From: a bacterium
GTDB taxonomy: Bacteria; Bacillota; Clostridia; Lachnospirales; Lachnospiraceae
NCBI GenBank assembly: GCA_023664305.1
Contig: JAMPFT010000025.1
Location: 1 to 43,970, forward strand
Length of the DNA: 43,970 bases
Direction: 5' to 3'
Position numbers and translations under genes: made by a program. Below, one piece after another: positions 1-43,970 of the stretch (position 1 is its first letter; each line of letters begins with the position of its first letter). Under the pieces are notes generated by a model that made no database searches, had not been told where the DNA came from, and saw nothing but the letters and a program-made list of their open reading frames with translations.

Positions 1-144
1 GAAACCCTTGAATAATGGATATTTTCTAAGTCACCTATTCCAACTAACCAACAGAAGTTGGCAGGGAGGGATTTAAACCGGCTGTCGGCCGAATTTGACC
101 GAAGAGGAGATGCAAAGGAGACTGAAAGGAAGGGAGGCGCGTCT

Positions 145-822
145 ATGCAGCTGGGAGGAATTGGCGACAGCCACGGCAGAGAAAGTCATCAGGTGACGGA
201 CTGTATGCATATTCATGAGCATTATAAAAAAGAACCGGGAGGCGCGGCAGCCTCTTCTTCGACGATGAGTTCTCAGGCGTTTCAGACGCTGAACCGGCAG
301 CAGGACGCCCAGATGTCGCTGTCCGCCTGGCTGGAGAAGCTGCTGGGAAGCGGGAAGAGTCTTTTGAAAGGGATCTGGGGCGTAAACGAGGTGAAAAACG
401 ACGCCGCCCTGACGGGAGACAAGACGGGCGCGGCGCAGATGATGGCTTCGCTTGACGAACGGGAAGGGCAGGATGCCGGGCGGGCAGGAACAAAAAGCGC
501 GTCTCTGCAGGAAAACCCTTACTTCCTGACGGTGGCTCCCGGCGAGCCCGAAAGGCATATGCCGCCGCTGCAGCGGATCCGAACCAAAGTAAGGAGCGTG
601 ACTGGGCAGCTTGCGGGGAAGCTGCCGGGCCGTTTTTTCCGGTTCCAGGCTAAAAATTCTTTTCAGGCCAGACCGGACAACAGGCCGAAGGAGGATCTGA
701 GAAAGCACAGCAAGTATAGAAAGGATGAATTGGAGATAGACTGTATTCTGACGGATGAGAGTTATCTGATGGATTCCTACGACCGAAAGGGAGAATACAG
801 CAGGCTGACCACGAAGAAATAA
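145..822 (+). CDS. Hypothetical protein, polar, no recognised domain
   Basis: I do not recognise this 225-residue protein. The ATG at 145 is preferred because GGGAGG lies about 7 nt upstream; the frame stays open upstream to a TTG at 58 that has no better ribosome binding site. The product is polar and basic, with a His-rich patch near residues 22-26 (HIHEH), an Ala/Ser-rich stretch, a central amphipathic part (SLSAWLEKLLGSGKSLLKG) and a charged C-terminus. I see no signal peptide, membrane segment or catalytic motif. It sits alone upstream of the metG T-box promoter, on the same strand. It may be a lineage-specific protein; no function is assigned. Confidence 0.55.
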   Translation: MQLGGIGDSHGRESHQVTDCMHIHEHYKKEPGGAAASSSTMSSQAFQTLNRQQDAQMSLSAWLEKLLGSGKSLLKGIWGVNEVKNDAALTGDKTGAAQMMASLDEREGQDAGRAGTKSASLQENPYFLTVAPGEPERHMPPLQRIRTKVRSVTGQLAGKLPGRFFRFQAKNSFQARPDNRPKEDLRKHSKYRKDELEIDCILTDESYLMDSYDRKGEYSRLTTKK

Positions 823-865
823 GGAACCGGGCCAAAACCGGCGGACGAAAAAGCGCGCAGCCTTA

Positions 866-895
866 TTGACAGGAGGGCGGGAAATGTGGTATCCT
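866..895 (+). promoter_or_regulatory. Sigma-A promoter for the T-box leader and metG
   Basis: The -35 box TTGACA is at 866-871 and the -10 box TATCCT at 890-895, an 18-bp spacer. TG at 887-888 makes an extended -10. Transcription would begin near 901, just ahead of T-box Stem I. Confidence 0.75.
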
Positions 896-900
896 GTTAG

Positions 901-1258
901 ACAAATCGAAAAAAGCGATGACGAAGAGAGTACGTCTGGGAATTTGTTTTACAGAGAATGTTCCGCGGCCGGGCAGAGTTTTTTCTGTCGGCGTCGATGC
1001 TGAGAGGAACAGGACAGGACAGACGGAAAATGGCTTCCGAGCAGCGCACCGAGCCGACGTAAGAGTGGCTGCGCGTCCGGGCTGTAAAGCCGGAGCGCAT
1101 TCTGCGGCGGTAAGGCTGCGACAGGTTCCGCCTGTTACAGCGGATAGGGTTACCGACCCGAAGAGCTCCGGCTTGCGAGAGTCGGAGGAAGAGAAGTGGT
1201 ACCGCGGGCTTACGGCTCGCCTTCTTGCGCAGAGTGCGCCTGAAGGCGGGCATTTTTT
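901..1258 (+). promoter_or_regulatory. T-box riboswitch, tRNA-Met specific, upstream of metG
   Basis: The diagnostic T-box sequence TGGTACCGCGG is at 1197-1207, directly before an intrinsic terminator. Upstream is a Stem I-like region with an AGAGAGTA segment near 925-940 and a pairing between GTTCC and GGAAC. An ATG triplet at 1030-1032 (in GGAAAATGGCTTCC) lies where the specifier codon is expected, matching the downstream methionyl-tRNA synthetase. Known mechanism: uncharged tRNA pairs with the specifier and with the T-box bulge, stabilising the antiterminator. The specifier position is read by eye; the T-box identity itself is solid. Confidence 0.9.
1218..1258 (+). terminator. T-box-controlled intrinsic terminator
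   Basis: The arms CGCCTTC (1218-1224) and GAAGGCG (1242-1248) enclose an inner GCGC/GCGC hairpin and are followed by six T at 1253-1258. It starts 11 nt after the T-box sequence, as expected for the competing terminator. Confidence 0.85.
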
Positions 1259-1260
1259 GC

Positions 1261-1500
1261 GCGAATGAGCAGAGGACGGAACTTTCCCGGGCGCAGGCCG
1301 TGCTTGCACGGACCGGGGCCCGGGGAAGTTTCGGACGAGCAACGCGAACGAGGAAGGCGAAGCCTTTCGAGTCTGCGCATTCGAATGAGCAGAGGACGGA
1401 ACTTTCCCGGGCGCAGGCCGTGCTTGCACGAGGCGGGGTCCGGGGAAGTTTCGGACGAGCAACGCGAACGAGGAAGGCGAAGCCTTCCGAGTCTGCTCAT
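1261..1500 (+). repeat. Two 120-bp palindromic tandem repeats in the metG leader
   Basis: Unit 1 (1261-1380) and unit 2 (1381-1500) are in register with an exact 120-bp period and differ at only a few positions. Each unit folds on itself: ACTTTCCCGGG pairs with CCCGGGGAAGT around an inner CCGTGC/GCACGG hairpin (unit 1), and AAGGC pairs with GCCTT around GAA. The junction near 1373-1392 is itself close to palindromic (CATTCGAATG core). A further perfect 8-bp stem, 1489-1496 with 1509-1516, sits before the metG ribosome binding site. The block lies between the T-box terminator and the start codon, so any read-through transcript carries it. Confidence 0.9.
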
Positions 1501-1550
1501 TCGCATCGGCAGACTCAGGAACACAAAACAAACAAAAAGGAGAGAAAGAC

Positions 1551-3542
1551 ATGCAGAACAAAGGACCTTACTATCTGACAACGGCCATCGCCTATACGTC
1601 CGGAAAGCCGCATATCGGCAACAATTACGAGATCGTGCTGGCGGACAGTATCGCGCGGTTCAAGCGGAAAGAGGGCTACGAGGTGTTTTTCCAGACCGGC
1701 ACCGACGAGCACGGCCAAAAGATCGAGCTGAAGGCCGAGGAGGCCGGGGTGACGCCCCAGGAGTATGTGGATAAGATCGCGGGAACTATACGCGATCTGT
1801 GCGATATGCTGAACGTTTCTTACGACAAATTTATCCGCACGACGGACGGGGACCATGTCAGACAGGTGCAGAAAATTTTCCGCAGATTTTACGAGCAGGG
1901 AGATATTTATAAGGGCGCTTACGAGGGAATGTACTGCACGCCCTGCGAATCCTTCTGGACGGAGAGCCAGCTGGTGGACGGGAAATGTCCGGACTGCGGC
2001 AGGGAGGTTAAGCCCGCGAAGGAGGAGGCGTATTTCTTCCGGATGAGCAAATACGCGGACAGACTGATTAGCCATATCAACGAGCATCCGGAGTTTATCC
2101 AGCCGGTGTCCCGCAAAAACGAGATGATGAATAATTTCCTGCTGCCCGGACTGCAGGATTTGTGCGTATCCAGAACCTCCTTCAAATGGGGGATCCCGGT
2201 GGACTTTGACGAAAAGCATGTGGTGTATGTGTGGCTGGACGCGCTGACCAACTATATCACCGGTATCGGGTACGATGCGGATGGAAAAAGCACGGAGCAG
2301 TATAAAAAGCTGTGGCCGGCGGATCTTCATCTGATCGGGAAGGATATCATCCGCTTCCATACGATTTACTGGCCCATTTTTCTGATGGCGCTGGGCGAGC
2401 CGCTGCCGAAGCAGGTTTTCGGCCATCCCTGGCTGATGATGAACGGCGGCAAGATGAGCAAGTCCAAGGGAAATATTATTTACGCGGACGACTGGGTTGA
2501 CTTTTTCGGCGTGGACGCCGTGCGGTATTACATGCTTCATGAGATGCCCTATGACAACGACGGCAACGCCACCTGGGAGCTGATCGCGGAGAGAACCAAT
2601 TCGGATCTGGCGAACACGCTGGGCAATCTGGTGAACCGTACCGTCTCCATGAGCAACAAATATTTCGGCGGCGTGGTGGCGGATAAAAAGATCACGCTGA
2701 CGGAGCAGGACGCCGCGGCGGACCGGGATCTGAAGCTGACGGCGATTGGCGCTTATACGAAGGTGGCGGGCAAGATGGAGGAGCTGCGGGTAGCGGACGC
2801 CCTGACAGAGATTTTTGCCGTCTTCAAGCGCTGCAATAAATATATCGACGAGACGGAGCCCTGGGTACTGGCGAAGGATGAGGCGAAGTCAGACCGCTTA
2901 GCCACCGTTCTTTACAATTTGGTGGAGGGAATCGTCATCGGCGCGTCCCTGTTGGAGCCCTTTATGCCGGAGACGGCGGGAAAAATTGCGGAGCAGCTGA
3001 ATACCTCCCTGCGGGAATTTGACACGCTGGGGACTTTTGGCCTCTATCCCGACGGGAACAGGGTGACGGATCAGCCGCAGATCCTGTTTGCAAGGCTGGA
3101 TATGAAAGAGGTGCAGAAAAAGGAGGAGGAGCTTGCGGCGGCCATGGCGGCGCTGACTGCGGAAGAGGAGAAGAAGGACGAAAACGACAGCAGTGTCATA
3201 GATATCGAGGATAAGCCGGAGATCACCTATGACGATTTCGCCGGGCTTCAGTTCCAGGTGGGAGAGATTATTTCCTGCGAGGCCGTTCCCAAGTCCAAAA
3301 AGCTGCTGTGCAGCCAGGTTCGAGTCGGGAGTAAAGTGAAGCAGATTGTCTCCGGTATCCGCAGCAGCTATACGCCGGAGGAGATGGTCGGCAAAAAGGT
3401 GATGGTGCTGGTGAACCTAAAGCCCGCGACGCTGGCGGGGGTGGTTTCCGAGGGAATGCTGCTCTGCGCCGAGGACGCAGAGGGGCGGCTGGCGCTGATG
3501 ACGCCGGACAGAGAGATGCCATCGGGTGCGGAAATTTGCTAA
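1551..3542 (+). CDS. metG: Methionyl-tRNA synthetase
   Basis: Charges tRNA-Met with methionine in the cytosol. The 663 residues show the class I signatures HIGN (residues 21-24) and KMSKS (301-305). A zinc knuckle is visible at Cys129/Cys132 and Cys146/Cys149. The anticodon-binding helical domain follows. The last 100 or so residues form the C-terminal tRNA-binding (OB-fold) domain found in dimeric bacterial MetRS, joined by an acidic, Lys/Glu-rich linker near residues 520-555. Length is normal for this form. AAGGAG precedes the ATG at a suitable distance. Expression is under the T-box upstream, with two 120-bp repeats in between. No truncation is seen. Confidence 0.98.
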   Translation: MQNKGPYYLTTAIAYTSGKPHIGNNYEIVLADSIARFKRKEGYEVFFQTGTDEHGQKIELKAEEAGVTPQEYVDKIAGTIRDLCDMLNVSYDKFIRTTDGDHVRQVQKIFRRFYEQGDIYKGAYEGMYCTPCESFWTESQLVDGKCPDCGREVKPAKEEAYFFRMSKYADRLISHINEHPEFIQPVSRKNEMMNNFLLPGLQDLCVSRTSFKWGIPVDFDEKHVVYVWLDALTNYITGIGYDADGKSTEQYKKLWPADLHLIGKDIIRFHTIYWPIFLMALGEPLPKQVFGHPWLMMNGGKMSKSKGNIIYADDWVDFFGVDAVRYYMLHEMPYDNDGNATWELIAERTNSDLANTLGNLVNRTVSMSNKYFGGVVADKKITLTEQDAAADRDLKLTAIGAYTKVAGKMEELRVADALTEIFAVFKRCNKYIDETEPWVLAKDEAKSDRLATVLYNLVEGIVIGASLLEPFMPETAGKIAEQLNTSLREFDTLGTFGLYPDGNRVTDQPQILFARLDMKEVQKKEEELAAAMAALTAEEEKKDENDSSVIDIEDKPEITYDDFAGLQFQVGEIISCEAVPKSKKLLCSQVRVGSKVKQIVSGIRSSYTPEEMVGKKVMVLVNLKPATLAGVVSEGMLLCAEDAEGRLALMTPDREMPSGAEIC

Positions 3543-3605
3543 ATGTTTATAAATTTTGCAGAAAAGGACTTAATTTTTCTCCGTAAATGAGTTATACTCG
3601 ATTTA

Positions 3606-3664
3606 TGGGCCGCAATGCCGGTTCTGCCGGAAGCGGCCCATTGTTATGGTGCGCCTTGCGGCGC
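3606..3664 (+). promoter_or_regulatory. GC-rich hairpins in the leader of the hydrolase operon
   Basis: TGGGCCGC (3606-3613) pairs with GCGGCCCA (3633-3640). GCGCC (3651-3655) pairs with GGCGC (3660-3664). A possible promoter lies just upstream, with -10 TATACT at 3593-3598 and a weak -35 TTAATT at 3570-3575. The hairpins would be in the 5' UTR of the next gene. There is no T-run, so these are not a normal terminator for metG. Function unknown. Confidence 0.4.
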
Positions 3665-3804
3665 ACGATTTTACCGGCTTTACATCCGGAGATTCGGTCT
3701 GTGTGAAGCTTCACGCGGCAAAGCGCCGCGAAGGGCCGCTTTTTGGCGGTTATGCTTCCGTATGTATGGCAGTGCCCGCGGAAGCGGGCGGAGAGGCGGC
3801 GTTT

Positions 3805-4770
3805 ATGGTAAAAGAGGAATTTTATTTTGATTCGCGGGACGGGAAGAGTAAGATCCATGCAGTCAGGTATGCTCCGGACAAGGCGGAGGACATTCGCTGT
3901 GTTTTACAGGTAGTTCACGGGATGGCGGAGTATATTGAGAGATACGAGGAGTTCGCGCGGTTTCTGACGGAACGGGGGATTGTGTTTACCGGAGAAGACC
4001 ACTTAGGACACGGAAAGAGCGTGGACGGGGAGGAAAAGTACGGTTATTTCTGCGAGCAGGACCCGGCCACGGTGCTGGTGCGGGACGTACACCGGCTCAA
4101 AAAGATGACCCAGGCGCTGTACCCGCATGTGCCCTATGTCATTATGGGCCACAGTATGGGCTCCTTTATCGTGAGAAATTACATGTTCCGTTACGGAACG
4201 GGCATTGCCGCCGCCATCATTATGGGAACCGGGATGCAGCCGGCCGCGGTGGTAAGTGTCTCCAGGCTGGTGGCGGGGATCCAGAAAGTGTTTGTCGGTT
4301 CCGGGAAAAAGGGCAGAATGATCGACAGGCTTGCGTTCGGCGGATACAATAAGCGGATCCCGAATCCCAGAACGCCTTTCGACTGGCTGAGCCGCGACGA
4401 AAAGAGAGTGGATCGGTACATGGCGGATCCTTTGTGCGGATTCGTGTTTACCGTCAACGGTTTTTCCGCCCTGTTTGAACTGATCTCCAGACTGTACGAC
4501 CGGAAGAATCTGGAGAGGATTCCCGGAGAGCTTCCCGTGCTGATGGTCTCGGGGGACGCGGATCCGGTAGGCGACTACGGAAAGGGCGTCAGGAAAGCCT
4601 ATGACAGTCTGAAGAAAGCGGGCGTGAAAAATATCCGTCTGAAGCTTTACGCGGGCGGCAGGCACGAGCTGCTGAATGAAATCAACAGAGACGAAGTGAT
4701 GCAGGATATCTTCCAATGGCTGGAAGAGACGGTGTGCGGGAAGGACGGGCAGTCGGGGCAGCAGGCATAA
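3805..4770 (+). CDS. Alpha/beta hydrolase, lysophospholipase-like
   Basis: A 321-residue serine hydrolase of the monoacylglycerol lipase/lysophospholipase (PldB-like) group, expected to cleave acyl esters. The nucleophile elbow GHSMG is at residues 115-119 (Ser117). Asp251 or Asp253 in SGDADPVGD and His287 in GGRHE complete the likely triad. The HG motif at residues 38-39 fits the oxyanion-hole region. The ATG at 3805 is chosen over an upstream in-frame ATG at 3646 because GGAGAG lies 9 nt before it and the homologous fold starts here. No signal peptide, so cytosolic. Its stop codon overlaps the next start (TAATG), implying translational coupling. The substrate is not determinable from sequence. 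Confidence 0.88.
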   Translation: MVKEEFYFDSRDGKSKIHAVRYAPDKAEDIRCVLQVVHGMAEYIERYEEFARFLTERGIVFTGEDHLGHGKSVDGEEKYGYFCEQDPATVLVRDVHRLKKMTQALYPHVPYVIMGHSMGSFIVRNYMFRYGTGIAAAIIMGTGMQPAAVVSVSRLVAGIQKVFVGSGKKGRMIDRLAFGGYNKRIPNPRTPFDWLSRDEKRVDRYMADPLCGFVFTVNGFSALFELISRLYDRKNLERIPGELPVLMVSGDADPVGDYGKGVRKAYDSLKKAGVKNIRLKLYAGGRHELLNEINRDEVMQDIFQWLEETVCGKDGQSGQQA

Positions 4771-5255
4771 TGGAAAGCAGTGTGATAAAAATGCCCTATG
4801 AGGTCAGATGGGCAAGGGAAAGCGAGTGGGCGCCGGCCATGCAGATGATATGGCGCACCTTCCTGAAGTTTGAAGGAAACGATTATTCCCAGGAGGGAAT
4901 CCGGAATTTTTACGATTTTATTACCGATGACAAGCTGTATGTGGCTTTCCTGAAGGGAGAATACCAGATGATGGTGGCGCTGGACGGGGAAAGGATCATC
5001 GGAGCAGGCTCCATCCGCAGCAGAAATCACCTCTCTCTGCTGTTCGTGGACGAGAACTATCACTGCAGGGGCGTGGGACGGGCGATCCTGACTGCGCTGT
5101 GCGACTATCTGAAAGGGGAGGTCGGGGAACGGTACATGTCGCTCAAGGCTTCGCCTTACGCGGTAAATTTTTACAGGAGACTGGGGTTTCACACGGTAAG
5201 ACCGGAGGAGGAGTACTCCGGGATCCGGGTGACCGAAATGGAGAAAGTATTTTAA
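4770..5255 (+). CDS. GNAT-family N-acetyltransferase
   Basis: A 161-residue single-domain GNAT protein. The acetyl-CoA pyrophosphate-binding motif A appears as VDENYHCRGVGRAIL near residues 90-105, followed by the typical C-terminal NFYRRLGF motif. The start is the ATG at 4770, which shares its A with the TAA stop of the hydrolase; coupled translation explains the weak ribosome binding site. The acceptor substrate is unknown. It lies in one transcription unit with the hydrolase and a DUF624 protein. Confidence 0.88.
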   Translation: MESSVIKMPYEVRWARESEWAPAMQMIWRTFLKFEGNDYSQEGIRNFYDFITDDKLYVAFLKGEYQMMVALDGERIIGAGSIRSRNHLSLLFVDENYHCRGVGRAILTALCDYLKGEVGERYMSLKASPYAVNFYRRLGFHTVRPEEEYSGIRVTEMEKVF

Positions 5256-5271
5256 TAGCAGGAGGAACGAG

Positions 5272-5988
5272 ATGAAGTTTTTAAATCTGGACAGCCCGCT
5301 GATGCAGGGCCTGGGCAAAATGGCCGATCTGATGTGGCTGAACGTGCTGACGCTGATCTGCTGTCTGCCGATCGTCACGGTGGGCGCGTCCCTGACCGCC
5401 ATGAATTACATGGCGCTGAAGATAGCGAGAAATGAGGAATGTTATATCACGAGGGGGTTCTTCAAGTCCTTTAAGGAGAATTTCAAACAGGCGACGCTGA
5501 TCTGGCTGATCCTTTTGCTGGTGACCGCGGTTCTGGTGGGGGATTTTATCATTATGAGAACCTCCGGCATGGAGTTCGGCACCCTGTTTCGGGGAGTCAT
5601 CATGGCTATCGCCCTGCTGGTGGTTTTTACGGCCCTTTATGTGTTCCCGGTGCTGGCAAAGTTTGAAAACACCGTGTTCCGCACCATCAAGAATGCTTTT
5701 ATGATGAGTGTGATGCAGTTTCCCAAAACGCTCCTCATGATTATTCTCTACCTGATTCCCATAGCGGTCTTTATTTTTGTGATACAGCTGATGCCGCTTT
5801 CGCTGCTGTTCGGTCTTTCTGCGCCCGCCTGGTGCTCCGCGAAGCTGTATAACAAGCTTTTTAAGAAGCTGGAGGATCAGATCACGGAGGCAAACGCGCC
5901 CGCGCAGCCGGAGGAAGAGACCGAGGATGAGCGGATCTTTAAGGATGAATTGGATCCGGCGTTGATCGATACTGACGTCAACAAATAA
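5272..5988 (+). CDS. YesL/DUF624 family membrane protein
   Basis: A 238-residue integral membrane protein with about five hydrophobic segments (roughly residues 20-45, 75-95, 105-130, 140-165, 170-190) and an acidic, Glu-rich cytoplasmic tail. The N-terminus (FLNLDSPLMQGLGKMADLMWLN) and the TVGASLTAMNY stretch are typical of YesL, a family usually found near carbohydrate ABC transporters in Firmicutes. AGGAGG precedes the ATG. It is followed after an AT-rich gap by a sugar-ABC ATPase gene, which fits that association. The molecular role of the family is not established. Confidence 0.85.
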   Translation: MKFLNLDSPLMQGLGKMADLMWLNVLTLICCLPIVTVGASLTAMNYMALKIARNEECYITRGFFKSFKENFKQATLIWLILLLVTAVLVGDFIIMRTSGMEFGTLFRGVIMAIALLVVFTALYVFPVLAKFENTVFRTIKNAFMMSVMQFPKTLLMIILYLIPIAVFIFVIQLMPLSLLFGLSAPAWCSAKLYNKLFKKLEDQITEANAPAQPEEETEDERIFKDELDPALIDTDVNK

Positions 5989-6114
5989 ACGGCTTGTTGA
6001 TTTTGCCTAAGTTTGTCTTTCCCCTTTTGTTCAATGTGACATGGGATTGTGAAAAAAAAAAAGATTGTAAGCAAATCACCCAATGAGTTTAAAAATCTTT
6101 GTGAAATAGTAGTA

Positions 6115-6173
6115 TGGCGCAAAAAATAAAATTTCGGTATACTGTACTCAAGTCGAGTGATGCGGGGCATCAC
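6115..6173 (+). promoter_or_regulatory. Probable promoter and small leader hairpin of the ABC ATPase gene
   Basis: A consensus-like -10 box TATACT is at 6138-6143; the matching -35 region (TGGCGC at 6115-6120) is poor, so an activator or alternative start is possible. In the predicted 5' UTR, GTGATGC (6157-6163) pairs perfectly with GCATCAC (6167-6173) around a 3-nt loop. The 226-nt gap 5989-6214 is clearly more AT-rich than its surroundings and holds no other gene. Confidence 0.5.
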
Positions 6174-6214
6174 AGACAGATGACAAACAACCGTAGTGTG
6201 AAAGGAGTTATGTA

Positions 6215-7324
6215 ATGGCAAGTTTATCTTTGACAAATGTATGCAAGGTATATCCCAACGGCTTTGAGGCAGTTAAGGATTTCAACCTTCAGATCGCTGA
6301 CCAGGAGTTTATCATCTTCGTAGGTCCTTCCGGATGTGGTAAGTCCACCACTCTCCGTATGATCGCAGGTCTGGAAGACATTTCTTCCGGTGAACTGAAG
6401 ATCGGCGACAGAGTTGTAAACGACGTTGAGCCCAAGGACCGCGATATCGCGATGGTATTCCAGAACTACGCTCTGTATCCTCATATGTCCGTATATGATA
6501 ACATGGCATTCGGTCTGAAACTGAGAAAGGTTCCCAAGGACCAGATCGACAAGATGGTTAAGGAAGCAGCTAAGATTCTGGATCTGACTCCTTTGCTTGA
6601 CCGTAAGCCCAAGGCTCTGTCTGGTGGTCAGAGACAGCGTGTTGCTATGGGACGTGCAATCGTTCGTAATCCCAAGGTGTTCCTGATGGATGAGCCTCTT
6701 TCCAACCTGGATGCAAAGCTGCGTGTGCAGATGCGTATTGAGATCGCTAAGCTGCATCAGAGACTGGGCACCACCATCATCTACGTTACACATGACCAGA
6801 CAGAGGCTATGACCCTGGGTACAAGAATCGTCGTTATGAAGGACGGCGTTATCCAGCAGGTAGATACCCCCCAGAATCTGTATCAGAAGCCTTGCAACCT
6901 GTTCGTAGCAGGATTCATGGGATCTCCTCAGATGAACTTCCTGGATGCTACCGTAAAGGTTACCGGCAATGTTGCTAACCTGGAGATCGCAGGCAAGAGC
7001 ATTCCTCTTCCTCCCGCTAAGTCCAAGAAGGTAATCGACGGCGGATATGACGGAAAGGTTGTTACGTTTGGTATCCGTCCCGAGGATGTATATGATTCCG
7101 AGGCATTTACCTCTAATTCGCCCTGCGTATTCGATTCTACCGTAAAGGTTTACGAGCTGCTCGGCGCAGAAGTTTATCTGTACTTTGATCTGGAGGAGTT
7201 CCCGATCACTGCAAGGGTTGACTCCCGTACATCTTCCAGACCTGGCGACAGCATTAAGTTTGCATTCGATCTTGAGAAGATTCATGTATTCGATAAAGAG
7301 ACAGAGCAGATTATTACCAACTAA
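6215..7324 (+). CDS. ugpC: Multi-sugar ABC transporter ATP-binding protein (UgpC/MsmX type)
   Basis: The 369-residue ATPase that energises carbohydrate ABC importers at the inner membrane face. Walker A GPSGCGKST is at residues 37-45, signature LSGGQRQRV at 135-143, Walker B VFLMDEP at 155-161 and the H-loop in THDQTEAM near 190. The C-terminal third is the MalK-like TOBE regulatory domain. No permease or binding-protein genes adjoin it; in Firmicutes MsmX such a stand-alone ATPase serves several importers, which I infer here. Codon choice (many T/A third positions, strong GCT/GTA use) differs from the GC-rich neighbours and suggests very high expression. It ends in a strong terminator. The exact symbol (ugpC, msmX or msmK) is a matter of naming. 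Confidence 0.93.
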   Translation: MASLSLTNVCKVYPNGFEAVKDFNLQIADQEFIIFVGPSGCGKSTTLRMIAGLEDISSGELKIGDRVVNDVEPKDRDIAMVFQNYALYPHMSVYDNMAFGLKLRKVPKDQIDKMVKEAAKILDLTPLLDRKPKALSGGQRQRVAMGRAIVRNPKVFLMDEPLSNLDAKLRVQMRIEIAKLHQRLGTTIIYVTHDQTEAMTLGTRIVVMKDGVIQQVDTPQNLYQKPCNLFVAGFMGSPQMNFLDATVKVTGNVANLEIAGKSIPLPPAKSKKVIDGGYDGKVVTFGIRPEDVYDSEAFTSNSPCVFDSTVKVYELLGAEVYLYFDLEEFPITARVDSRTSSRPGDSIKFAFDLEKIHVFDKETEQIITN

Positions 7325-7338
7325 TAAAGTAACTGTGA

Positions 7339-7367
7339 GGGGGTGCTGGTGTCAGCACCCCCTTTTT
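7339..7367 (+). terminator. Strong intrinsic terminator after the ABC ATPase gene
   Basis: A perfect 10-bp stem, GGGGGTGCTG (7339-7348) with CAGCACCCCC (7353-7362), has a 4-nt loop and is followed by TTTTT. It isolates the ATPase gene as a single-gene unit. Confidence 0.95.
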
Positions 7368-7409
7368 CAGTAAAGAAAGATTTTGCAGTGCAATGTCCGG
7401 AATAATGCC

Positions 7410-7438
7410 TTGCGAAGGATAAAAAAATCAGGTATTAT
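7410..7438 (+). promoter_or_regulatory. Sigma-A promoter for the CdaR-type regulator
   Basis: The -35 box TTGCGA (7410-7415) and -10 box TATTAT (7433-7438) are 17 bp apart. The leader to 7519 contains a GC-rich stretch (GGGCCCGC) but no clear riboswitch. Confidence 0.75.
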
Positions 7439-7518
7439 GAATGTGGCGGGCGAGACCGGGCCCGCGGATAAAATGCCGATAAAAATGCCTGCCGGAGCGG
7501 GCAGATGGGAGTTGACGT

Positions 7519-8607
7519 ATGATATCAAGTCAGATAATTCAGACCAGTATCGATGAACTGAAAACAATTACAAAAGTGGATTTGTGTGTGTATGATCTGT
7601 CCGGAACCCTGATTGCGTCCACGACGAGTCAGATGGAGCTTAGCGGGGAGATTGTCAGCGGATTTGCAAATTCTCCCGCGGACAGTCAGGTGATCGGTAT
7701 CCATCACCTGATGAAGATTTTGGATGAAGGGGAACTGTTGTATGTCCTGGTGGCGAAGGGAACCAGCGATGACGTCTATATGGTAGGCAAGATTGCGGTA
7801 TGCCAGATTCAGAATCTGGCGGTGGCTTATAAGGAGCGGTTTGACAGAAACAACTTCTTCCAGAATCTGCTGCTGGATAATCTGCTGCTGGTGGATATTT
7901 ACAACAGAGCCAAAAAGCTTCACATTGAGGTGGCGGCTCCCAGAGCGGTATTTCTGGTAGAAACCGGACTGGAGAAGGACGGAATCGTGACGGAAGTATT
8001 GAAAAGTATGTTTTCCAGCCAGGCCGGGGATTACATTACTGCCGTGGATGAAAGCAGCGTGATCCTGATTAAGACTTTGGACGCGAGCAGCACCCATGAC
8101 GACCTGATGACGATCGCGGACACGATTGTAGCCATGATGAACGCGGAGGCTATGATGAATGTCAGGGTGTCCTTTGGTACGGTGGTGCCGGAGCTGAAGG
8201 ATGTGTCTAAGTCCTACAAAGAGGCGAAAATGGCCCTTGACGTGGGGAAAATTTTCTATGCGGAAAAGAATGTGGCGGCTTACAGCACGCTGGGGATCGG
8301 ACGCCTGATTTATCAGCTGCCCGTAAACTTATGCAAGATATTCATTGAGGAGATTTTTGGAGATAACGTGCCCAGCGATCTGGATGAGGAAACCCTGAAT
8401 ACGATTAACAAGTTTTTTGAAAACAATCTGAATGTGTCGGAGACCTCCAGACAGCTTTTTGTACACAGGAACACTTTGGTCTACAGGATTGAAAAGCTGC
8501 AGAAGAGCACGGGTCTTGATCTGCGCAACTTTGACGACGCGCTGACCTTTAAGATTGCGCTGATGGTCGTGAATTACATGAAGTATCTGGACAATAACGA
8601 TTACTAA
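7519..8607 (+). CDS. CdaR/PucR-family transcriptional regulator
   Basis: A 362-residue DNA-binding regulator. The N-terminal 130 residues resemble a sugar-diacid-recognition type sensor domain, beginning with an amphipathic helix and the VDLCVYDLSGTLIAST strand pair. A GGDEF-like middle region follows. The C-terminal HTH_30 domain (about residues 305-355) carries LNVSETSRQLFVHRNTLVYRIEKL, the standard recognition helix of this family. The start has GGGAG nearby. It sits directly after the multi-sugar ABC ATPase gene with its own promoter, so regulation of carbohydrate uptake is a reasonable inference; the effector is unknown. Confidence 0.88.
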   Translation: MISSQIIQTSIDELKTITKVDLCVYDLSGTLIASTTSQMELSGEIVSGFANSPADSQVIGIHHLMKILDEGELLYVLVAKGTSDDVYMVGKIAVCQIQNLAVAYKERFDRNNFFQNLLLDNLLLVDIYNRAKKLHIEVAAPRAVFLVETGLEKDGIVTEVLKSMFSSQAGDYITAVDESSVILIKTLDASSTHDDLMTIADTIVAMMNAEAMMNVRVSFGTVVPELKDVSKSYKEAKMALDVGKIFYAEKNVAAYSTLGIGRLIYQLPVNLCKIFIEEIFGDNVPSDLDEETLNTINKFFENNLNVSETSRQLFVHRNTLVYRIEKLQKSTGLDLRNFDDALTFKIALMVVNYMKYLDNNDY

Positions 8608-8692
8608 AGAAGGAAAGGTTACGGCAGATGCCGCGGCGGAGCCGGATTCTCAGAGAAGATAAGACCGGATGCGTCAATGATGCATAAAAAAG

Positions 8693-8799
8693 ACAACCCC
8701 TCGAATATATTAAGGTGAAAGCGCAGGCTTTTCCACAGAAGCAATGCTGTCTGTGGCGGAAGACTGATTTTGCGGAAAGAATATATTCGGAGGGGTTGT
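8693..8799 (+). promoter_or_regulatory. Long inverted repeat that sequesters a ribosome binding site
   Basis: The arm at 8693-8711 is the reverse complement of 8780-8799 apart from a single extra G, giving a stem of about 19 bp. The 3' arm contains GGAGGGG (8789-8795), the ribosome binding site of the gene starting at 8802. The 68-nt loop has its own hairpin, CCACAG with CTGTGG, near 8732-8755. No T-run follows, so it is not a terminator. In the folded state initiation should be blocked; what opens it is unknown. Confidence 0.8.
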
Positions 8800-8801
8800 C
8801 T

Positions 8802-9944
8802 ATGTTTTATGACAAAAAGGTGAGATATCTGGATTATTGCAGGGGCGGACAACGGATCAAGGGCGGCGGCTTTGCCCGGACGGAAATCCGGGGGGAGGAT
8901 TTTAAGCTGGAACTGAATTTGAAGGGGATCCCGTCGGCGGAGGGGCTAAGCGCAGACGTGATTTTAAGCGGCAGCGGGGGAGAGGCCGTTCTGGGGCGAG
9001 TCAGGATTGAAAACGGGTGCGGCGTGTTTCGGTATCAGGGAAATTTGAGGCGGGATCTGCCCGGGCGGGAAATGGACTGCATGGAATTGAGCGGAATCCG
9101 GGTTCCGCTGGGGGAAGGAATCCGGGTATCCTGTGAGTGGGCGCCGGAGGGAAAGAAACAGGGGCCGCAGGCGGATGGGAGGCGTGGAACCGGGGAAAAG
9201 GAGCAGAGGCCGCAGGCAGAGAAAAAGACAGATTTCGTCCGGGAAGGGTCTTTGCGAGAAGAGTCGGAGAGAGAACGGAAGAGGGCTGAGGAGCAAGGGC
9301 GACAGGCGGAGAAAAAGACAGATTTCGTCCGGGAAGGGTCCTTGCGAGAAGAGTCGAAGAGAGAACGGAAGAGGGCCGAGGAGCAAGGGCCGCAGGCAGA
9401 GAAAAAGACAGATTTCGTCCGAGAAGAGTTTTTGAGCGAAGAGTCGGAGAGAGGATGGGAGGTTGCGGCAGAAAGAGAGGATAGGGAAGGAAAGCGGAGC
9501 GGGGAAGTCGCCTTTGAGAAGGCCGCCTGTGAGAGGAAAGAAAACGCAGACCGGGCAAAAATTGCCGCGAAAGATTCCCATCCCATAAAGCTGCACGAGG
9601 ATAAGTGGCGGCAGCTGTCGGCGATCTATCCGCACCTTCAGCCCTTTCATGATGAGCGGGACTACCTTTCGGTAGGGCCTGCGGATTTTGTGATTTTTTC
9701 CGCGGAATCTTACCGTGCGGTAAACAACAGCTTTTTGCTGCACGGATACTACAATTACCGCCATCTGATTTTGACCAGACTGGAGAGGCGGGGAGAGACC
9801 CTGTATTATGTGGGAGTCCCGGGAAATTATTTTGACCGGGAAAAACAGGTGGCGGTGATGTTCGGCTTTGAGAGCTTTGAATGCGCGGAGGAACCGGCGC
9901 AGGACGGGGACTTTGGCTATTATATGATGAAGGTGGAGCTTTAA
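8802..9944 (+). CDS. Hypothetical protein with DUF6128-like C-terminus and internal repeats
   Basis: A 380-residue protein of unknown function. The start at 8802 is set by GGAGGGG 6 nt upstream; the frame is open further up but lacks a good start. Residues 1-115 form a compact N-terminal region (MFYDKKVRYLDYC...). Residues about 135-225 are a low-complexity, highly charged Glu/Lys/Arg segment with a 30-residue repeat present nearly three times (core QAEKKTDFVREGSLREES). The C-terminal 120 residues (KLHEDKWRQLSAIYPHLQPF... to FGYYMMKVEL) resemble the conserved Lachnospiraceae domain I know as DUF6128; that label is from memory. No membrane segment. It converges with the radical SAM gene, overlapping it by 4 nt. 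Confidence 0.75.
   Translation: MFYDKKVRYLDYCRGGQRIKGGGFARTEIRGEDFKLELNLKGIPSAEGLSADVILSGSGGEAVLGRVRIENGCGVFRYQGNLRRDLPGREMDCMELSGIRVPLGEGIRVSCEWAPEGKKQGPQADGRRGTGEKEQRPQAEKKTDFVREGSLREESERERKRAEEQGRQAEKKTDFVREGSLREESKRERKRAEEQGPQAEKKTDFVREEFLSEESERGWEVAAEREDREGKRSGEVAFEKAACERKENADRAKIAAKDSHPIKLHEDKWRQLSAIYPHLQPFHDERDYLSVGPADFVIFSAESYRAVNNSFLLHGYYNYRHLILTRLERRGETLYYVGVPGNYFDREKQVAVMFGFESFECAEEPAQDGDFGYYMMKVEL
9213..9450 (+). repeat. In-frame 90-bp tandem repeat within a coding sequence
   Basis: Units begin at 9213, 9303 and 9393, exactly 90 bp apart; the third is incomplete and more diverged. The period is a multiple of three, so copy-number changes would preserve the reading frame and alter only the length of the charged linker. 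Confidence 0.9.
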
Positions 9945-10861
9945 AGCCCCTCTCCGTCAAAGGCGGGAATAAAGCTTTCCGCCGCCGTGCCGCCCTCCTG
10001 GATGAAGCCCCGGTTGACGCCGAGCTTTTCCGCAAAGGTCAGCACCCTGCGGTATTCTTCTTCCGTCACCGGTCTGTCCCATTCCGGAGGCAGACCGGCG
10101 GCAACGGGAGTATATTGATTCATAATACTGACATAAATGTCATCTCCGTAAGTAGTATAAAGATAGCGCAGGATCTTTTTGGAGTCCCTGACCTGACCCG
10201 GCAGGACAAGATGGCGGACGATCATGCCTTTTTTCATCAGGCCGGAGGCCGGATCCAGAACCGGCGGGCCGGTCTGACGGAACATTTCGCGGATCGCTTC
10301 CGTAGCCCGGAGAAAGTAATCCGGTGCATGGGAGCAGGCGGCGGACAGCCCCGGGGAATAATACTTCAGATCCGGGAGATAAATATCCACAAGACCCTCC
10401 AAAAGACGCAGAGAGGAAATTTTTTCGTAGCTGCCCGTGTTGTAGACCACGGGGAGGCGCAGCCCCCCGGCTTTGGCCTGCTCCAGCGCAAGGCAGATCT
10501 GCGGGATAAAATGGCCCGGCGTCACCAGATTAATGTTGGCCGCGCCCTGAGCCTGAAGCTCCAGAAAGATTTCGGAAAGCCTTTCTGTCGAAACGGTTTT
10601 TCCGAATTTACTCAACGCGATCGCACTGTTTTGACAAAAAATACATTTCAGGCAGCAGCCGGAAAAAAATACAGCGCCGGAACCGCAGGAACCGGAGATG
10701 CACGGTTCCTCCCAGTAGTGCAGCGCGGCTCTGGCGGCAGTCAGGGCCGCGGTCTGGCCGCAGAAGCCTGCCTGACCTGCAAGGCGGTCCGCATGGCACT
10801 CCCTGGGGCAGAGGGTGCAGTCCGTCATATATTCTTCGATTCTTTTCGGTGTCATCTGCAT
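9941..10861 (-). CDS. Radical SAM protein, PflX/PFL-activase-like
   Basis: A 306-residue member of the group annotated as pyruvate formate-lyase activating enzyme-like or PflX. The radical SAM 4Fe-4S motif CX3CX2C is Cys69/Cys73/Cys76 in SGCCLKCIFCQN. A second Cys set near the N-terminus (Cys15, Cys18, Cys22, Cys34; CTLCPREC...GFCG) is typical of this group. No glycyl-radical enzyme gene is adjacent, so the substrate is open. The start at 10861 follows GGAAAGG; an upstream in-frame extension to 11005 would run into the SRP RNA and is rejected. It lies downstream of that RNA on the same strand and may share its transcript. Confidence 0.85.
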   Translation of the reverse strand: MQMTPKRIEEYMTDCTLCPRECHADRLAGQAGFCGQTAALTAARAALHYWEEPCISGSCGSGAVFFSGCCLKCIFCQNSAIALSKFGKTVSTERLSEIFLELQAQGAANINLVTPGHFIPQICLALEQAKAGGLRLPVVYNTGSYEKISSLRLLEGLVDIYLPDLKYYSPGLSAACSHAPDYFLRATEAIREMFRQTGPPVLDPASGLMKKGMIVRHLVLPGQVRDSKKILRYLYTTYGDDIYVSIMNQYTPVAAGLPPEWDRPVTEEEYRRVLTFAEKLGVNRGFIQEGGTAAESFIPAFDGEGL

Positions 10862-10967
10862 ACATCTGCCTTTCCGCCTGTTTTGTCCGCGCGCAAGTCC
10901 CTGAGAACGGCAAGGCCGCCGGAAAAACCGGGCGTCTGCTCCGGGACGGTACTGCAGGATTACAAAG

Positions 10968-11112
10968 GCCGCATATTCAGGTATCACTCCACCCGGCTTC
11001 CTCACGGCACATGAGAGGTTCTACTTAGTGCTGCTTTGTTCCCAACCTGACACGGTTCGCAGATTCCCATTGCGTAAGACCGAATTTCAATATGATACCA
11101 TGAATATGCGGC
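10968..11112 (-). ncRNA. ffs: Signal recognition particle RNA (small bacterial type)
   Basis: The minus strand reads the conserved SRP domain IV core: GTGTCAGG, a short GGGAAC apical loop and AGCAGCACTAAG, near 11027-11064. The ends are defined by a long closing helix: the first 20 nt (from 11112) pair with the last 19 nt (to 10968), GCCGCATATTCA against TGAATATGCGGC, with one unpaired base. A near-perfect promoter lies just upstream at 11119-11147. The RNA binds Ffh in co-translational membrane targeting. The length, about 145 nt, suits a form without a full Alu domain. Confidence 0.9.
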
Positions 11113-11118
11113 TTTATC

Positions 11119-11147
11119 AGTGTATCGGTTTTTTGCGGGTTTGTCAA
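11119..11147 (-). promoter_or_regulatory. Promoter of the SRP RNA
   Basis: Minus-strand -35 TTGACA (11142-11147) and -10 TACACT (11119-11124) are 17 bp apart. The expected start coincides with the first base of the closing helix. Confidence 0.85.
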
Positions 11148-11204
11148 GTTGTTTTGAGGCTTTGTTTTTGGTCGTTTTTTGAGAAAATTTACCTGAAAAG
11201 GGAC

Positions 11205-11233
11205 TGGTTACGGCGCCTGTAGTCTGGTACAAT
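11205..11233 (+). promoter_or_regulatory. Extended -10 promoter for the flavin reductase unit
   Basis: TACAAT at 11228-11233 is preceded by TG at 11225-11226 (extended -10); the -35 (TGGTTA at 11205-11210) is weak. It is divergent from the SRP RNA promoter. Confidence 0.6.
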
Positions 11234-11331
11234 AACAGTGACGTTAGTGCTTGTGGAATTTCCGATTGGTATTTTTTTACCGAAAAGGGAAACAAACAGC
11301 CGCGGATAAGCGGCACGGAAGGAGACAAACT

Positions 11332-11832
11332 ATGAATAAGAGCGCATTATATCAACTGTCTTACGGAGTGTATGTGATCAGCACCTGGGACAAGGGCAGG
11401 GCGACGGGCTGTACGGCGAACAGTGTCATGCAGATCACGTCAAACCCTGCCACCGTGGCGGTGAGTATCAACCATGACAACTATACCAACCGGTGCATTC
11501 AGGAAACGGGGAGATTTACGGTCTCGATTCTGGGGGAGAACACGGATCCGGGTGTGATCGGCACGTTTGGCTTTTACAGCGGAAAGGATACCGACAAGTA
11601 TGAGAAGGTGCAGCCGGAGATCAGGGAGTGTATGCCGGTAGTAAAGGATGCCTGCGCTTATCTGGTATGCGAGGTGGTGGAGAAGATGGAGACCTCCAGC
11701 CATACGGTGTTTTTGGGAAAGGTTGTGGACGCCGACGTATTGAAGCAGGACGAGCCCATGACCTACGCTTATTACCATAAGGTGATCAAGGGGAAGAGCC
11801 CGAAGAATGCGCCGACGTATCAGGGAGATTAA
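11332..11832 (+). CDS. Flavin reductase family protein (FMN-binding split barrel)
   Basis: A 166-residue flavin reductase-like domain protein. The start region MNKSALYQLSYGVYVIST, the GCTANSVMQITSNPATVAVSI stretch (flavin phosphate binding) and the ETGRFTVSIL strand are characteristic. The usual role is NAD(P)H-dependent flavin reduction or an FMN-bound electron-transfer module. In some clostridial proteins this domain is fused to rubredoxin; no CxxC rubredoxin domain is present here. The ATG at 11332 has AAGGAG upstream. The next gene follows after 30 nt and is probably co-transcribed, though no functional link is obvious. Confidence 0.88.
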   Translation: MNKSALYQLSYGVYVISTWDKGRATGCTANSVMQITSNPATVAVSINHDNYTNRCIQETGRFTVSILGENTDPGVIGTFGFYSGKDTDKYEKVQPEIRECMPVVKDACAYLVCEVVEKMETSSHTVFLGKVVDADVLKQDEPMTYAYYHKVIKGKSPKNAPTYQGD

Positions 11833-11862
11833 GTCAAAAAGAGAGGATGAGGGCGGGGTTAC

Positions 11863-13287
11863 ATGAAGATAAAGGTAAAAGAGATGAGGTATGAGGATGT
11901 GCTGGCGAAGCCGATCGGGCTTCACAGACTTCCGCACCGTCCGGGCATTTTGTTTCGGACGCTGTTAAAGCTGCTGTCCTGGCCTGATTTGAGGGCGACG
12001 CATTTTTCCTGCAAAAGGATCGGAATGGAGAAGCTGGGCAAAAAGGAGCCGTGCCTGATACTGATGAATCACTCCAGCTTCATCGACTTGAAGATCGCGG
12101 CGACGGTTTTGTACCCGAGAGCTTTCAATATTGTCTGCACCTCGGACGGATTTGTGGGGAAAAACTGGCTGATGCGGGCGATTGGCTGTATCCCTACCAG
12201 CAAGTTTGTCACGGATATGGTGCTGGTAAGGGATATGATGTTTGCGGTGAAAAAGCAGAAATCATCGGTGCTGATGTTCCCCGAGGCAAGCTACAGCTTT
12301 GACGGCACGGCCACGCCGCTGCCGGAGAGTCTGGGGAAATGCCTGAAGATTCTGGGTGTGCCGGTGGTGATGATCCGTACCTACGGCGCTTTTTCCAGAG
12401 ATCCGTTATATAATAATCTGAAGCTGCGCAAGGTGGATGTATCCGCGGATATGGAATACCTCCTTTCGCCGGAGGAGATTGCGCAAAAGAGCGTGACGGA
12501 GCTGAATAAAATCCTGACGGAGCAGTTTAGCTTTGACAATTTCAGGTGGCAGCAGGAAAACAGGATCCGGATCGCAGAAGCTTTCCGGGCGGACAGTCTC
12601 AACAGGGTGCTTTATAAGTGCCCGCACTGCGGCACGGAGGGGAAAATGCTGGGAAAGGGCACGAGCCTGATCTGCGGTTACTGCGGGAAGGGGTACGAGC
12701 TGGACGAGTACGGGTATCTGCGTACTCTGGGAAACGGTGGGGCTGAAAGCGTGCCGGACGCGGACGGCGGAGGCAAACCGACGGAAAACATCGGGAACGA
12801 CAACGGCTCGGATGCAGATGCGGCCTGCGGGGCCATGGAAAATGTCGAGACGGAAGAAAAGAGCGGCATGGAATTTACCCATATCCCCGACTGGTATCGC
12901 TGGGAGCGGGAGTGTGTGAAAAAGGAGCTGGAGGACGGGACATACTGTCTGGACGTGGCGGTGGATATCTGTATGATGGTGGATACGAAGGGAGTCTATC
13001 GGGTGGGCAGCGGCAGACTGCGCCACAACGTGGAGGGCTTTCAGCTCACCGGCTGCGACGGAAAGCTAAATTATTCCCAGAAGCCGTCGGCCTCTTACAG
13101 CCTGTACGCGGACTATTACTGGTATGAAATCGGCGACATGATCTGCATCGGCAATACCGACGTGCTGTACTACTGCTTTCCCAAAGAGGGCGGCGATGTG
13201 GTGGCAAAGACCAGGCTGGCGGCGGAGGAGCTGCATAAGATGACGCGAAAGGGCGGCAGGGAAAAAACTGCGGCAAAAGAGAGCTGA
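11863..13287 (+). CDS. PlsC-like acyltransferase with zinc ribbon and C-terminal extension
   Basis: A 474-residue protein with an N-terminal 1-acylglycerol-phosphate acyltransferase fold. The catalytic HX4D motif is His70/Asp75 (NHSSFID) and the second motif FPEAS is at 139-143 (FPEGT in classical PlsC). A C4 zinc ribbon follows, Cys253/Cys256/Cys271/Cys274 (CPHCG...CGYCG). A Gly/Asp/Asn-rich linker (about residues 290-335) precedes a 140-residue C-terminal domain that I do not recognise. Classical PlsC is about 200-250 residues, so more than half of this protein is extra. The substrate could be a lysophospholipid or another membrane-associated acceptor. The sequence after its stop (13288-13418) is A/G-rich, repetitive-looking and holds no gene. 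Confidence 0.85.
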   Translation: MKIKVKEMRYEDVLAKPIGLHRLPHRPGILFRTLLKLLSWPDLRATHFSCKRIGMEKLGKKEPCLILMNHSSFIDLKIAATVLYPRAFNIVCTSDGFVGKNWLMRAIGCIPTSKFVTDMVLVRDMMFAVKKQKSSVLMFPEASYSFDGTATPLPESLGKCLKILGVPVVMIRTYGAFSRDPLYNNLKLRKVDVSADMEYLLSPEEIAQKSVTELNKILTEQFSFDNFRWQQENRIRIAEAFRADSLNRVLYKCPHCGTEGKMLGKGTSLICGYCGKGYELDEYGYLRTLGNGGAESVPDADGGGKPTENIGNDNGSDADAACGAMENVETEEKSGMEFTHIPDWYRWERECVKKELEDGTYCLDVAVDICMMVDTKGVYRVGSGRLRHNVEGFQLTGCDGKLNYSQKPSASYSLYADYYWYEIGDMICIGNTDVLYYCFPKEGGDVVAKTRLAAEELHKMTRKGGREKTAAKES

Positions 13288-13418
13288 AGCAGAGAAAACG
13301 GAGGCAGAAAAACGTTGCGGCAAAGAAAGCGGAAATAGAAAAATGCGGGAAGAGAAGGCGGAAAAGCTGGAAGCAGCGACGCCTGAAACACGATCAAAGG
13401 AAAGGGAAGGACGCGGGG

Positions 13419-15635
13419 ATGAAGAAAGAGTTGGACAAACGGAAGAGATACGGTGAACGGATAGGCAAGATTCTGGCGGGAGGAATCCTGCTTGTGCTTT
13501 CCGCCGGACTTGTCTCCTGCGGAAAGGCGCAGCAGGAACCGGAGCCGGAGAAGGAGCTGACGCCTACGGGGATTTTGGTTCCGACGGCTACCTTTCAGGA
13601 AGTGAGGCCGAATATACAGGGGATGCAGGAGGGAGCCTACTGCTGGGTCGGGAACGATATTTATTATGCGGAATGGGAGATGCCGGAGGAAGCGGATTTC
13701 CCCAGAGATACGCTTTACCGGGAGGCTGTAGACGGCTCCTCGGAAAAGGAAGCTGTCGATGTGCAGGATGACAGGCTGATTTATGCCTTATTTACCGACG
13801 GGGCCGGGAATCTGGGCTTTATCGCCGCCGAGCATGCGGATGCGGAGCGGGAATATTTCCTGATCCGTGAGAACGGGGAAGGGCAGGAGCTCTCCAGAGC
13901 GCCTCTCACGCTGTCGGAGGATCCCATGGCAATCCTGGGGGGAGCCATGGATTCGGAGGGGAACGCTCTGTATGTGACCAGAGAGGGACAGGCTTATCTG
14001 CTGGATCCGGAAGGAAAATCTCTGGGTGCGGTGAAGCTGGGGATGAGCCAGCCGAGTATCCTCAACTGCGGGGAGAAGGGGCTTTATGTGTATCAGGCCG
14101 ATCTGTCTGGGCGGGGCGTGATGCCGCTCTGGAAGGTGGATTTCGCGGCGGGAACGGTCAGGGAGAAAAAGGATATTCAGGTGGAGGAGCTTTTGGCGGA
14201 GGAGATGAATATCACCGTTCTGGCAAGCGATGAGGGGATTCTTCTGGCCGGCAGAAAAACTCTGTGGCGCTATGACCCGGAGTCCGGGGAGCGGGAAGAG
14301 ATCCTTTCCTGGCTCAATCCGGAGATCAATATTGAGGGAAGCGGCGTCACCGCTGTCCGCTACGGAGATACGTTGGAGGGCGGAAATCGGGAGATGGAAA
14401 TCCTGCTGGCGGGCTGGAACGTCACTGTGCCGGAGGTGGCGAAGATAACTTATACCGATCAGGCCTATGTCTCCGTGAGAAAATCCCTTGTGGCGGGGGT
14501 GGCAGAGTACTCCATGCTGGAGGATGCCGTGCGGCGGTTTAACCGGAGCAATACCCGTTACCGGGTGGAGCTGAAGCAATATGACACGGATACGATGTTA
14601 AAGGATCTGCTGTTAAATCCGGAGGAGATGCCGGATCTACTGGATATCAACTGGATTGTGCCGGACGTTCTGGTCAGCAAGGATTTGTTGGAGAATCTGG
14701 AGCCCTATTATAAAAAGAGTGAGACTGTGAAGAAGGACGATATTCTTCCCGCCGTCTGGGAAGCGGGGCGGATCGACGGCAAGGAGGTAGGAGCCGTGAC
14801 CTCCTTTGGCATCCAGACTTATTGGACGACGGTTCCGGATTTCCCGAAAGACGGCTGGAGCATAGAGGATTTTATGGCTCTGGCAGAGCAATATCCGGAC
14901 AAAAATCCTCTGGCAACTTATACGCCTGTGGCGGTGATGAATCTTTTTGCCGCGACCCTGTTGGACGATTTTGTGGACTGGGAAAAGGGGAAATGCACCT
15001 TTGACAGCCCTGCGTTTGTCGAGGCGCTGGAGCAGATTGCCTCTCTGGAGTATCCGAAGGAGGAGGCGGGGAGACAGAAGGTTTACCAGGAGGACGAGGC
15101 GGTAAGGAAATTCTTGAAACAGGAGTTTTGGTTAAAGTCGGACTATTACGCCGCGCCCTATTATTATCAGCAGGCTGTGCAGAAGTACGGGGACAAGGCG
15201 TTTAATATCGGTTACCCTTCCGGCGGGGACGAGCCGCGGTATCTGATGAATATCAATCAGCAGCTCGCGATTTACAGCAATTCGGAGTGCAAGGACGGGG
15301 CCTGGGCTTTTATCGAGTTTTTGCTGTCGGAGGAGGAGCAGACCTGGTACGGGGACGCTCACTCGGGCTTTCCCGTGCGAAAGGATGCCTTTGAGGCCTA
15401 CCTGAACCGTCCCTACAGCGCCGTCCGCGATTATGTGGGGGACAATCCCGGGGAAGGAGCGAAGGAGCTTGCCGATATGGCGGAGCATATGCGCAAGGGG
15501 GATACGATCCGGCTTTCGGAAATCTGGGATATTATCTGGGAAGAGGTTCCTTATCTGTTCGAGGGGGACAAGGACGCGAAGACCGTGGCGGAGCTGATCC
15601 AGAACCGCGCCAGTATCTATCTGGACGAAAACTGA
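13419..15635 (+). CDS. Lipoprotein extracellular solute-binding protein with large N-terminal domain
   Basis: A 738-residue secreted lipoprotein. Residues 1-35 are a signal peptide with a lipobox ending in SAGLVSC, so it should be anchored to the outer membrane leaflet. Residues about 60-340 look like a beta-rich, possibly propeller-like domain (repeated turns such as DPEGKSLGAV, DPESGEREE). The C-terminal 390 residues form a type 1 solute-binding domain (YSMLEDAVRRFNRSNTRYRVELKQYD onward) ending in the usual EEQTWYG...GFPVRKDAFEAYLNR motif. No permease gene lies nearby, so a partner transporter must be elsewhere. The ligand, probably an oligosaccharide, is inferred only from the family. Confidence 0.85.
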   Translation: MKKELDKRKRYGERIGKILAGGILLVLSAGLVSCGKAQQEPEPEKELTPTGILVPTATFQEVRPNIQGMQEGAYCWVGNDIYYAEWEMPEEADFPRDTLYREAVDGSSEKEAVDVQDDRLIYALFTDGAGNLGFIAAEHADAEREYFLIRENGEGQELSRAPLTLSEDPMAILGGAMDSEGNALYVTREGQAYLLDPEGKSLGAVKLGMSQPSILNCGEKGLYVYQADLSGRGVMPLWKVDFAAGTVREKKDIQVEELLAEEMNITVLASDEGILLAGRKTLWRYDPESGEREEILSWLNPEINIEGSGVTAVRYGDTLEGGNREMEILLAGWNVTVPEVAKITYTDQAYVSVRKSLVAGVAEYSMLEDAVRRFNRSNTRYRVELKQYDTDTMLKDLLLNPEEMPDLLDINWIVPDVLVSKDLLENLEPYYKKSETVKKDDILPAVWEAGRIDGKEVGAVTSFGIQTYWTTVPDFPKDGWSIEDFMALAEQYPDKNPLATYTPVAVMNLFAATLLDDFVDWEKGKCTFDSPAFVEALEQIASLEYPKEEAGRQKVYQEDEAVRKFLKQEFWLKSDYYAAPYYYQQAVQKYGDKAFNIGYPSGGDEPRYLMNINQQLAIYSNSECKDGAWAFIEFLLSEEEQTWYGDAHSGFPVRKDAFEAYLNRPYSAVRDYVGDNPGEGAKELADMAEHMRKGDTIRLSEIWDIIWEEVPYLFEGDKDAKTVAELIQNRASIYLDEN

Positions 15636-15674
15636 GGCCGGATCGGCGGCGGAGAAGGGCCGGTTCGGGCGGAC

Positions 15675-15720
15675 AAAAACAGAAGGACACACAGGCGGCC
15701 GGTTTAGTCCCCCTGTGTGT
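15675..15720 (-). terminator. Intrinsic terminator of tadA
   Basis: On the minus strand ACACACAGG (15712-15720) pairs with CCTGTGTGT (15687-15695), a 9-bp stem with a 16-nt loop, followed after CTTCTG by TTTTT. The tadA stop codon lies in the loop. It may also stop plus-strand transcripts from the solute-binding protein gene, though the plus-strand T-run is poor. Confidence 0.65.
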
Positions 15721-16207
15721 CGCTTTCCTTTCGGGCCCGGTTCCTTAGGCGCAGCTCGGTGAAAAAGAGCCTGAGCATATCGCCGCATTCCGTCTCTAAG
15801 ACGCCTCTTGTGACGGATACCTGGTGATTAAATTCCGGCATCTCCAGAATATTGAGAATCGAACCGGCGCAGCCGGCCTTGGGGTTCATGCAGCCCATGA
15901 CGACCTCAGGGATGCGCGCCTGGACGATGGCTCCCGCACACATCTGGCAGGGCTCCAGGGTGACGTAAAGGGTGCAGTCCTCCAGCCGCCAGTCGCCGAT
16001 GTACTTGCTGGCCCGTCTGATCGCGGTGATCTCCGCGTGGGACAGCGTGTTTTTGTCGGTGTTGCGCCGATTATAGCCGCGTCCAATGATTTTGCCCTGA
16101 TATACGATGACGCAGCCGATGGGAACCTCTCCCAGCCGGTATGCTTTTTTTGCCTGCTTCAGGGCTTCTTTCATGAATTTTTCCTGGACTGAGATGATTC
16201 CGGCCAT
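15704..16207 (-). CDS. tadA: tRNA-specific adenosine deaminase
   Basis: Converts A34 to inosine in the wobble position of tRNA-Arg(ACG). The 167-residue cytidine/deoxycytidylate deaminase fold shows the zinc site His57-Ala-Glu59 (SHAEI) and Cys87/Cys90 (PCQMC), with Glu59 as proton shuttle. The C-terminal FFTELRLRNR helix is usual. The ATG at 16207 is chosen because AGGAGG lies 6 nt upstream; an in-frame ATG at 16252 lacks this. It is a single-gene unit with its own promoter and terminator, convergent with the solute-binding protein gene. Confidence 0.95.
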   Translation of the reverse strand: MAGIISVQEKFMKEALKQAKKAYRLGEVPIGCVIVYQGKIIGRGYNRRNTDKNTLSHAEITAIRRASKYIGDWRLEDCTLYVTLEPCQMCAGAIVQARIPEVVMGCMNPKAGCAGSILNILEMPEFNHQVSVTRGVLETECGDMLRLFFTELRLRNRARKESDTQGD

Positions 16208-16255
16208 GTTTCCTCCTGACGCTTTCTGCGCTTCCCGGCGTCCGCTTTCCAATAT

Positions 16256-16284
16256 AGTATAAGAGGAAAGCGCAGGGATGTCAA
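16256..16284 (-). promoter_or_regulatory. Sigma-A promoter of tadA
   Basis: Minus-strand -35 TTGACA (16279-16284) and -10 TATACT (16256-16261), with a 17-bp spacer, about 50 nt before the tadA start. Confidence 0.85.
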
Positions 16285-16305
16285 CGAGTTCGGATACTTT
16301 GATTC

Positions 16306-16334
16306 TTGCAGAAAAGCCGTTCCTGTGATATCCT
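16306..16334 (+). promoter_or_regulatory. Promoter of malQ
   Basis: The -35 box TTGCAG (16306-16311) and -10 box TATCCT (16329-16334) are 17 bp apart, with an extended TGA before the -10. The transcript would contain the whole 37-bp repeat block before the malQ start. Confidence 0.65.
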
Positions 16335-16344
16335 GACAGTAAGA

Positions 16345-16562
16345 AAACCTGTCGGCTGCGCAGGCGGTGCGGGAGCAGAAAAAAACGTCGGCCGCGCAGG
16401 CGGGACGGGAGCAGAAAAAGCCCGTCGGCCGCACAGGCGGCGCGGGAGCAGAAAATGCCCGTTCTGTAACGTCAGCAGGGCGGGAGTAAAAAGGCCTGTC
16501 GGCGTGCAAGCGGGGCGAAGCAGAGGAGGCCCGTCCGCAGCGTAAGCAGCGCGGCAGAGGCA
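16345..16562 (+). repeat. Degenerate 36-37-bp minisatellite in the malQ leader
   Basis: About six imperfect copies of a 36-37-bp unit (core GTCGGCCGCGCAGGCGG followed by GCGGGAGCAGAAAA). The core begins near 16351, 16387, 16424, 16461, 16498 and 16533. The block fills most of the space between the malQ promoter and start codon. There are no unique spacers, so this is not a CRISPR array. Confidence 0.85.
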
Positions 16563-16591
16563 TAAAAATGCAGGCCATAAGGAGGAACATT

Positions 16592-18079
16592 ATGCGAGCC
16601 AGCGGTATCTTACTGCCGATTTCCAGCCTGCCTTCCAGGCACGGGATCGGCTGCTTCTCAAGAGAAGCGTATGAATTTGCAGACAGGCTGCAGGAGGCGG
16701 GACAGTCCTATTGGCAGATCCTGCCGCTGGGTCCGACCGGCTACGGGGACTCGCCCTATCAGTCCTTTTCTACCTTTGCGGGGAATCCCTATTTTATCGA
16801 TCCGGAGGATCTGATACAGAGGGGATATCTGACAAGGGAACAGTGCGACAGCTACGATTTCGGGAACTGGGAAGAATACATCGATTACGCCAAAATTTAT
16901 CACTGCAGATTCCTTCTGCTCAGACAAGCCTGGCAAAACAGCGGGATTGAGAAAGATCCGGACTTCCATGCCTTTGTGCGGGAGAACGCCTTCTGGCTGG
17001 AAGATTATGCCCTGTATATGGCGGTGAAGGAATCCTTTGAAAATGCCTGCTGGATAGAGTGGGACGAGGATATCAGGACGCGTAAGCCGGAAGCCATGGC
17101 GGCCTATCGGGAAAAATTTGCCGATGAAATCCGCTTTTATGAGTTTCAGCAATATATATTCCATCTGCAATGGAAGCGGCTGAAAAAGTACGCCAACGAC
17201 AAAGGGATCAGGATCATAGGCGACGTTCCGATTTATGTGGCCTTTGACAGCTCCGACGCGTGGGCAAATCCCCGGCTTTTTCAGTTTGACGGAGACTGCA
17301 ATCCTGTGGCGGTGGCAGGGTGCCCGCCCGATGCGTTTTCTGCGACGGGACAGCTTTGGGGGAATCCGCTGTACGACTGGGATTACCATAAATCCACGGG
17401 GTATGACTGGTGGATGACGCGCCTGGAGGCGTGCTTTAAAATGTATGACGTGGTGCGGATTGATCATTTCCGCGGTTTTGACGAGTATTATGCCATCCCT
17501 GCCGGGATGAAGACGGCCCAGATCGGCGAATGGAAGAAGGGGCCGGGGTACGGTTTTTTTGAGGTCATGCGGGAACGGCTGGGAGAGAAGGATGTGATCG
17601 CGGAGGATCTGGGCTTTTTGACGCCCTCGGTGCTGGAGCTGGTAAAGCGCACCGGCTGTCCGGGCATGAAGGTGCTGCAGTTTGCCTTTGATTCCCGGGA
17701 GGAGAGCGACTATCTGCCTCACAATTATGACGGCAACTGCGTGGTATACACGGGAACCCACGATAACGATACGACCCTGGGCTGGTATGAAAAGCTTCCG
17801 GAGTGGGACAAGTCCTTCTGCGTCCGTTATCTGGATCTGGAGGGGTGCGATAACAGGAGGGCAGCCCAAAGAATTGTGCGCGCGGCGCTTTCCAGCGTGG
17901 CCCGGCTGGCGGTGATCCCCATGCAGGATTATCTGGGGCTCGGCTCCGAGGCGCGGATCAATACACCCTCCACGCTGGGGAATAACTGGAAGTGGCGCAT
18001 GAGGAGAGGGGCGTTTACGGCTGAGCTGGCGCAGGAGATCCGGCGGCTGTGCAGGCTTTACGGGCGGGCGAACTCTTGA
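16592..18079 (+). CDS. malQ: 4-alpha-glucanotransferase
   Basis: GH77 amylomaltase, which disproportionates malto-oligosaccharides in the cytosol. The 495 residues carry the expected (beta/alpha)8 motifs: the nucleophile Asp291 in RIDHFRGF, the acid/base Glu338 in IAEDLG, and the third acidic residue in the GTHDNDT motif. The N-terminal SGILLPISSLPS and YWQILPLGPTGYGDSPY are also typical. The ATG at 16592 follows AAGGAGG; an in-frame ATG at 16568 has no such site. It works with alpha-glucan phosphorylase and glucokinase to use maltodextrin or to turn over glycogen. The leader holds a minisatellite. Confidence 0.96.
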   Translation: MRASGILLPISSLPSRHGIGCFSREAYEFADRLQEAGQSYWQILPLGPTGYGDSPYQSFSTFAGNPYFIDPEDLIQRGYLTREQCDSYDFGNWEEYIDYAKIYHCRFLLLRQAWQNSGIEKDPDFHAFVRENAFWLEDYALYMAVKESFENACWIEWDEDIRTRKPEAMAAYREKFADEIRFYEFQQYIFHLQWKRLKKYANDKGIRIIGDVPIYVAFDSSDAWANPRLFQFDGDCNPVAVAGCPPDAFSATGQLWGNPLYDWDYHKSTGYDWWMTRLEACFKMYDVVRIDHFRGFDEYYAIPAGMKTAQIGEWKKGPGYGFFEVMRERLGEKDVIAEDLGFLTPSVLELVKRTGCPGMKVLQFAFDSREESDYLPHNYDGNCVVYTGTHDNDTTLGWYEKLPEWDKSFCVRYLDLEGCDNRRAAQRIVRAALSSVARLAVIPMQDYLGLGSEARINTPSTLGNNWKWRMRRGAFTAELAQEIRRLCRLYGRANS

Positions 18080-18084
18080 GAGGC

Positions 18085-18237
18085 GAACGCCGCCGGGAAC
18101 CGGGAAGGACGCTGAAGAGAGGCTGGAAGAACGCCGCCGGGAACCGGGAAGGACGCTGAAGAGAGGCTGGAAGAGCATCGCCGGGAACCGGGAAGGACGT
18201 TAAGGAGAGGTTGGAAGAACGCCGCCGGGAACCGCCG
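18085..18237 (+). repeat. 44-bp tandem repeat, about 3.5 copies
   Basis: Units start at 18085, 18129, 18173 and 18217, exactly 44 bp apart (core CGCCGGGAACCGGGAAGGAC). The first two copies are almost identical; the fourth is partial. The repeat lies between malQ and the MATE gene, and 44 is not a multiple of three, consistent with non-coding DNA. Confidence 0.92.
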
Positions 18238-18308
18238 AAGGAGATAACGGGGAGAAACGAGGTGCGAAGCCTGTCGCGGGAAGCACGGCGGCAGGCTCGA
18301 AGGGAAAT

Positions 18309-19712
18309 ATGAGTATCAGGAAGAAATTGTTTGGCGACAGGGCATTTTACGCCATGGTTCTGGGAGTGGCGGTGCCGATCATCATTCAGAACGGCATCAC
18401 AAATTTTGTCAGCCTTCTGGATAATATCATGGTGGGCCGGGTGGGAACGGAGCAGATGTCCGGCATCGCCATCGTAAATCAGCTGTTGCTGGTGTTTAAT
18501 CTTGCAATTTTCGGCGCCATATCCGGCGCCGGTATTTTTGGCGCGCAGTTTTACGGATGCAGGGACCACAGGGGCGTGCGGCGGACCTTCCGCTTCAAGC
18601 TGTATCTCTGCGCGGTCATCGTGCTGGCAGGAGCAGTAATTCTGCTGCTCGGCGGGGACCGGCTGATCCTTCTGTATCTGCACGGGGAGGGCAACGACGC
18701 GGCGCTGGAGGCGACGCTTGGCTACGGCAGGCAGTATCTTCTGGTGATGCTTACGGGGCTTCTGCCCTTTGCGGTGGAGGAGATTTACGCCAGTACTCTG
18801 AGAGAGTGCGGAGAGACGACGATCCCAATGATCGCGGGGGTAGCGGCGGTATGCGTGAATCTGGCGCTGAACTGGCTGCTGATTTTCGGTAAATTCGGCT
18901 TTCCGAAGCTGGGAGTGGTGGGAGCGGCCCTTGCCACGGTGATTTCCAGATATGTACAGGCGGCGGTGATTATCCTGTGGACGCATACCCACACGGACAG
19001 GATGCCCTTTATCGTCGGGGCGTACAGGGAATGGAGGATTCCGGGTCAGCTGGCCGGTAACATCGCGCGAAAGGGGACGCCGCTGATGATCAACGAGATC
19101 CTCTGGGCGGCGGGGATGGCGGCTCTGAACCAGTGTTATTCCATGCGGGGACTGGATGCGGTGGCGGCCCTGAATATTTCCACTACCATATCCAACCTGT
19201 TTAATATCGTGTCGATGGCTATGGGCAGCGCAATCTCGATCATTGTGGGGCAGCTGCTGGGAGCCGGGGAGATGGAGGAGGCGAGGGATACGGACACGAA
19301 GCTGATCACCTTCTCGATAGCTGCCTGTCTGGCGCTGGGCGTGATACTGTTTTTGATTTCGCCGCTGTTCCCGATGATGTACAATACGTCGCAGACGGTC
19401 AGAGACATGGCGGCGGGGCTTTTGCGGGTGGCGGCGTGCTGTATGCCGATCTGGGCTTTTATGAACGCTACCTATTTTACTCTGCGAACCGGCGGCAAGA
19501 CCATCGTCACATTCCTGTTTGACAGTGTGTTCCTCTGGGCGGTGACAACACCCTTTGCCTTTTTGCTCAGCCGATTTACGACGCTTCCGATTATACCGCT
19601 CTATTTAAGCTGTCAGCTGTTGGACCTGATCAAGTGTGTGATCGGCTTTATTCTGGTAAAAAAGGGCGTCTGGATCAATAATATGGTGTCGGAGGATCCG
19701 GCGCAGGCGTGA
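18309..19712 (+). CDS. MATE family efflux transporter
   Basis: A 467-residue cation-coupled exporter with about 12 membrane segments in two homologous halves. The N-terminal VPIIIQNGITNFVSLLDNIMVGRVGTEQMSG is the standard MATE TM1 and loop signature. The start at 18309 follows GAAGGGA. It is downstream of malQ, separated by a 44-bp minisatellite, and 42 nt before rhaM on the same strand. Substrates may be drugs or metabolites; sequence does not decide. It is only distantly similar to the second MATE gene at 25259. Confidence 0.93.
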   Translation: MSIRKKLFGDRAFYAMVLGVAVPIIIQNGITNFVSLLDNIMVGRVGTEQMSGIAIVNQLLLVFNLAIFGAISGAGIFGAQFYGCRDHRGVRRTFRFKLYLCAVIVLAGAVILLLGGDRLILLYLHGEGNDAALEATLGYGRQYLLVMLTGLLPFAVEEIYASTLRECGETTIPMIAGVAAVCVNLALNWLLIFGKFGFPKLGVVGAALATVISRYVQAAVIILWTHTHTDRMPFIVGAYREWRIPGQLAGNIARKGTPLMINEILWAAGMAALNQCYSMRGLDAVAALNISTTISNLFNIVSMAMGSAISIIVGQLLGAGEMEEARDTDTKLITFSIAACLALGVILFLISPLFPMMYNTSQTVRDMAAGLLRVAACCMPIWAFMNATYFTLRTGGKTIVTFLFDSVFLWAVTTPFAFLLSRFTTLPIIPLYLSCQLLDLIKCVIGFILVKKGVWINNMVSEDPAQA

Positions 19713-19754
19713 TGCGCTTGCGTCGGACGACAAAACAGAAAGGAGAGATCAAAG

Positions 19755-20066
19755 ATGATCAAAGGATTCAAAATGAAGCTTTACCCGGGACAGGAGGCGG
19801 AGTACGAAAAGCGCCATAACGAGCTGTGGCCCGAAATGCAGGAAATGATTCACGAGCACGGAGGGAAAAACTATACGATTTTCCTGGACCGCGAGACGCT
19901 GACGCTTTTCGGTTATATTGAGATCGAGGATGAAGCGCTTTGGGCAAAGGGCGCCGATACGGCGATTAACCGTAAGTGGTGGGACTTCATGGCAGACATC
20001 ATGGAGACCAATGCGGACAACAGTCCGGTAAGCGTCGATTTGCAGGAAGTCTTTCATTTGGATTAG
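19755..20066 (+). CDS. rhaM: L-rhamnose mutarotase
   Basis: A 103-residue RhaM/YiiL-type dimeric alpha-beta barrel protein, which interconverts the alpha and beta anomers of L-rhamnose. The motifs YEKRHNELWPEM (His21 as probable catalytic residue) and KWWDFMADIM near residues 74-83 are diagnostic. AAAGGAG precedes the ATG. No other rhamnose catabolic gene is in the window, so it is an orphan here. It converges with the dehydrogenase gene, with a 6-nt gap. Confidence 0.93.
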   Translation: MIKGFKMKLYPGQEAEYEKRHNELWPEMQEMIHEHGGKNYTIFLDRETLTLFGYIEIEDEALWAKGADTAINRKWWDFMADIMETNADNSPVSVDLQEVFHLD

Positions 20067-20072
20067 GAAGCT

Positions 20073-21062
20073 TTATTTCACATCATTTACGCTTTCTGCT
20101 CCGGCCGAGTGATCCATGGCGTTTTGCAGGGTGGTCTCCGCGATGGCGCGGAGCGCTTCCCGGGTGAAAAACCCCTGGTGGGATGTGATCATCACATTCG
20201 GGAAGGAGAGAAGCCGCGCGGTGGTGGAGTGCTCCAGGATTTCGTCGGAGCGGTCCTCAAAGACGTTGTTGGTTTCCTCCTCGTAAACGTCCAAACCCAC
20301 ACCCGCAAATTTGTGCAGGCGGATGCCCTCGATGAGGTCGTCCGTCTTCACCAGAGCGCCCCGGGAAGTGTTTACGAAAACGACGCCGTCCTTCATCTTG
20401 CGGATGGTGTCGATGTTAATCATGTGATAGGTGGAATCCGTCAAAGGACAGTGGAGAGATATGACGTCACTGTCGGAAAGCAGCTTTTCCAGGGAGACAT
20501 ACTCTACAAAATCCTTCAGGCCGGGATTCTCGTACACATCGTAGGCGATGACCTTCATGCCGAAGCCCCTGCAGATGCGGCACATGGCGGCGCCGATCTT
20601 GCCGGTGCCGATGATCCCGGCGGTCTTCTCGTAGAAATTGAAGCCCATAAGGCCGCTGAGACTGAAGTCGTTCTCGCGTACCTTATTATAAGCCTTGTAA
20701 AGACGGCGGTTGGCTGCCAGAGCCAGGGCCATGGCGTGCTCCGCCACGGCCTCCGGCGAATAGCCCGGGACACGCATAACGCGGATGCCGTATTTTTTCG
20801 CGGCCTCCAAATCCACGTTGTTAAAGCCCGCGCAGCGCATCAGGATCAGGGAAATCCCTTTTTCGTGAAGGATTTCAACCGTCTGGGCGCATACGTCGGA
20901 GCTGACGAAGGCGCATACGGCGTCAAAGCCTTCCGCCAACGCCGCTGTTCTGGGGTCCAGGTCGGATTTCATATACTCGATTGTTATATCGGGAAAATTC
21001 TTCAGGGTATCCTGAAAAGACTCCCTGTCATAGCTTTTTGCATCGTAAAATAGTAATTTCAT
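20073..21062 (-). CDS. D-2-hydroxyacid dehydrogenase, D-lactate dehydrogenase-like
   Basis: A 329-residue NAD-dependent enzyme, most likely reducing pyruvate to D-lactate at the end of fermentation. The Rossmann motif GIIGTGKIGAAM is near residue 145, the active-site Arg is in VNTSRGALV, Glu in LDVYEEE and His in MITSHQGFF. The ATG at 21062 is preferred to a GTG at 21068 because AAGGAG sits 7 nt before the ATG. It is the last of three minus-strand genes after the FAD dehydrogenase and cellobiose phosphorylase, though a repeat element lies in the gap before it. A different 2-ketoacid substrate is possible. Confidence 0.88.
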   Translation of the reverse strand: MKLLFYDAKSYDRESFQDTLKNFPDITIEYMKSDLDPRTAALAEGFDAVCAFVSSDVCAQTVEILHEKGISLILMRCAGFNNVDLEAAKKYGIRVMRVPGYSPEAVAEHAMALALAANRRLYKAYNKVRENDFSLSGLMGFNFYEKTAGIIGTGKIGAAMCRICRGFGMKVIAYDVYENPGLKDFVEYVSLEKLLSDSDVISLHCPLTDSTYHMINIDTIRKMKDGVVFVNTSRGALVKTDDLIEGIRLHKFAGVGLDVYEEETNNVFEDRSDEILEHSTTARLLSFPNVMITSHQGFFTREALRAIAETTLQNAMDHSAGAESVNDVK

Positions 21063-21105
21063 GTTCACACTCCTTTGCTTGCTTTGGCACGGAAACTTTT
21101 TTGCC

Positions 21106-21157
21106 GATTTTTTTACTCTAATAGGAAACTTCCCTTGCTACGCAGGGGCACTTTTTT
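21106..21157 (+). repeat. Dispersed element copy A
   Basis: The first 27 nt, GATTTTTTTACTCTAATAGG through AAACTTC, match the element at 33886-33911 almost exactly. Here a short CCCT/AGGG hairpin and a T-run (CACTTTTTT) follow. It lies between two minus-strand genes and explains most of the gap between them. Confidence 0.6.
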
Positions 21158-23591
21158 AACCCATAATGACAACAACGTCATATTCTTTTTTTCCCTTTTC
21201 ATAAGGGATGACATGACCTTCCACGGCTCTGCCGTCCACCGTCATGGAGCGGACGCCCTTCTGCACGTTATCCGGATTTTTGACGTGAATGTGATAAACG
21301 CCCTCCCGGAACTGTCTGGTGATTTTGAAATCGCCGAAGCCGTCGGGAACGCAGGGATTTACGGAAAGTCCCGCGTGAGTGGGCGAAACGCCTAAAATAT
21401 ACTGGGAGACGCTGACAAAGGTCCATGCCGCAGTGCCGGTGAGCCAGCTGTTTTTAGCCTCGCCATGAAATTTCGCGTCCCTTCCGGCAACCATCTGGGA
21501 GTAGACGTAAGGCTCCGTGCGGTGGATCTCGCTGATCTCCTCGATATAGGCGGGGCAGGTCTTCCGGTAAACGTCAAAGGCTCTGTCGCCTCTGCCGATG
21601 ACGGTCTCGGCGATGGAAACCCAGGGATTGTTATGGCAGAAAATACCGGCGTTTTCCTTGTAACCCGGGGGATAGGAGGAAACCTCTCCCAGCTCCAGGT
21701 GATACTCGGTGTAGGCGGGCTGCAGAATCATGACGCCGTATTCGGTATCCAGCCGTTCCTTTACGGAATTTAGGGCGCGTTCGGCAAGCCCTTCCCGGAT
21801 ACCGACGCCCGCCAGGACGCAGAAGCCCTGCGGCTCGATATAAATCTGTCCTTCTTTACATTCTTTGGAACCCACCTTGCCGCCGTAGGCGTCGTAGGCC
21901 CGCAGGAACCAGTCGCCGTCCCAGCCGTGCTCTAAAATCGTCCGGTACATGATTTCCACTTCTTTCCGGGCTCTCGCAGCCTCCTCGGGATCACCCGTAA
22001 GAAGGCATAGCTGGGCGTATTCCTCGCCATACTTCACAAACATGCCTGCGATGAATACGGACTCTGCCACAGGGCCCTCGCTGGGGCCGAAGGTCTGGAA
22101 GGATTCTCCGGGATGGGCGGAGAAGCAGTTCAGGTTCAGGCAGTCGTTCCAGTCCGCGCGGCCGATGAGGGGCAGGCCGTGAGGCCCCTTGTGGGTCACG
22201 GTGTAGTCAAAGGAGCGCTTCAGATGCTCCATGAGAGGAGCCGCTGCGCGCATGTCGTTGTCAAAGGGTACGGTCTCCGCAAGGATCGAGGTGTCGCCGG
22301 TCTCTTTTACATAGGCGGAGGTTCCGGCGATGAGCCACAGGGGATCGTCGTTGAAGCCGCTGCCGATGTCGGAATTGCCCTTTTTGGTCAGGGGCTGATA
22401 CTGATGGTAGGCGCTGCCGTCCTCAAACTGGGTGGAGGCGATATCGATGATGCGCTCCCTCGCCCGGTCGGGAATCAGGTGGACGAAGCCCAGCAGATCC
22501 TGACAGGAATCCCGAAAGCCCATTCCCCGGCCGATGCCGGATTCGTAGTAGGAGGCGGAGCGGGACATGTTAAAGGTAACCATGCACTGATACTGATTCC
22601 AGACGTTGACCATCCGATTGACCTTTTCGTCGCCGGACTTTAGGGTGTATTTTGCCAGAAGCTTTTGCCAGTAAGCCAAAAGAGCGTCGAAGGCACGATC
22701 CACGTCCTTCTCGGATTCGTATTTTTTCAGCATTTCCCAGGCTTTTGTTTTGTTGATGACGCCGTAGGCTTCCCACTTGTCGTCCTCAGGATTTTCAATG
22801 TATCCCAGGACGAAAACGTAGGTTTTGCTCTCGCCGGGAGCGAGAGTCAGATTCAGCTGGTGGACGGCGGCGGGAGCCCAGCCGCTGGCCACGGAATTGG
22901 TACACGCGCCGTTTTCCACAGCCTGAGGGCTGTCCGCCCCGCGGTAGGCGCCGAGGAAGTCGTCGCGGATCGTGTCGAACCCGGCGATCGGGGCGTTTAC
23001 GGAGTAAAGCGCGTAATGATTGCGGCGCTCCCGATACTCGGTCTTGTGGAAGATGGTGGAGCCTGAGATCTCAACCTCGCCGATGCTTAAATTCCTCTGG
23101 AAGTTTTTCATGTCGTCGTCCGCGTTCCACAGGCACCACTCCACATAAGAGAAAACGGAGAGCGTCTTTTCGGCGTCGGATTCGTTTGTGAGCGTCAGCT
23201 TCTGGATCTCGCAGTTATCGTCCATGGGAACAAAGGCGAGAACGGAAGCTTTTACCTGATCCTTAGAGGAGGTAAAGCGGCTGTAGCCGATGCCGTGGCG
23301 GCACTCATAGCTGTCAAGCGGGGTTTTGGAGGGCTGCCAGCCGGGATTCCAGACAGTATCGCCGTCTTTGATATAAAAGTACTTGCCGTTTACGTCCCCC
23401 GGCACGTCGTTATAGCGGTAGCGGGTCATGCGCAGCAGCTTTGCGTCCTTATAAAAGCTGTAGCCGCCGCAGGTGTTGGAGATCAGGCTGAAAAATTCGC
23501 TGCAGCCCAGATAATTGATCCAGGGGAGGGGCGTTTTGGGAGTGGTGATCACATATTCCCGGTTGACGTCGTCAAAATATCCGAATTTCAT
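21156..23591 (-). CDS. Cellobiose phosphorylase (GH94)
   Basis: An 811-residue cytosolic enzyme that phosphorolyses cellobiose to alpha-glucose 1-phosphate and glucose. Length equals that of characterised clostridial cellobiose phosphorylases. The N-terminal beta-sandwich begins [18 protein letters not shown]; the (alpha/alpha)6 barrel carries [11 protein letters not shown], with the Asp of DWND as the expected general acid, and [17 protein letters not shown]. The C-terminal jelly roll has the LTGTAAWTF motif. AAGGAG precedes the ATG. Related GH94 members acting on other beta-glucosides are not excluded. It is co-oriented with, and 49 nt after, the FAD dehydrogenase. Confidence 0.93.
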
Positions 23592-23640
23592 AGAGGTTCT
23601 CCTTTGCCGATGGTATTATTTTGATTCATAAAGGGGCCGT

Positions 23641-25023
23641 TTATGCGTTCCCGGCAATCTGTCTTGCCACATATACGCCGCTGGCGGAGGCGTGGGAGAG
23701 GGAGTGAGTGATGCCGCTGCCGTCTCCTATGACGTACAGCCCCTCATATCTGGTCTGCAGGTTTTCGTCCAGTTCCACTTCCATGTTGTAGAATTTTACC
23801 TCCACGCCATACAGGAGCGTGTCGTCGTTTGCGGTTCCCGGGGCGATCTTATCCAGGGCGTAAAGCATTTCGATAATCCCGTCGAGAAGACGCTTGGGCA
23901 GTACCAGACTTAAATCGCCCGCGGTGGCGTTCAGCGTCGGGACGGTAAAGGATTCGTCGATACGCTTCTGGGTGCTCCTGCGCCCGCGGATCAGATCTCC
24001 GAAACGCTGGACGATGACGCCGCCTCCCAGCATATTGCTGAGCCGGGCAATGCTCTCCCCGTAACCGTTGGAATCCTTGAAGGGCTCCGAAAAGTGCTTT
24101 GCCACAAGCAGGGCGAAGTTCGTGTTCTCCGTGTGCCGCGCGGGGTCGTCATAGCTGTGGCCGTTTACCGTGACAATGCCGTTGGTGTTTTCGTTCACGA
24201 CCGCGCCCCTGGGGTTCATGCAGAAGGTACGCACCAGATCGCCGTATTTCTGGGTGCGGTAGACGATTTTACTCTCGTAAAGCTCATCCGTCAGATGGGA
24301 AAAAATTTCCGCGGGAAGCTCTACCCGGACGCCGATATCTACCCGGTTGGATTTGGTGGCAATCCCCATTTCCCGGCAGGTCTTTTCCATCCACTTGCTG
24401 CCGCTTCGGCCGACGGATATGATGCAGCGGCGTCCGGTATATTCCCCGCCCTGACATTTGATCCGATAATAGTTTCCGCCGCCGTCCTCTTGGGCGGATA
24501 CGGATTCCGCCGGAGCGTCGAAGAAAAAATCTACCTTATCCTTCAGATATGCATAGAGATTTTTCAGAACCACATAATTGACGTCCGTTCCCAGATGGCG
24601 CACGGAGGCGTCCAGCAGATGCAGATCGTTCTGCATACAGAGCTTTTTGAACTTTGTCCCTGCTGTGCTGTAGAGCTTCGTCCCTTCTCCGCCGTAGGTC
24701 ATGTTGATCCCGTCCACATAGCGCATCAGGTCAAGAGCCTGCTTTTTCCCGATGTATTTGTACAGGGTGCCGCCGAAATCGTTGGTGATATTGTATTTCC
24801 CGTCGGAGAAAGCGCCTGCGCCGCCGAAACCGCTCATGATAGAGCAGCTTTTACATTTGACGCAGCTTTTCACCTGTTCGCCGTCGATCGGACAGCGGCG
24901 CTTTTCCAGCGAATGTCCCCCTTCCAGAACGGCGATCTTAAGGCCGGCGTCAAGCTTTGTCAGTTCATAGGCCGAAAAGATTCCTCCCGGCCCCGCGCCG
25001 ATAATTATCACGTCATACATCAT
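23641..25023 (-). CDS. FAD-dependent dehydrogenase, COG2509-like
   Basis: A 460-residue flavoprotein of the 'NAD(P)/FAD-dependent oxidoreductase' group. The dinucleotide motif GAGPGG is at residues 9-14. A CPIDGEQ..CVKCKSC segment is followed by GFGGAGAFSDGKYN, typical of this group. The C-terminal YVIGDGSGITHSLSHASASGVYVA is the second FAD contact. The first of two adjacent ATG codons (25023) is used, with GGAGG 7 nt upstream; a longer frame to 25326 would run through the riboswitch and is rejected. The reaction is not established for the family. The leader contains a purine-riboswitch-like element, implying control by a purine or related compound. Confidence 0.87.
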   Translation of the reverse strand: MMYDVIIIGAGPGGIFSAYELTKLDAGLKIAVLEGGHSLEKRRCPIDGEQVKSCVKCKSCSIMSGFGGAGAFSDGKYNITNDFGGTLYKYIGKKQALDLMRYVDGINMTYGGEGTKLYSTAGTKFKKLCMQNDLHLLDASVRHLGTDVNYVVLKNLYAYLKDKVDFFFDAPAESVSAQEDGGGNYYRIKCQGGEYTGRRCIISVGRSGSKWMEKTCREMGIATKSNRVDIGVRVELPAEIFSHLTDELYESKIVYRTQKYGDLVRTFCMNPRGAVVNENTNGIVTVNGHSYDDPARHTENTNFALLVAKHFSEPFKDSNGYGESIARLSNMLGGGVIVQRFGDLIRGRRSTQKRIDESFTVPTLNATAGDLSLVLPKRLLDGIIEMLYALDKIAPGTANDDTLLYGVEVKFYNMEVELDENLQTRYEGLYVIGDGSGITHSLSHASASGVYVARQIAGNA

Positions 25024-25040
25024 AAGCACACCTCCATAAT

Positions 25041-25094
25041 AAAAAAGTAAATGAATGGCTACAGATTTTGAAAAAGCAGTAGTCAACCATTTAC
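25041..25094 (-). terminator. Riboswitch terminator that overlaps the aptamer
   Basis: The segment 25079-25094 (L3, P3 3' strand and J3/1 of the aptamer) pairs with 25047-25062 at 14 of 16 positions, including one wobble, with a 16-nt loop, followed by six T at 25041-25046. It uses core aptamer bases, so aptamer folding and termination are mutually exclusive. This predicts ligand-induced expression. Confidence 0.8.
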
Positions 25095-25138
25095 GGCGGT
25101 TGGTAGAAACGCTCATCCCTATCGTGAGCTCTCTTTTA
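25071..25138 (-). promoter_or_regulatory. Purine-riboswitch-like aptamer with guanine-type specificity base
   Basis: The minus strand reads GTTTCTACC, a P3 stem CAACCG/TGGTTG with loop CCGTAAA, then GACTA: the J2/3, L3 and J3/1 consensus of the purine riboswitch. P2 is GCTCA/TGAGC with loop GATAGGG, whose final GG can kiss CC of L3. The C of GACTA corresponds to the guanine-specifying position. However, the J1/2 consensus TATAA is absent just before P2 (AAGAGA instead), and P1 is short or irregular. Confidence 0.75.
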
Positions 25139-25166
25139 CTATAGCATATCCGGGAAAGGGTGACAA
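25138..25166 (-). promoter_or_regulatory. Promoter of the riboswitch-FAD dehydrogenase unit
   Basis: Minus-strand -35 TTGTCA (25161-25166) and extended -10 TGCTATAGT (hexamer 25138-25143), 17-bp spacer. The predicted start near 25131 falls very close to the aptamer P1/P2, leaving little room for a normal P1. Confidence 0.65.
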
Positions 25167-25191
25167 GGAAAAATCCGTTTTTGTTACTTTC

Positions 25192-25220
25192 TTGACAGGG
25201 GCGGCGGAATGGGATATAGT
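25192..25220 (+). promoter_or_regulatory. Promoter of the second MATE gene
   Basis: TTGACA (25192-25197) and TATAGT (25215-25220), 17-bp spacer, divergent from the riboswitch promoter. Confidence 0.85.
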
Positions 25221-25258
25221 TAGGCATATGCCGCTGTGGGCGCGGCGCGGAGGTTACT

Positions 25259-26668
25259 ATGGAGAGGATAAAAAATTTATTTCGGGCTACGGATATGACG
25301 GTGGGAGCGCCATGGAAGCAGATCATGCTTTTTACGCTGCCGATGCTGGTGGGAAATATTGCCCAGCAGCTTTACAATACGGTGGACAGCATTGTCGTAG
25401 GGCGTTATGTGGGAGATAACGCGTTGGCGGCGGTGGGATCCGCGGGGCCGATTGTCAATCTGCTGCTTGTCTTTTTCATCGGTATTTCCACCGGAGCCGG
25501 GATCATGGTGTCCCAGTATTTCGGAGCGAGAGACAGGGAAAACCTTGCGCTGACCATCGGAAACTGTATCGTGGCCTGCGGCGTGGCATCCCTTTTGATT
25601 ATGGCGGTGGGGTCTTTTGCCAGCGGACCGCTGCTTCGTCTGCTGAACACGCCGGATTCTATCTTTGAATGGTGCCGGTCTTATCTGAACATTATGGTCT
25701 GGGGTATGGCAGGTATGGCCTTTTACAATATTCTGAGCGGTATCCTGCGGGGGCTGGGGGATTCTTTCTCGGCGCTTTTGTATCTTTTAGTGTCTACCGT
25801 TTTGAATATTGTGCTGGATGTCTGGTTTGTGGCAGGATTTCAGATGGGAGTCCCGGGCGTGGCGCTGGCTACGGTGATCGCTCAGGGAATTTCCGCGCTG
25901 CTCTGCCTTTGGAGACTGTTCCGTATGAAAGACCTGTATGAACTGAAGGCAGGGCATTTTAAGCCTCGCGGGGAGAGCATGGGAACGATTGTCCGTCTGG
26001 GCATCCCTTCCGGTATCACGCAGGCAATCTTTTCCATGGCAATGATTGTGGTACAGTCCCTGACCAACAGCTTCGGGGAAATGTTTATCGCCGCCAATGT
26101 GATTGTCATGCGCGTGGACGGTTTTGCCATGATGCCGAACTTTTCCTTCGGCACGGCCATGACCACCTACGCGGGGCAGAACGTGGGCGCAAAACGTTAT
26201 GACCGCGTGACGGAGGGCGCCAGGCAGGGTACGCTGATGGCGGTGGGAACCTCGGCGGTGATCACGGGAATTATCCTGATTTTCGGCAAATATCTGATGG
26301 GGATTTTCACCGAAACGACGGAGCTTGTAGACTTGAGCATGAGCATGATGCGGATTATCGCGCTGGGGTATCTTGCCATGGGTGTGACGCAGTCCCTGTC
26401 CGGCGTGATGCGGGGAGCGGGAGATACCATGACGCCTATGTGGATTTCGATCTTTACGACGATTGTGGTGCGGATACCGGTAGCCTACGGTATCGCTTAT
26501 CTGACCCGTTCGCCGGAGTATCCGATCGGCAGACAGGAATGTATCTTTATCTCGCTGCTCTGCAGCTGGCTTTTGGGCGCGTTTGCCACCGTGATCATGT
26601 ATCGTGTGGGCGGCTGGAAGAAAAAAGCGCTCGGCGGGGCCGCGGCGGGAAATACATATGACGAGTAA
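25259..26668 (+). CDS. MATE family efflux transporter
   Basis: A 469-residue exporter with about 12 membrane segments. The N-terminal LPMLVGNIAQQLYNTVDSIVVGRYVGDNALAAVG is the standard MATE signature, of the NorM/DinF-like clostridial type. GGAGG precedes the ATG. It is transcribed from its own promoter, divergently from the riboswitch-controlled FAD dehydrogenase, and converges with the glycosyltransferase gene. The substrate is unknown. Confidence 0.94.
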   Translation: MERIKNLFRATDMTVGAPWKQIMLFTLPMLVGNIAQQLYNTVDSIVVGRYVGDNALAAVGSAGPIVNLLLVFFIGISTGAGIMVSQYFGARDRENLALTIGNCIVACGVASLLIMAVGSFASGPLLRLLNTPDSIFEWCRSYLNIMVWGMAGMAFYNILSGILRGLGDSFSALLYLLVSTVLNIVLDVWFVAGFQMGVPGVALATVIAQGISALLCLWRLFRMKDLYELKAGHFKPRGESMGTIVRLGIPSGITQAIFSMAMIVVQSLTNSFGEMFIAANVIVMRVDGFAMMPNFSFGTAMTTYAGQNVGAKRYDRVTEGARQGTLMAVGTSAVITGIILIFGKYLMGIFTETTELVDLSMSMMRIIALGYLAMGVTQSLSGVMRGAGDTMTPMWISIFTTIVVRIPVAYGIAYLTRSPEYPIGRQECIFISLLCSWLLGAFATVIMYRVGGWKKKALGGAAAGNTYDE

Positions 26669-26686
26669 ACAGGAAAAGACTCACAA

Positions 26687-27718
26687 TCACTTCTTTTTCC
26701 GTCCGTAACGTATCCTGCGGTATCCGTACAAAAGCTTGTAATAAAGCAGAAAGAAAATCGGACTCTTCACATGCAGGGCGATTAACTTCTTGTTTTCCGG
26801 GTCCGTGAGCTGCTGATAATACGAATTGGCCGCATAATCGGGTGCCTGCACCAGAAGAAAGCTCCGCAGTTCACGCACAAAGGCCAAAGAAGGGCGGCTC
26901 GTGGTTTGAAGATGTGAAAACAGCGTGTTTTTGTACCCCAGCTCTATGATTTTATAGATGATTTCCTCCGGATATTTTTCGAAAAAACCTCTCCGGACGC
27001 ACTCTTCTTTATAAATCTCCATGGCTTTCATGCGGTCTCTGCAGCGGTCAATCGTTACCGTATGAACCGTGGAGTCGATGCTTTGGTAATAAAAATACAG
27101 GGGTTCCGCTATTCGCTCGAACCGGGAAGCGTATAACAGAGGCAATACTCCGATGGCATTATCTTCATAAAACATGGATTCCGGGAAGCGAATATGTTGC
27201 TTTTCAAACAGCTCCCGCCGATAGATCTTGATTACCATGCTACCCGGCTGCAAAAGTAATTTTTTATACTGCGCTTCGCCGAGGACGCCGGTCTGATCCT
27301 CCGTATTATTTCGGATAACCCTGTCCGCCTCCGGATGGATTCTGTCCGTGAGAAGATAGTCGCAGCCTACCACGTCCGCATCGGTTTCCTCCGCTTTTTT
27401 TATAAGCCTGGAAAACATGTTGTCCGCAACCCAGTCATCGCTGTCCACAAAGCCGATCCATTGCCCTGCCGCCCTTTGCAGACCCAGATTTTTCGCTCCT
27501 CCCTGCCGCCGGTTGACCGGGGAAGCGACTGTCACAAAGCGCGCGCCGTATCTGGCGCTGTAGCTCTCCAAAAGCTTCAGAGAATTATCCGTAGATTTGT
27601 CGTCCACAGCGATGATTTCCATATCTTTCACATCCTGCCGGATCAGAGAATCCAGACATCTTTTCAGTTTTCCGTCGGCCATCATATTATATACCGGTAC
27701 AATCACACTCAGCTTCAT
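26687..27718 (-). CDS. Family 2 glycosyltransferase
   Basis: A 343-residue GT-A glycosyltransferase. The N-terminal LSVIVPVYN, the VDDKSTDNS nucleotide-binding motif and DSDDW (residues 92-96, the DxD metal site) are diagnostic. The C-terminal 100 residues (helical, basic, ending in YRRIRYGRKKK) are typical of enzymes that decorate cell-wall or exopolysaccharide. No transmembrane segment is evident. A minus-strand -10 TATAAT at 27758-27763 marks a possible promoter with a poor -35. Donor and acceptor are unknown; glf and acetyltransferase genes downstream in the region suggest surface glycan work. Confidence 0.9.
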   Translation of the reverse strand: MKLSVIVPVYNMMADGKLKRCLDSLIRQDVKDMEIIAVDDKSTDNSLKLLESYSARYGARFVTVASPVNRRQGGAKNLGLQRAAGQWIGFVDSDDWVADNMFSRLIKKAEETDADVVGCDYLLTDRIHPEADRVIRNNTEDQTGVLGEAQYKKLLLQPGSMVIKIYRRELFEKQHIRFPESMFYEDNAIGVLPLLYASRFERIAEPLYFYYQSIDSTVHTVTIDRCRDRMKAMEIYKEECVRRGFFEKYPEEIIYKIIELGYKNTLFSHLQTTSRPSLAFVRELRSFLLVQAPDYAANSYYQQLTDPENKKLIALHVKSPIFFLLYYKLLYGYRRIRYGRKKK

Positions 27719-27863
27719 AGAAGATAATCCTTATCATGGTATGTTTTTTGTAAATTCATTATAACTGATTTCGGGACAAAGTAAAGAGAGGATAACATTT
27801 CCTGAATTAAGTTTACAGAGTTTCGGCGACGTCGCAAATTTTTCTTTTTAAAGGGATTTCGTA

Positions 27864-27892
27864 TTGTGAGCTTAAAGGAAAAATATTATAAT
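27864..27892 (+). promoter_or_regulatory. Strong promoter of the HNH-DGQHR gene
   Basis: TTGTGA (27864-27869) and consensus TATAAT (27887-27892) with a 17-bp spacer. A perfect 10-bp palindrome GCGACGTCGC lies upstream at 27826-27835 and could be an operator. The rest of the 299-nt gap 27719-28017 is AT-rich and holds only a doubtful 22-codon ORF at 27919-27987. Confidence 0.8.
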
Positions 27893-28017
27893 ATGAATAT
27901 CGGACGGTTTGTTTGTATATGGGCAGAGTAACCCCGATTCAAGCGGCCATACGCCGGCGGCAGAAGAAGAAAGGCTGCGCGCCATGATCTGGGGCGGCAG
28001 CAGGAAGGGAGACTGAT

Positions 28018-29625
28018 ATGGGCAACTCAAAGTACCTTGACTCGTTAAACGCGGAAGAAAAAAAGAAGCTGAGCGAAAAGCTGTGGGAGATTCAAAATCA
28101 CAGGTGCTTTATCTGCGAGAGGGAGATTCATCTGGAGGTAAACAGCACGAATATAGATCATATCCGGCCTCTCGCAAACGGCGGTAAGGACGAGCCGGCT
28201 AATTTCGCCATTACGCATGAGCACTGCAATAAGGCCAAACAGGACGCCGATCTGGAGGTGGCAAAGAAGCTTTTCCGCCTGCAGGAGATCATAAAGGATG
28301 CCGAGAGCAAAAAAGAGGTTCCGTCGCTAAAGCACGTTTTAGCCGCGAACGGAGGCTCAAAGTACACATTTCGGTATCAAATCGAAGACGGCCAGCTGGT
28401 CTACTCCTTTGACGACGTCGGAAGCACTGCGGTAAAGCGGACGGAAATCTTTGTTGACACGCTGGCGAATGAAAAGACGGCGTTTATAAACGTGCCGATC
28501 GAATATCTCTACCACGACGAGACGATCAATCCCAGAGGGATTAACAGCTCTATCAGCCTTTTGATTAAGGAATTTCATAAACCGAATCCGCAGCTTCATC
28601 TGAGTCTTGCCCGGATCGACGACGGTAAAATCAAGATTTTCGACGGTCAGCATAAGGCTGTGGCGCAAATTATGCTCGGGGTCAAAAACGTGGCGGTGAG
28701 ACTGTTTCTTTCCCCTGATGTGGACCGGCTGATCGAAACGAATACCATCGCCGGAAGCAAATTAAAGCAGATTGCCTTTGACAAAGCAATCGTCCGCCAG
28801 CTCCATGATACGCTTTATGCGGAACGTCTGAGAAAATATCAGAAGGACCACTTCCTGGACGAAGACAATTTTTCGTTTTCCGAACAGAATCTTGTGGATC
28901 ATTTCAAGGGCGAGAGGGGAAATGTAAAGGTTTATATTGTCAACAGCCAGAAGAACGCCATCACCCGCAATCCGGAGAATAAGCTCCAATCCTACATCAA
29001 TTTTGAGGGAAGAGGGACAACGCTGCCCCTTTCCTACAGCACGTTTGAGAAAACGCTGCTGTCTACCTTTGTAAATGCGAAAACCATTCTTACCAGACCC
29101 ATTAACTATAAGCTGGAGGAAGGCCTGAATCCGCGGATCCTGGAGAAGGAACAGCTTGTTCTGCTCTGTAATATTATCGCCGAGGTACTGCTGATCGATA
29201 AGTTTAACGATGAAATCGGTACGAACAAAATAGAGAATAAGATTGCCACCGGAACGGGCAATTCCATCACGGACGACCATTTAATCGCCTGCCGTCTTTT
29301 CAAAGAAGAAATTATGTACAACTGGATTCAATACATAAAGCTTCTCATAAAAAATCATTTTGCGTTTACCGGCGCCATGTATGACGATGAAAATCTGTTC
29401 CAGCAGAAGCTTCCCGGCCAGATCTGGGAGAATATCAGGACCTTTTTGGAAAATCTGCGTGATCTTCCCGTGTGGAAGGACCGCGGTATGTCTGCGACCA
29501 TATTCGGCGGTAAGAACAATTACGAATTTTGGAAGATTACTTTTTCCACGGGGAAGACGCCTGACGGAACGCCGGTGCTTGCCGCCCCGCTGAATGTGGC
29601 TGAAATGATAAAAAAGAGTAACTAA
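28018..29625 (+). CDS. HNH endonuclease fused to a DGQHR/ParB-like domain
   Basis: A 535-residue protein with two recognisable parts. Residues 25-75 form an HNH nuclease finger: Cys30/Cys33 (CFICE), IDHIRPL (47-52, metal-binding Asp48-His49) and HEHCNKAK (67-74). After a linker, residues about 140-235 contain FDGQHKAVAQIMLGV, the DGQHR-type signature (209-213) related to ParB-like and DndB-like proteins. The C-terminal 280 residues are helical with no motif I recognise. It has its own promoter and no neighbouring modification or toxin gene. Defence by DNA cleavage controlled by the DGQHR module is a plausible inference, not shown. GAAGGGA precedes the ATG. Confidence 0.82.
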   Translation: MGNSKYLDSLNAEEKKKLSEKLWEIQNHRCFICEREIHLEVNSTNIDHIRPLANGGKDEPANFAITHEHCNKAKQDADLEVAKKLFRLQEIIKDAESKKEVPSLKHVLAANGGSKYTFRYQIEDGQLVYSFDDVGSTAVKRTEIFVDTLANEKTAFINVPIEYLYHDETINPRGINSSISLLIKEFHKPNPQLHLSLARIDDGKIKIFDGQHKAVAQIMLGVKNVAVRLFLSPDVDRLIETNTIAGSKLKQIAFDKAIVRQLHDTLYAERLRKYQKDHFLDEDNFSFSEQNLVDHFKGERGNVKVYIVNSQKNAITRNPENKLQSYINFEGRGTTLPLSYSTFEKTLLSTFVNAKTILTRPINYKLEEGLNPRILEKEQLVLLCNIIAEVLLIDKFNDEIGTNKIENKIATGTGNSITDDHLIACRLFKEEIMYNWIQYIKLLIKNHFAFTGAMYDDENLFQQKLPGQIWENIRTFLENLRDLPVWKDRGMSATIFGGKNNYEFWKITFSTGKTPDGTPVLAAPLNVAEMIKKSN

Positions 29626-29684
29626 TATTTTACGCCGTTTTTGCTCATCCTGAAAGGTAAGTCAGACAGGCAGGAGGAGCGACG

Positions 29685-30644
29685 GTGCGGAAAAGAAAAT
29701 TCATATTTGGGCTGCTGTACGGTATCCTTTTTGCTGCCGCGGCCGTCTCTTTATGGACTGAGAACGCGGAGAGAAAGGCACACTTCACGCCCGCATACGA
29801 GAGGAAAGAGCTGGAACCGTTTATGCGCAGGGAGGCTCTTTCCGAGGAAGACTATGCCGTTTTGTTTTTACAGACGGGGCTGAGCAAAAGCGGAATAGAC
29901 GAGCTGTTTGCAGAAGGCAGGCAGGCGGAGCTTTTTTATCTTCAGGAACGCTTTTTTGCTCCGGTGGAATACGAATGCCGTCAGGTAAATGTCTTTTGCC
30001 GCGGAGAACGTCTGCTTGCGCCGACGGAGGAGGAAATCGCAGAACGCTGCAGACAGGGGATTGCAGAGTATTCCGCGGCCGGGAGGAGTACCCGGGGAGA
30101 CACAGACGCGGGAACGAACGGCCTGCGGCAGACCGGAGAGGAGCCGATACCGGAGACCTTCCGTTTTCTTCCCACGGTGCGGACGGGAGATATTCTCGTT
30201 ACGTTCAGCGGACATGTGTTTGGGTGGCGCAGCGGACATGCGGGAATTGTGGTGGACGGCGAGGCGGGACTGGTGCTGGAGGCGGTTTCTGTCGGAAGCG
30301 TTTCCGACATTTGTTCGATAGATTCCTGGAAGGAATACCCCTGTTTTGTACTTTTGCGCCTGAAGGACTGCACGGAGGAGGAAGCGGCGGACATTGCAGC
30401 CTACGCCGCCGAGAACCTGACGGATGTGCCCTACGACCTGCTTCGGCTGACTGATCCCGTGGCGGGAACGCCGGACGTCCTTTCCGGCACCCAGTGCGCG
30501 CATCTGGTCTGGTCGGCTTTTGCCCGGTTCGGTTATGATCTGGACGGCGACGGCGGCAGGATCGTCACGCCGAACGACCTTTACGAAAGCGAGCTTCTGG
30601 AGGTGATTCAGGTGTATGGAATCAGTCCCTTAAGGAATGATTAA
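29685..30644 (+). CDS. Membrane-anchored NlpC/P60-like (YiiX-type) cysteine hydrolase
   Basis: A 319-residue protein starting with GTG, set by AGGAGGAG upstream. Residues 5-23 are a signal-anchor, so the rest is extracytoplasmic. Residues 30-130 are helical and unrecognised. From about 165 on it has the permuted papain-like motifs of the YiiX/YebB group: GDILVTF (168-174), GHAGIVV with His185, and Cys271 in TQCAHLVWSAF. The order His before Cys fits the circularly permuted fold. Likely substrates are peptidoglycan peptides or lipid-linked amides. It follows the HNH gene by 59 nt with no terminator seen, so the two may be co-transcribed. Confidence 0.8.
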   Translation: MRKRKFIFGLLYGILFAAAAVSLWTENAERKAHFTPAYERKELEPFMRREALSEEDYAVLFLQTGLSKSGIDELFAEGRQAELFYLQERFFAPVEYECRQVNVFCRGERLLAPTEEEIAERCRQGIAEYSAAGRSTRGDTDAGTNGLRQTGEEPIPETFRFLPTVRTGDILVTFSGHVFGWRSGHAGIVVDGEAGLVLEAVSVGSVSDICSIDSWKEYPCFVLLRLKDCTEEEAADIAAYAAENLTDVPYDLLRLTDPVAGTPDVLSGTQCAHLVWSAFARFGYDLDGDGGRIVTPNDLYESELLEVIQVYGISPLRND

Positions 30645-30691
30645 GATGTAAGATGCAACTATTAAATCTCTCTTAATTTTTGGAATTTTCC

Positions 30692-30720
30692 TTGAAAAAG
30701 CATAAGGTAAATCGTATATT
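30692..30720 (+). promoter_or_regulatory. Promoter of the HTH regulator-glf operon
   Basis: TTGAAA (30692-30697) and TATATT (30715-30720), spacer 17 bp, about 28 nt before the ribosome binding site. Confidence 0.8.
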
Positions 30721-30754
30721 AACCATATTGAATGTCATGCGGAGGGATAGGAAA

Positions 30755-31105
30755 ATGACAAAAGCAGAGATATTGAAAAAGGAAATTTTGCGGCAGTATC
30801 GCAGTGTGCGGCAGTTTGCCATGGAGATGAATATTCCTTACAGTACCCTGGTGACGGCGCTGGAGCGGGGGATTGAAGGCATGGCATACGGAACCGTGAT
30901 CAGGATGTGCGATAAGCTGAGCCTGAATCCGGTGGATTTCTCTTCTTTGGAGAGGGATGCGTCTATCGGCGCGCAGCTTCTGGAAAATAGAGTGATGCAG
31001 AATTATGTTAAGCTGAACCAGCAGGGCAGAGATAAGATACTTGAACTGATGGATGATTTTGCCCAGCTCGAAAAGTACAGGGCGAAGGGGAAGAAGAGCA
31101 AATGA
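30755..31105 (+). CDS. XRE-type helix-turn-helix regulator
   Basis: A 116-residue DNA-binding protein. Residues 1-70 form the HTH (ILRQYRSVRQFAMEMNIPYSTLVTALERG, with recognition helix PYSTLVTALERG), and the rest is a charged helical tail (LNQQGRDKILELMDDFAQLEKY), a layout common in Lachnospiraceae regulators. The ATG at 30755 has GGAGGG upstream. Its stop overlaps the glf start as ATGA, so it is translationally coupled to UDP-galactopyranose mutase. It may regulate its own operon or surface glycan genes. Confidence 0.85.
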   Translation: MTKAEILKKEILRQYRSVRQFAMEMNIPYSTLVTALERGIEGMAYGTVIRMCDKLSLNPVDFSSLERDASIGAQLLENRVMQNYVKLNQQGRDKILELMDDFAQLEKYRAKGKKSK

Positions 31106-32292
31106 GATATGATTACCTGATCGTCGGGGCAGGACTGTTTGGAGCGGTGTTTGCGCATCAGGTCAGTGCGGCGGGGAAAAAGTGTCTCTGCATTGACAAA
31201 AGAGAGCATCTTGCCGGAAATATTTATACGGAAGAAAAGAAAGGCATTCAGGTGCATAAGTACGGAGCGCATATCTTCCATACCTCGGACAAAGCGGTGT
31301 GGGAATATGTGAACCGGTTCGCGGAATTTAATCATTTCGTGAATGCACCGGTGGCGGTCTACGGCGGGGAACTGTTCAATCTTCCCTTTAATATGAATAC
31401 TTTTTATAAAATGTGGGGAGTCAAAACGCCGGCGGAGGCGAAGGCGGTCATAGAACGGCAGCGGAAAGAGGCTGGGAAAAGCCGGATTGGAACGGCGGAT
31501 TCGGACAGCTCCGGGAAGACGGAGCCGTCGAATCTTGAGGAACAGGCTTTGTCCCTGGTGGGCAGGGATGTCTATGAAAAGCTGGTAAAGGGGTACACCG
31601 AAAAGCAGTGGGGCAGAAGCTGCTCGGAGCTGCCCGCGTTTATTATCCGGAGACTGCCGGTGCGGTTTACCTATGACAATAATTATTTTACCGACAGGTA
31701 TCAGGGGATTCCCGTAGGGGGCTACACGCAGATTGTGGAGAAGCTGCTGGAGGGGATTCCTGTAAGGCTTGGCGTATCCTACAGGGACTTTGCGGCGGAG
31801 AAGAACGCAGGCCCGGAGAAGGATTACGCGGTCAGGTCACATGACGGCGATGTGTTCGACAAGGTTTTGTACACGGGCATGATCGACGAGTATTTTGATT
31901 ATTGCTTTGGGGAGCTGCAGTACCGGTCGCTTTCCTTTGAGGAGGAGGTGCTGGAGGGCTGTGAGAACTATCAGGGAAACGCTGTGGTGAACTATACGGA
32001 GCGGGAAGTGCCGTATACCCGGATCATAGAACACAAGCATTTTGAGTTTGGCAGTCAGCCGGACACGGTGATTACCAGGGAGTATCCGGCCCCGTGGAAA
32101 AGAGGAGACGAGCCCTATTATCCCATCAACGACGGGCGCAACACCCAGCTGTATCAAAGATATGCGTCTCTTGCGGCGCAGCAGAGAAGAGTGCTGTTCG
32201 GCGGCAGACTGGGTCAGTATAAATATTACGATATGGATAAGGTGATCGCGGAGGCGCTGAAGATGGCTGAGGACGAGCTGAAGCGTGAATGA
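31102..32292 (+). CDS. glf: UDP-galactopyranose mutase
   Basis: A 396-residue flavoenzyme that converts UDP-galactopyranose to UDP-galactofuranose for galactofuran-containing surface polysaccharides. The FAD motif VGAGLFGAVFA is at residues 8-18, followed by REHLAGNIYTE and KYGAHIFHT. KGYTEKQWG and the C-terminal GGRLGQYKYYDMDKVI are family hallmarks. A Ser/Gly-rich insertion near residues 130-145 is unusual but in frame. It overlaps the HTH gene by 4 nt and ends at a clear terminator. Confidence 0.96.
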   Translation: MRYDYLIVGAGLFGAVFAHQVSAAGKKCLCIDKREHLAGNIYTEEKKGIQVHKYGAHIFHTSDKAVWEYVNRFAEFNHFVNAPVAVYGGELFNLPFNMNTFYKMWGVKTPAEAKAVIERQRKEAGKSRIGTADSDSSGKTEPSNLEEQALSLVGRDVYEKLVKGYTEKQWGRSCSELPAFIIRRLPVRFTYDNNYFTDRYQGIPVGGYTQIVEKLLEGIPVRLGVSYRDFAAEKNAGPEKDYAVRSHDGDVFDKVLYTGMIDEYFDYCFGELQYRSLSFEEEVLEGCENYQGNAVVNYTEREVPYTRIIEHKHFEFGSQPDTVITREYPAPWKRGDEPYYPINDGRNTQLYQRYASLAAQQRRVLFGGRLGQYKYYDMDKVIAEALKMAEDELKRE

Positions 32293-32311
32293 GCCGCCAA
32301 AAGACGAATAA

Positions 32312-32350
32312 AAAAGAGCTTTCCTGCCGGTCGGGCAGAAAAGCTCTTTT
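32312..32350 (+). terminator. Intrinsic terminator after glf
   Basis: AAAAGAGCTTT (from 32312) pairs with AAAGCTCTTTT (to 32350), with an inner CTGCC/GGCAG stem. The A-rich/T-rich flanks make it bidirectional in principle. Confidence 0.88.
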
Positions 32351-32432
32351 GTTGACGTAAGGGCAGTTTGCGAAGCATGCTGTCCGCTGCTTAATCTCGC
32401 AGGAAATTATGACGCTCGATTTTGTCCCGGGT

Positions 32433-33728
32433 TTAACAGTAGCTGTTGAACATCATTCCGCTGTAGGCGCTGGTGATGTAGGGACTGATATAGTTATGTC
32501 CCGGATTCTTGTACGCGACGATTGTCTTCTGCACATAGCTCATGGGGTTCAGCGATATCTGGTCGCTTTTGTGGATCAGGGTCCCGGACAGATTTTTCAG
32601 GCTGCCGAAGGTTTCCGTAATGTTTTCGGACTGCGCCGCCGTCCGCCGCAGCAGGTCCTGATCAAGGTTCAGGGAGCCGTCCTCTGTCAGGGTGACGCCC
32701 ATGGGCTCCAGGGAACTGCTGTATATGCCTGCGATTCCCCTTAACTCGTTGACGAGCTGCTTGCTCTTTGTCTGCGTGGAGATATAGGAGGAAGCTGCCT
32801 TTAAAAATTCGTTATATCCGCCGATCAGGTGCGTGACATTGTCGGCCAGAGTCTCCACATCGGTTTTTAAGCCGATCCGTACAGGCTTTTCTTCCTCGGT
32901 GATTCCCTTCAGCTGAACCGCGAAACGTTTATCGATCTCGATGCGGTTGGAGGGAGCGACATATTCCTCGCCGTCCACCGAATAGCTGGCGTTGGAGGCG
33001 GCGCGGCTGATATAATCCAATCCGAAATATTCCACGGTGCCGGATCTTTTGCTGGTTCTGTCGTCGCTGATGTGGAACAGACGGGTTTTATTCTGGCTCA
33101 GTCCGGTGGCCTCGGAGGTCAGGCGCAGTGAAGTCCTGTCCTCGGACTCCGCCAGCTCCGCCCTGATACCGATGGACGAATTATTGATCAGGCGCATCAG
33201 CCTCTCCTGTACATCCCGGTTTGTTTCCGCCTCGCCGACCGTAAACTGAAACTCATAGTTCATATCGTTGACGCTTACATCGAAGGAGTAAGTGTCCGGC
33301 GCGAGCGCTACCTTTCCGGCCGGAAGAAATATCCCGAGATTTTCCTGAGGGGAGGCCAGAGAATGAATCTCAAGCTCCACGGCGGGGATATCGTTCCCGG
33401 AGTCGCGGGGGCCGATGTAGGAAGCCGTAGCCAGATCTTCATCGGAAGTATAGACGCTCTTCTTATTAAAAAGTACATTTCCGTCCAGGCCGCCGAGCTG
33501 GGCGATGGTATTGCGCAGCTCCCGAGCGCCTTCCTTGATGTTCACGGCGTACTTCTGTGTCTCGCGGTTCGTGGTAGGAAGATACCAGGGCGCGTCTTTG
33601 TTCATCTTGACAATGGAATTGTATACACTGCGAAGCTCGCTTCTCTTGTGTGTGTCAAACTGTGTAAGAGGTTTCGGTGTGTACGCAGTAAGATAGTTAT
33701 TATATGCCGTATTGAGAACCGAACTCAT
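32433..33728 (-). CDS. FliD-like flagellar hook-associated/capping protein
   Basis: A 431-residue protein with FliD (HAP2) architecture. Residues about 140-205 (SFDVSVNDMNYEFQF... to SLRLTSEATG) match the flagellin hook IN motif. About 240-310 (ASYSVDGEEYVAPSN... to IGGYNEFL) and 335-385 (MGVTLTEDGSLNLDQDLL) match FliD_C. The N-terminal 120 residues are divergent. The ATG at 33728 follows AGGAGG; a GTG at 33734 is too close. No other flagellar gene occurs in the window. It could be a distant capping protein or a surface protein that borrowed the fold. Confidence 0.75.
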   Translation of the reverse strand: MSSVLNTAYNNYLTAYTPKPLTQFDTHKRSELRSVYNSIVKMNKDAPWYLPTTNRETQKYAVNIKEGARELRNTIAQLGGLDGNVLFNKKSVYTSDEDLATASYIGPRDSGNDIPAVELEIHSLASPQENLGIFLPAGKVALAPDTYSFDVSVNDMNYEFQFTVGEAETNRDVQERLMRLINNSSIGIRAELAESEDRTSLRLTSEATGLSQNKTRLFHISDDRTSKRSGTVEYFGLDYISRAASNASYSVDGEEYVAPSNRIEIDKRFAVQLKGITEEEKPVRIGLKTDVETLADNVTHLIGGYNEFLKAASSYISTQTKSKQLVNELRGIAGIYSSSLEPMGVTLTEDGSLNLDQDLLRRTAAQSENITETFGSLKNLSGTLIHKSDQISLNPMSYVQKTIVAYKNPGHNYISPYITSAYSGMMFNSYC

Positions 33729-33846
33729 TGTCACGCCTCCTTTCTTCCGTGAAATGTAAAAAATGTGACAATATGAGACAGCGTGCGCTGAAAATCCGTT
33801 TTCGGCGCGGGATGCCTTTGGCCTGACACCCCATTTTTACACCTAC

Positions 33847-33875
33847 ATTGTAGCACATTGAGCGGAAGGAAACAA
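33847..33875 (-). promoter_or_regulatory. Promoter of the FliD-like gene
   Basis: Minus-strand -35 TTGTTT (33870-33875) and extended -10 TGCTACAAT (hexamer 33847-33852), 17-bp spacer. It looks like a housekeeping promoter; I see no flagellar sigma-28 motif. Confidence 0.65.
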
Positions 33876-33885
33876 GATGCTTCCT

Positions 33886-33969
33886 GATTTTTTTATTCTA
33901 TAGGAAACTTCGTCGCAGCAAGGGAAGAATGCGAAGCATTCTTCGAAGCGTCCGATAGGACGCTTTTTT
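33886..33969 (+). repeat. Dispersed element copy B with hairpin-terminator
   Basis: It begins with GATTTTTTTATTCTATAGG and AAACTTC, shared with copy A at 21106. It then holds AGAATGC/GCATTCT around GAA, and GCGTCC/GGACGC followed by TTTTTT (33964-33969), a proper plus-strand terminator. No plus-strand gene is nearby: both flanking genes are on the minus strand. Confidence 0.65.
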
Positions 33970-34028
33970 GTCGGCTGATTGTGCAGCGAAGATTACCGTT
34001 TACAGGGCTGAGATTTTTGCCCGGTCAG

Positions 34029-35609
34029 TCAGTCGTCCAGGTAGCCGATCAGCGTCTGCGCTGTCTCAAAGACGGTTTTGTCGAAGCGCTCCACCGCGGT
34101 CACCACCAGCACGTCCGCTTCTCTGATATCCTGTTTTATCTTTGCCTTTTCGTCCCTGTGGGCGACACAGATCTCCTCAAAATCCTTTTCCAGATAGGGG
34201 AGCATGGCGACGCGGAAGGAGTCGCCCAAAAGCACAAGCTTCTGGCTGTTGCCGCAGTCGGACCGGGCGCGGTAGATTCCCGTGGCGCAGAGAATACTTT
34301 GCTCTCCCTCGGATTGCAGAATCTGCACCTCGGGCCGGTAGTCGATGGCGTAATCGTGGTCTTCCGGGTAATTGGCCGGGTCAAGTCCGCCTGTGCCGAT
34401 CAGGCCGGTGGGGGCTCCTTCGGTCTGGATAATGCTCCAGTCCTCAAAAGCCGTGACGGGCATTCCCAGCGCCTGATACAGCGCCTGAGCACCCAGAAAA
34501 CCGCCTGCATTATTCCAGTGGGAGTCGTACTGATAATAGGTGTCATAGCATATTTTCCCGGCTTTCAGCTCCTTTAGCGGATAGAGAAAGTCTATGTCCG
34601 AATGCTCCGTGATATAGGCGGCCAGCAGTTCATCCCGCTTTGGCGTGGCCTTAATCTGATAAGTGGGCATATATTCGGAGTAGACCTCTTCCTTGTTGGG
34701 AAGAATCATAAAGCAGAGCCGGATTCCCTTGCTGTCGCAAACGTCCTGAAGCTGCTGCAGAACCGCCAGATAATCGGCCATTTCCTGTTCTGTGAGGATG
34801 TTTGTCCCACGGTAATAGGAGAGAGTGGCGTTGCCCCGGTAAAAAAGCCAGTTATATCTTCCAAGGATGGTATAATCACCTGCCTGCTTTGCGGGGAAAT
34901 GGGAATCGTCAACAGGCTTTTCCACAAAGCTGTCGCGCCAGGTTTTTCCGCAGACCGTGCAGGTGTAAGACGTATAGCCGTAATTTAAGTAAGTCGGTTC
35001 GACTGTCGTTGCCTCGGCGTCATGTCCCGTCGCGGGCAGCGTCTGCGTGTAGGTATCCTGACAGTCCTCGCAGCGATAGGTGACGCTGCCCTCCTCCGTG
35101 CAGGAGGGAGGGGTCTGTTCTGTCACAAGATAATGATGCGCTTCCTCTGCGGGCGGGGTTCCGGAAGAGGTGTCGGCGGGGGAGTCGGAAGGGTCGTCAG
35201 ACGGGCTGCTCCCCTCTGACGGCTTAAGAGAGGGATCCCGGGCGGTTTCGGCCGACGGGGAAGGAACCTCTTCAGGCACACGGTGCGGCTCATACAGCCA
35301 CGCGATCAGCGCAGGCTCGATATTGTTTTGATAAACGGTTTCCAGCTTTCCGGAAAATCTTTGGTTCCATCGGATCAGGATACTCCTGAAAGGCGCGCGG
35401 TCGTTGTAATAGGCTTCCAGCTGCCCGGTATACGCATTCAGACTGAAGCTTTCCGGGAAGGCGGCTTTTTCCCTGTTTTCCCCCAGGTCGTAGTCCAGCG
35501 ATTCCGCCGCCGCGGGGCTGCACAGCCGCAAAACGCCCCAGGCGAGGGACGGCAGAATCAGAATCGCCAGAAAAGCCGTTATCATGATGTATTGTAGTTT
35601 TTTCTTCAT
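34029..35609 (-). CDS. AlgX/AlgJ-like SGNH acetyltransferase-type protein
   Basis: A 526-residue extracytoplasmic protein anchored by a hydrophobic N-terminus (residues 8-28). A Ser/Pro/Asp-rich linker (about 112-156) leads to two Cys-pair modules (Cys170, Cys180/Cys183; Cys217/Cys220) of the C..G..Y.C..C kind seen in clostridial surface proteins. The C-terminal half is SGNH-hydrolase-like: Asp362-Ser-His364 (YDSHW) and Ser464 in LLGDSF form the expected triad. With the MBOAT gene 18 nt upstream it makes the usual two-part system for O-acetylation of an exported polysaccharide. The acceptor glycan is unknown. Confidence 0.85.
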   Translation of the reverse strand: MKKKLQYIMITAFLAILILPSLAWGVLRLCSPAAAESLDYDLGENREKAAFPESFSLNAYTGQLEAYYNDRAPFRSILIRWNQRFSGKLETVYQNNIEPALIAWLYEPHRVPEEVPSPSAETARDPSLKPSEGSSPSDDPSDSPADTSSGTPPAEEAHHYLVTEQTPPSCTEEGSVTYRCEDCQDTYTQTLPATGHDAEATTVEPTYLNYGYTSYTCTVCGKTWRDSFVEKPVDDSHFPAKQAGDYTILGRYNWLFYRGNATLSYYRGTNILTEQEMADYLAVLQQLQDVCDSKGIRLCFMILPNKEEVYSEYMPTYQIKATPKRDELLAAYITEHSDIDFLYPLKELKAGKICYDTYYQYDSHWNNAGGFLGAQALYQALGMPVTAFEDWSIIQTEGAPTGLIGTGGLDPANYPEDHDYAIDYRPEVQILQSEGEQSILCATGIYRARSDCGNSQKLVLLGDSFRVAMLPYLEKDFEEICVAHRDEKAKIKQDIREADVLVVTAVERFDKTVFETAQTLIGYLDD

Positions 35610-35627
35610 TCCGGTTCCCCCAACGAA

Positions 35628-37028
35628 TTAAAACTGGAAATAAATAAACGGGTTATAAGTGCCGCTGACGATAAGAATAATGGAATAGGCAAGCAGCGCC
35701 AGCTGTAAGACGGAATCCGCCGCCAATATCACAATATTGTCCTTCACCCTTTCCCAAAGGCCTTTGCACATCCGCTGAAGAAAGCCGCAGCAGAGAACCG
35801 CCGTCACAAGCGCCAGAAGCACTCTCATGGACAGGAAGGAAAGGATATCGTATTCGGAAGCGCTGAACCGAAACAGCTGCCGGATAAATTCTACCGCCGT
35901 GGCGAGGCTGTCCGAGCGGAAGAAGACCCAGCCTGTCATCACGGCAAAAACGGTGTAGATCCAATTCAGCGGCTTAAAGGGATTTTTGTCCAGCAGTCTG
36001 CCCAGAAACAGTCTTTCCAACAGCATCAGCACCGCGTAGTACAGTCCCCATACCCAGAAGGTAAAGTTGGCTCCGTGCCAGATGCCTGTCAGCAGAAATA
36101 CAAGAAAAAGATTCCGACAGGTAAGGAAGAGAGTCCCGCGGCTCCCGCCCAGAGGGATATAGACGTATTCGCGGAACCAGGCGGACAGGGAAATATGCCA
36201 TCTGCGCCAGAACTCCCGGACGGACAGGGAGGTATAAGGATAGTTGAAGTTTTCCTGAAACCGGAAGCCCAGCATCCTGCCGATACCGATCGCCATGTCC
36301 GAGTAACCTGAGAAATCAAAATAGATCTGAAGCGTGTAGGCGATCATGCCCAGCCATGCTACAGGCGCGCCGAGCTGCGCGGTTTCCAGTTCCCATATCT
36401 GATCCGCCACCTCCGCCAGAGTGTTTGCAAGAATTACCTTTTTTGCCATACCGTAGCAGAATCTTTTCTGCCCGGAAAAAAAGAGCGACAGGGATTCCCG
36501 CCGGCTTTTCAGCTGTTCGGCGACGTCTCCGTACTGCACGATGGGACCGGCAATCAGCTGCGGGAAGAGAGAGACATACAGCGCAAAGTCGGACAGATTG
36601 TTCTGAACGGGTACTTTCCCGCGGTAAACGTCAAAAACGTAGGACATCGCCTGAAAGGTAAAAAAGGAAATCCCGATGGGCAGCGCTACTTCCCACAGCC
36701 CCAGCATATTAAAATACTTGAAATAAAAAAGGAGCCCCAGGTTGACCGCTACGGTCAGCCCCAGGAAAACCTTCTGCCGGGAAGGACGGCCGGACAGCCG
36801 GGCCACCGTGTACCCGCCGGCAAAGTTGAGCGCAACGGAAAACAGCATAAGAAAAAGGTAGCTTATGCTGCCCCATGCGTAGAAGACCATGCTGGCGATG
36901 AGGAGAAACAGGTTCTTGACACGGAACCGGGTTTCTTCCTTTTGAAACCGGACGCAGGATAAAATAAAATTGACCGTCAGTACGGCGGGCAGAAATATCC
37001 ATATAAACAAAACCGAGCTGAAAAGCAT
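35628..37028 (-). CDS. MBOAT family O-acyltransferase
   Basis: A 466-residue polytopic membrane protein of the AlgI/DltB group. It moves acetyl groups across the membrane to a partner enzyme. The conserved His318 is in GIWHGANFTFWVWG, and the LSVREFWRRWHISLSAWFREYVYIPLGG motif is diagnostic. The ATG at 37028 is used, with AGGAG upstream; an open frame to 37256 passes through the promoter and is rejected. The AlgX-like gene follows after 18 nt, implying one operon. Confidence 0.94.
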   Translation of the reverse strand: MLFSSVLFIWIFLPAVLTVNFILSCVRFQKEETRFRVKNLFLLIASMVFYAWGSISYLFLMLFSVALNFAGGYTVARLSGRPSRQKVFLGLTVAVNLGLLFYFKYFNMLGLWEVALPIGISFFTFQAMSYVFDVYRGKVPVQNNLSDFALYVSLFPQLIAGPIVQYGDVAEQLKSRRESLSLFFSGQKRFCYGMAKKVILANTLAEVADQIWELETAQLGAPVAWLGMIAYTLQIYFDFSGYSDMAIGIGRMLGFRFQENFNYPYTSLSVREFWRRWHISLSAWFREYVYIPLGGSRGTLFLTCRNLFLVFLLTGIWHGANFTFWVWGLYYAVLMLLERLFLGRLLDKNPFKPLNWIYTVFAVMTGWVFFRSDSLATAVEFIRQLFRFSASEYDILSFLSMRVLLALVTAVLCCGFLQRMCKGLWERVKDNIVILAADSVLQLALLAYSIILIVSGTYNPFIYFQF

Positions 37029-37067
37029 GGGGACCACTCCTGAGTTTCCTTGTGATTTGAACGACTC

Positions 37068-37096
37068 ATTATAGCATACCGTTGCGGAAAGTACAA
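37068..37096 (-). promoter_or_regulatory. Promoter of the MBOAT-AlgX operon
   Basis: Minus-strand -35 TTGTAC (37091-37096) and consensus -10 TATAAT (37068-37073) with an extended TGC; spacer 17 bp. Confidence 0.8.
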
Positions 37097-37125
37097 GAGA
37101 CCGAAAAAAAGCGGCGAAAAAAGTG

Positions 37126-37154
37126 TTGACGGAAGCCCGGCGCTGTGTTATAGT
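37126..37154 (+). promoter_or_regulatory. Promoter of rpmG-secE-nusG
   Basis: TTGACG (37126-37131) and TATAGT (37149-37154), 17-bp spacer. It is divergent from the MBOAT promoter. Confidence 0.8.
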
Positions 37155-37218
37155 AATGAAACGAGATAAGATTTCAGGTCTTTTTTTTATGCTTAAAAAA
37201 CGAGTGGAGGTAGCCGAC

Positions 37219-37368
37219 ATGCGTACAAAGATCACCTTAGCTTGTACTGAGTGCAAGCAGCGTAACTACAATACTACCAAGGATAAGAAGACTCATCCGG
37301 ACAGAATGGAAACCAAAAAGTATTGTAGATTTTGTAAGACACATACGTTGCACAAAGAAACAAAGTAA
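37219..37368 (+). CDS. rpmG: 50S ribosomal protein L33
   Basis: A 49-residue ribosomal protein of the zinc-binding (C+) type, with Cys pairs CTEC (9-12) and CRFC (36-39). The start is the ATG at 37219 after GTGGAGG. It heads the secE-nusG transcription unit, a common clostridial arrangement. The gap to secE holds a GTTTC-TTCG-GAAAC tetraloop hairpin near 37391-37404 but no tRNA gene. Confidence 0.96.
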
Positions 37369-37473
37369 TGTTTCCCGGGTAACAGAGAGACGTTTCTTCG
37401 GAAACAGGACGAGGGTTCCCGGCTGAGAGCGCAGGCCGGAACCGACCGGAAGGTTAATATTGGAGGGCAGAAA

Positions 37474-37683
37474 ATGGCGGATTCCGCGGAAAAAAAGAAG
37501 CAGAAGCGCCCCGGGTTTTTTAAGGGGGTAAAAGCCGAATTTAAGAAAATTGTCTGGCCGGACAGGCGGCAGACTCTGAAGCAGTCAATTGCCGTTGTGG
37601 CAATCTCGATTGTTGTGGGAGTTATCATTGCAATCATTGATTATGTTGCGGGACAGGGTGTACACTTCTTAACATCAATTTAG
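37474..37683 (+). CDS. secE: Preprotein translocase subunit SecE
   Basis: A 69-residue single-span membrane protein of the SecYEG channel. A basic N-terminus, the conserved FKKIVWPDRRQTLKQS amphipathic helix and one transmembrane helix (about residues 39-60) are visible. GGAGG precedes the ATG. nusG follows after 15 nt. Confidence 0.96.
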   Translation: MADSAEKKKQKRPGFFKGVKAEFKKIVWPDRRQTLKQSIAVVAISIVVGVIIAIIDYVAGQGVHFLTSI

Positions 37684-37698
37684 AGCGAGGGTGATTGT

Positions 37699-38217
37699 AT
37701 GGCAGAGGCGAAATGGTATGTGGTTCATACCTACTCGGGATATGAAAACAAGGTCAAAGCCAATATTGAAAAGACGATAGAGAACAACAAAAACCTTGCG
37801 GAGCAGATTCTGGAAGTGAGAGTTCCCCTGGAGGACGTTGTGGAGCTGAAGAACGGTGTGAAGAAGACTGTTCAGCGGAAGATGTTTCCGGGTTATGTCC
37901 TTGTCAATATGGAGATGAATGACGATACATGGTATGTCGTCCGGAATACCCGCGGCGTTACAGGCTTTGTCGGGCCGGGAAGCAAGCCCGTTCCTCTCAC
38001 GGAGGCGGAGATGAAGCCTTTGGGCATTAAGACCGAAAATGTTTCCATCGACTTTGTGGAAGGAGACAGCATTGCGGTCGTGGCGGGCGTCTGGAAGGAT
38101 ACCGTGGGCGTGGTTCAGAAGCTTGACTACGGCAAACAGACGGCGACGATTAACGTAGAGCTGTTTGGAAGAGAGACTCCCGTAGAGATCAGCTTTGCGG
38201 AGGTCAGAAAGCTTTAA
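37699..38217 (+). CDS. nusG: Transcription termination/antitermination protein NusG
   Basis: A 172-residue RNA-polymerase-binding factor. The N-terminal NGN domain begins AKWYVVHTYSGYENKVKANIE, and MFPGYVLVNMEM is the usual core. The C-terminal KOW domain contains DSIAVVAGVWKDTVGVV. Length is typical. It lies between secE and rplK. Confidence 0.97.
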   Translation: MAEAKWYVVHTYSGYENKVKANIEKTIENNKNLAEQILEVRVPLEDVVELKNGVKKTVQRKMFPGYVLVNMEMNDDTWYVVRNTRGVTGFVGPGSKPVPLTEAEMKPLGIKTENVSIDFVEGDSIAVVAGVWKDTVGVVQKLDYGKQTATINVELFGRETPVEISFAEVRKL

Positions 38218-38373
38218 CTGATATTTGCAGCCATGGGCTGTCAGATATATGGGGCGCAAGCCCCGGCAAACAAAGTGGGAGCAGGAGCGACGATGCGTTT
38301 TCCTGCGCCGAGATGCCGCCGAATTTGTTTTTCGGGTTAAGAGGCGGCTTACCACAATATAGGAGGTGCCAAA
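38218..38373 (+). promoter_or_regulatory. Structured nusG-rplK intergenic leader
   Basis: Hairpins seen: CAGCC/GGCTG, GGGGC-GCAA-GCCCC near 38252-38265, and GCCGCC/GGCGGC enclosing about 22 nt near 38310-38350. There is no obvious promoter or T-run. It may be a ribosomal-protein autoregulatory site; this is inference only. Confidence 0.35.
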
Positions 38374-38799
38374 ATGGCAAAGAAAGTAACAGGCTACATC
38401 AAATTACAGATTCCTGCCGGCAAAGCCACACCGGCTCCGCCCGTCGGCCCCGCGTTGGGTCAGCATGGCGTGAACATCGTTGAATTTACGAAACAGTTCA
38501 ACGCCAGAACGGCAGACAAGGGAGATGTAATCATTCCCGTTGTGATCACTGTATATGCAGACAGATCCTTCAGTTTCATTACCAAGACTCCCCCCGCGGC
38601 GGTACTGCTCAAGAAAGCGTGCAACATCAAATCCGGTTCCGGAGTGCCGAACAAGACGAAGGTAGCGTCCATCTCCAGGGCAAAGCTTCAGGAAATCGCC
38701 GAGATGAAGATGCCGGATCTGAACGCGGCAAGCCTTGAGGCCGCTATGAGCATGATTGCCGGTACGGCCCGCAGCATGGGAATTACCGTAGAAGACTGA
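38374..38799 (+). CDS. rplK: 50S ribosomal protein L11
   Basis: A 141-residue ribosomal protein of the GTPase-associated centre. [27 protein letters not shown] is the conserved N-terminus with the thiopeptide-contact prolines; the C-terminal domain binds 23S rRNA. AGGAGG precedes the ATG. Confidence 0.98.
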
Positions 38800-38810
38800 C
38801 AAAAATAACA

Positions 38811-38850
38811 GACATTGGGAGACAACGGAAGTTGTCGCTGGAACCTGGGA
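38811..38850 (+). promoter_or_regulatory. Hairpin before rplA, possible L1-binding site
   Basis: GACAAC (38821-38826), loop GGAA, GTTGTC (38831-38836), flanked by TTGGGA and GCTGGAACC. Similar stem-loops in the rplK-rplA gap of Firmicutes are proposed L1 autoregulatory sites; here this is an inference from position and form. Confidence 0.35.
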
Positions 38851-38859
38851 GGTAAGATA

Positions 38860-39549
38860 ATGAAGCATGGTAAGAAATATGCCGAGATTGCAAAGCTTGT
38901 AGACCGCGCGGCGGTTTATGAGCCCGCTGACGCAATCGCGCTGGTAAAGAAAACAGCAATCGCAAAATTTGATGAGACCGTTGAAGTACACATCAGAACA
39001 GGCTGTGACGGACGTCACGCGGAACAGCAGATCCGCGGAGCGGTAGTGCTGCCCAACGGAACAGGTAAGACCGTAAGAGTCCTGGTATTTGCAAAGGGAG
39101 ATAAGTTAAATGAGGCCGAGGCTGCAGGGGCCGATTATGTGGGCGGCGAGGAGCTGATCCCCAGAATCCAGCATGACGGATGGCTCGATTTTGATGTTGT
39201 TGTGGCGACCCCCGACATGATGGGCGTCGTAGGACGTCTCGGCAGAATTTTGGGACCGAAGGGTCTCATGCCCAACCCCAAGGCGGGTACTGTTACGATG
39301 GACGTCACCAAAGCGGTAAACGATATCAAGGCAGGTAAGATCGAGTACAGACTGGATAAGACAAACATCGTGCATGTGCCGATCGGAAAGGCTTCCTTTA
39401 CGGATGAGGCGCTGCAGGAGAATTTCAACGCGCTGATGGACGCTATCGTAAAGGCAAGGCCCAGCGCATTGAAGGGACAGTATCTCAAGAGCATCACACT
39501 GGCCTGCACCATGGGCCCCGGCGTAAAGGTAAGCGTCGCGAAGTACTAA
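38860..39549 (+). CDS. rplA: 50S ribosomal protein L1
   Basis: A 229-residue protein of the L1 stalk. [16 protein letters not shown] is the usual start, and [21 protein letters not shown] is diagnostic. The ATG at 38860 has GGGAGG upstream; the in-frame ATG at 38815 is rejected. Followed by a new promoter for rplJ. Confidence 0.98.
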
Positions 39550-39566
39550 AATCTGTAAATAGGGGG

Positions 39567-39596
39567 TTGACACGGGTCGGCCCCTTATGATATGCT
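39567..39596 (+). promoter_or_regulatory. Promoter of rplJL
   Basis: TTGACA (39567-39572) and TATGCT (39591-39596), spacer 18 bp, upstream of the L10 leader. Confidence 0.75.
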
Positions 39597-39600
39597 TTAC

Positions 39601-39853
39601 CGGCAGGAAACCGAACGGCTGTAATGCGGCAGACGGTTTCGTGCAAAGCGCGTCAGGCTCAAGCGCCTGTCGCAAAACGGCCGCAAGGCCGATGCCGAAG
39701 ACAGCAGGTCCGGGAGCGTTTCGGATATTTCAAGGGCAGCCACGCTGCGCGAAAGAAATGTGTGAATTGGCTCGGGGTAAGTGAAAACGCCTGCCGAGGA
39801 AAGAGTTTTTACCGAGACTTTTTACCCTCCTGTCTTCAGGAGGGTTTTCTTTT
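39601..39853 (+). promoter_or_regulatory. L10 ribosomal protein leader
   Basis: Contains the conserved L10(L12)4-binding features: GACAGCAGGT near 39699-39709 and the downstream partner CGCCTGCCGAGG near 39788-39799, as in Firmicutes L10 leaders. It is followed by an attenuator hairpin. Known role: L10 binding represses rplJL. Confidence 0.85.
39824..39853 (+). terminator. Attenuator of the L10 leader
   Basis: ACCCTCCTG (39824-39832) pairs with CAGGAGGGT (39837-39845), loop 4 nt, followed by TTTTCTTTT. Confidence 0.85.
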
Positions 39854-39910
39854 GAAAACTCCTTTCGGCGGGGGAGAGATCCCCATAAAATTCTATAAGG
39901 AGGTAAAAAA

Positions 39911-40462
39911 ATGGCTAAGGTTGAATTAAAACAACCCATCGTAGAAGAGATTTCCGCCCATATCAAGGATGCTCAGTCCGTTGTCCTGGTCGATTACCGC
40001 GGACTTACCGTTGAGCAGGACACTCAGCTTCGCAGGAATCTGCGTGAGGCGGGAATTGTCTACAAGGTGTACAAGAACACCTTCATGAACCGTGCGTTCA
40101 AGGATACCGCATACGAAGGCCTGACCAAGTATCTGGAAGGACCCAGCGCGGTGGCTATCTCTACGGACGATGCGACGGCTCCCGCAAGAGTGCTGTCCGA
40201 GTTCGCAAAGAAGGCTGACAAGCTGGAGATCAAGGCCGGCGTTGTGGAAGGCACTGTGTACGACGCGGCGGGAATGGCTTCCATCGCAAGCATCCCTTCC
40301 AGAGAGGTACTTATTTCCAGGCTGCTCGGCAGTTTGCAGAGTCCTATCACCAATTTCGCGCGCGTCATGAACCAGCTGGCGGAAAAAGGCGGAGCTTCCG
40401 CATGCGAAGCGCCTGCGGCCGCTGAAGAAGCCGCGGCGGAAACGCCTGCACAGGCCGAGTAA
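39911..40462 (+). CDS. rplJ: 50S ribosomal protein L10
   Basis: A 183-residue stalk base protein that anchors L7/L12 dimers. VVLVDYRGLTVEQDTQLRRNLREAG is the conserved rRNA-binding region. The C-terminus (residues 160-183) is an Ala/Glu-rich tail. AAGGAGG precedes the ATG; regulated by the leader upstream. Confidence 0.98.
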   Translation: MAKVELKQPIVEEISAHIKDAQSVVLVDYRGLTVEQDTQLRRNLREAGIVYKVYKNTFMNRAFKDTAYEGLTKYLEGPSAVAISTDDATAPARVLSEFAKKADKLEIKAGVVEGTVYDAAGMASIASIPSREVLISRLLGSLQSPITNFARVMNQLAEKGGASACEAPAAAEEAAAETPAQAE

Positions 40463-40504
40463 TTTTGAAACGATACAGAAAATTATAAAATGGAGGATAA
40501 TAAA

Positions 40505-40879
40505 ATGGCTAAATTAACAGCTCAGGAACTGATCGATGCGATCAAAGAGATGACCGTATTAGAGTTAAACGATCTTGTAAAGGCTTGTGAAGAGGAGTTC
40601 GGCGTATCTGCAGCGGCAGGCGTCGTGGTTGCGGCGGCAGGTCCCGCAGCTGCACCGGAAGAGGAGAAGACCGAGTTTGATGTAGAGCTGACCGAGATCG
40701 GCGCCGAGAAGGTTAAGGTTATCAAGGTGGTTCGCGAGGTAACCGGCCTCGGCCTGAAGGAAGCGAAGGACGTTGTTGACGGAGCTCCCAAGGTAGTGAA
40801 GGAAGGCGTTTCCAAGGAAGAGGCTGAAGAGCTTAAGAAGAAGCTGGAAGAGGTCGGCGCAAAGGTAACGCTGAAGTAA
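40505..40879 (+). CDS. rplL: 50S ribosomal protein L7/L12
   Basis: A 124-residue stalk protein. The N-terminal dimerisation helix, Ala-rich hinge (about residues 35-55) and C-terminal domain ([29 protein letters not shown]) are all normal. The ATG at 40505 follows GGAGG; an in-frame ATG at 40490 overlaps that site and is rejected. Confidence 0.98.
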
Positions 40880-40916
40880 TTTCATCAGCGGATTCCATCC
40901 GTTGACAGCAGGCCGG

Positions 40917-40999
40917 GTCAACACGGTTGACTTCCGGTTTGCAGACGGCAGAAAAGGTAAGTTACGGTTCCCATGTACGCATGCGGGACCGTTCTTATT
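40917..40999 (+). terminator. Hairpins after rplL, possible weak terminator
   Basis: A perfect GTCAAC-ACG-GTTGAC hairpin is near 40917-40931. A larger stem, ACGGTTCCCATG (40964-40975) with CATGCGGGACCGT (to 40992), is followed by TTCTTATTT. Probably partial termination or processing between rplL and rpoB. Confidence 0.45.
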
Positions 41000-41013
41000 T
41001 GCAAAAAAACCGC

Positions 41014-41042
41014 TTGACCCCTTGACGGGTTTGTGTTATTAT
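41014..41042 (+). promoter_or_regulatory. Promoter of rpoB
   Basis: TTGACC (41014-41019) and TATTAT (41037-41042), spacer 17 bp, about 75 nt before the rpoB start. Confidence 0.75.
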
Positions 41043-41115
41043 GGATGGTGCATTATTGTGCTGTGCTATGCCTTTTTTGCGTGCAAATTGCACAAATCAG
41101 AAAGAACGGGGTGAA

Positions 41116-43970
41116 ATGTCAATGGAAAAAAACAGAATACGTCCGGTAGCCGGTTCCAGGGTTATGCGTATGAGTTATGCGAGACAGAAAGAGGTTCTGG
41201 AGATGCCCAATCTGATCGAAGTCCAGAAGGACTCCTATCAGTGGTTCCTTGACGAAGGCCTGAAGGAGGTCTTCGAGGATATCTCTCCCATTGCTGACTA
41301 CAGCGGATCCTTAAGTCTTGAGTTTGTGGACTTTGAACTGTGTAGGGACGATGTGAAGTATTCTATTGAAGAGTGCAAGGAGAGAGATGCTACTTATGCG
41401 GCGCCTTTGACGGTTACGGTTCGTTTGTATAACAAAGAGAAGGAAGAAATCAGCGAACATAAGATTTTTATGGGAGATCTGCCCCTGATGACGGAGACGG
41501 GAACGTTTGTGATCAACGGCGCAGAGCGTGTTATCGTAAGCCAGCTGGTCCGTTCTCCCGGTATTTACTATGCTGTCGGCCATGACAAGATCGGTAAGAA
41601 ATTATTTTCCTGTACCGTGATCCCGAACCGGGGAGCATGGCTTGAGTATGAGACCGATTCCAACGATGTGTTTTATGTGCGCGTAGACAGGACAAGGAAG
41701 GTGCCGGTTACCGTGCTGATCCGTGCGCTGGGCATCGGTACCAACGATGAGATCCGCGAAGTATTCGGAGACGAGCCTAAGATTGAAGCCAGTTTTTCAA
41801 AGGACACTGCTGAAAACTATCAGGAGGGTCTGTTGGAGCTGTACAAAAAGATACGCCCCGGCGAGCCGCTCAGCGTTGAGAGCGCGGAGAGCCTTATTAA
41901 CGCGATGTTTTTTGACCCCCGCAGATATGATTTGGCAAAGGTAGGCAGATACAAATTTAACAAGAAGTTAGCTTTCAGAAACAGAATCAGACATCAGATT
42001 CTGGCGGCGGACGTGGTGGATCCGTCTACGGGTGAAATTATCGCCGGAGCGGGCGATAAGGTAAGCGCCGAGCTGGCTGACACGATTCAGAATGCGGCCG
42101 TGCCGTTTGTATACATTCAGACAGAGGAGAGAAACGTCAAGGTTCTTTCCAATATGATGGTCGATCTGACAAGCTTTGTTGACTGCAATCCCAGGGATTT
42201 CGGTATCCGTGAGCGCGTTTATTATCCTGTGCTGGCGAAAATTCTGGAGGAGTTTGGCGGCGACGCGGAAAAGCTTGCCGACGCGATCAAAAAGAATGTG
42301 CATGAGCTTGTGCCCAAGCATATTACCAAGGAAGATATCATTGCGTCCATCAACTATAATATGCATCTGGAATACGGTCTGGGCAACAGCGACGACATCG
42401 ACCATCTGGGCAACCGGCGTATCCGCGCGGTGGGAGAGCTGCTGCAGAATCAGTACCGCATCGGTCTCTCCAGGATGGAAAGGGTGGTCCGCGAGCGCAT
42501 GACGACTCATGACACGGACGATGTTTCGCCCCAGTCCCTGATCAATATCAAACCGGTGACCTCGGCGGTGAAGGAATTTTTCGGTTCCTCCCAGCTGTCA
42601 CAGTTCATGGATCAGAATAATCCGCTGGGCGAGCTGACCCATAAGAGACGTTTGTCTGCCCTGGGTCCCGGCGGTCTGTCGAGAGACCGGGCAGGTTTTG
42701 AGGTCCGCGACGTACACTATTCGCATTACGGCAGGATGTGTCCCATCGAGACACCGGAGGGTCCTAACATCGGTCTGATCAACTCCCTGGCGAGCTATGC
42801 GAGGATCAATGAGTACGGCTTTGTGGAAGCGCCCTACAGAAAGATCGATAAGTCGAATCCGCAGAACCCTGTGGTTACCGACGAAGTGGTCTATATGACG
42901 GCGGACGAAGAGGACAATTATCATGTGGCCCAGGCAAGCGAACAGCTGGACGCCGAGGGACATTTTGTCCGTACTACCGTGTCCGGCCGCTACCGTGAGG
43001 AGACCTCCGAGTATCCCCGCTCCATGTTCGATTACATGGACGTATCTCCCCGCATGGTCTTTTCCGTGGCGACGGCGCTGATTCCGTTTTTGCAGAACGA
43101 CGACGCCAACCGTGCGCTGATGGGCTCCAACATGCAGCGTCAGGCTGTGCCGCTTCTGACGACGGAGGCGCCCGTGGTGGGCACCGGCATGGAGCCTAAG
43201 GCAGCCGTTGACTCCGGGGTATGCGTGGTGGCAAAGAAGGCCGGAACCGTTGAGTATGTGGCGTCCGATTTGATCAGACTTGCCTATGATGACGGCGAAA
43301 AGGCGGAAGTCCGTCTGACTAAATTTTCGCGAAGCAATCAGTCTAACTGCTATAACCAGAAGCCGATTGTGATGAAGGGCGATCATGTGGAGGAAGGACA
43401 GGTGATTGCGGACGGTCCTTCGACTTCCATGGGCGAGCTGGCGCTGGGGAAAAACCCGCTGATCGGCTTCATGACCTGGGAAGGCTACAACTACGAGGAT
43501 GCGGTTCTGCTCAGTGAAAGACTGGTTCAGGAGGATGTATATACCTCCGTTCATATTGAGGAATACGAGGCCGAGGCCCGGGATACCAAACTGGGGCCGG
43601 AGGAGATTACGCGCGATGTGCCCGGCGTGGGCGACGACGCGCTGAAGGATCTGGACGACAGAGGTATCATCCGGATCGGCGCGGAGGTTCGTGCCGGCGA
43701 TATTCTGGTCGGAAAAGTCACGCCTAAGGGCGAGACGGAGCTGACGGCGGAGGAGAGACTGCTGCGTGCTATCTTCGGCGAGAAGGCGAGAGAGGTTCGT
43801 GATACTTCGCTGAAGGTTCCTCACGGCGAATACGGTATTGTGGTGGACGCCAAGGTGTTTACCAGAGAGAACAGCGACGAGCTGTCTCCCGGCGTGAACA
43901 TGGCGGTCCGGATCTATATTGCGCAGAAGAGAAAGATTTCCGTGGGCGACAAGATGGCAGGACGTCACGG
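41116..43970 (+). CDS. rpoB: RNA polymerase beta subunit (5' part, runs off the window)
   Basis: About 951 codons of the roughly 1200-1290-residue beta subunit are present with no stop before the window ends. [18 protein letters not shown] is the usual N-terminus; [20 protein letters not shown] and [14 protein letters not shown] are diagnostic. The rifampicin region reads [20 protein letters not shown] then [11 protein letters not shown], with the Asp, His and Ser at the common resistance positions all wild type. Either ATG 41116 or ATG 41122 could start; GGGG precedes the first closely. It has its own promoter after rplL. Confidence 0.97.

Follow-up and report, generated by a model that had tools for sequence, protein, structure and literature searches.

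A truncated, probably ligand-blind remnant of a guanine-type riboswitch ahead of an uncharacterised FAD-dependent protein, and its intact relatives

Does the leader of an uncharacterised flavoprotein gene carry a working purine riboswitch? The question is raised by a window of 43,970 nucleotides, the whole stretch of DNA analysed here. For its minus strand, the first-pass annotation had proposed a guanine-type ON switch with an unusual J1/2, either as a variant with a different ligand or as a decaying aptamer. The J2/3, L3, J3/1, L2 and terminator that it had described were all found in the sequence where it had placed them. The analysis favours, with a probability of about 0.8, a truncated remnant, most likely blind to ligand, of a transcriptional ON riboswitch of guanine type that belongs to the FAD-dependent protein. 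The features are, in the direction of transcription:

25138-25166 (-): promoter with -35 TTGTCA (25166-25161), a 17-nt spacer and an extended -10, TG-C-TATAGT (hexamer 25143-25138)
25131-25132 (-): transcription start predicted from the promoter position, 6-7 nt past the -10 box and 1-2 nt ahead of P2
25130-25131 (-): deletion junction, at which the window lacks the J1/2 TATAA and P1 5' strand present in the sister locus L003 (pairwise alignment with L003; breakpoint ambiguous by a few nt)
25111-25129 (-): P2, GCTCA/TGAGC (sequence, fold)
25123-25117 (-): L2, GATAGGG (sequence)
25110-25102 (-): J2/3, GTTTCTACC, the last C of which also opens P3 (sequence, Rfam alignment)
25084-25102 (-): P3 (sequence, Rfam alignment, fold)
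25096-25090 (-): L3, CCGTAAA (sequence, Rfam alignment)
25084-25080 (-): J3/1, GACTA, with C at 25082 in the ligand-pairing C74 position (sequence, Rfam alignment)
25041-25094 (-): terminator with a hairpin at 25094-25047, its 5' arm taken from L3, the P3 3' strand and J3/1, and a T tract at 25046-25041
25031-25035 (-): Shine-Dalgarno sequence GGAGG (sequence)
23641-25020 (-): gene of the FAD-dependent protein, 459 amino acids, with ATG at 25020 or 25023

The likeness to the purine riboswitch was borne out by the Rfam Purine model (RF00167). The whole model aligned to the minus strand (25150-25060), with a score of 34.8 bits that is below the gathering cut-off of 37 bits. RF00167 was the best match (E 4.8e-4) when 4227 Rfam families were run against the 351 nt of 24950-25300 with permissive filters. 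The element is also the sole reported Purine match in its own 3.58 Mb genome (E 1.2e-3; RF00167 alone, 150 of 263 first-look candidates scored). Rfam at gathering level over the whole window gave no match at the riboswitch site. Other Rfam matches in the window are an L10 leader (39677-39859, plus strand, 48.0 bits) and a small bacterial SRP RNA (10987-11086, minus strand, 71.3 bits). With R1, a covariance model trained on 16 purine aptamers found in relatives, with the leaders of L003 and L016 among them, the element scores 40.6 bits. It keeps the conserved bases of J2/3, L3 and J3/1, including C74, U51 and U47. The RF00167 alignment shows non-pairs in P1 and a gap in place of UAUAA; the P1 5' strand and J1/2, with U22, are absent. 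In the canonical register, a C.A mismatch closes L2. The element is more than a chance resemblance, and the missing J1/2 is real. By its score and by the absence of P1 and J1/2, the window copy itself falls outside RF00167; it is most likely the remnant of a member.

The promoter occupies the place of the absent J1/2 and P1 5' strand. The near-consensus -10 noticed at the P1 site at first pass belongs to this promoter, and the sister locus has the same layout (TTGTAA-17-TACAAT with TG). Consensus promoters on both strands numbered two in the window region and one in the L003 region. Shuffling leads one to expect 0.7 and 0.6 sites, respectively, so the weight rests on the conservation of the promoter. 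With a start predicted at 25131-25132 and P2 running from 25129 or 25130, neither P1 nor J1/2 would be transcribed. A transcript start inside P2, which the annotation had held to be incompatible with its switch, is close to this prediction of 1-2 nt before P2.

The sister locus L003 (genome G014) explains the gap. It is an orthologue from the same genus, with 89% protein identity and an intact aptamer of 52.0 bits that ends about 50 nt upstream of the gene. Both leaders share promoter, T tract and Shine-Dalgarno sequence. In the leader alignment, the window is short of 20-23 nt, TATAA among them, in the interval from the -10 box to P2. Both leaders have an identical 42-nt stretch that begins at the end of L2 and runs slightly beyond J3/1. 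The genes share 82.4% DNA identity (1106/1342) and are identical at 84 of 187 four-fold sites. The identity of the core against such divergence suggests selection on it during most of the period after the two lineages parted; the deletion probably happened recently. It is known from one genome and may be an assembly error. A third orthologue of the genus, L004 (87%), stands nearest to L003 in the protein tree, and its upstream sequence, scanned with R1, gave no aptamer. One genus thus holds intact (L003), truncated (window) and lost (L004) copies.

Purine matches with E of at most 1 were found in 10 of 61 genomes (the window's own and 60 relatives) with filters stricter than in the own-genome search. 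With the same stricter filters, 2 of 37 genomes of the window's genus had a match, namely its own and G014. A DNA search with the leader in 138 genomes of the genus, its own among them, turned up a single further leader, that of G014 (83% over 90 nt); four more matches are fragments of 20-30 nt. The usual guanine OFF switches may be absent from the genus: the own genome has no Purine match above the cut-off, and among the 37 genomes only that of G014 was found.

The 42-nt identity over saturated synonymous divergence means that the truncated RNA could still have some role. P2, P3 and the terminator might work without any ligand, either as a fixed attenuator or as a stabiliser of the 5' end. 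This would account for the conserved core and agrees with the retained terminator layout and T tract. It is judged unlikely: the terminator hairpin is weaker than that of the sister (-11.1 versus -25.4 kcal/mol), the pair closing L2 is broken, and a recent deletion accounts for the conservation equally well. An intact leader, L071, has a terminator of -11.7 kcal/mol, so that of the window need not be broken. A simple consensus scan, which takes loops of 3-8 nt only, lists no minus-strand terminator in the window or L003 region.

The remnant has intact relatives. An R1 scan placed an aptamer directly upstream of the flavoprotein gene in 21 of 264 orthologue sources, the window included and some sources being cut by contig ends. 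The yields were 5/95 (window included), 2/28, 6/100, 6/11 and, at class level, 2/30. The 111 regions of the third and fourth sets (100 + 11) are those among the matches listed that had no locus yet, with two partial matches omitted. The class-level sources are the best 30 of 180 genomes with a match; two of them repeat earlier genomes, without matches, and other genomes may overlap too. The scanned sources do not include the partial loci L017 and L018, and weak R1 matches (L157, 13.9 bits; L153, 12.9 bits) were not counted. An R1 aptamer among the first 95 sources, in L098, precedes a different gene. All 20 leaders other than the window pass the RF00167 gathering threshold (38.6-72.3 bits). 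They and the window represent seven families of the order (f1, f2, f8, f11, f14, f17 and f24), two further families of the class (f87 and f99), an Oscillospiraceae MAG (L064) and a Clostridia MAG (L071).

A tree was made of 135 proteins, 19 of them from loci with the switch (class-level loci and switch-free loci of the 111 regions left out). Switch presence there takes 9 changes, whereas labels shuffled 200 times need 18.1 on average and never fewer than 16. Presence is clustered, yet the switch was gained or lost repeatedly. It is dispensable, since 243 of the 264 sources, some cut by contig ends, show no such switch. A plasmid search gave no match. A recurrent design without P1 was also considered and rejected. 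The motif scan of 345 upstream entries (with the 111 regions counted on both strands) gave 20 matches versus a mean of 4.5 in shuffles. These are 18 known leaders, the window and L184, which is chance-like.

The homologous leaders were compared in an alignment (A4) of 19 rows, 18 of them distinct, which includes the window and is without L299 and L303. All three stems covary. In A4, which was fitted to R1 and so leans towards the model, 89.6% of cells are paired and 15 of 20 pairs show double changes. The covariation score is 0.497 versus 0.219 when shuffled (0/500 shuffles as high), and slid versions reach at most 0.133. A weaker measure is the number of additional pair types (32 versus 28.9; 33/500 shuffles as high). 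J1/2 TATA is kept in all 18 other rows, and the window is the sole row without it.

These rows bear on a working variant riboswitch, which would be made from a longer transcript with P1 TAGTA/TACTG and J1/2 AAAGAGA and would bind a different ligand. A P1 of 5 bp can indeed be drawn by eye, and the core identical to L003 over saturated synonymous sites speaks for function. The proposed P1 shares sequence with the -10 box and would be missing from any RNA started at this promoter, and the consensus scan found no second minus-strand promoter in 24950-25300. U22 and the J1/2 adenines, kept as TATA in the other rows, are gone, and a plain deletion is evident against the sister. A working variant is therefore very unlikely, somewhat more so than a ligand-independent role. 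The idea that the altered J1/2 forms a pocket for a different ligand was not supported, and the decaying aptamer, the other proposal made at first pass, fits the deletion best. Resemblance by chance, without riboswitch ancestry, can draw on the score under the Rfam cut-off. The genome-wide E of 1.2e-3 and the 20 other leaders before orthologues speak against it, and the 52-bit aptamer at the same place in L003 already refutes it.

The C of CTA (C74) is present in all 19 rows of A4 and in L299 and L303, which places the leaders in the guanine rather than the adenine class, as the annotation had read from GACTA. The flavoprotein leaders in A4 also keep U51 and a normal J2/3, with neither the J2-3 insertion of xanthine-II and guanine-II nor U51G. 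The presence of C74, U51, U47 and U22, bases whose roles are partly described in PMC9295807, points to guanine or hypoxanthine as the likely ligand of the intact leaders. Their core is that of an ordinary guanine riboswitch, apart from J3/1 insertions in some. The J3/1 insertions comprise 3 nt in L016, L260, L261, L263 and L265 and 1 nt in L258 and L266. The inserted forms read G-TAGG-CTA or G-TA-CTA versus GACTA. They occur in three families with a normal J2/3 and are possibly a ligand variant. In L264 (351-434), an extra hairpin stands in place of L2 and probably abolishes the usual kissing between L2 and L3, yet this leader retains both the aptamer and the ON terminator.

The direction of control can be predicted from the terminators. 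A clear terminator is present in 14 of the 21 flavoprotein leaders, the window included, and in 12 of these the 5' arm shares 17-32 nt with the aptamer. The other two are without ON overlap (L172, 4 nt; L135, none). Seven leaders have no real terminator: L016, L258, L260, L261, L263, L265 and L266. Hairpins of -2.5 kcal/mol in L261 and L263 were not counted. Except for L016, the distance of these seven to the start codon is 18-29 nt, which suggests translational control. Fifteen purine leaders that precede other genes served as controls, and 13 of them have a terminator of -7 kcal/mol or better (L047, with -5.0 kcal/mol, was dropped; L035 gave none). Control leaders were cut at 170 nt and flavoprotein leaders at the gene start. 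An aptamer overlap of at least 15 nt occurred in 2 of the 13 control terminators (L036 and L037). The terminator of L098 overlaps its aptamer by 8 nt. Re-use of the aptamer by 12 of 14 terminators versus 2 of 13 predicts ligand-induced ON switches.

Control L037 is an adenine-type purine riboswitch (GATTA; 1501-1600, minus strand) with an ON-type terminator of -32.5 kcal/mol. About 240 nt separate it from an adenosine deaminase gene downstream (278-1270, minus strand); the adenine type and this gene together fit ON logic.

The ON switch on the flavoprotein gene, as first proposed, is thus upheld by descent, through 20 intact leaders and their terminators, and not for the window copy, which is most likely ligand-blind. 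In the intact relatives, the nascent leader would fold P1, P2 and P3 around a purine. The bound aptamer would withhold P3, J3/1 and the P1 3' strand from the terminator, and the flavoprotein gene would be read. Without ligand, the terminator would form. In the window, the deletion would have fused the promoter to P2, and the RNA would begin at P2 without P1 or J1/2. The gene would then be expressed constitutively, at a level that depends on how often a weakened terminator is read through.

The product of the regulated gene has the domains PF21688 FAD-depend_C (47.9 bits, cut-off 27) and Pyr_redox_2; 'COG2509-like' is a label of the first-pass annotation. The best solved relative by sequence, VP0956 (3nlc), is uncharacterised. 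The flavoprotein is present in 19 of 19 neighbourhoods (22 kb for the window, about 9-13 kb for 16 others, about 4 kb for L064 and L071). After merging of the f24, f2 and f11 loci into 14 groups, the other gene families are each confined to one or two groups. Families in two groups each are an ABC-type ATPase, the Fe-only hydrogenase large subunit (f24 and L282), ABC_trans_CmpB, MATE (window and L288, one gene from the flavoprotein), a chemotaxis receptor and Rid/L-PSP. The lack of a widely shared neighbour suggests that the switch travels with the flavoprotein gene. A conserved operon that would reveal the substrate was dropped for the same reason. A cluster by L283 (842, 266 and 153 amino acids), taken by size for xanthine dehydrogenase, encodes a glycyl-radical enzyme, its activase and EutP. 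Tentatively, and at less than even odds, the PF21688 family may be a purine-induced enzyme that acts directly on the purine base or its product, in an as yet unassigned redox step of purine metabolism, with a guanine-type ON riboswitch inducing it across many lineages of the class.

The window carries two MATE-like transporter genes (18309-19712 and 25259-26668, both plus strand); the MATE gene of L288 lies at 6328-7698 (plus strand). A divergent promoter for the MATE gene at 25259-26668, TTGACA-17-TATAGT (11/12; 25192-25220, plus strand), stands back to back with the flavoprotein promoter. Upstream of it on the plus strand, the P2 palindrome (25111-25129) followed by TCTCTTTT scored as terminator-like, probably by chance.

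Compared with known systems, the window shares P2/L2, J2/3, P3/L3 and J3/1 with C74 with the guanine class RF00167 (xpt type), and its intact relatives score above the Rfam cut-off. In contrast to that class, the window lacks the P1 5' strand and J1/2, and the relatives seem to be ON switches of a flavoprotein gene. The adenine riboswitch of pbuE is an ON switch with a terminator made from P3, J3/1 and P1 of the aptamer. The flavoprotein leaders build theirs alike; they differ by C74 instead of U74 and by the gene. The 8-oxoguanine riboswitch is another guanine-like ON switch, to our knowledge confined to Paenibacillaceae, before 8-oxoguanine deaminase. The flavoprotein leaders resemble it in type and in their predicted ON logic and differ in host group and gene. 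The accessible part of PMC9295807 only mentions the 8-oxoguanine riboswitch. It describes guanine-II and xanthine-II from Paenibacillus, Propionispira and Clostridium species as variants that share the three-way junction and are predicted to be ON switches (for xanthine-II, in some examples); both carry insertions in J2-3 and J3-1, and xanthine-II has U51G as well. As far as this part goes, the flavoprotein leaders are similar in junction and predicted ON logic and differ by U51, a normal J2/3 and J3/1 insertions in some leaders only. In C. difficile, all four guanine riboswitches are of the OFF type and control guaA, xpt and two permeases, according to the accessible part of PMC11477304. The flavoprotein gene is not among the purine riboswitches named in the accessible part of PMC3766115. 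No report linking a purine or guanine riboswitch to the flavoprotein gene was found in a literature search that fell short of most subscription papers. The group behind the window copy is a new gene association, with predicted ON logic, for a known aptamer.

The window copy appears to be a riboswitch in decay, in a genus that also holds the intact form and its complete loss. The interest lies in the intact relatives rather than in the broken copy. A purine signal, probably switching the gene on, is a regulatory clue to an uncharacterised protein family and makes both the ligand and the substrate of the enzyme directly testable.
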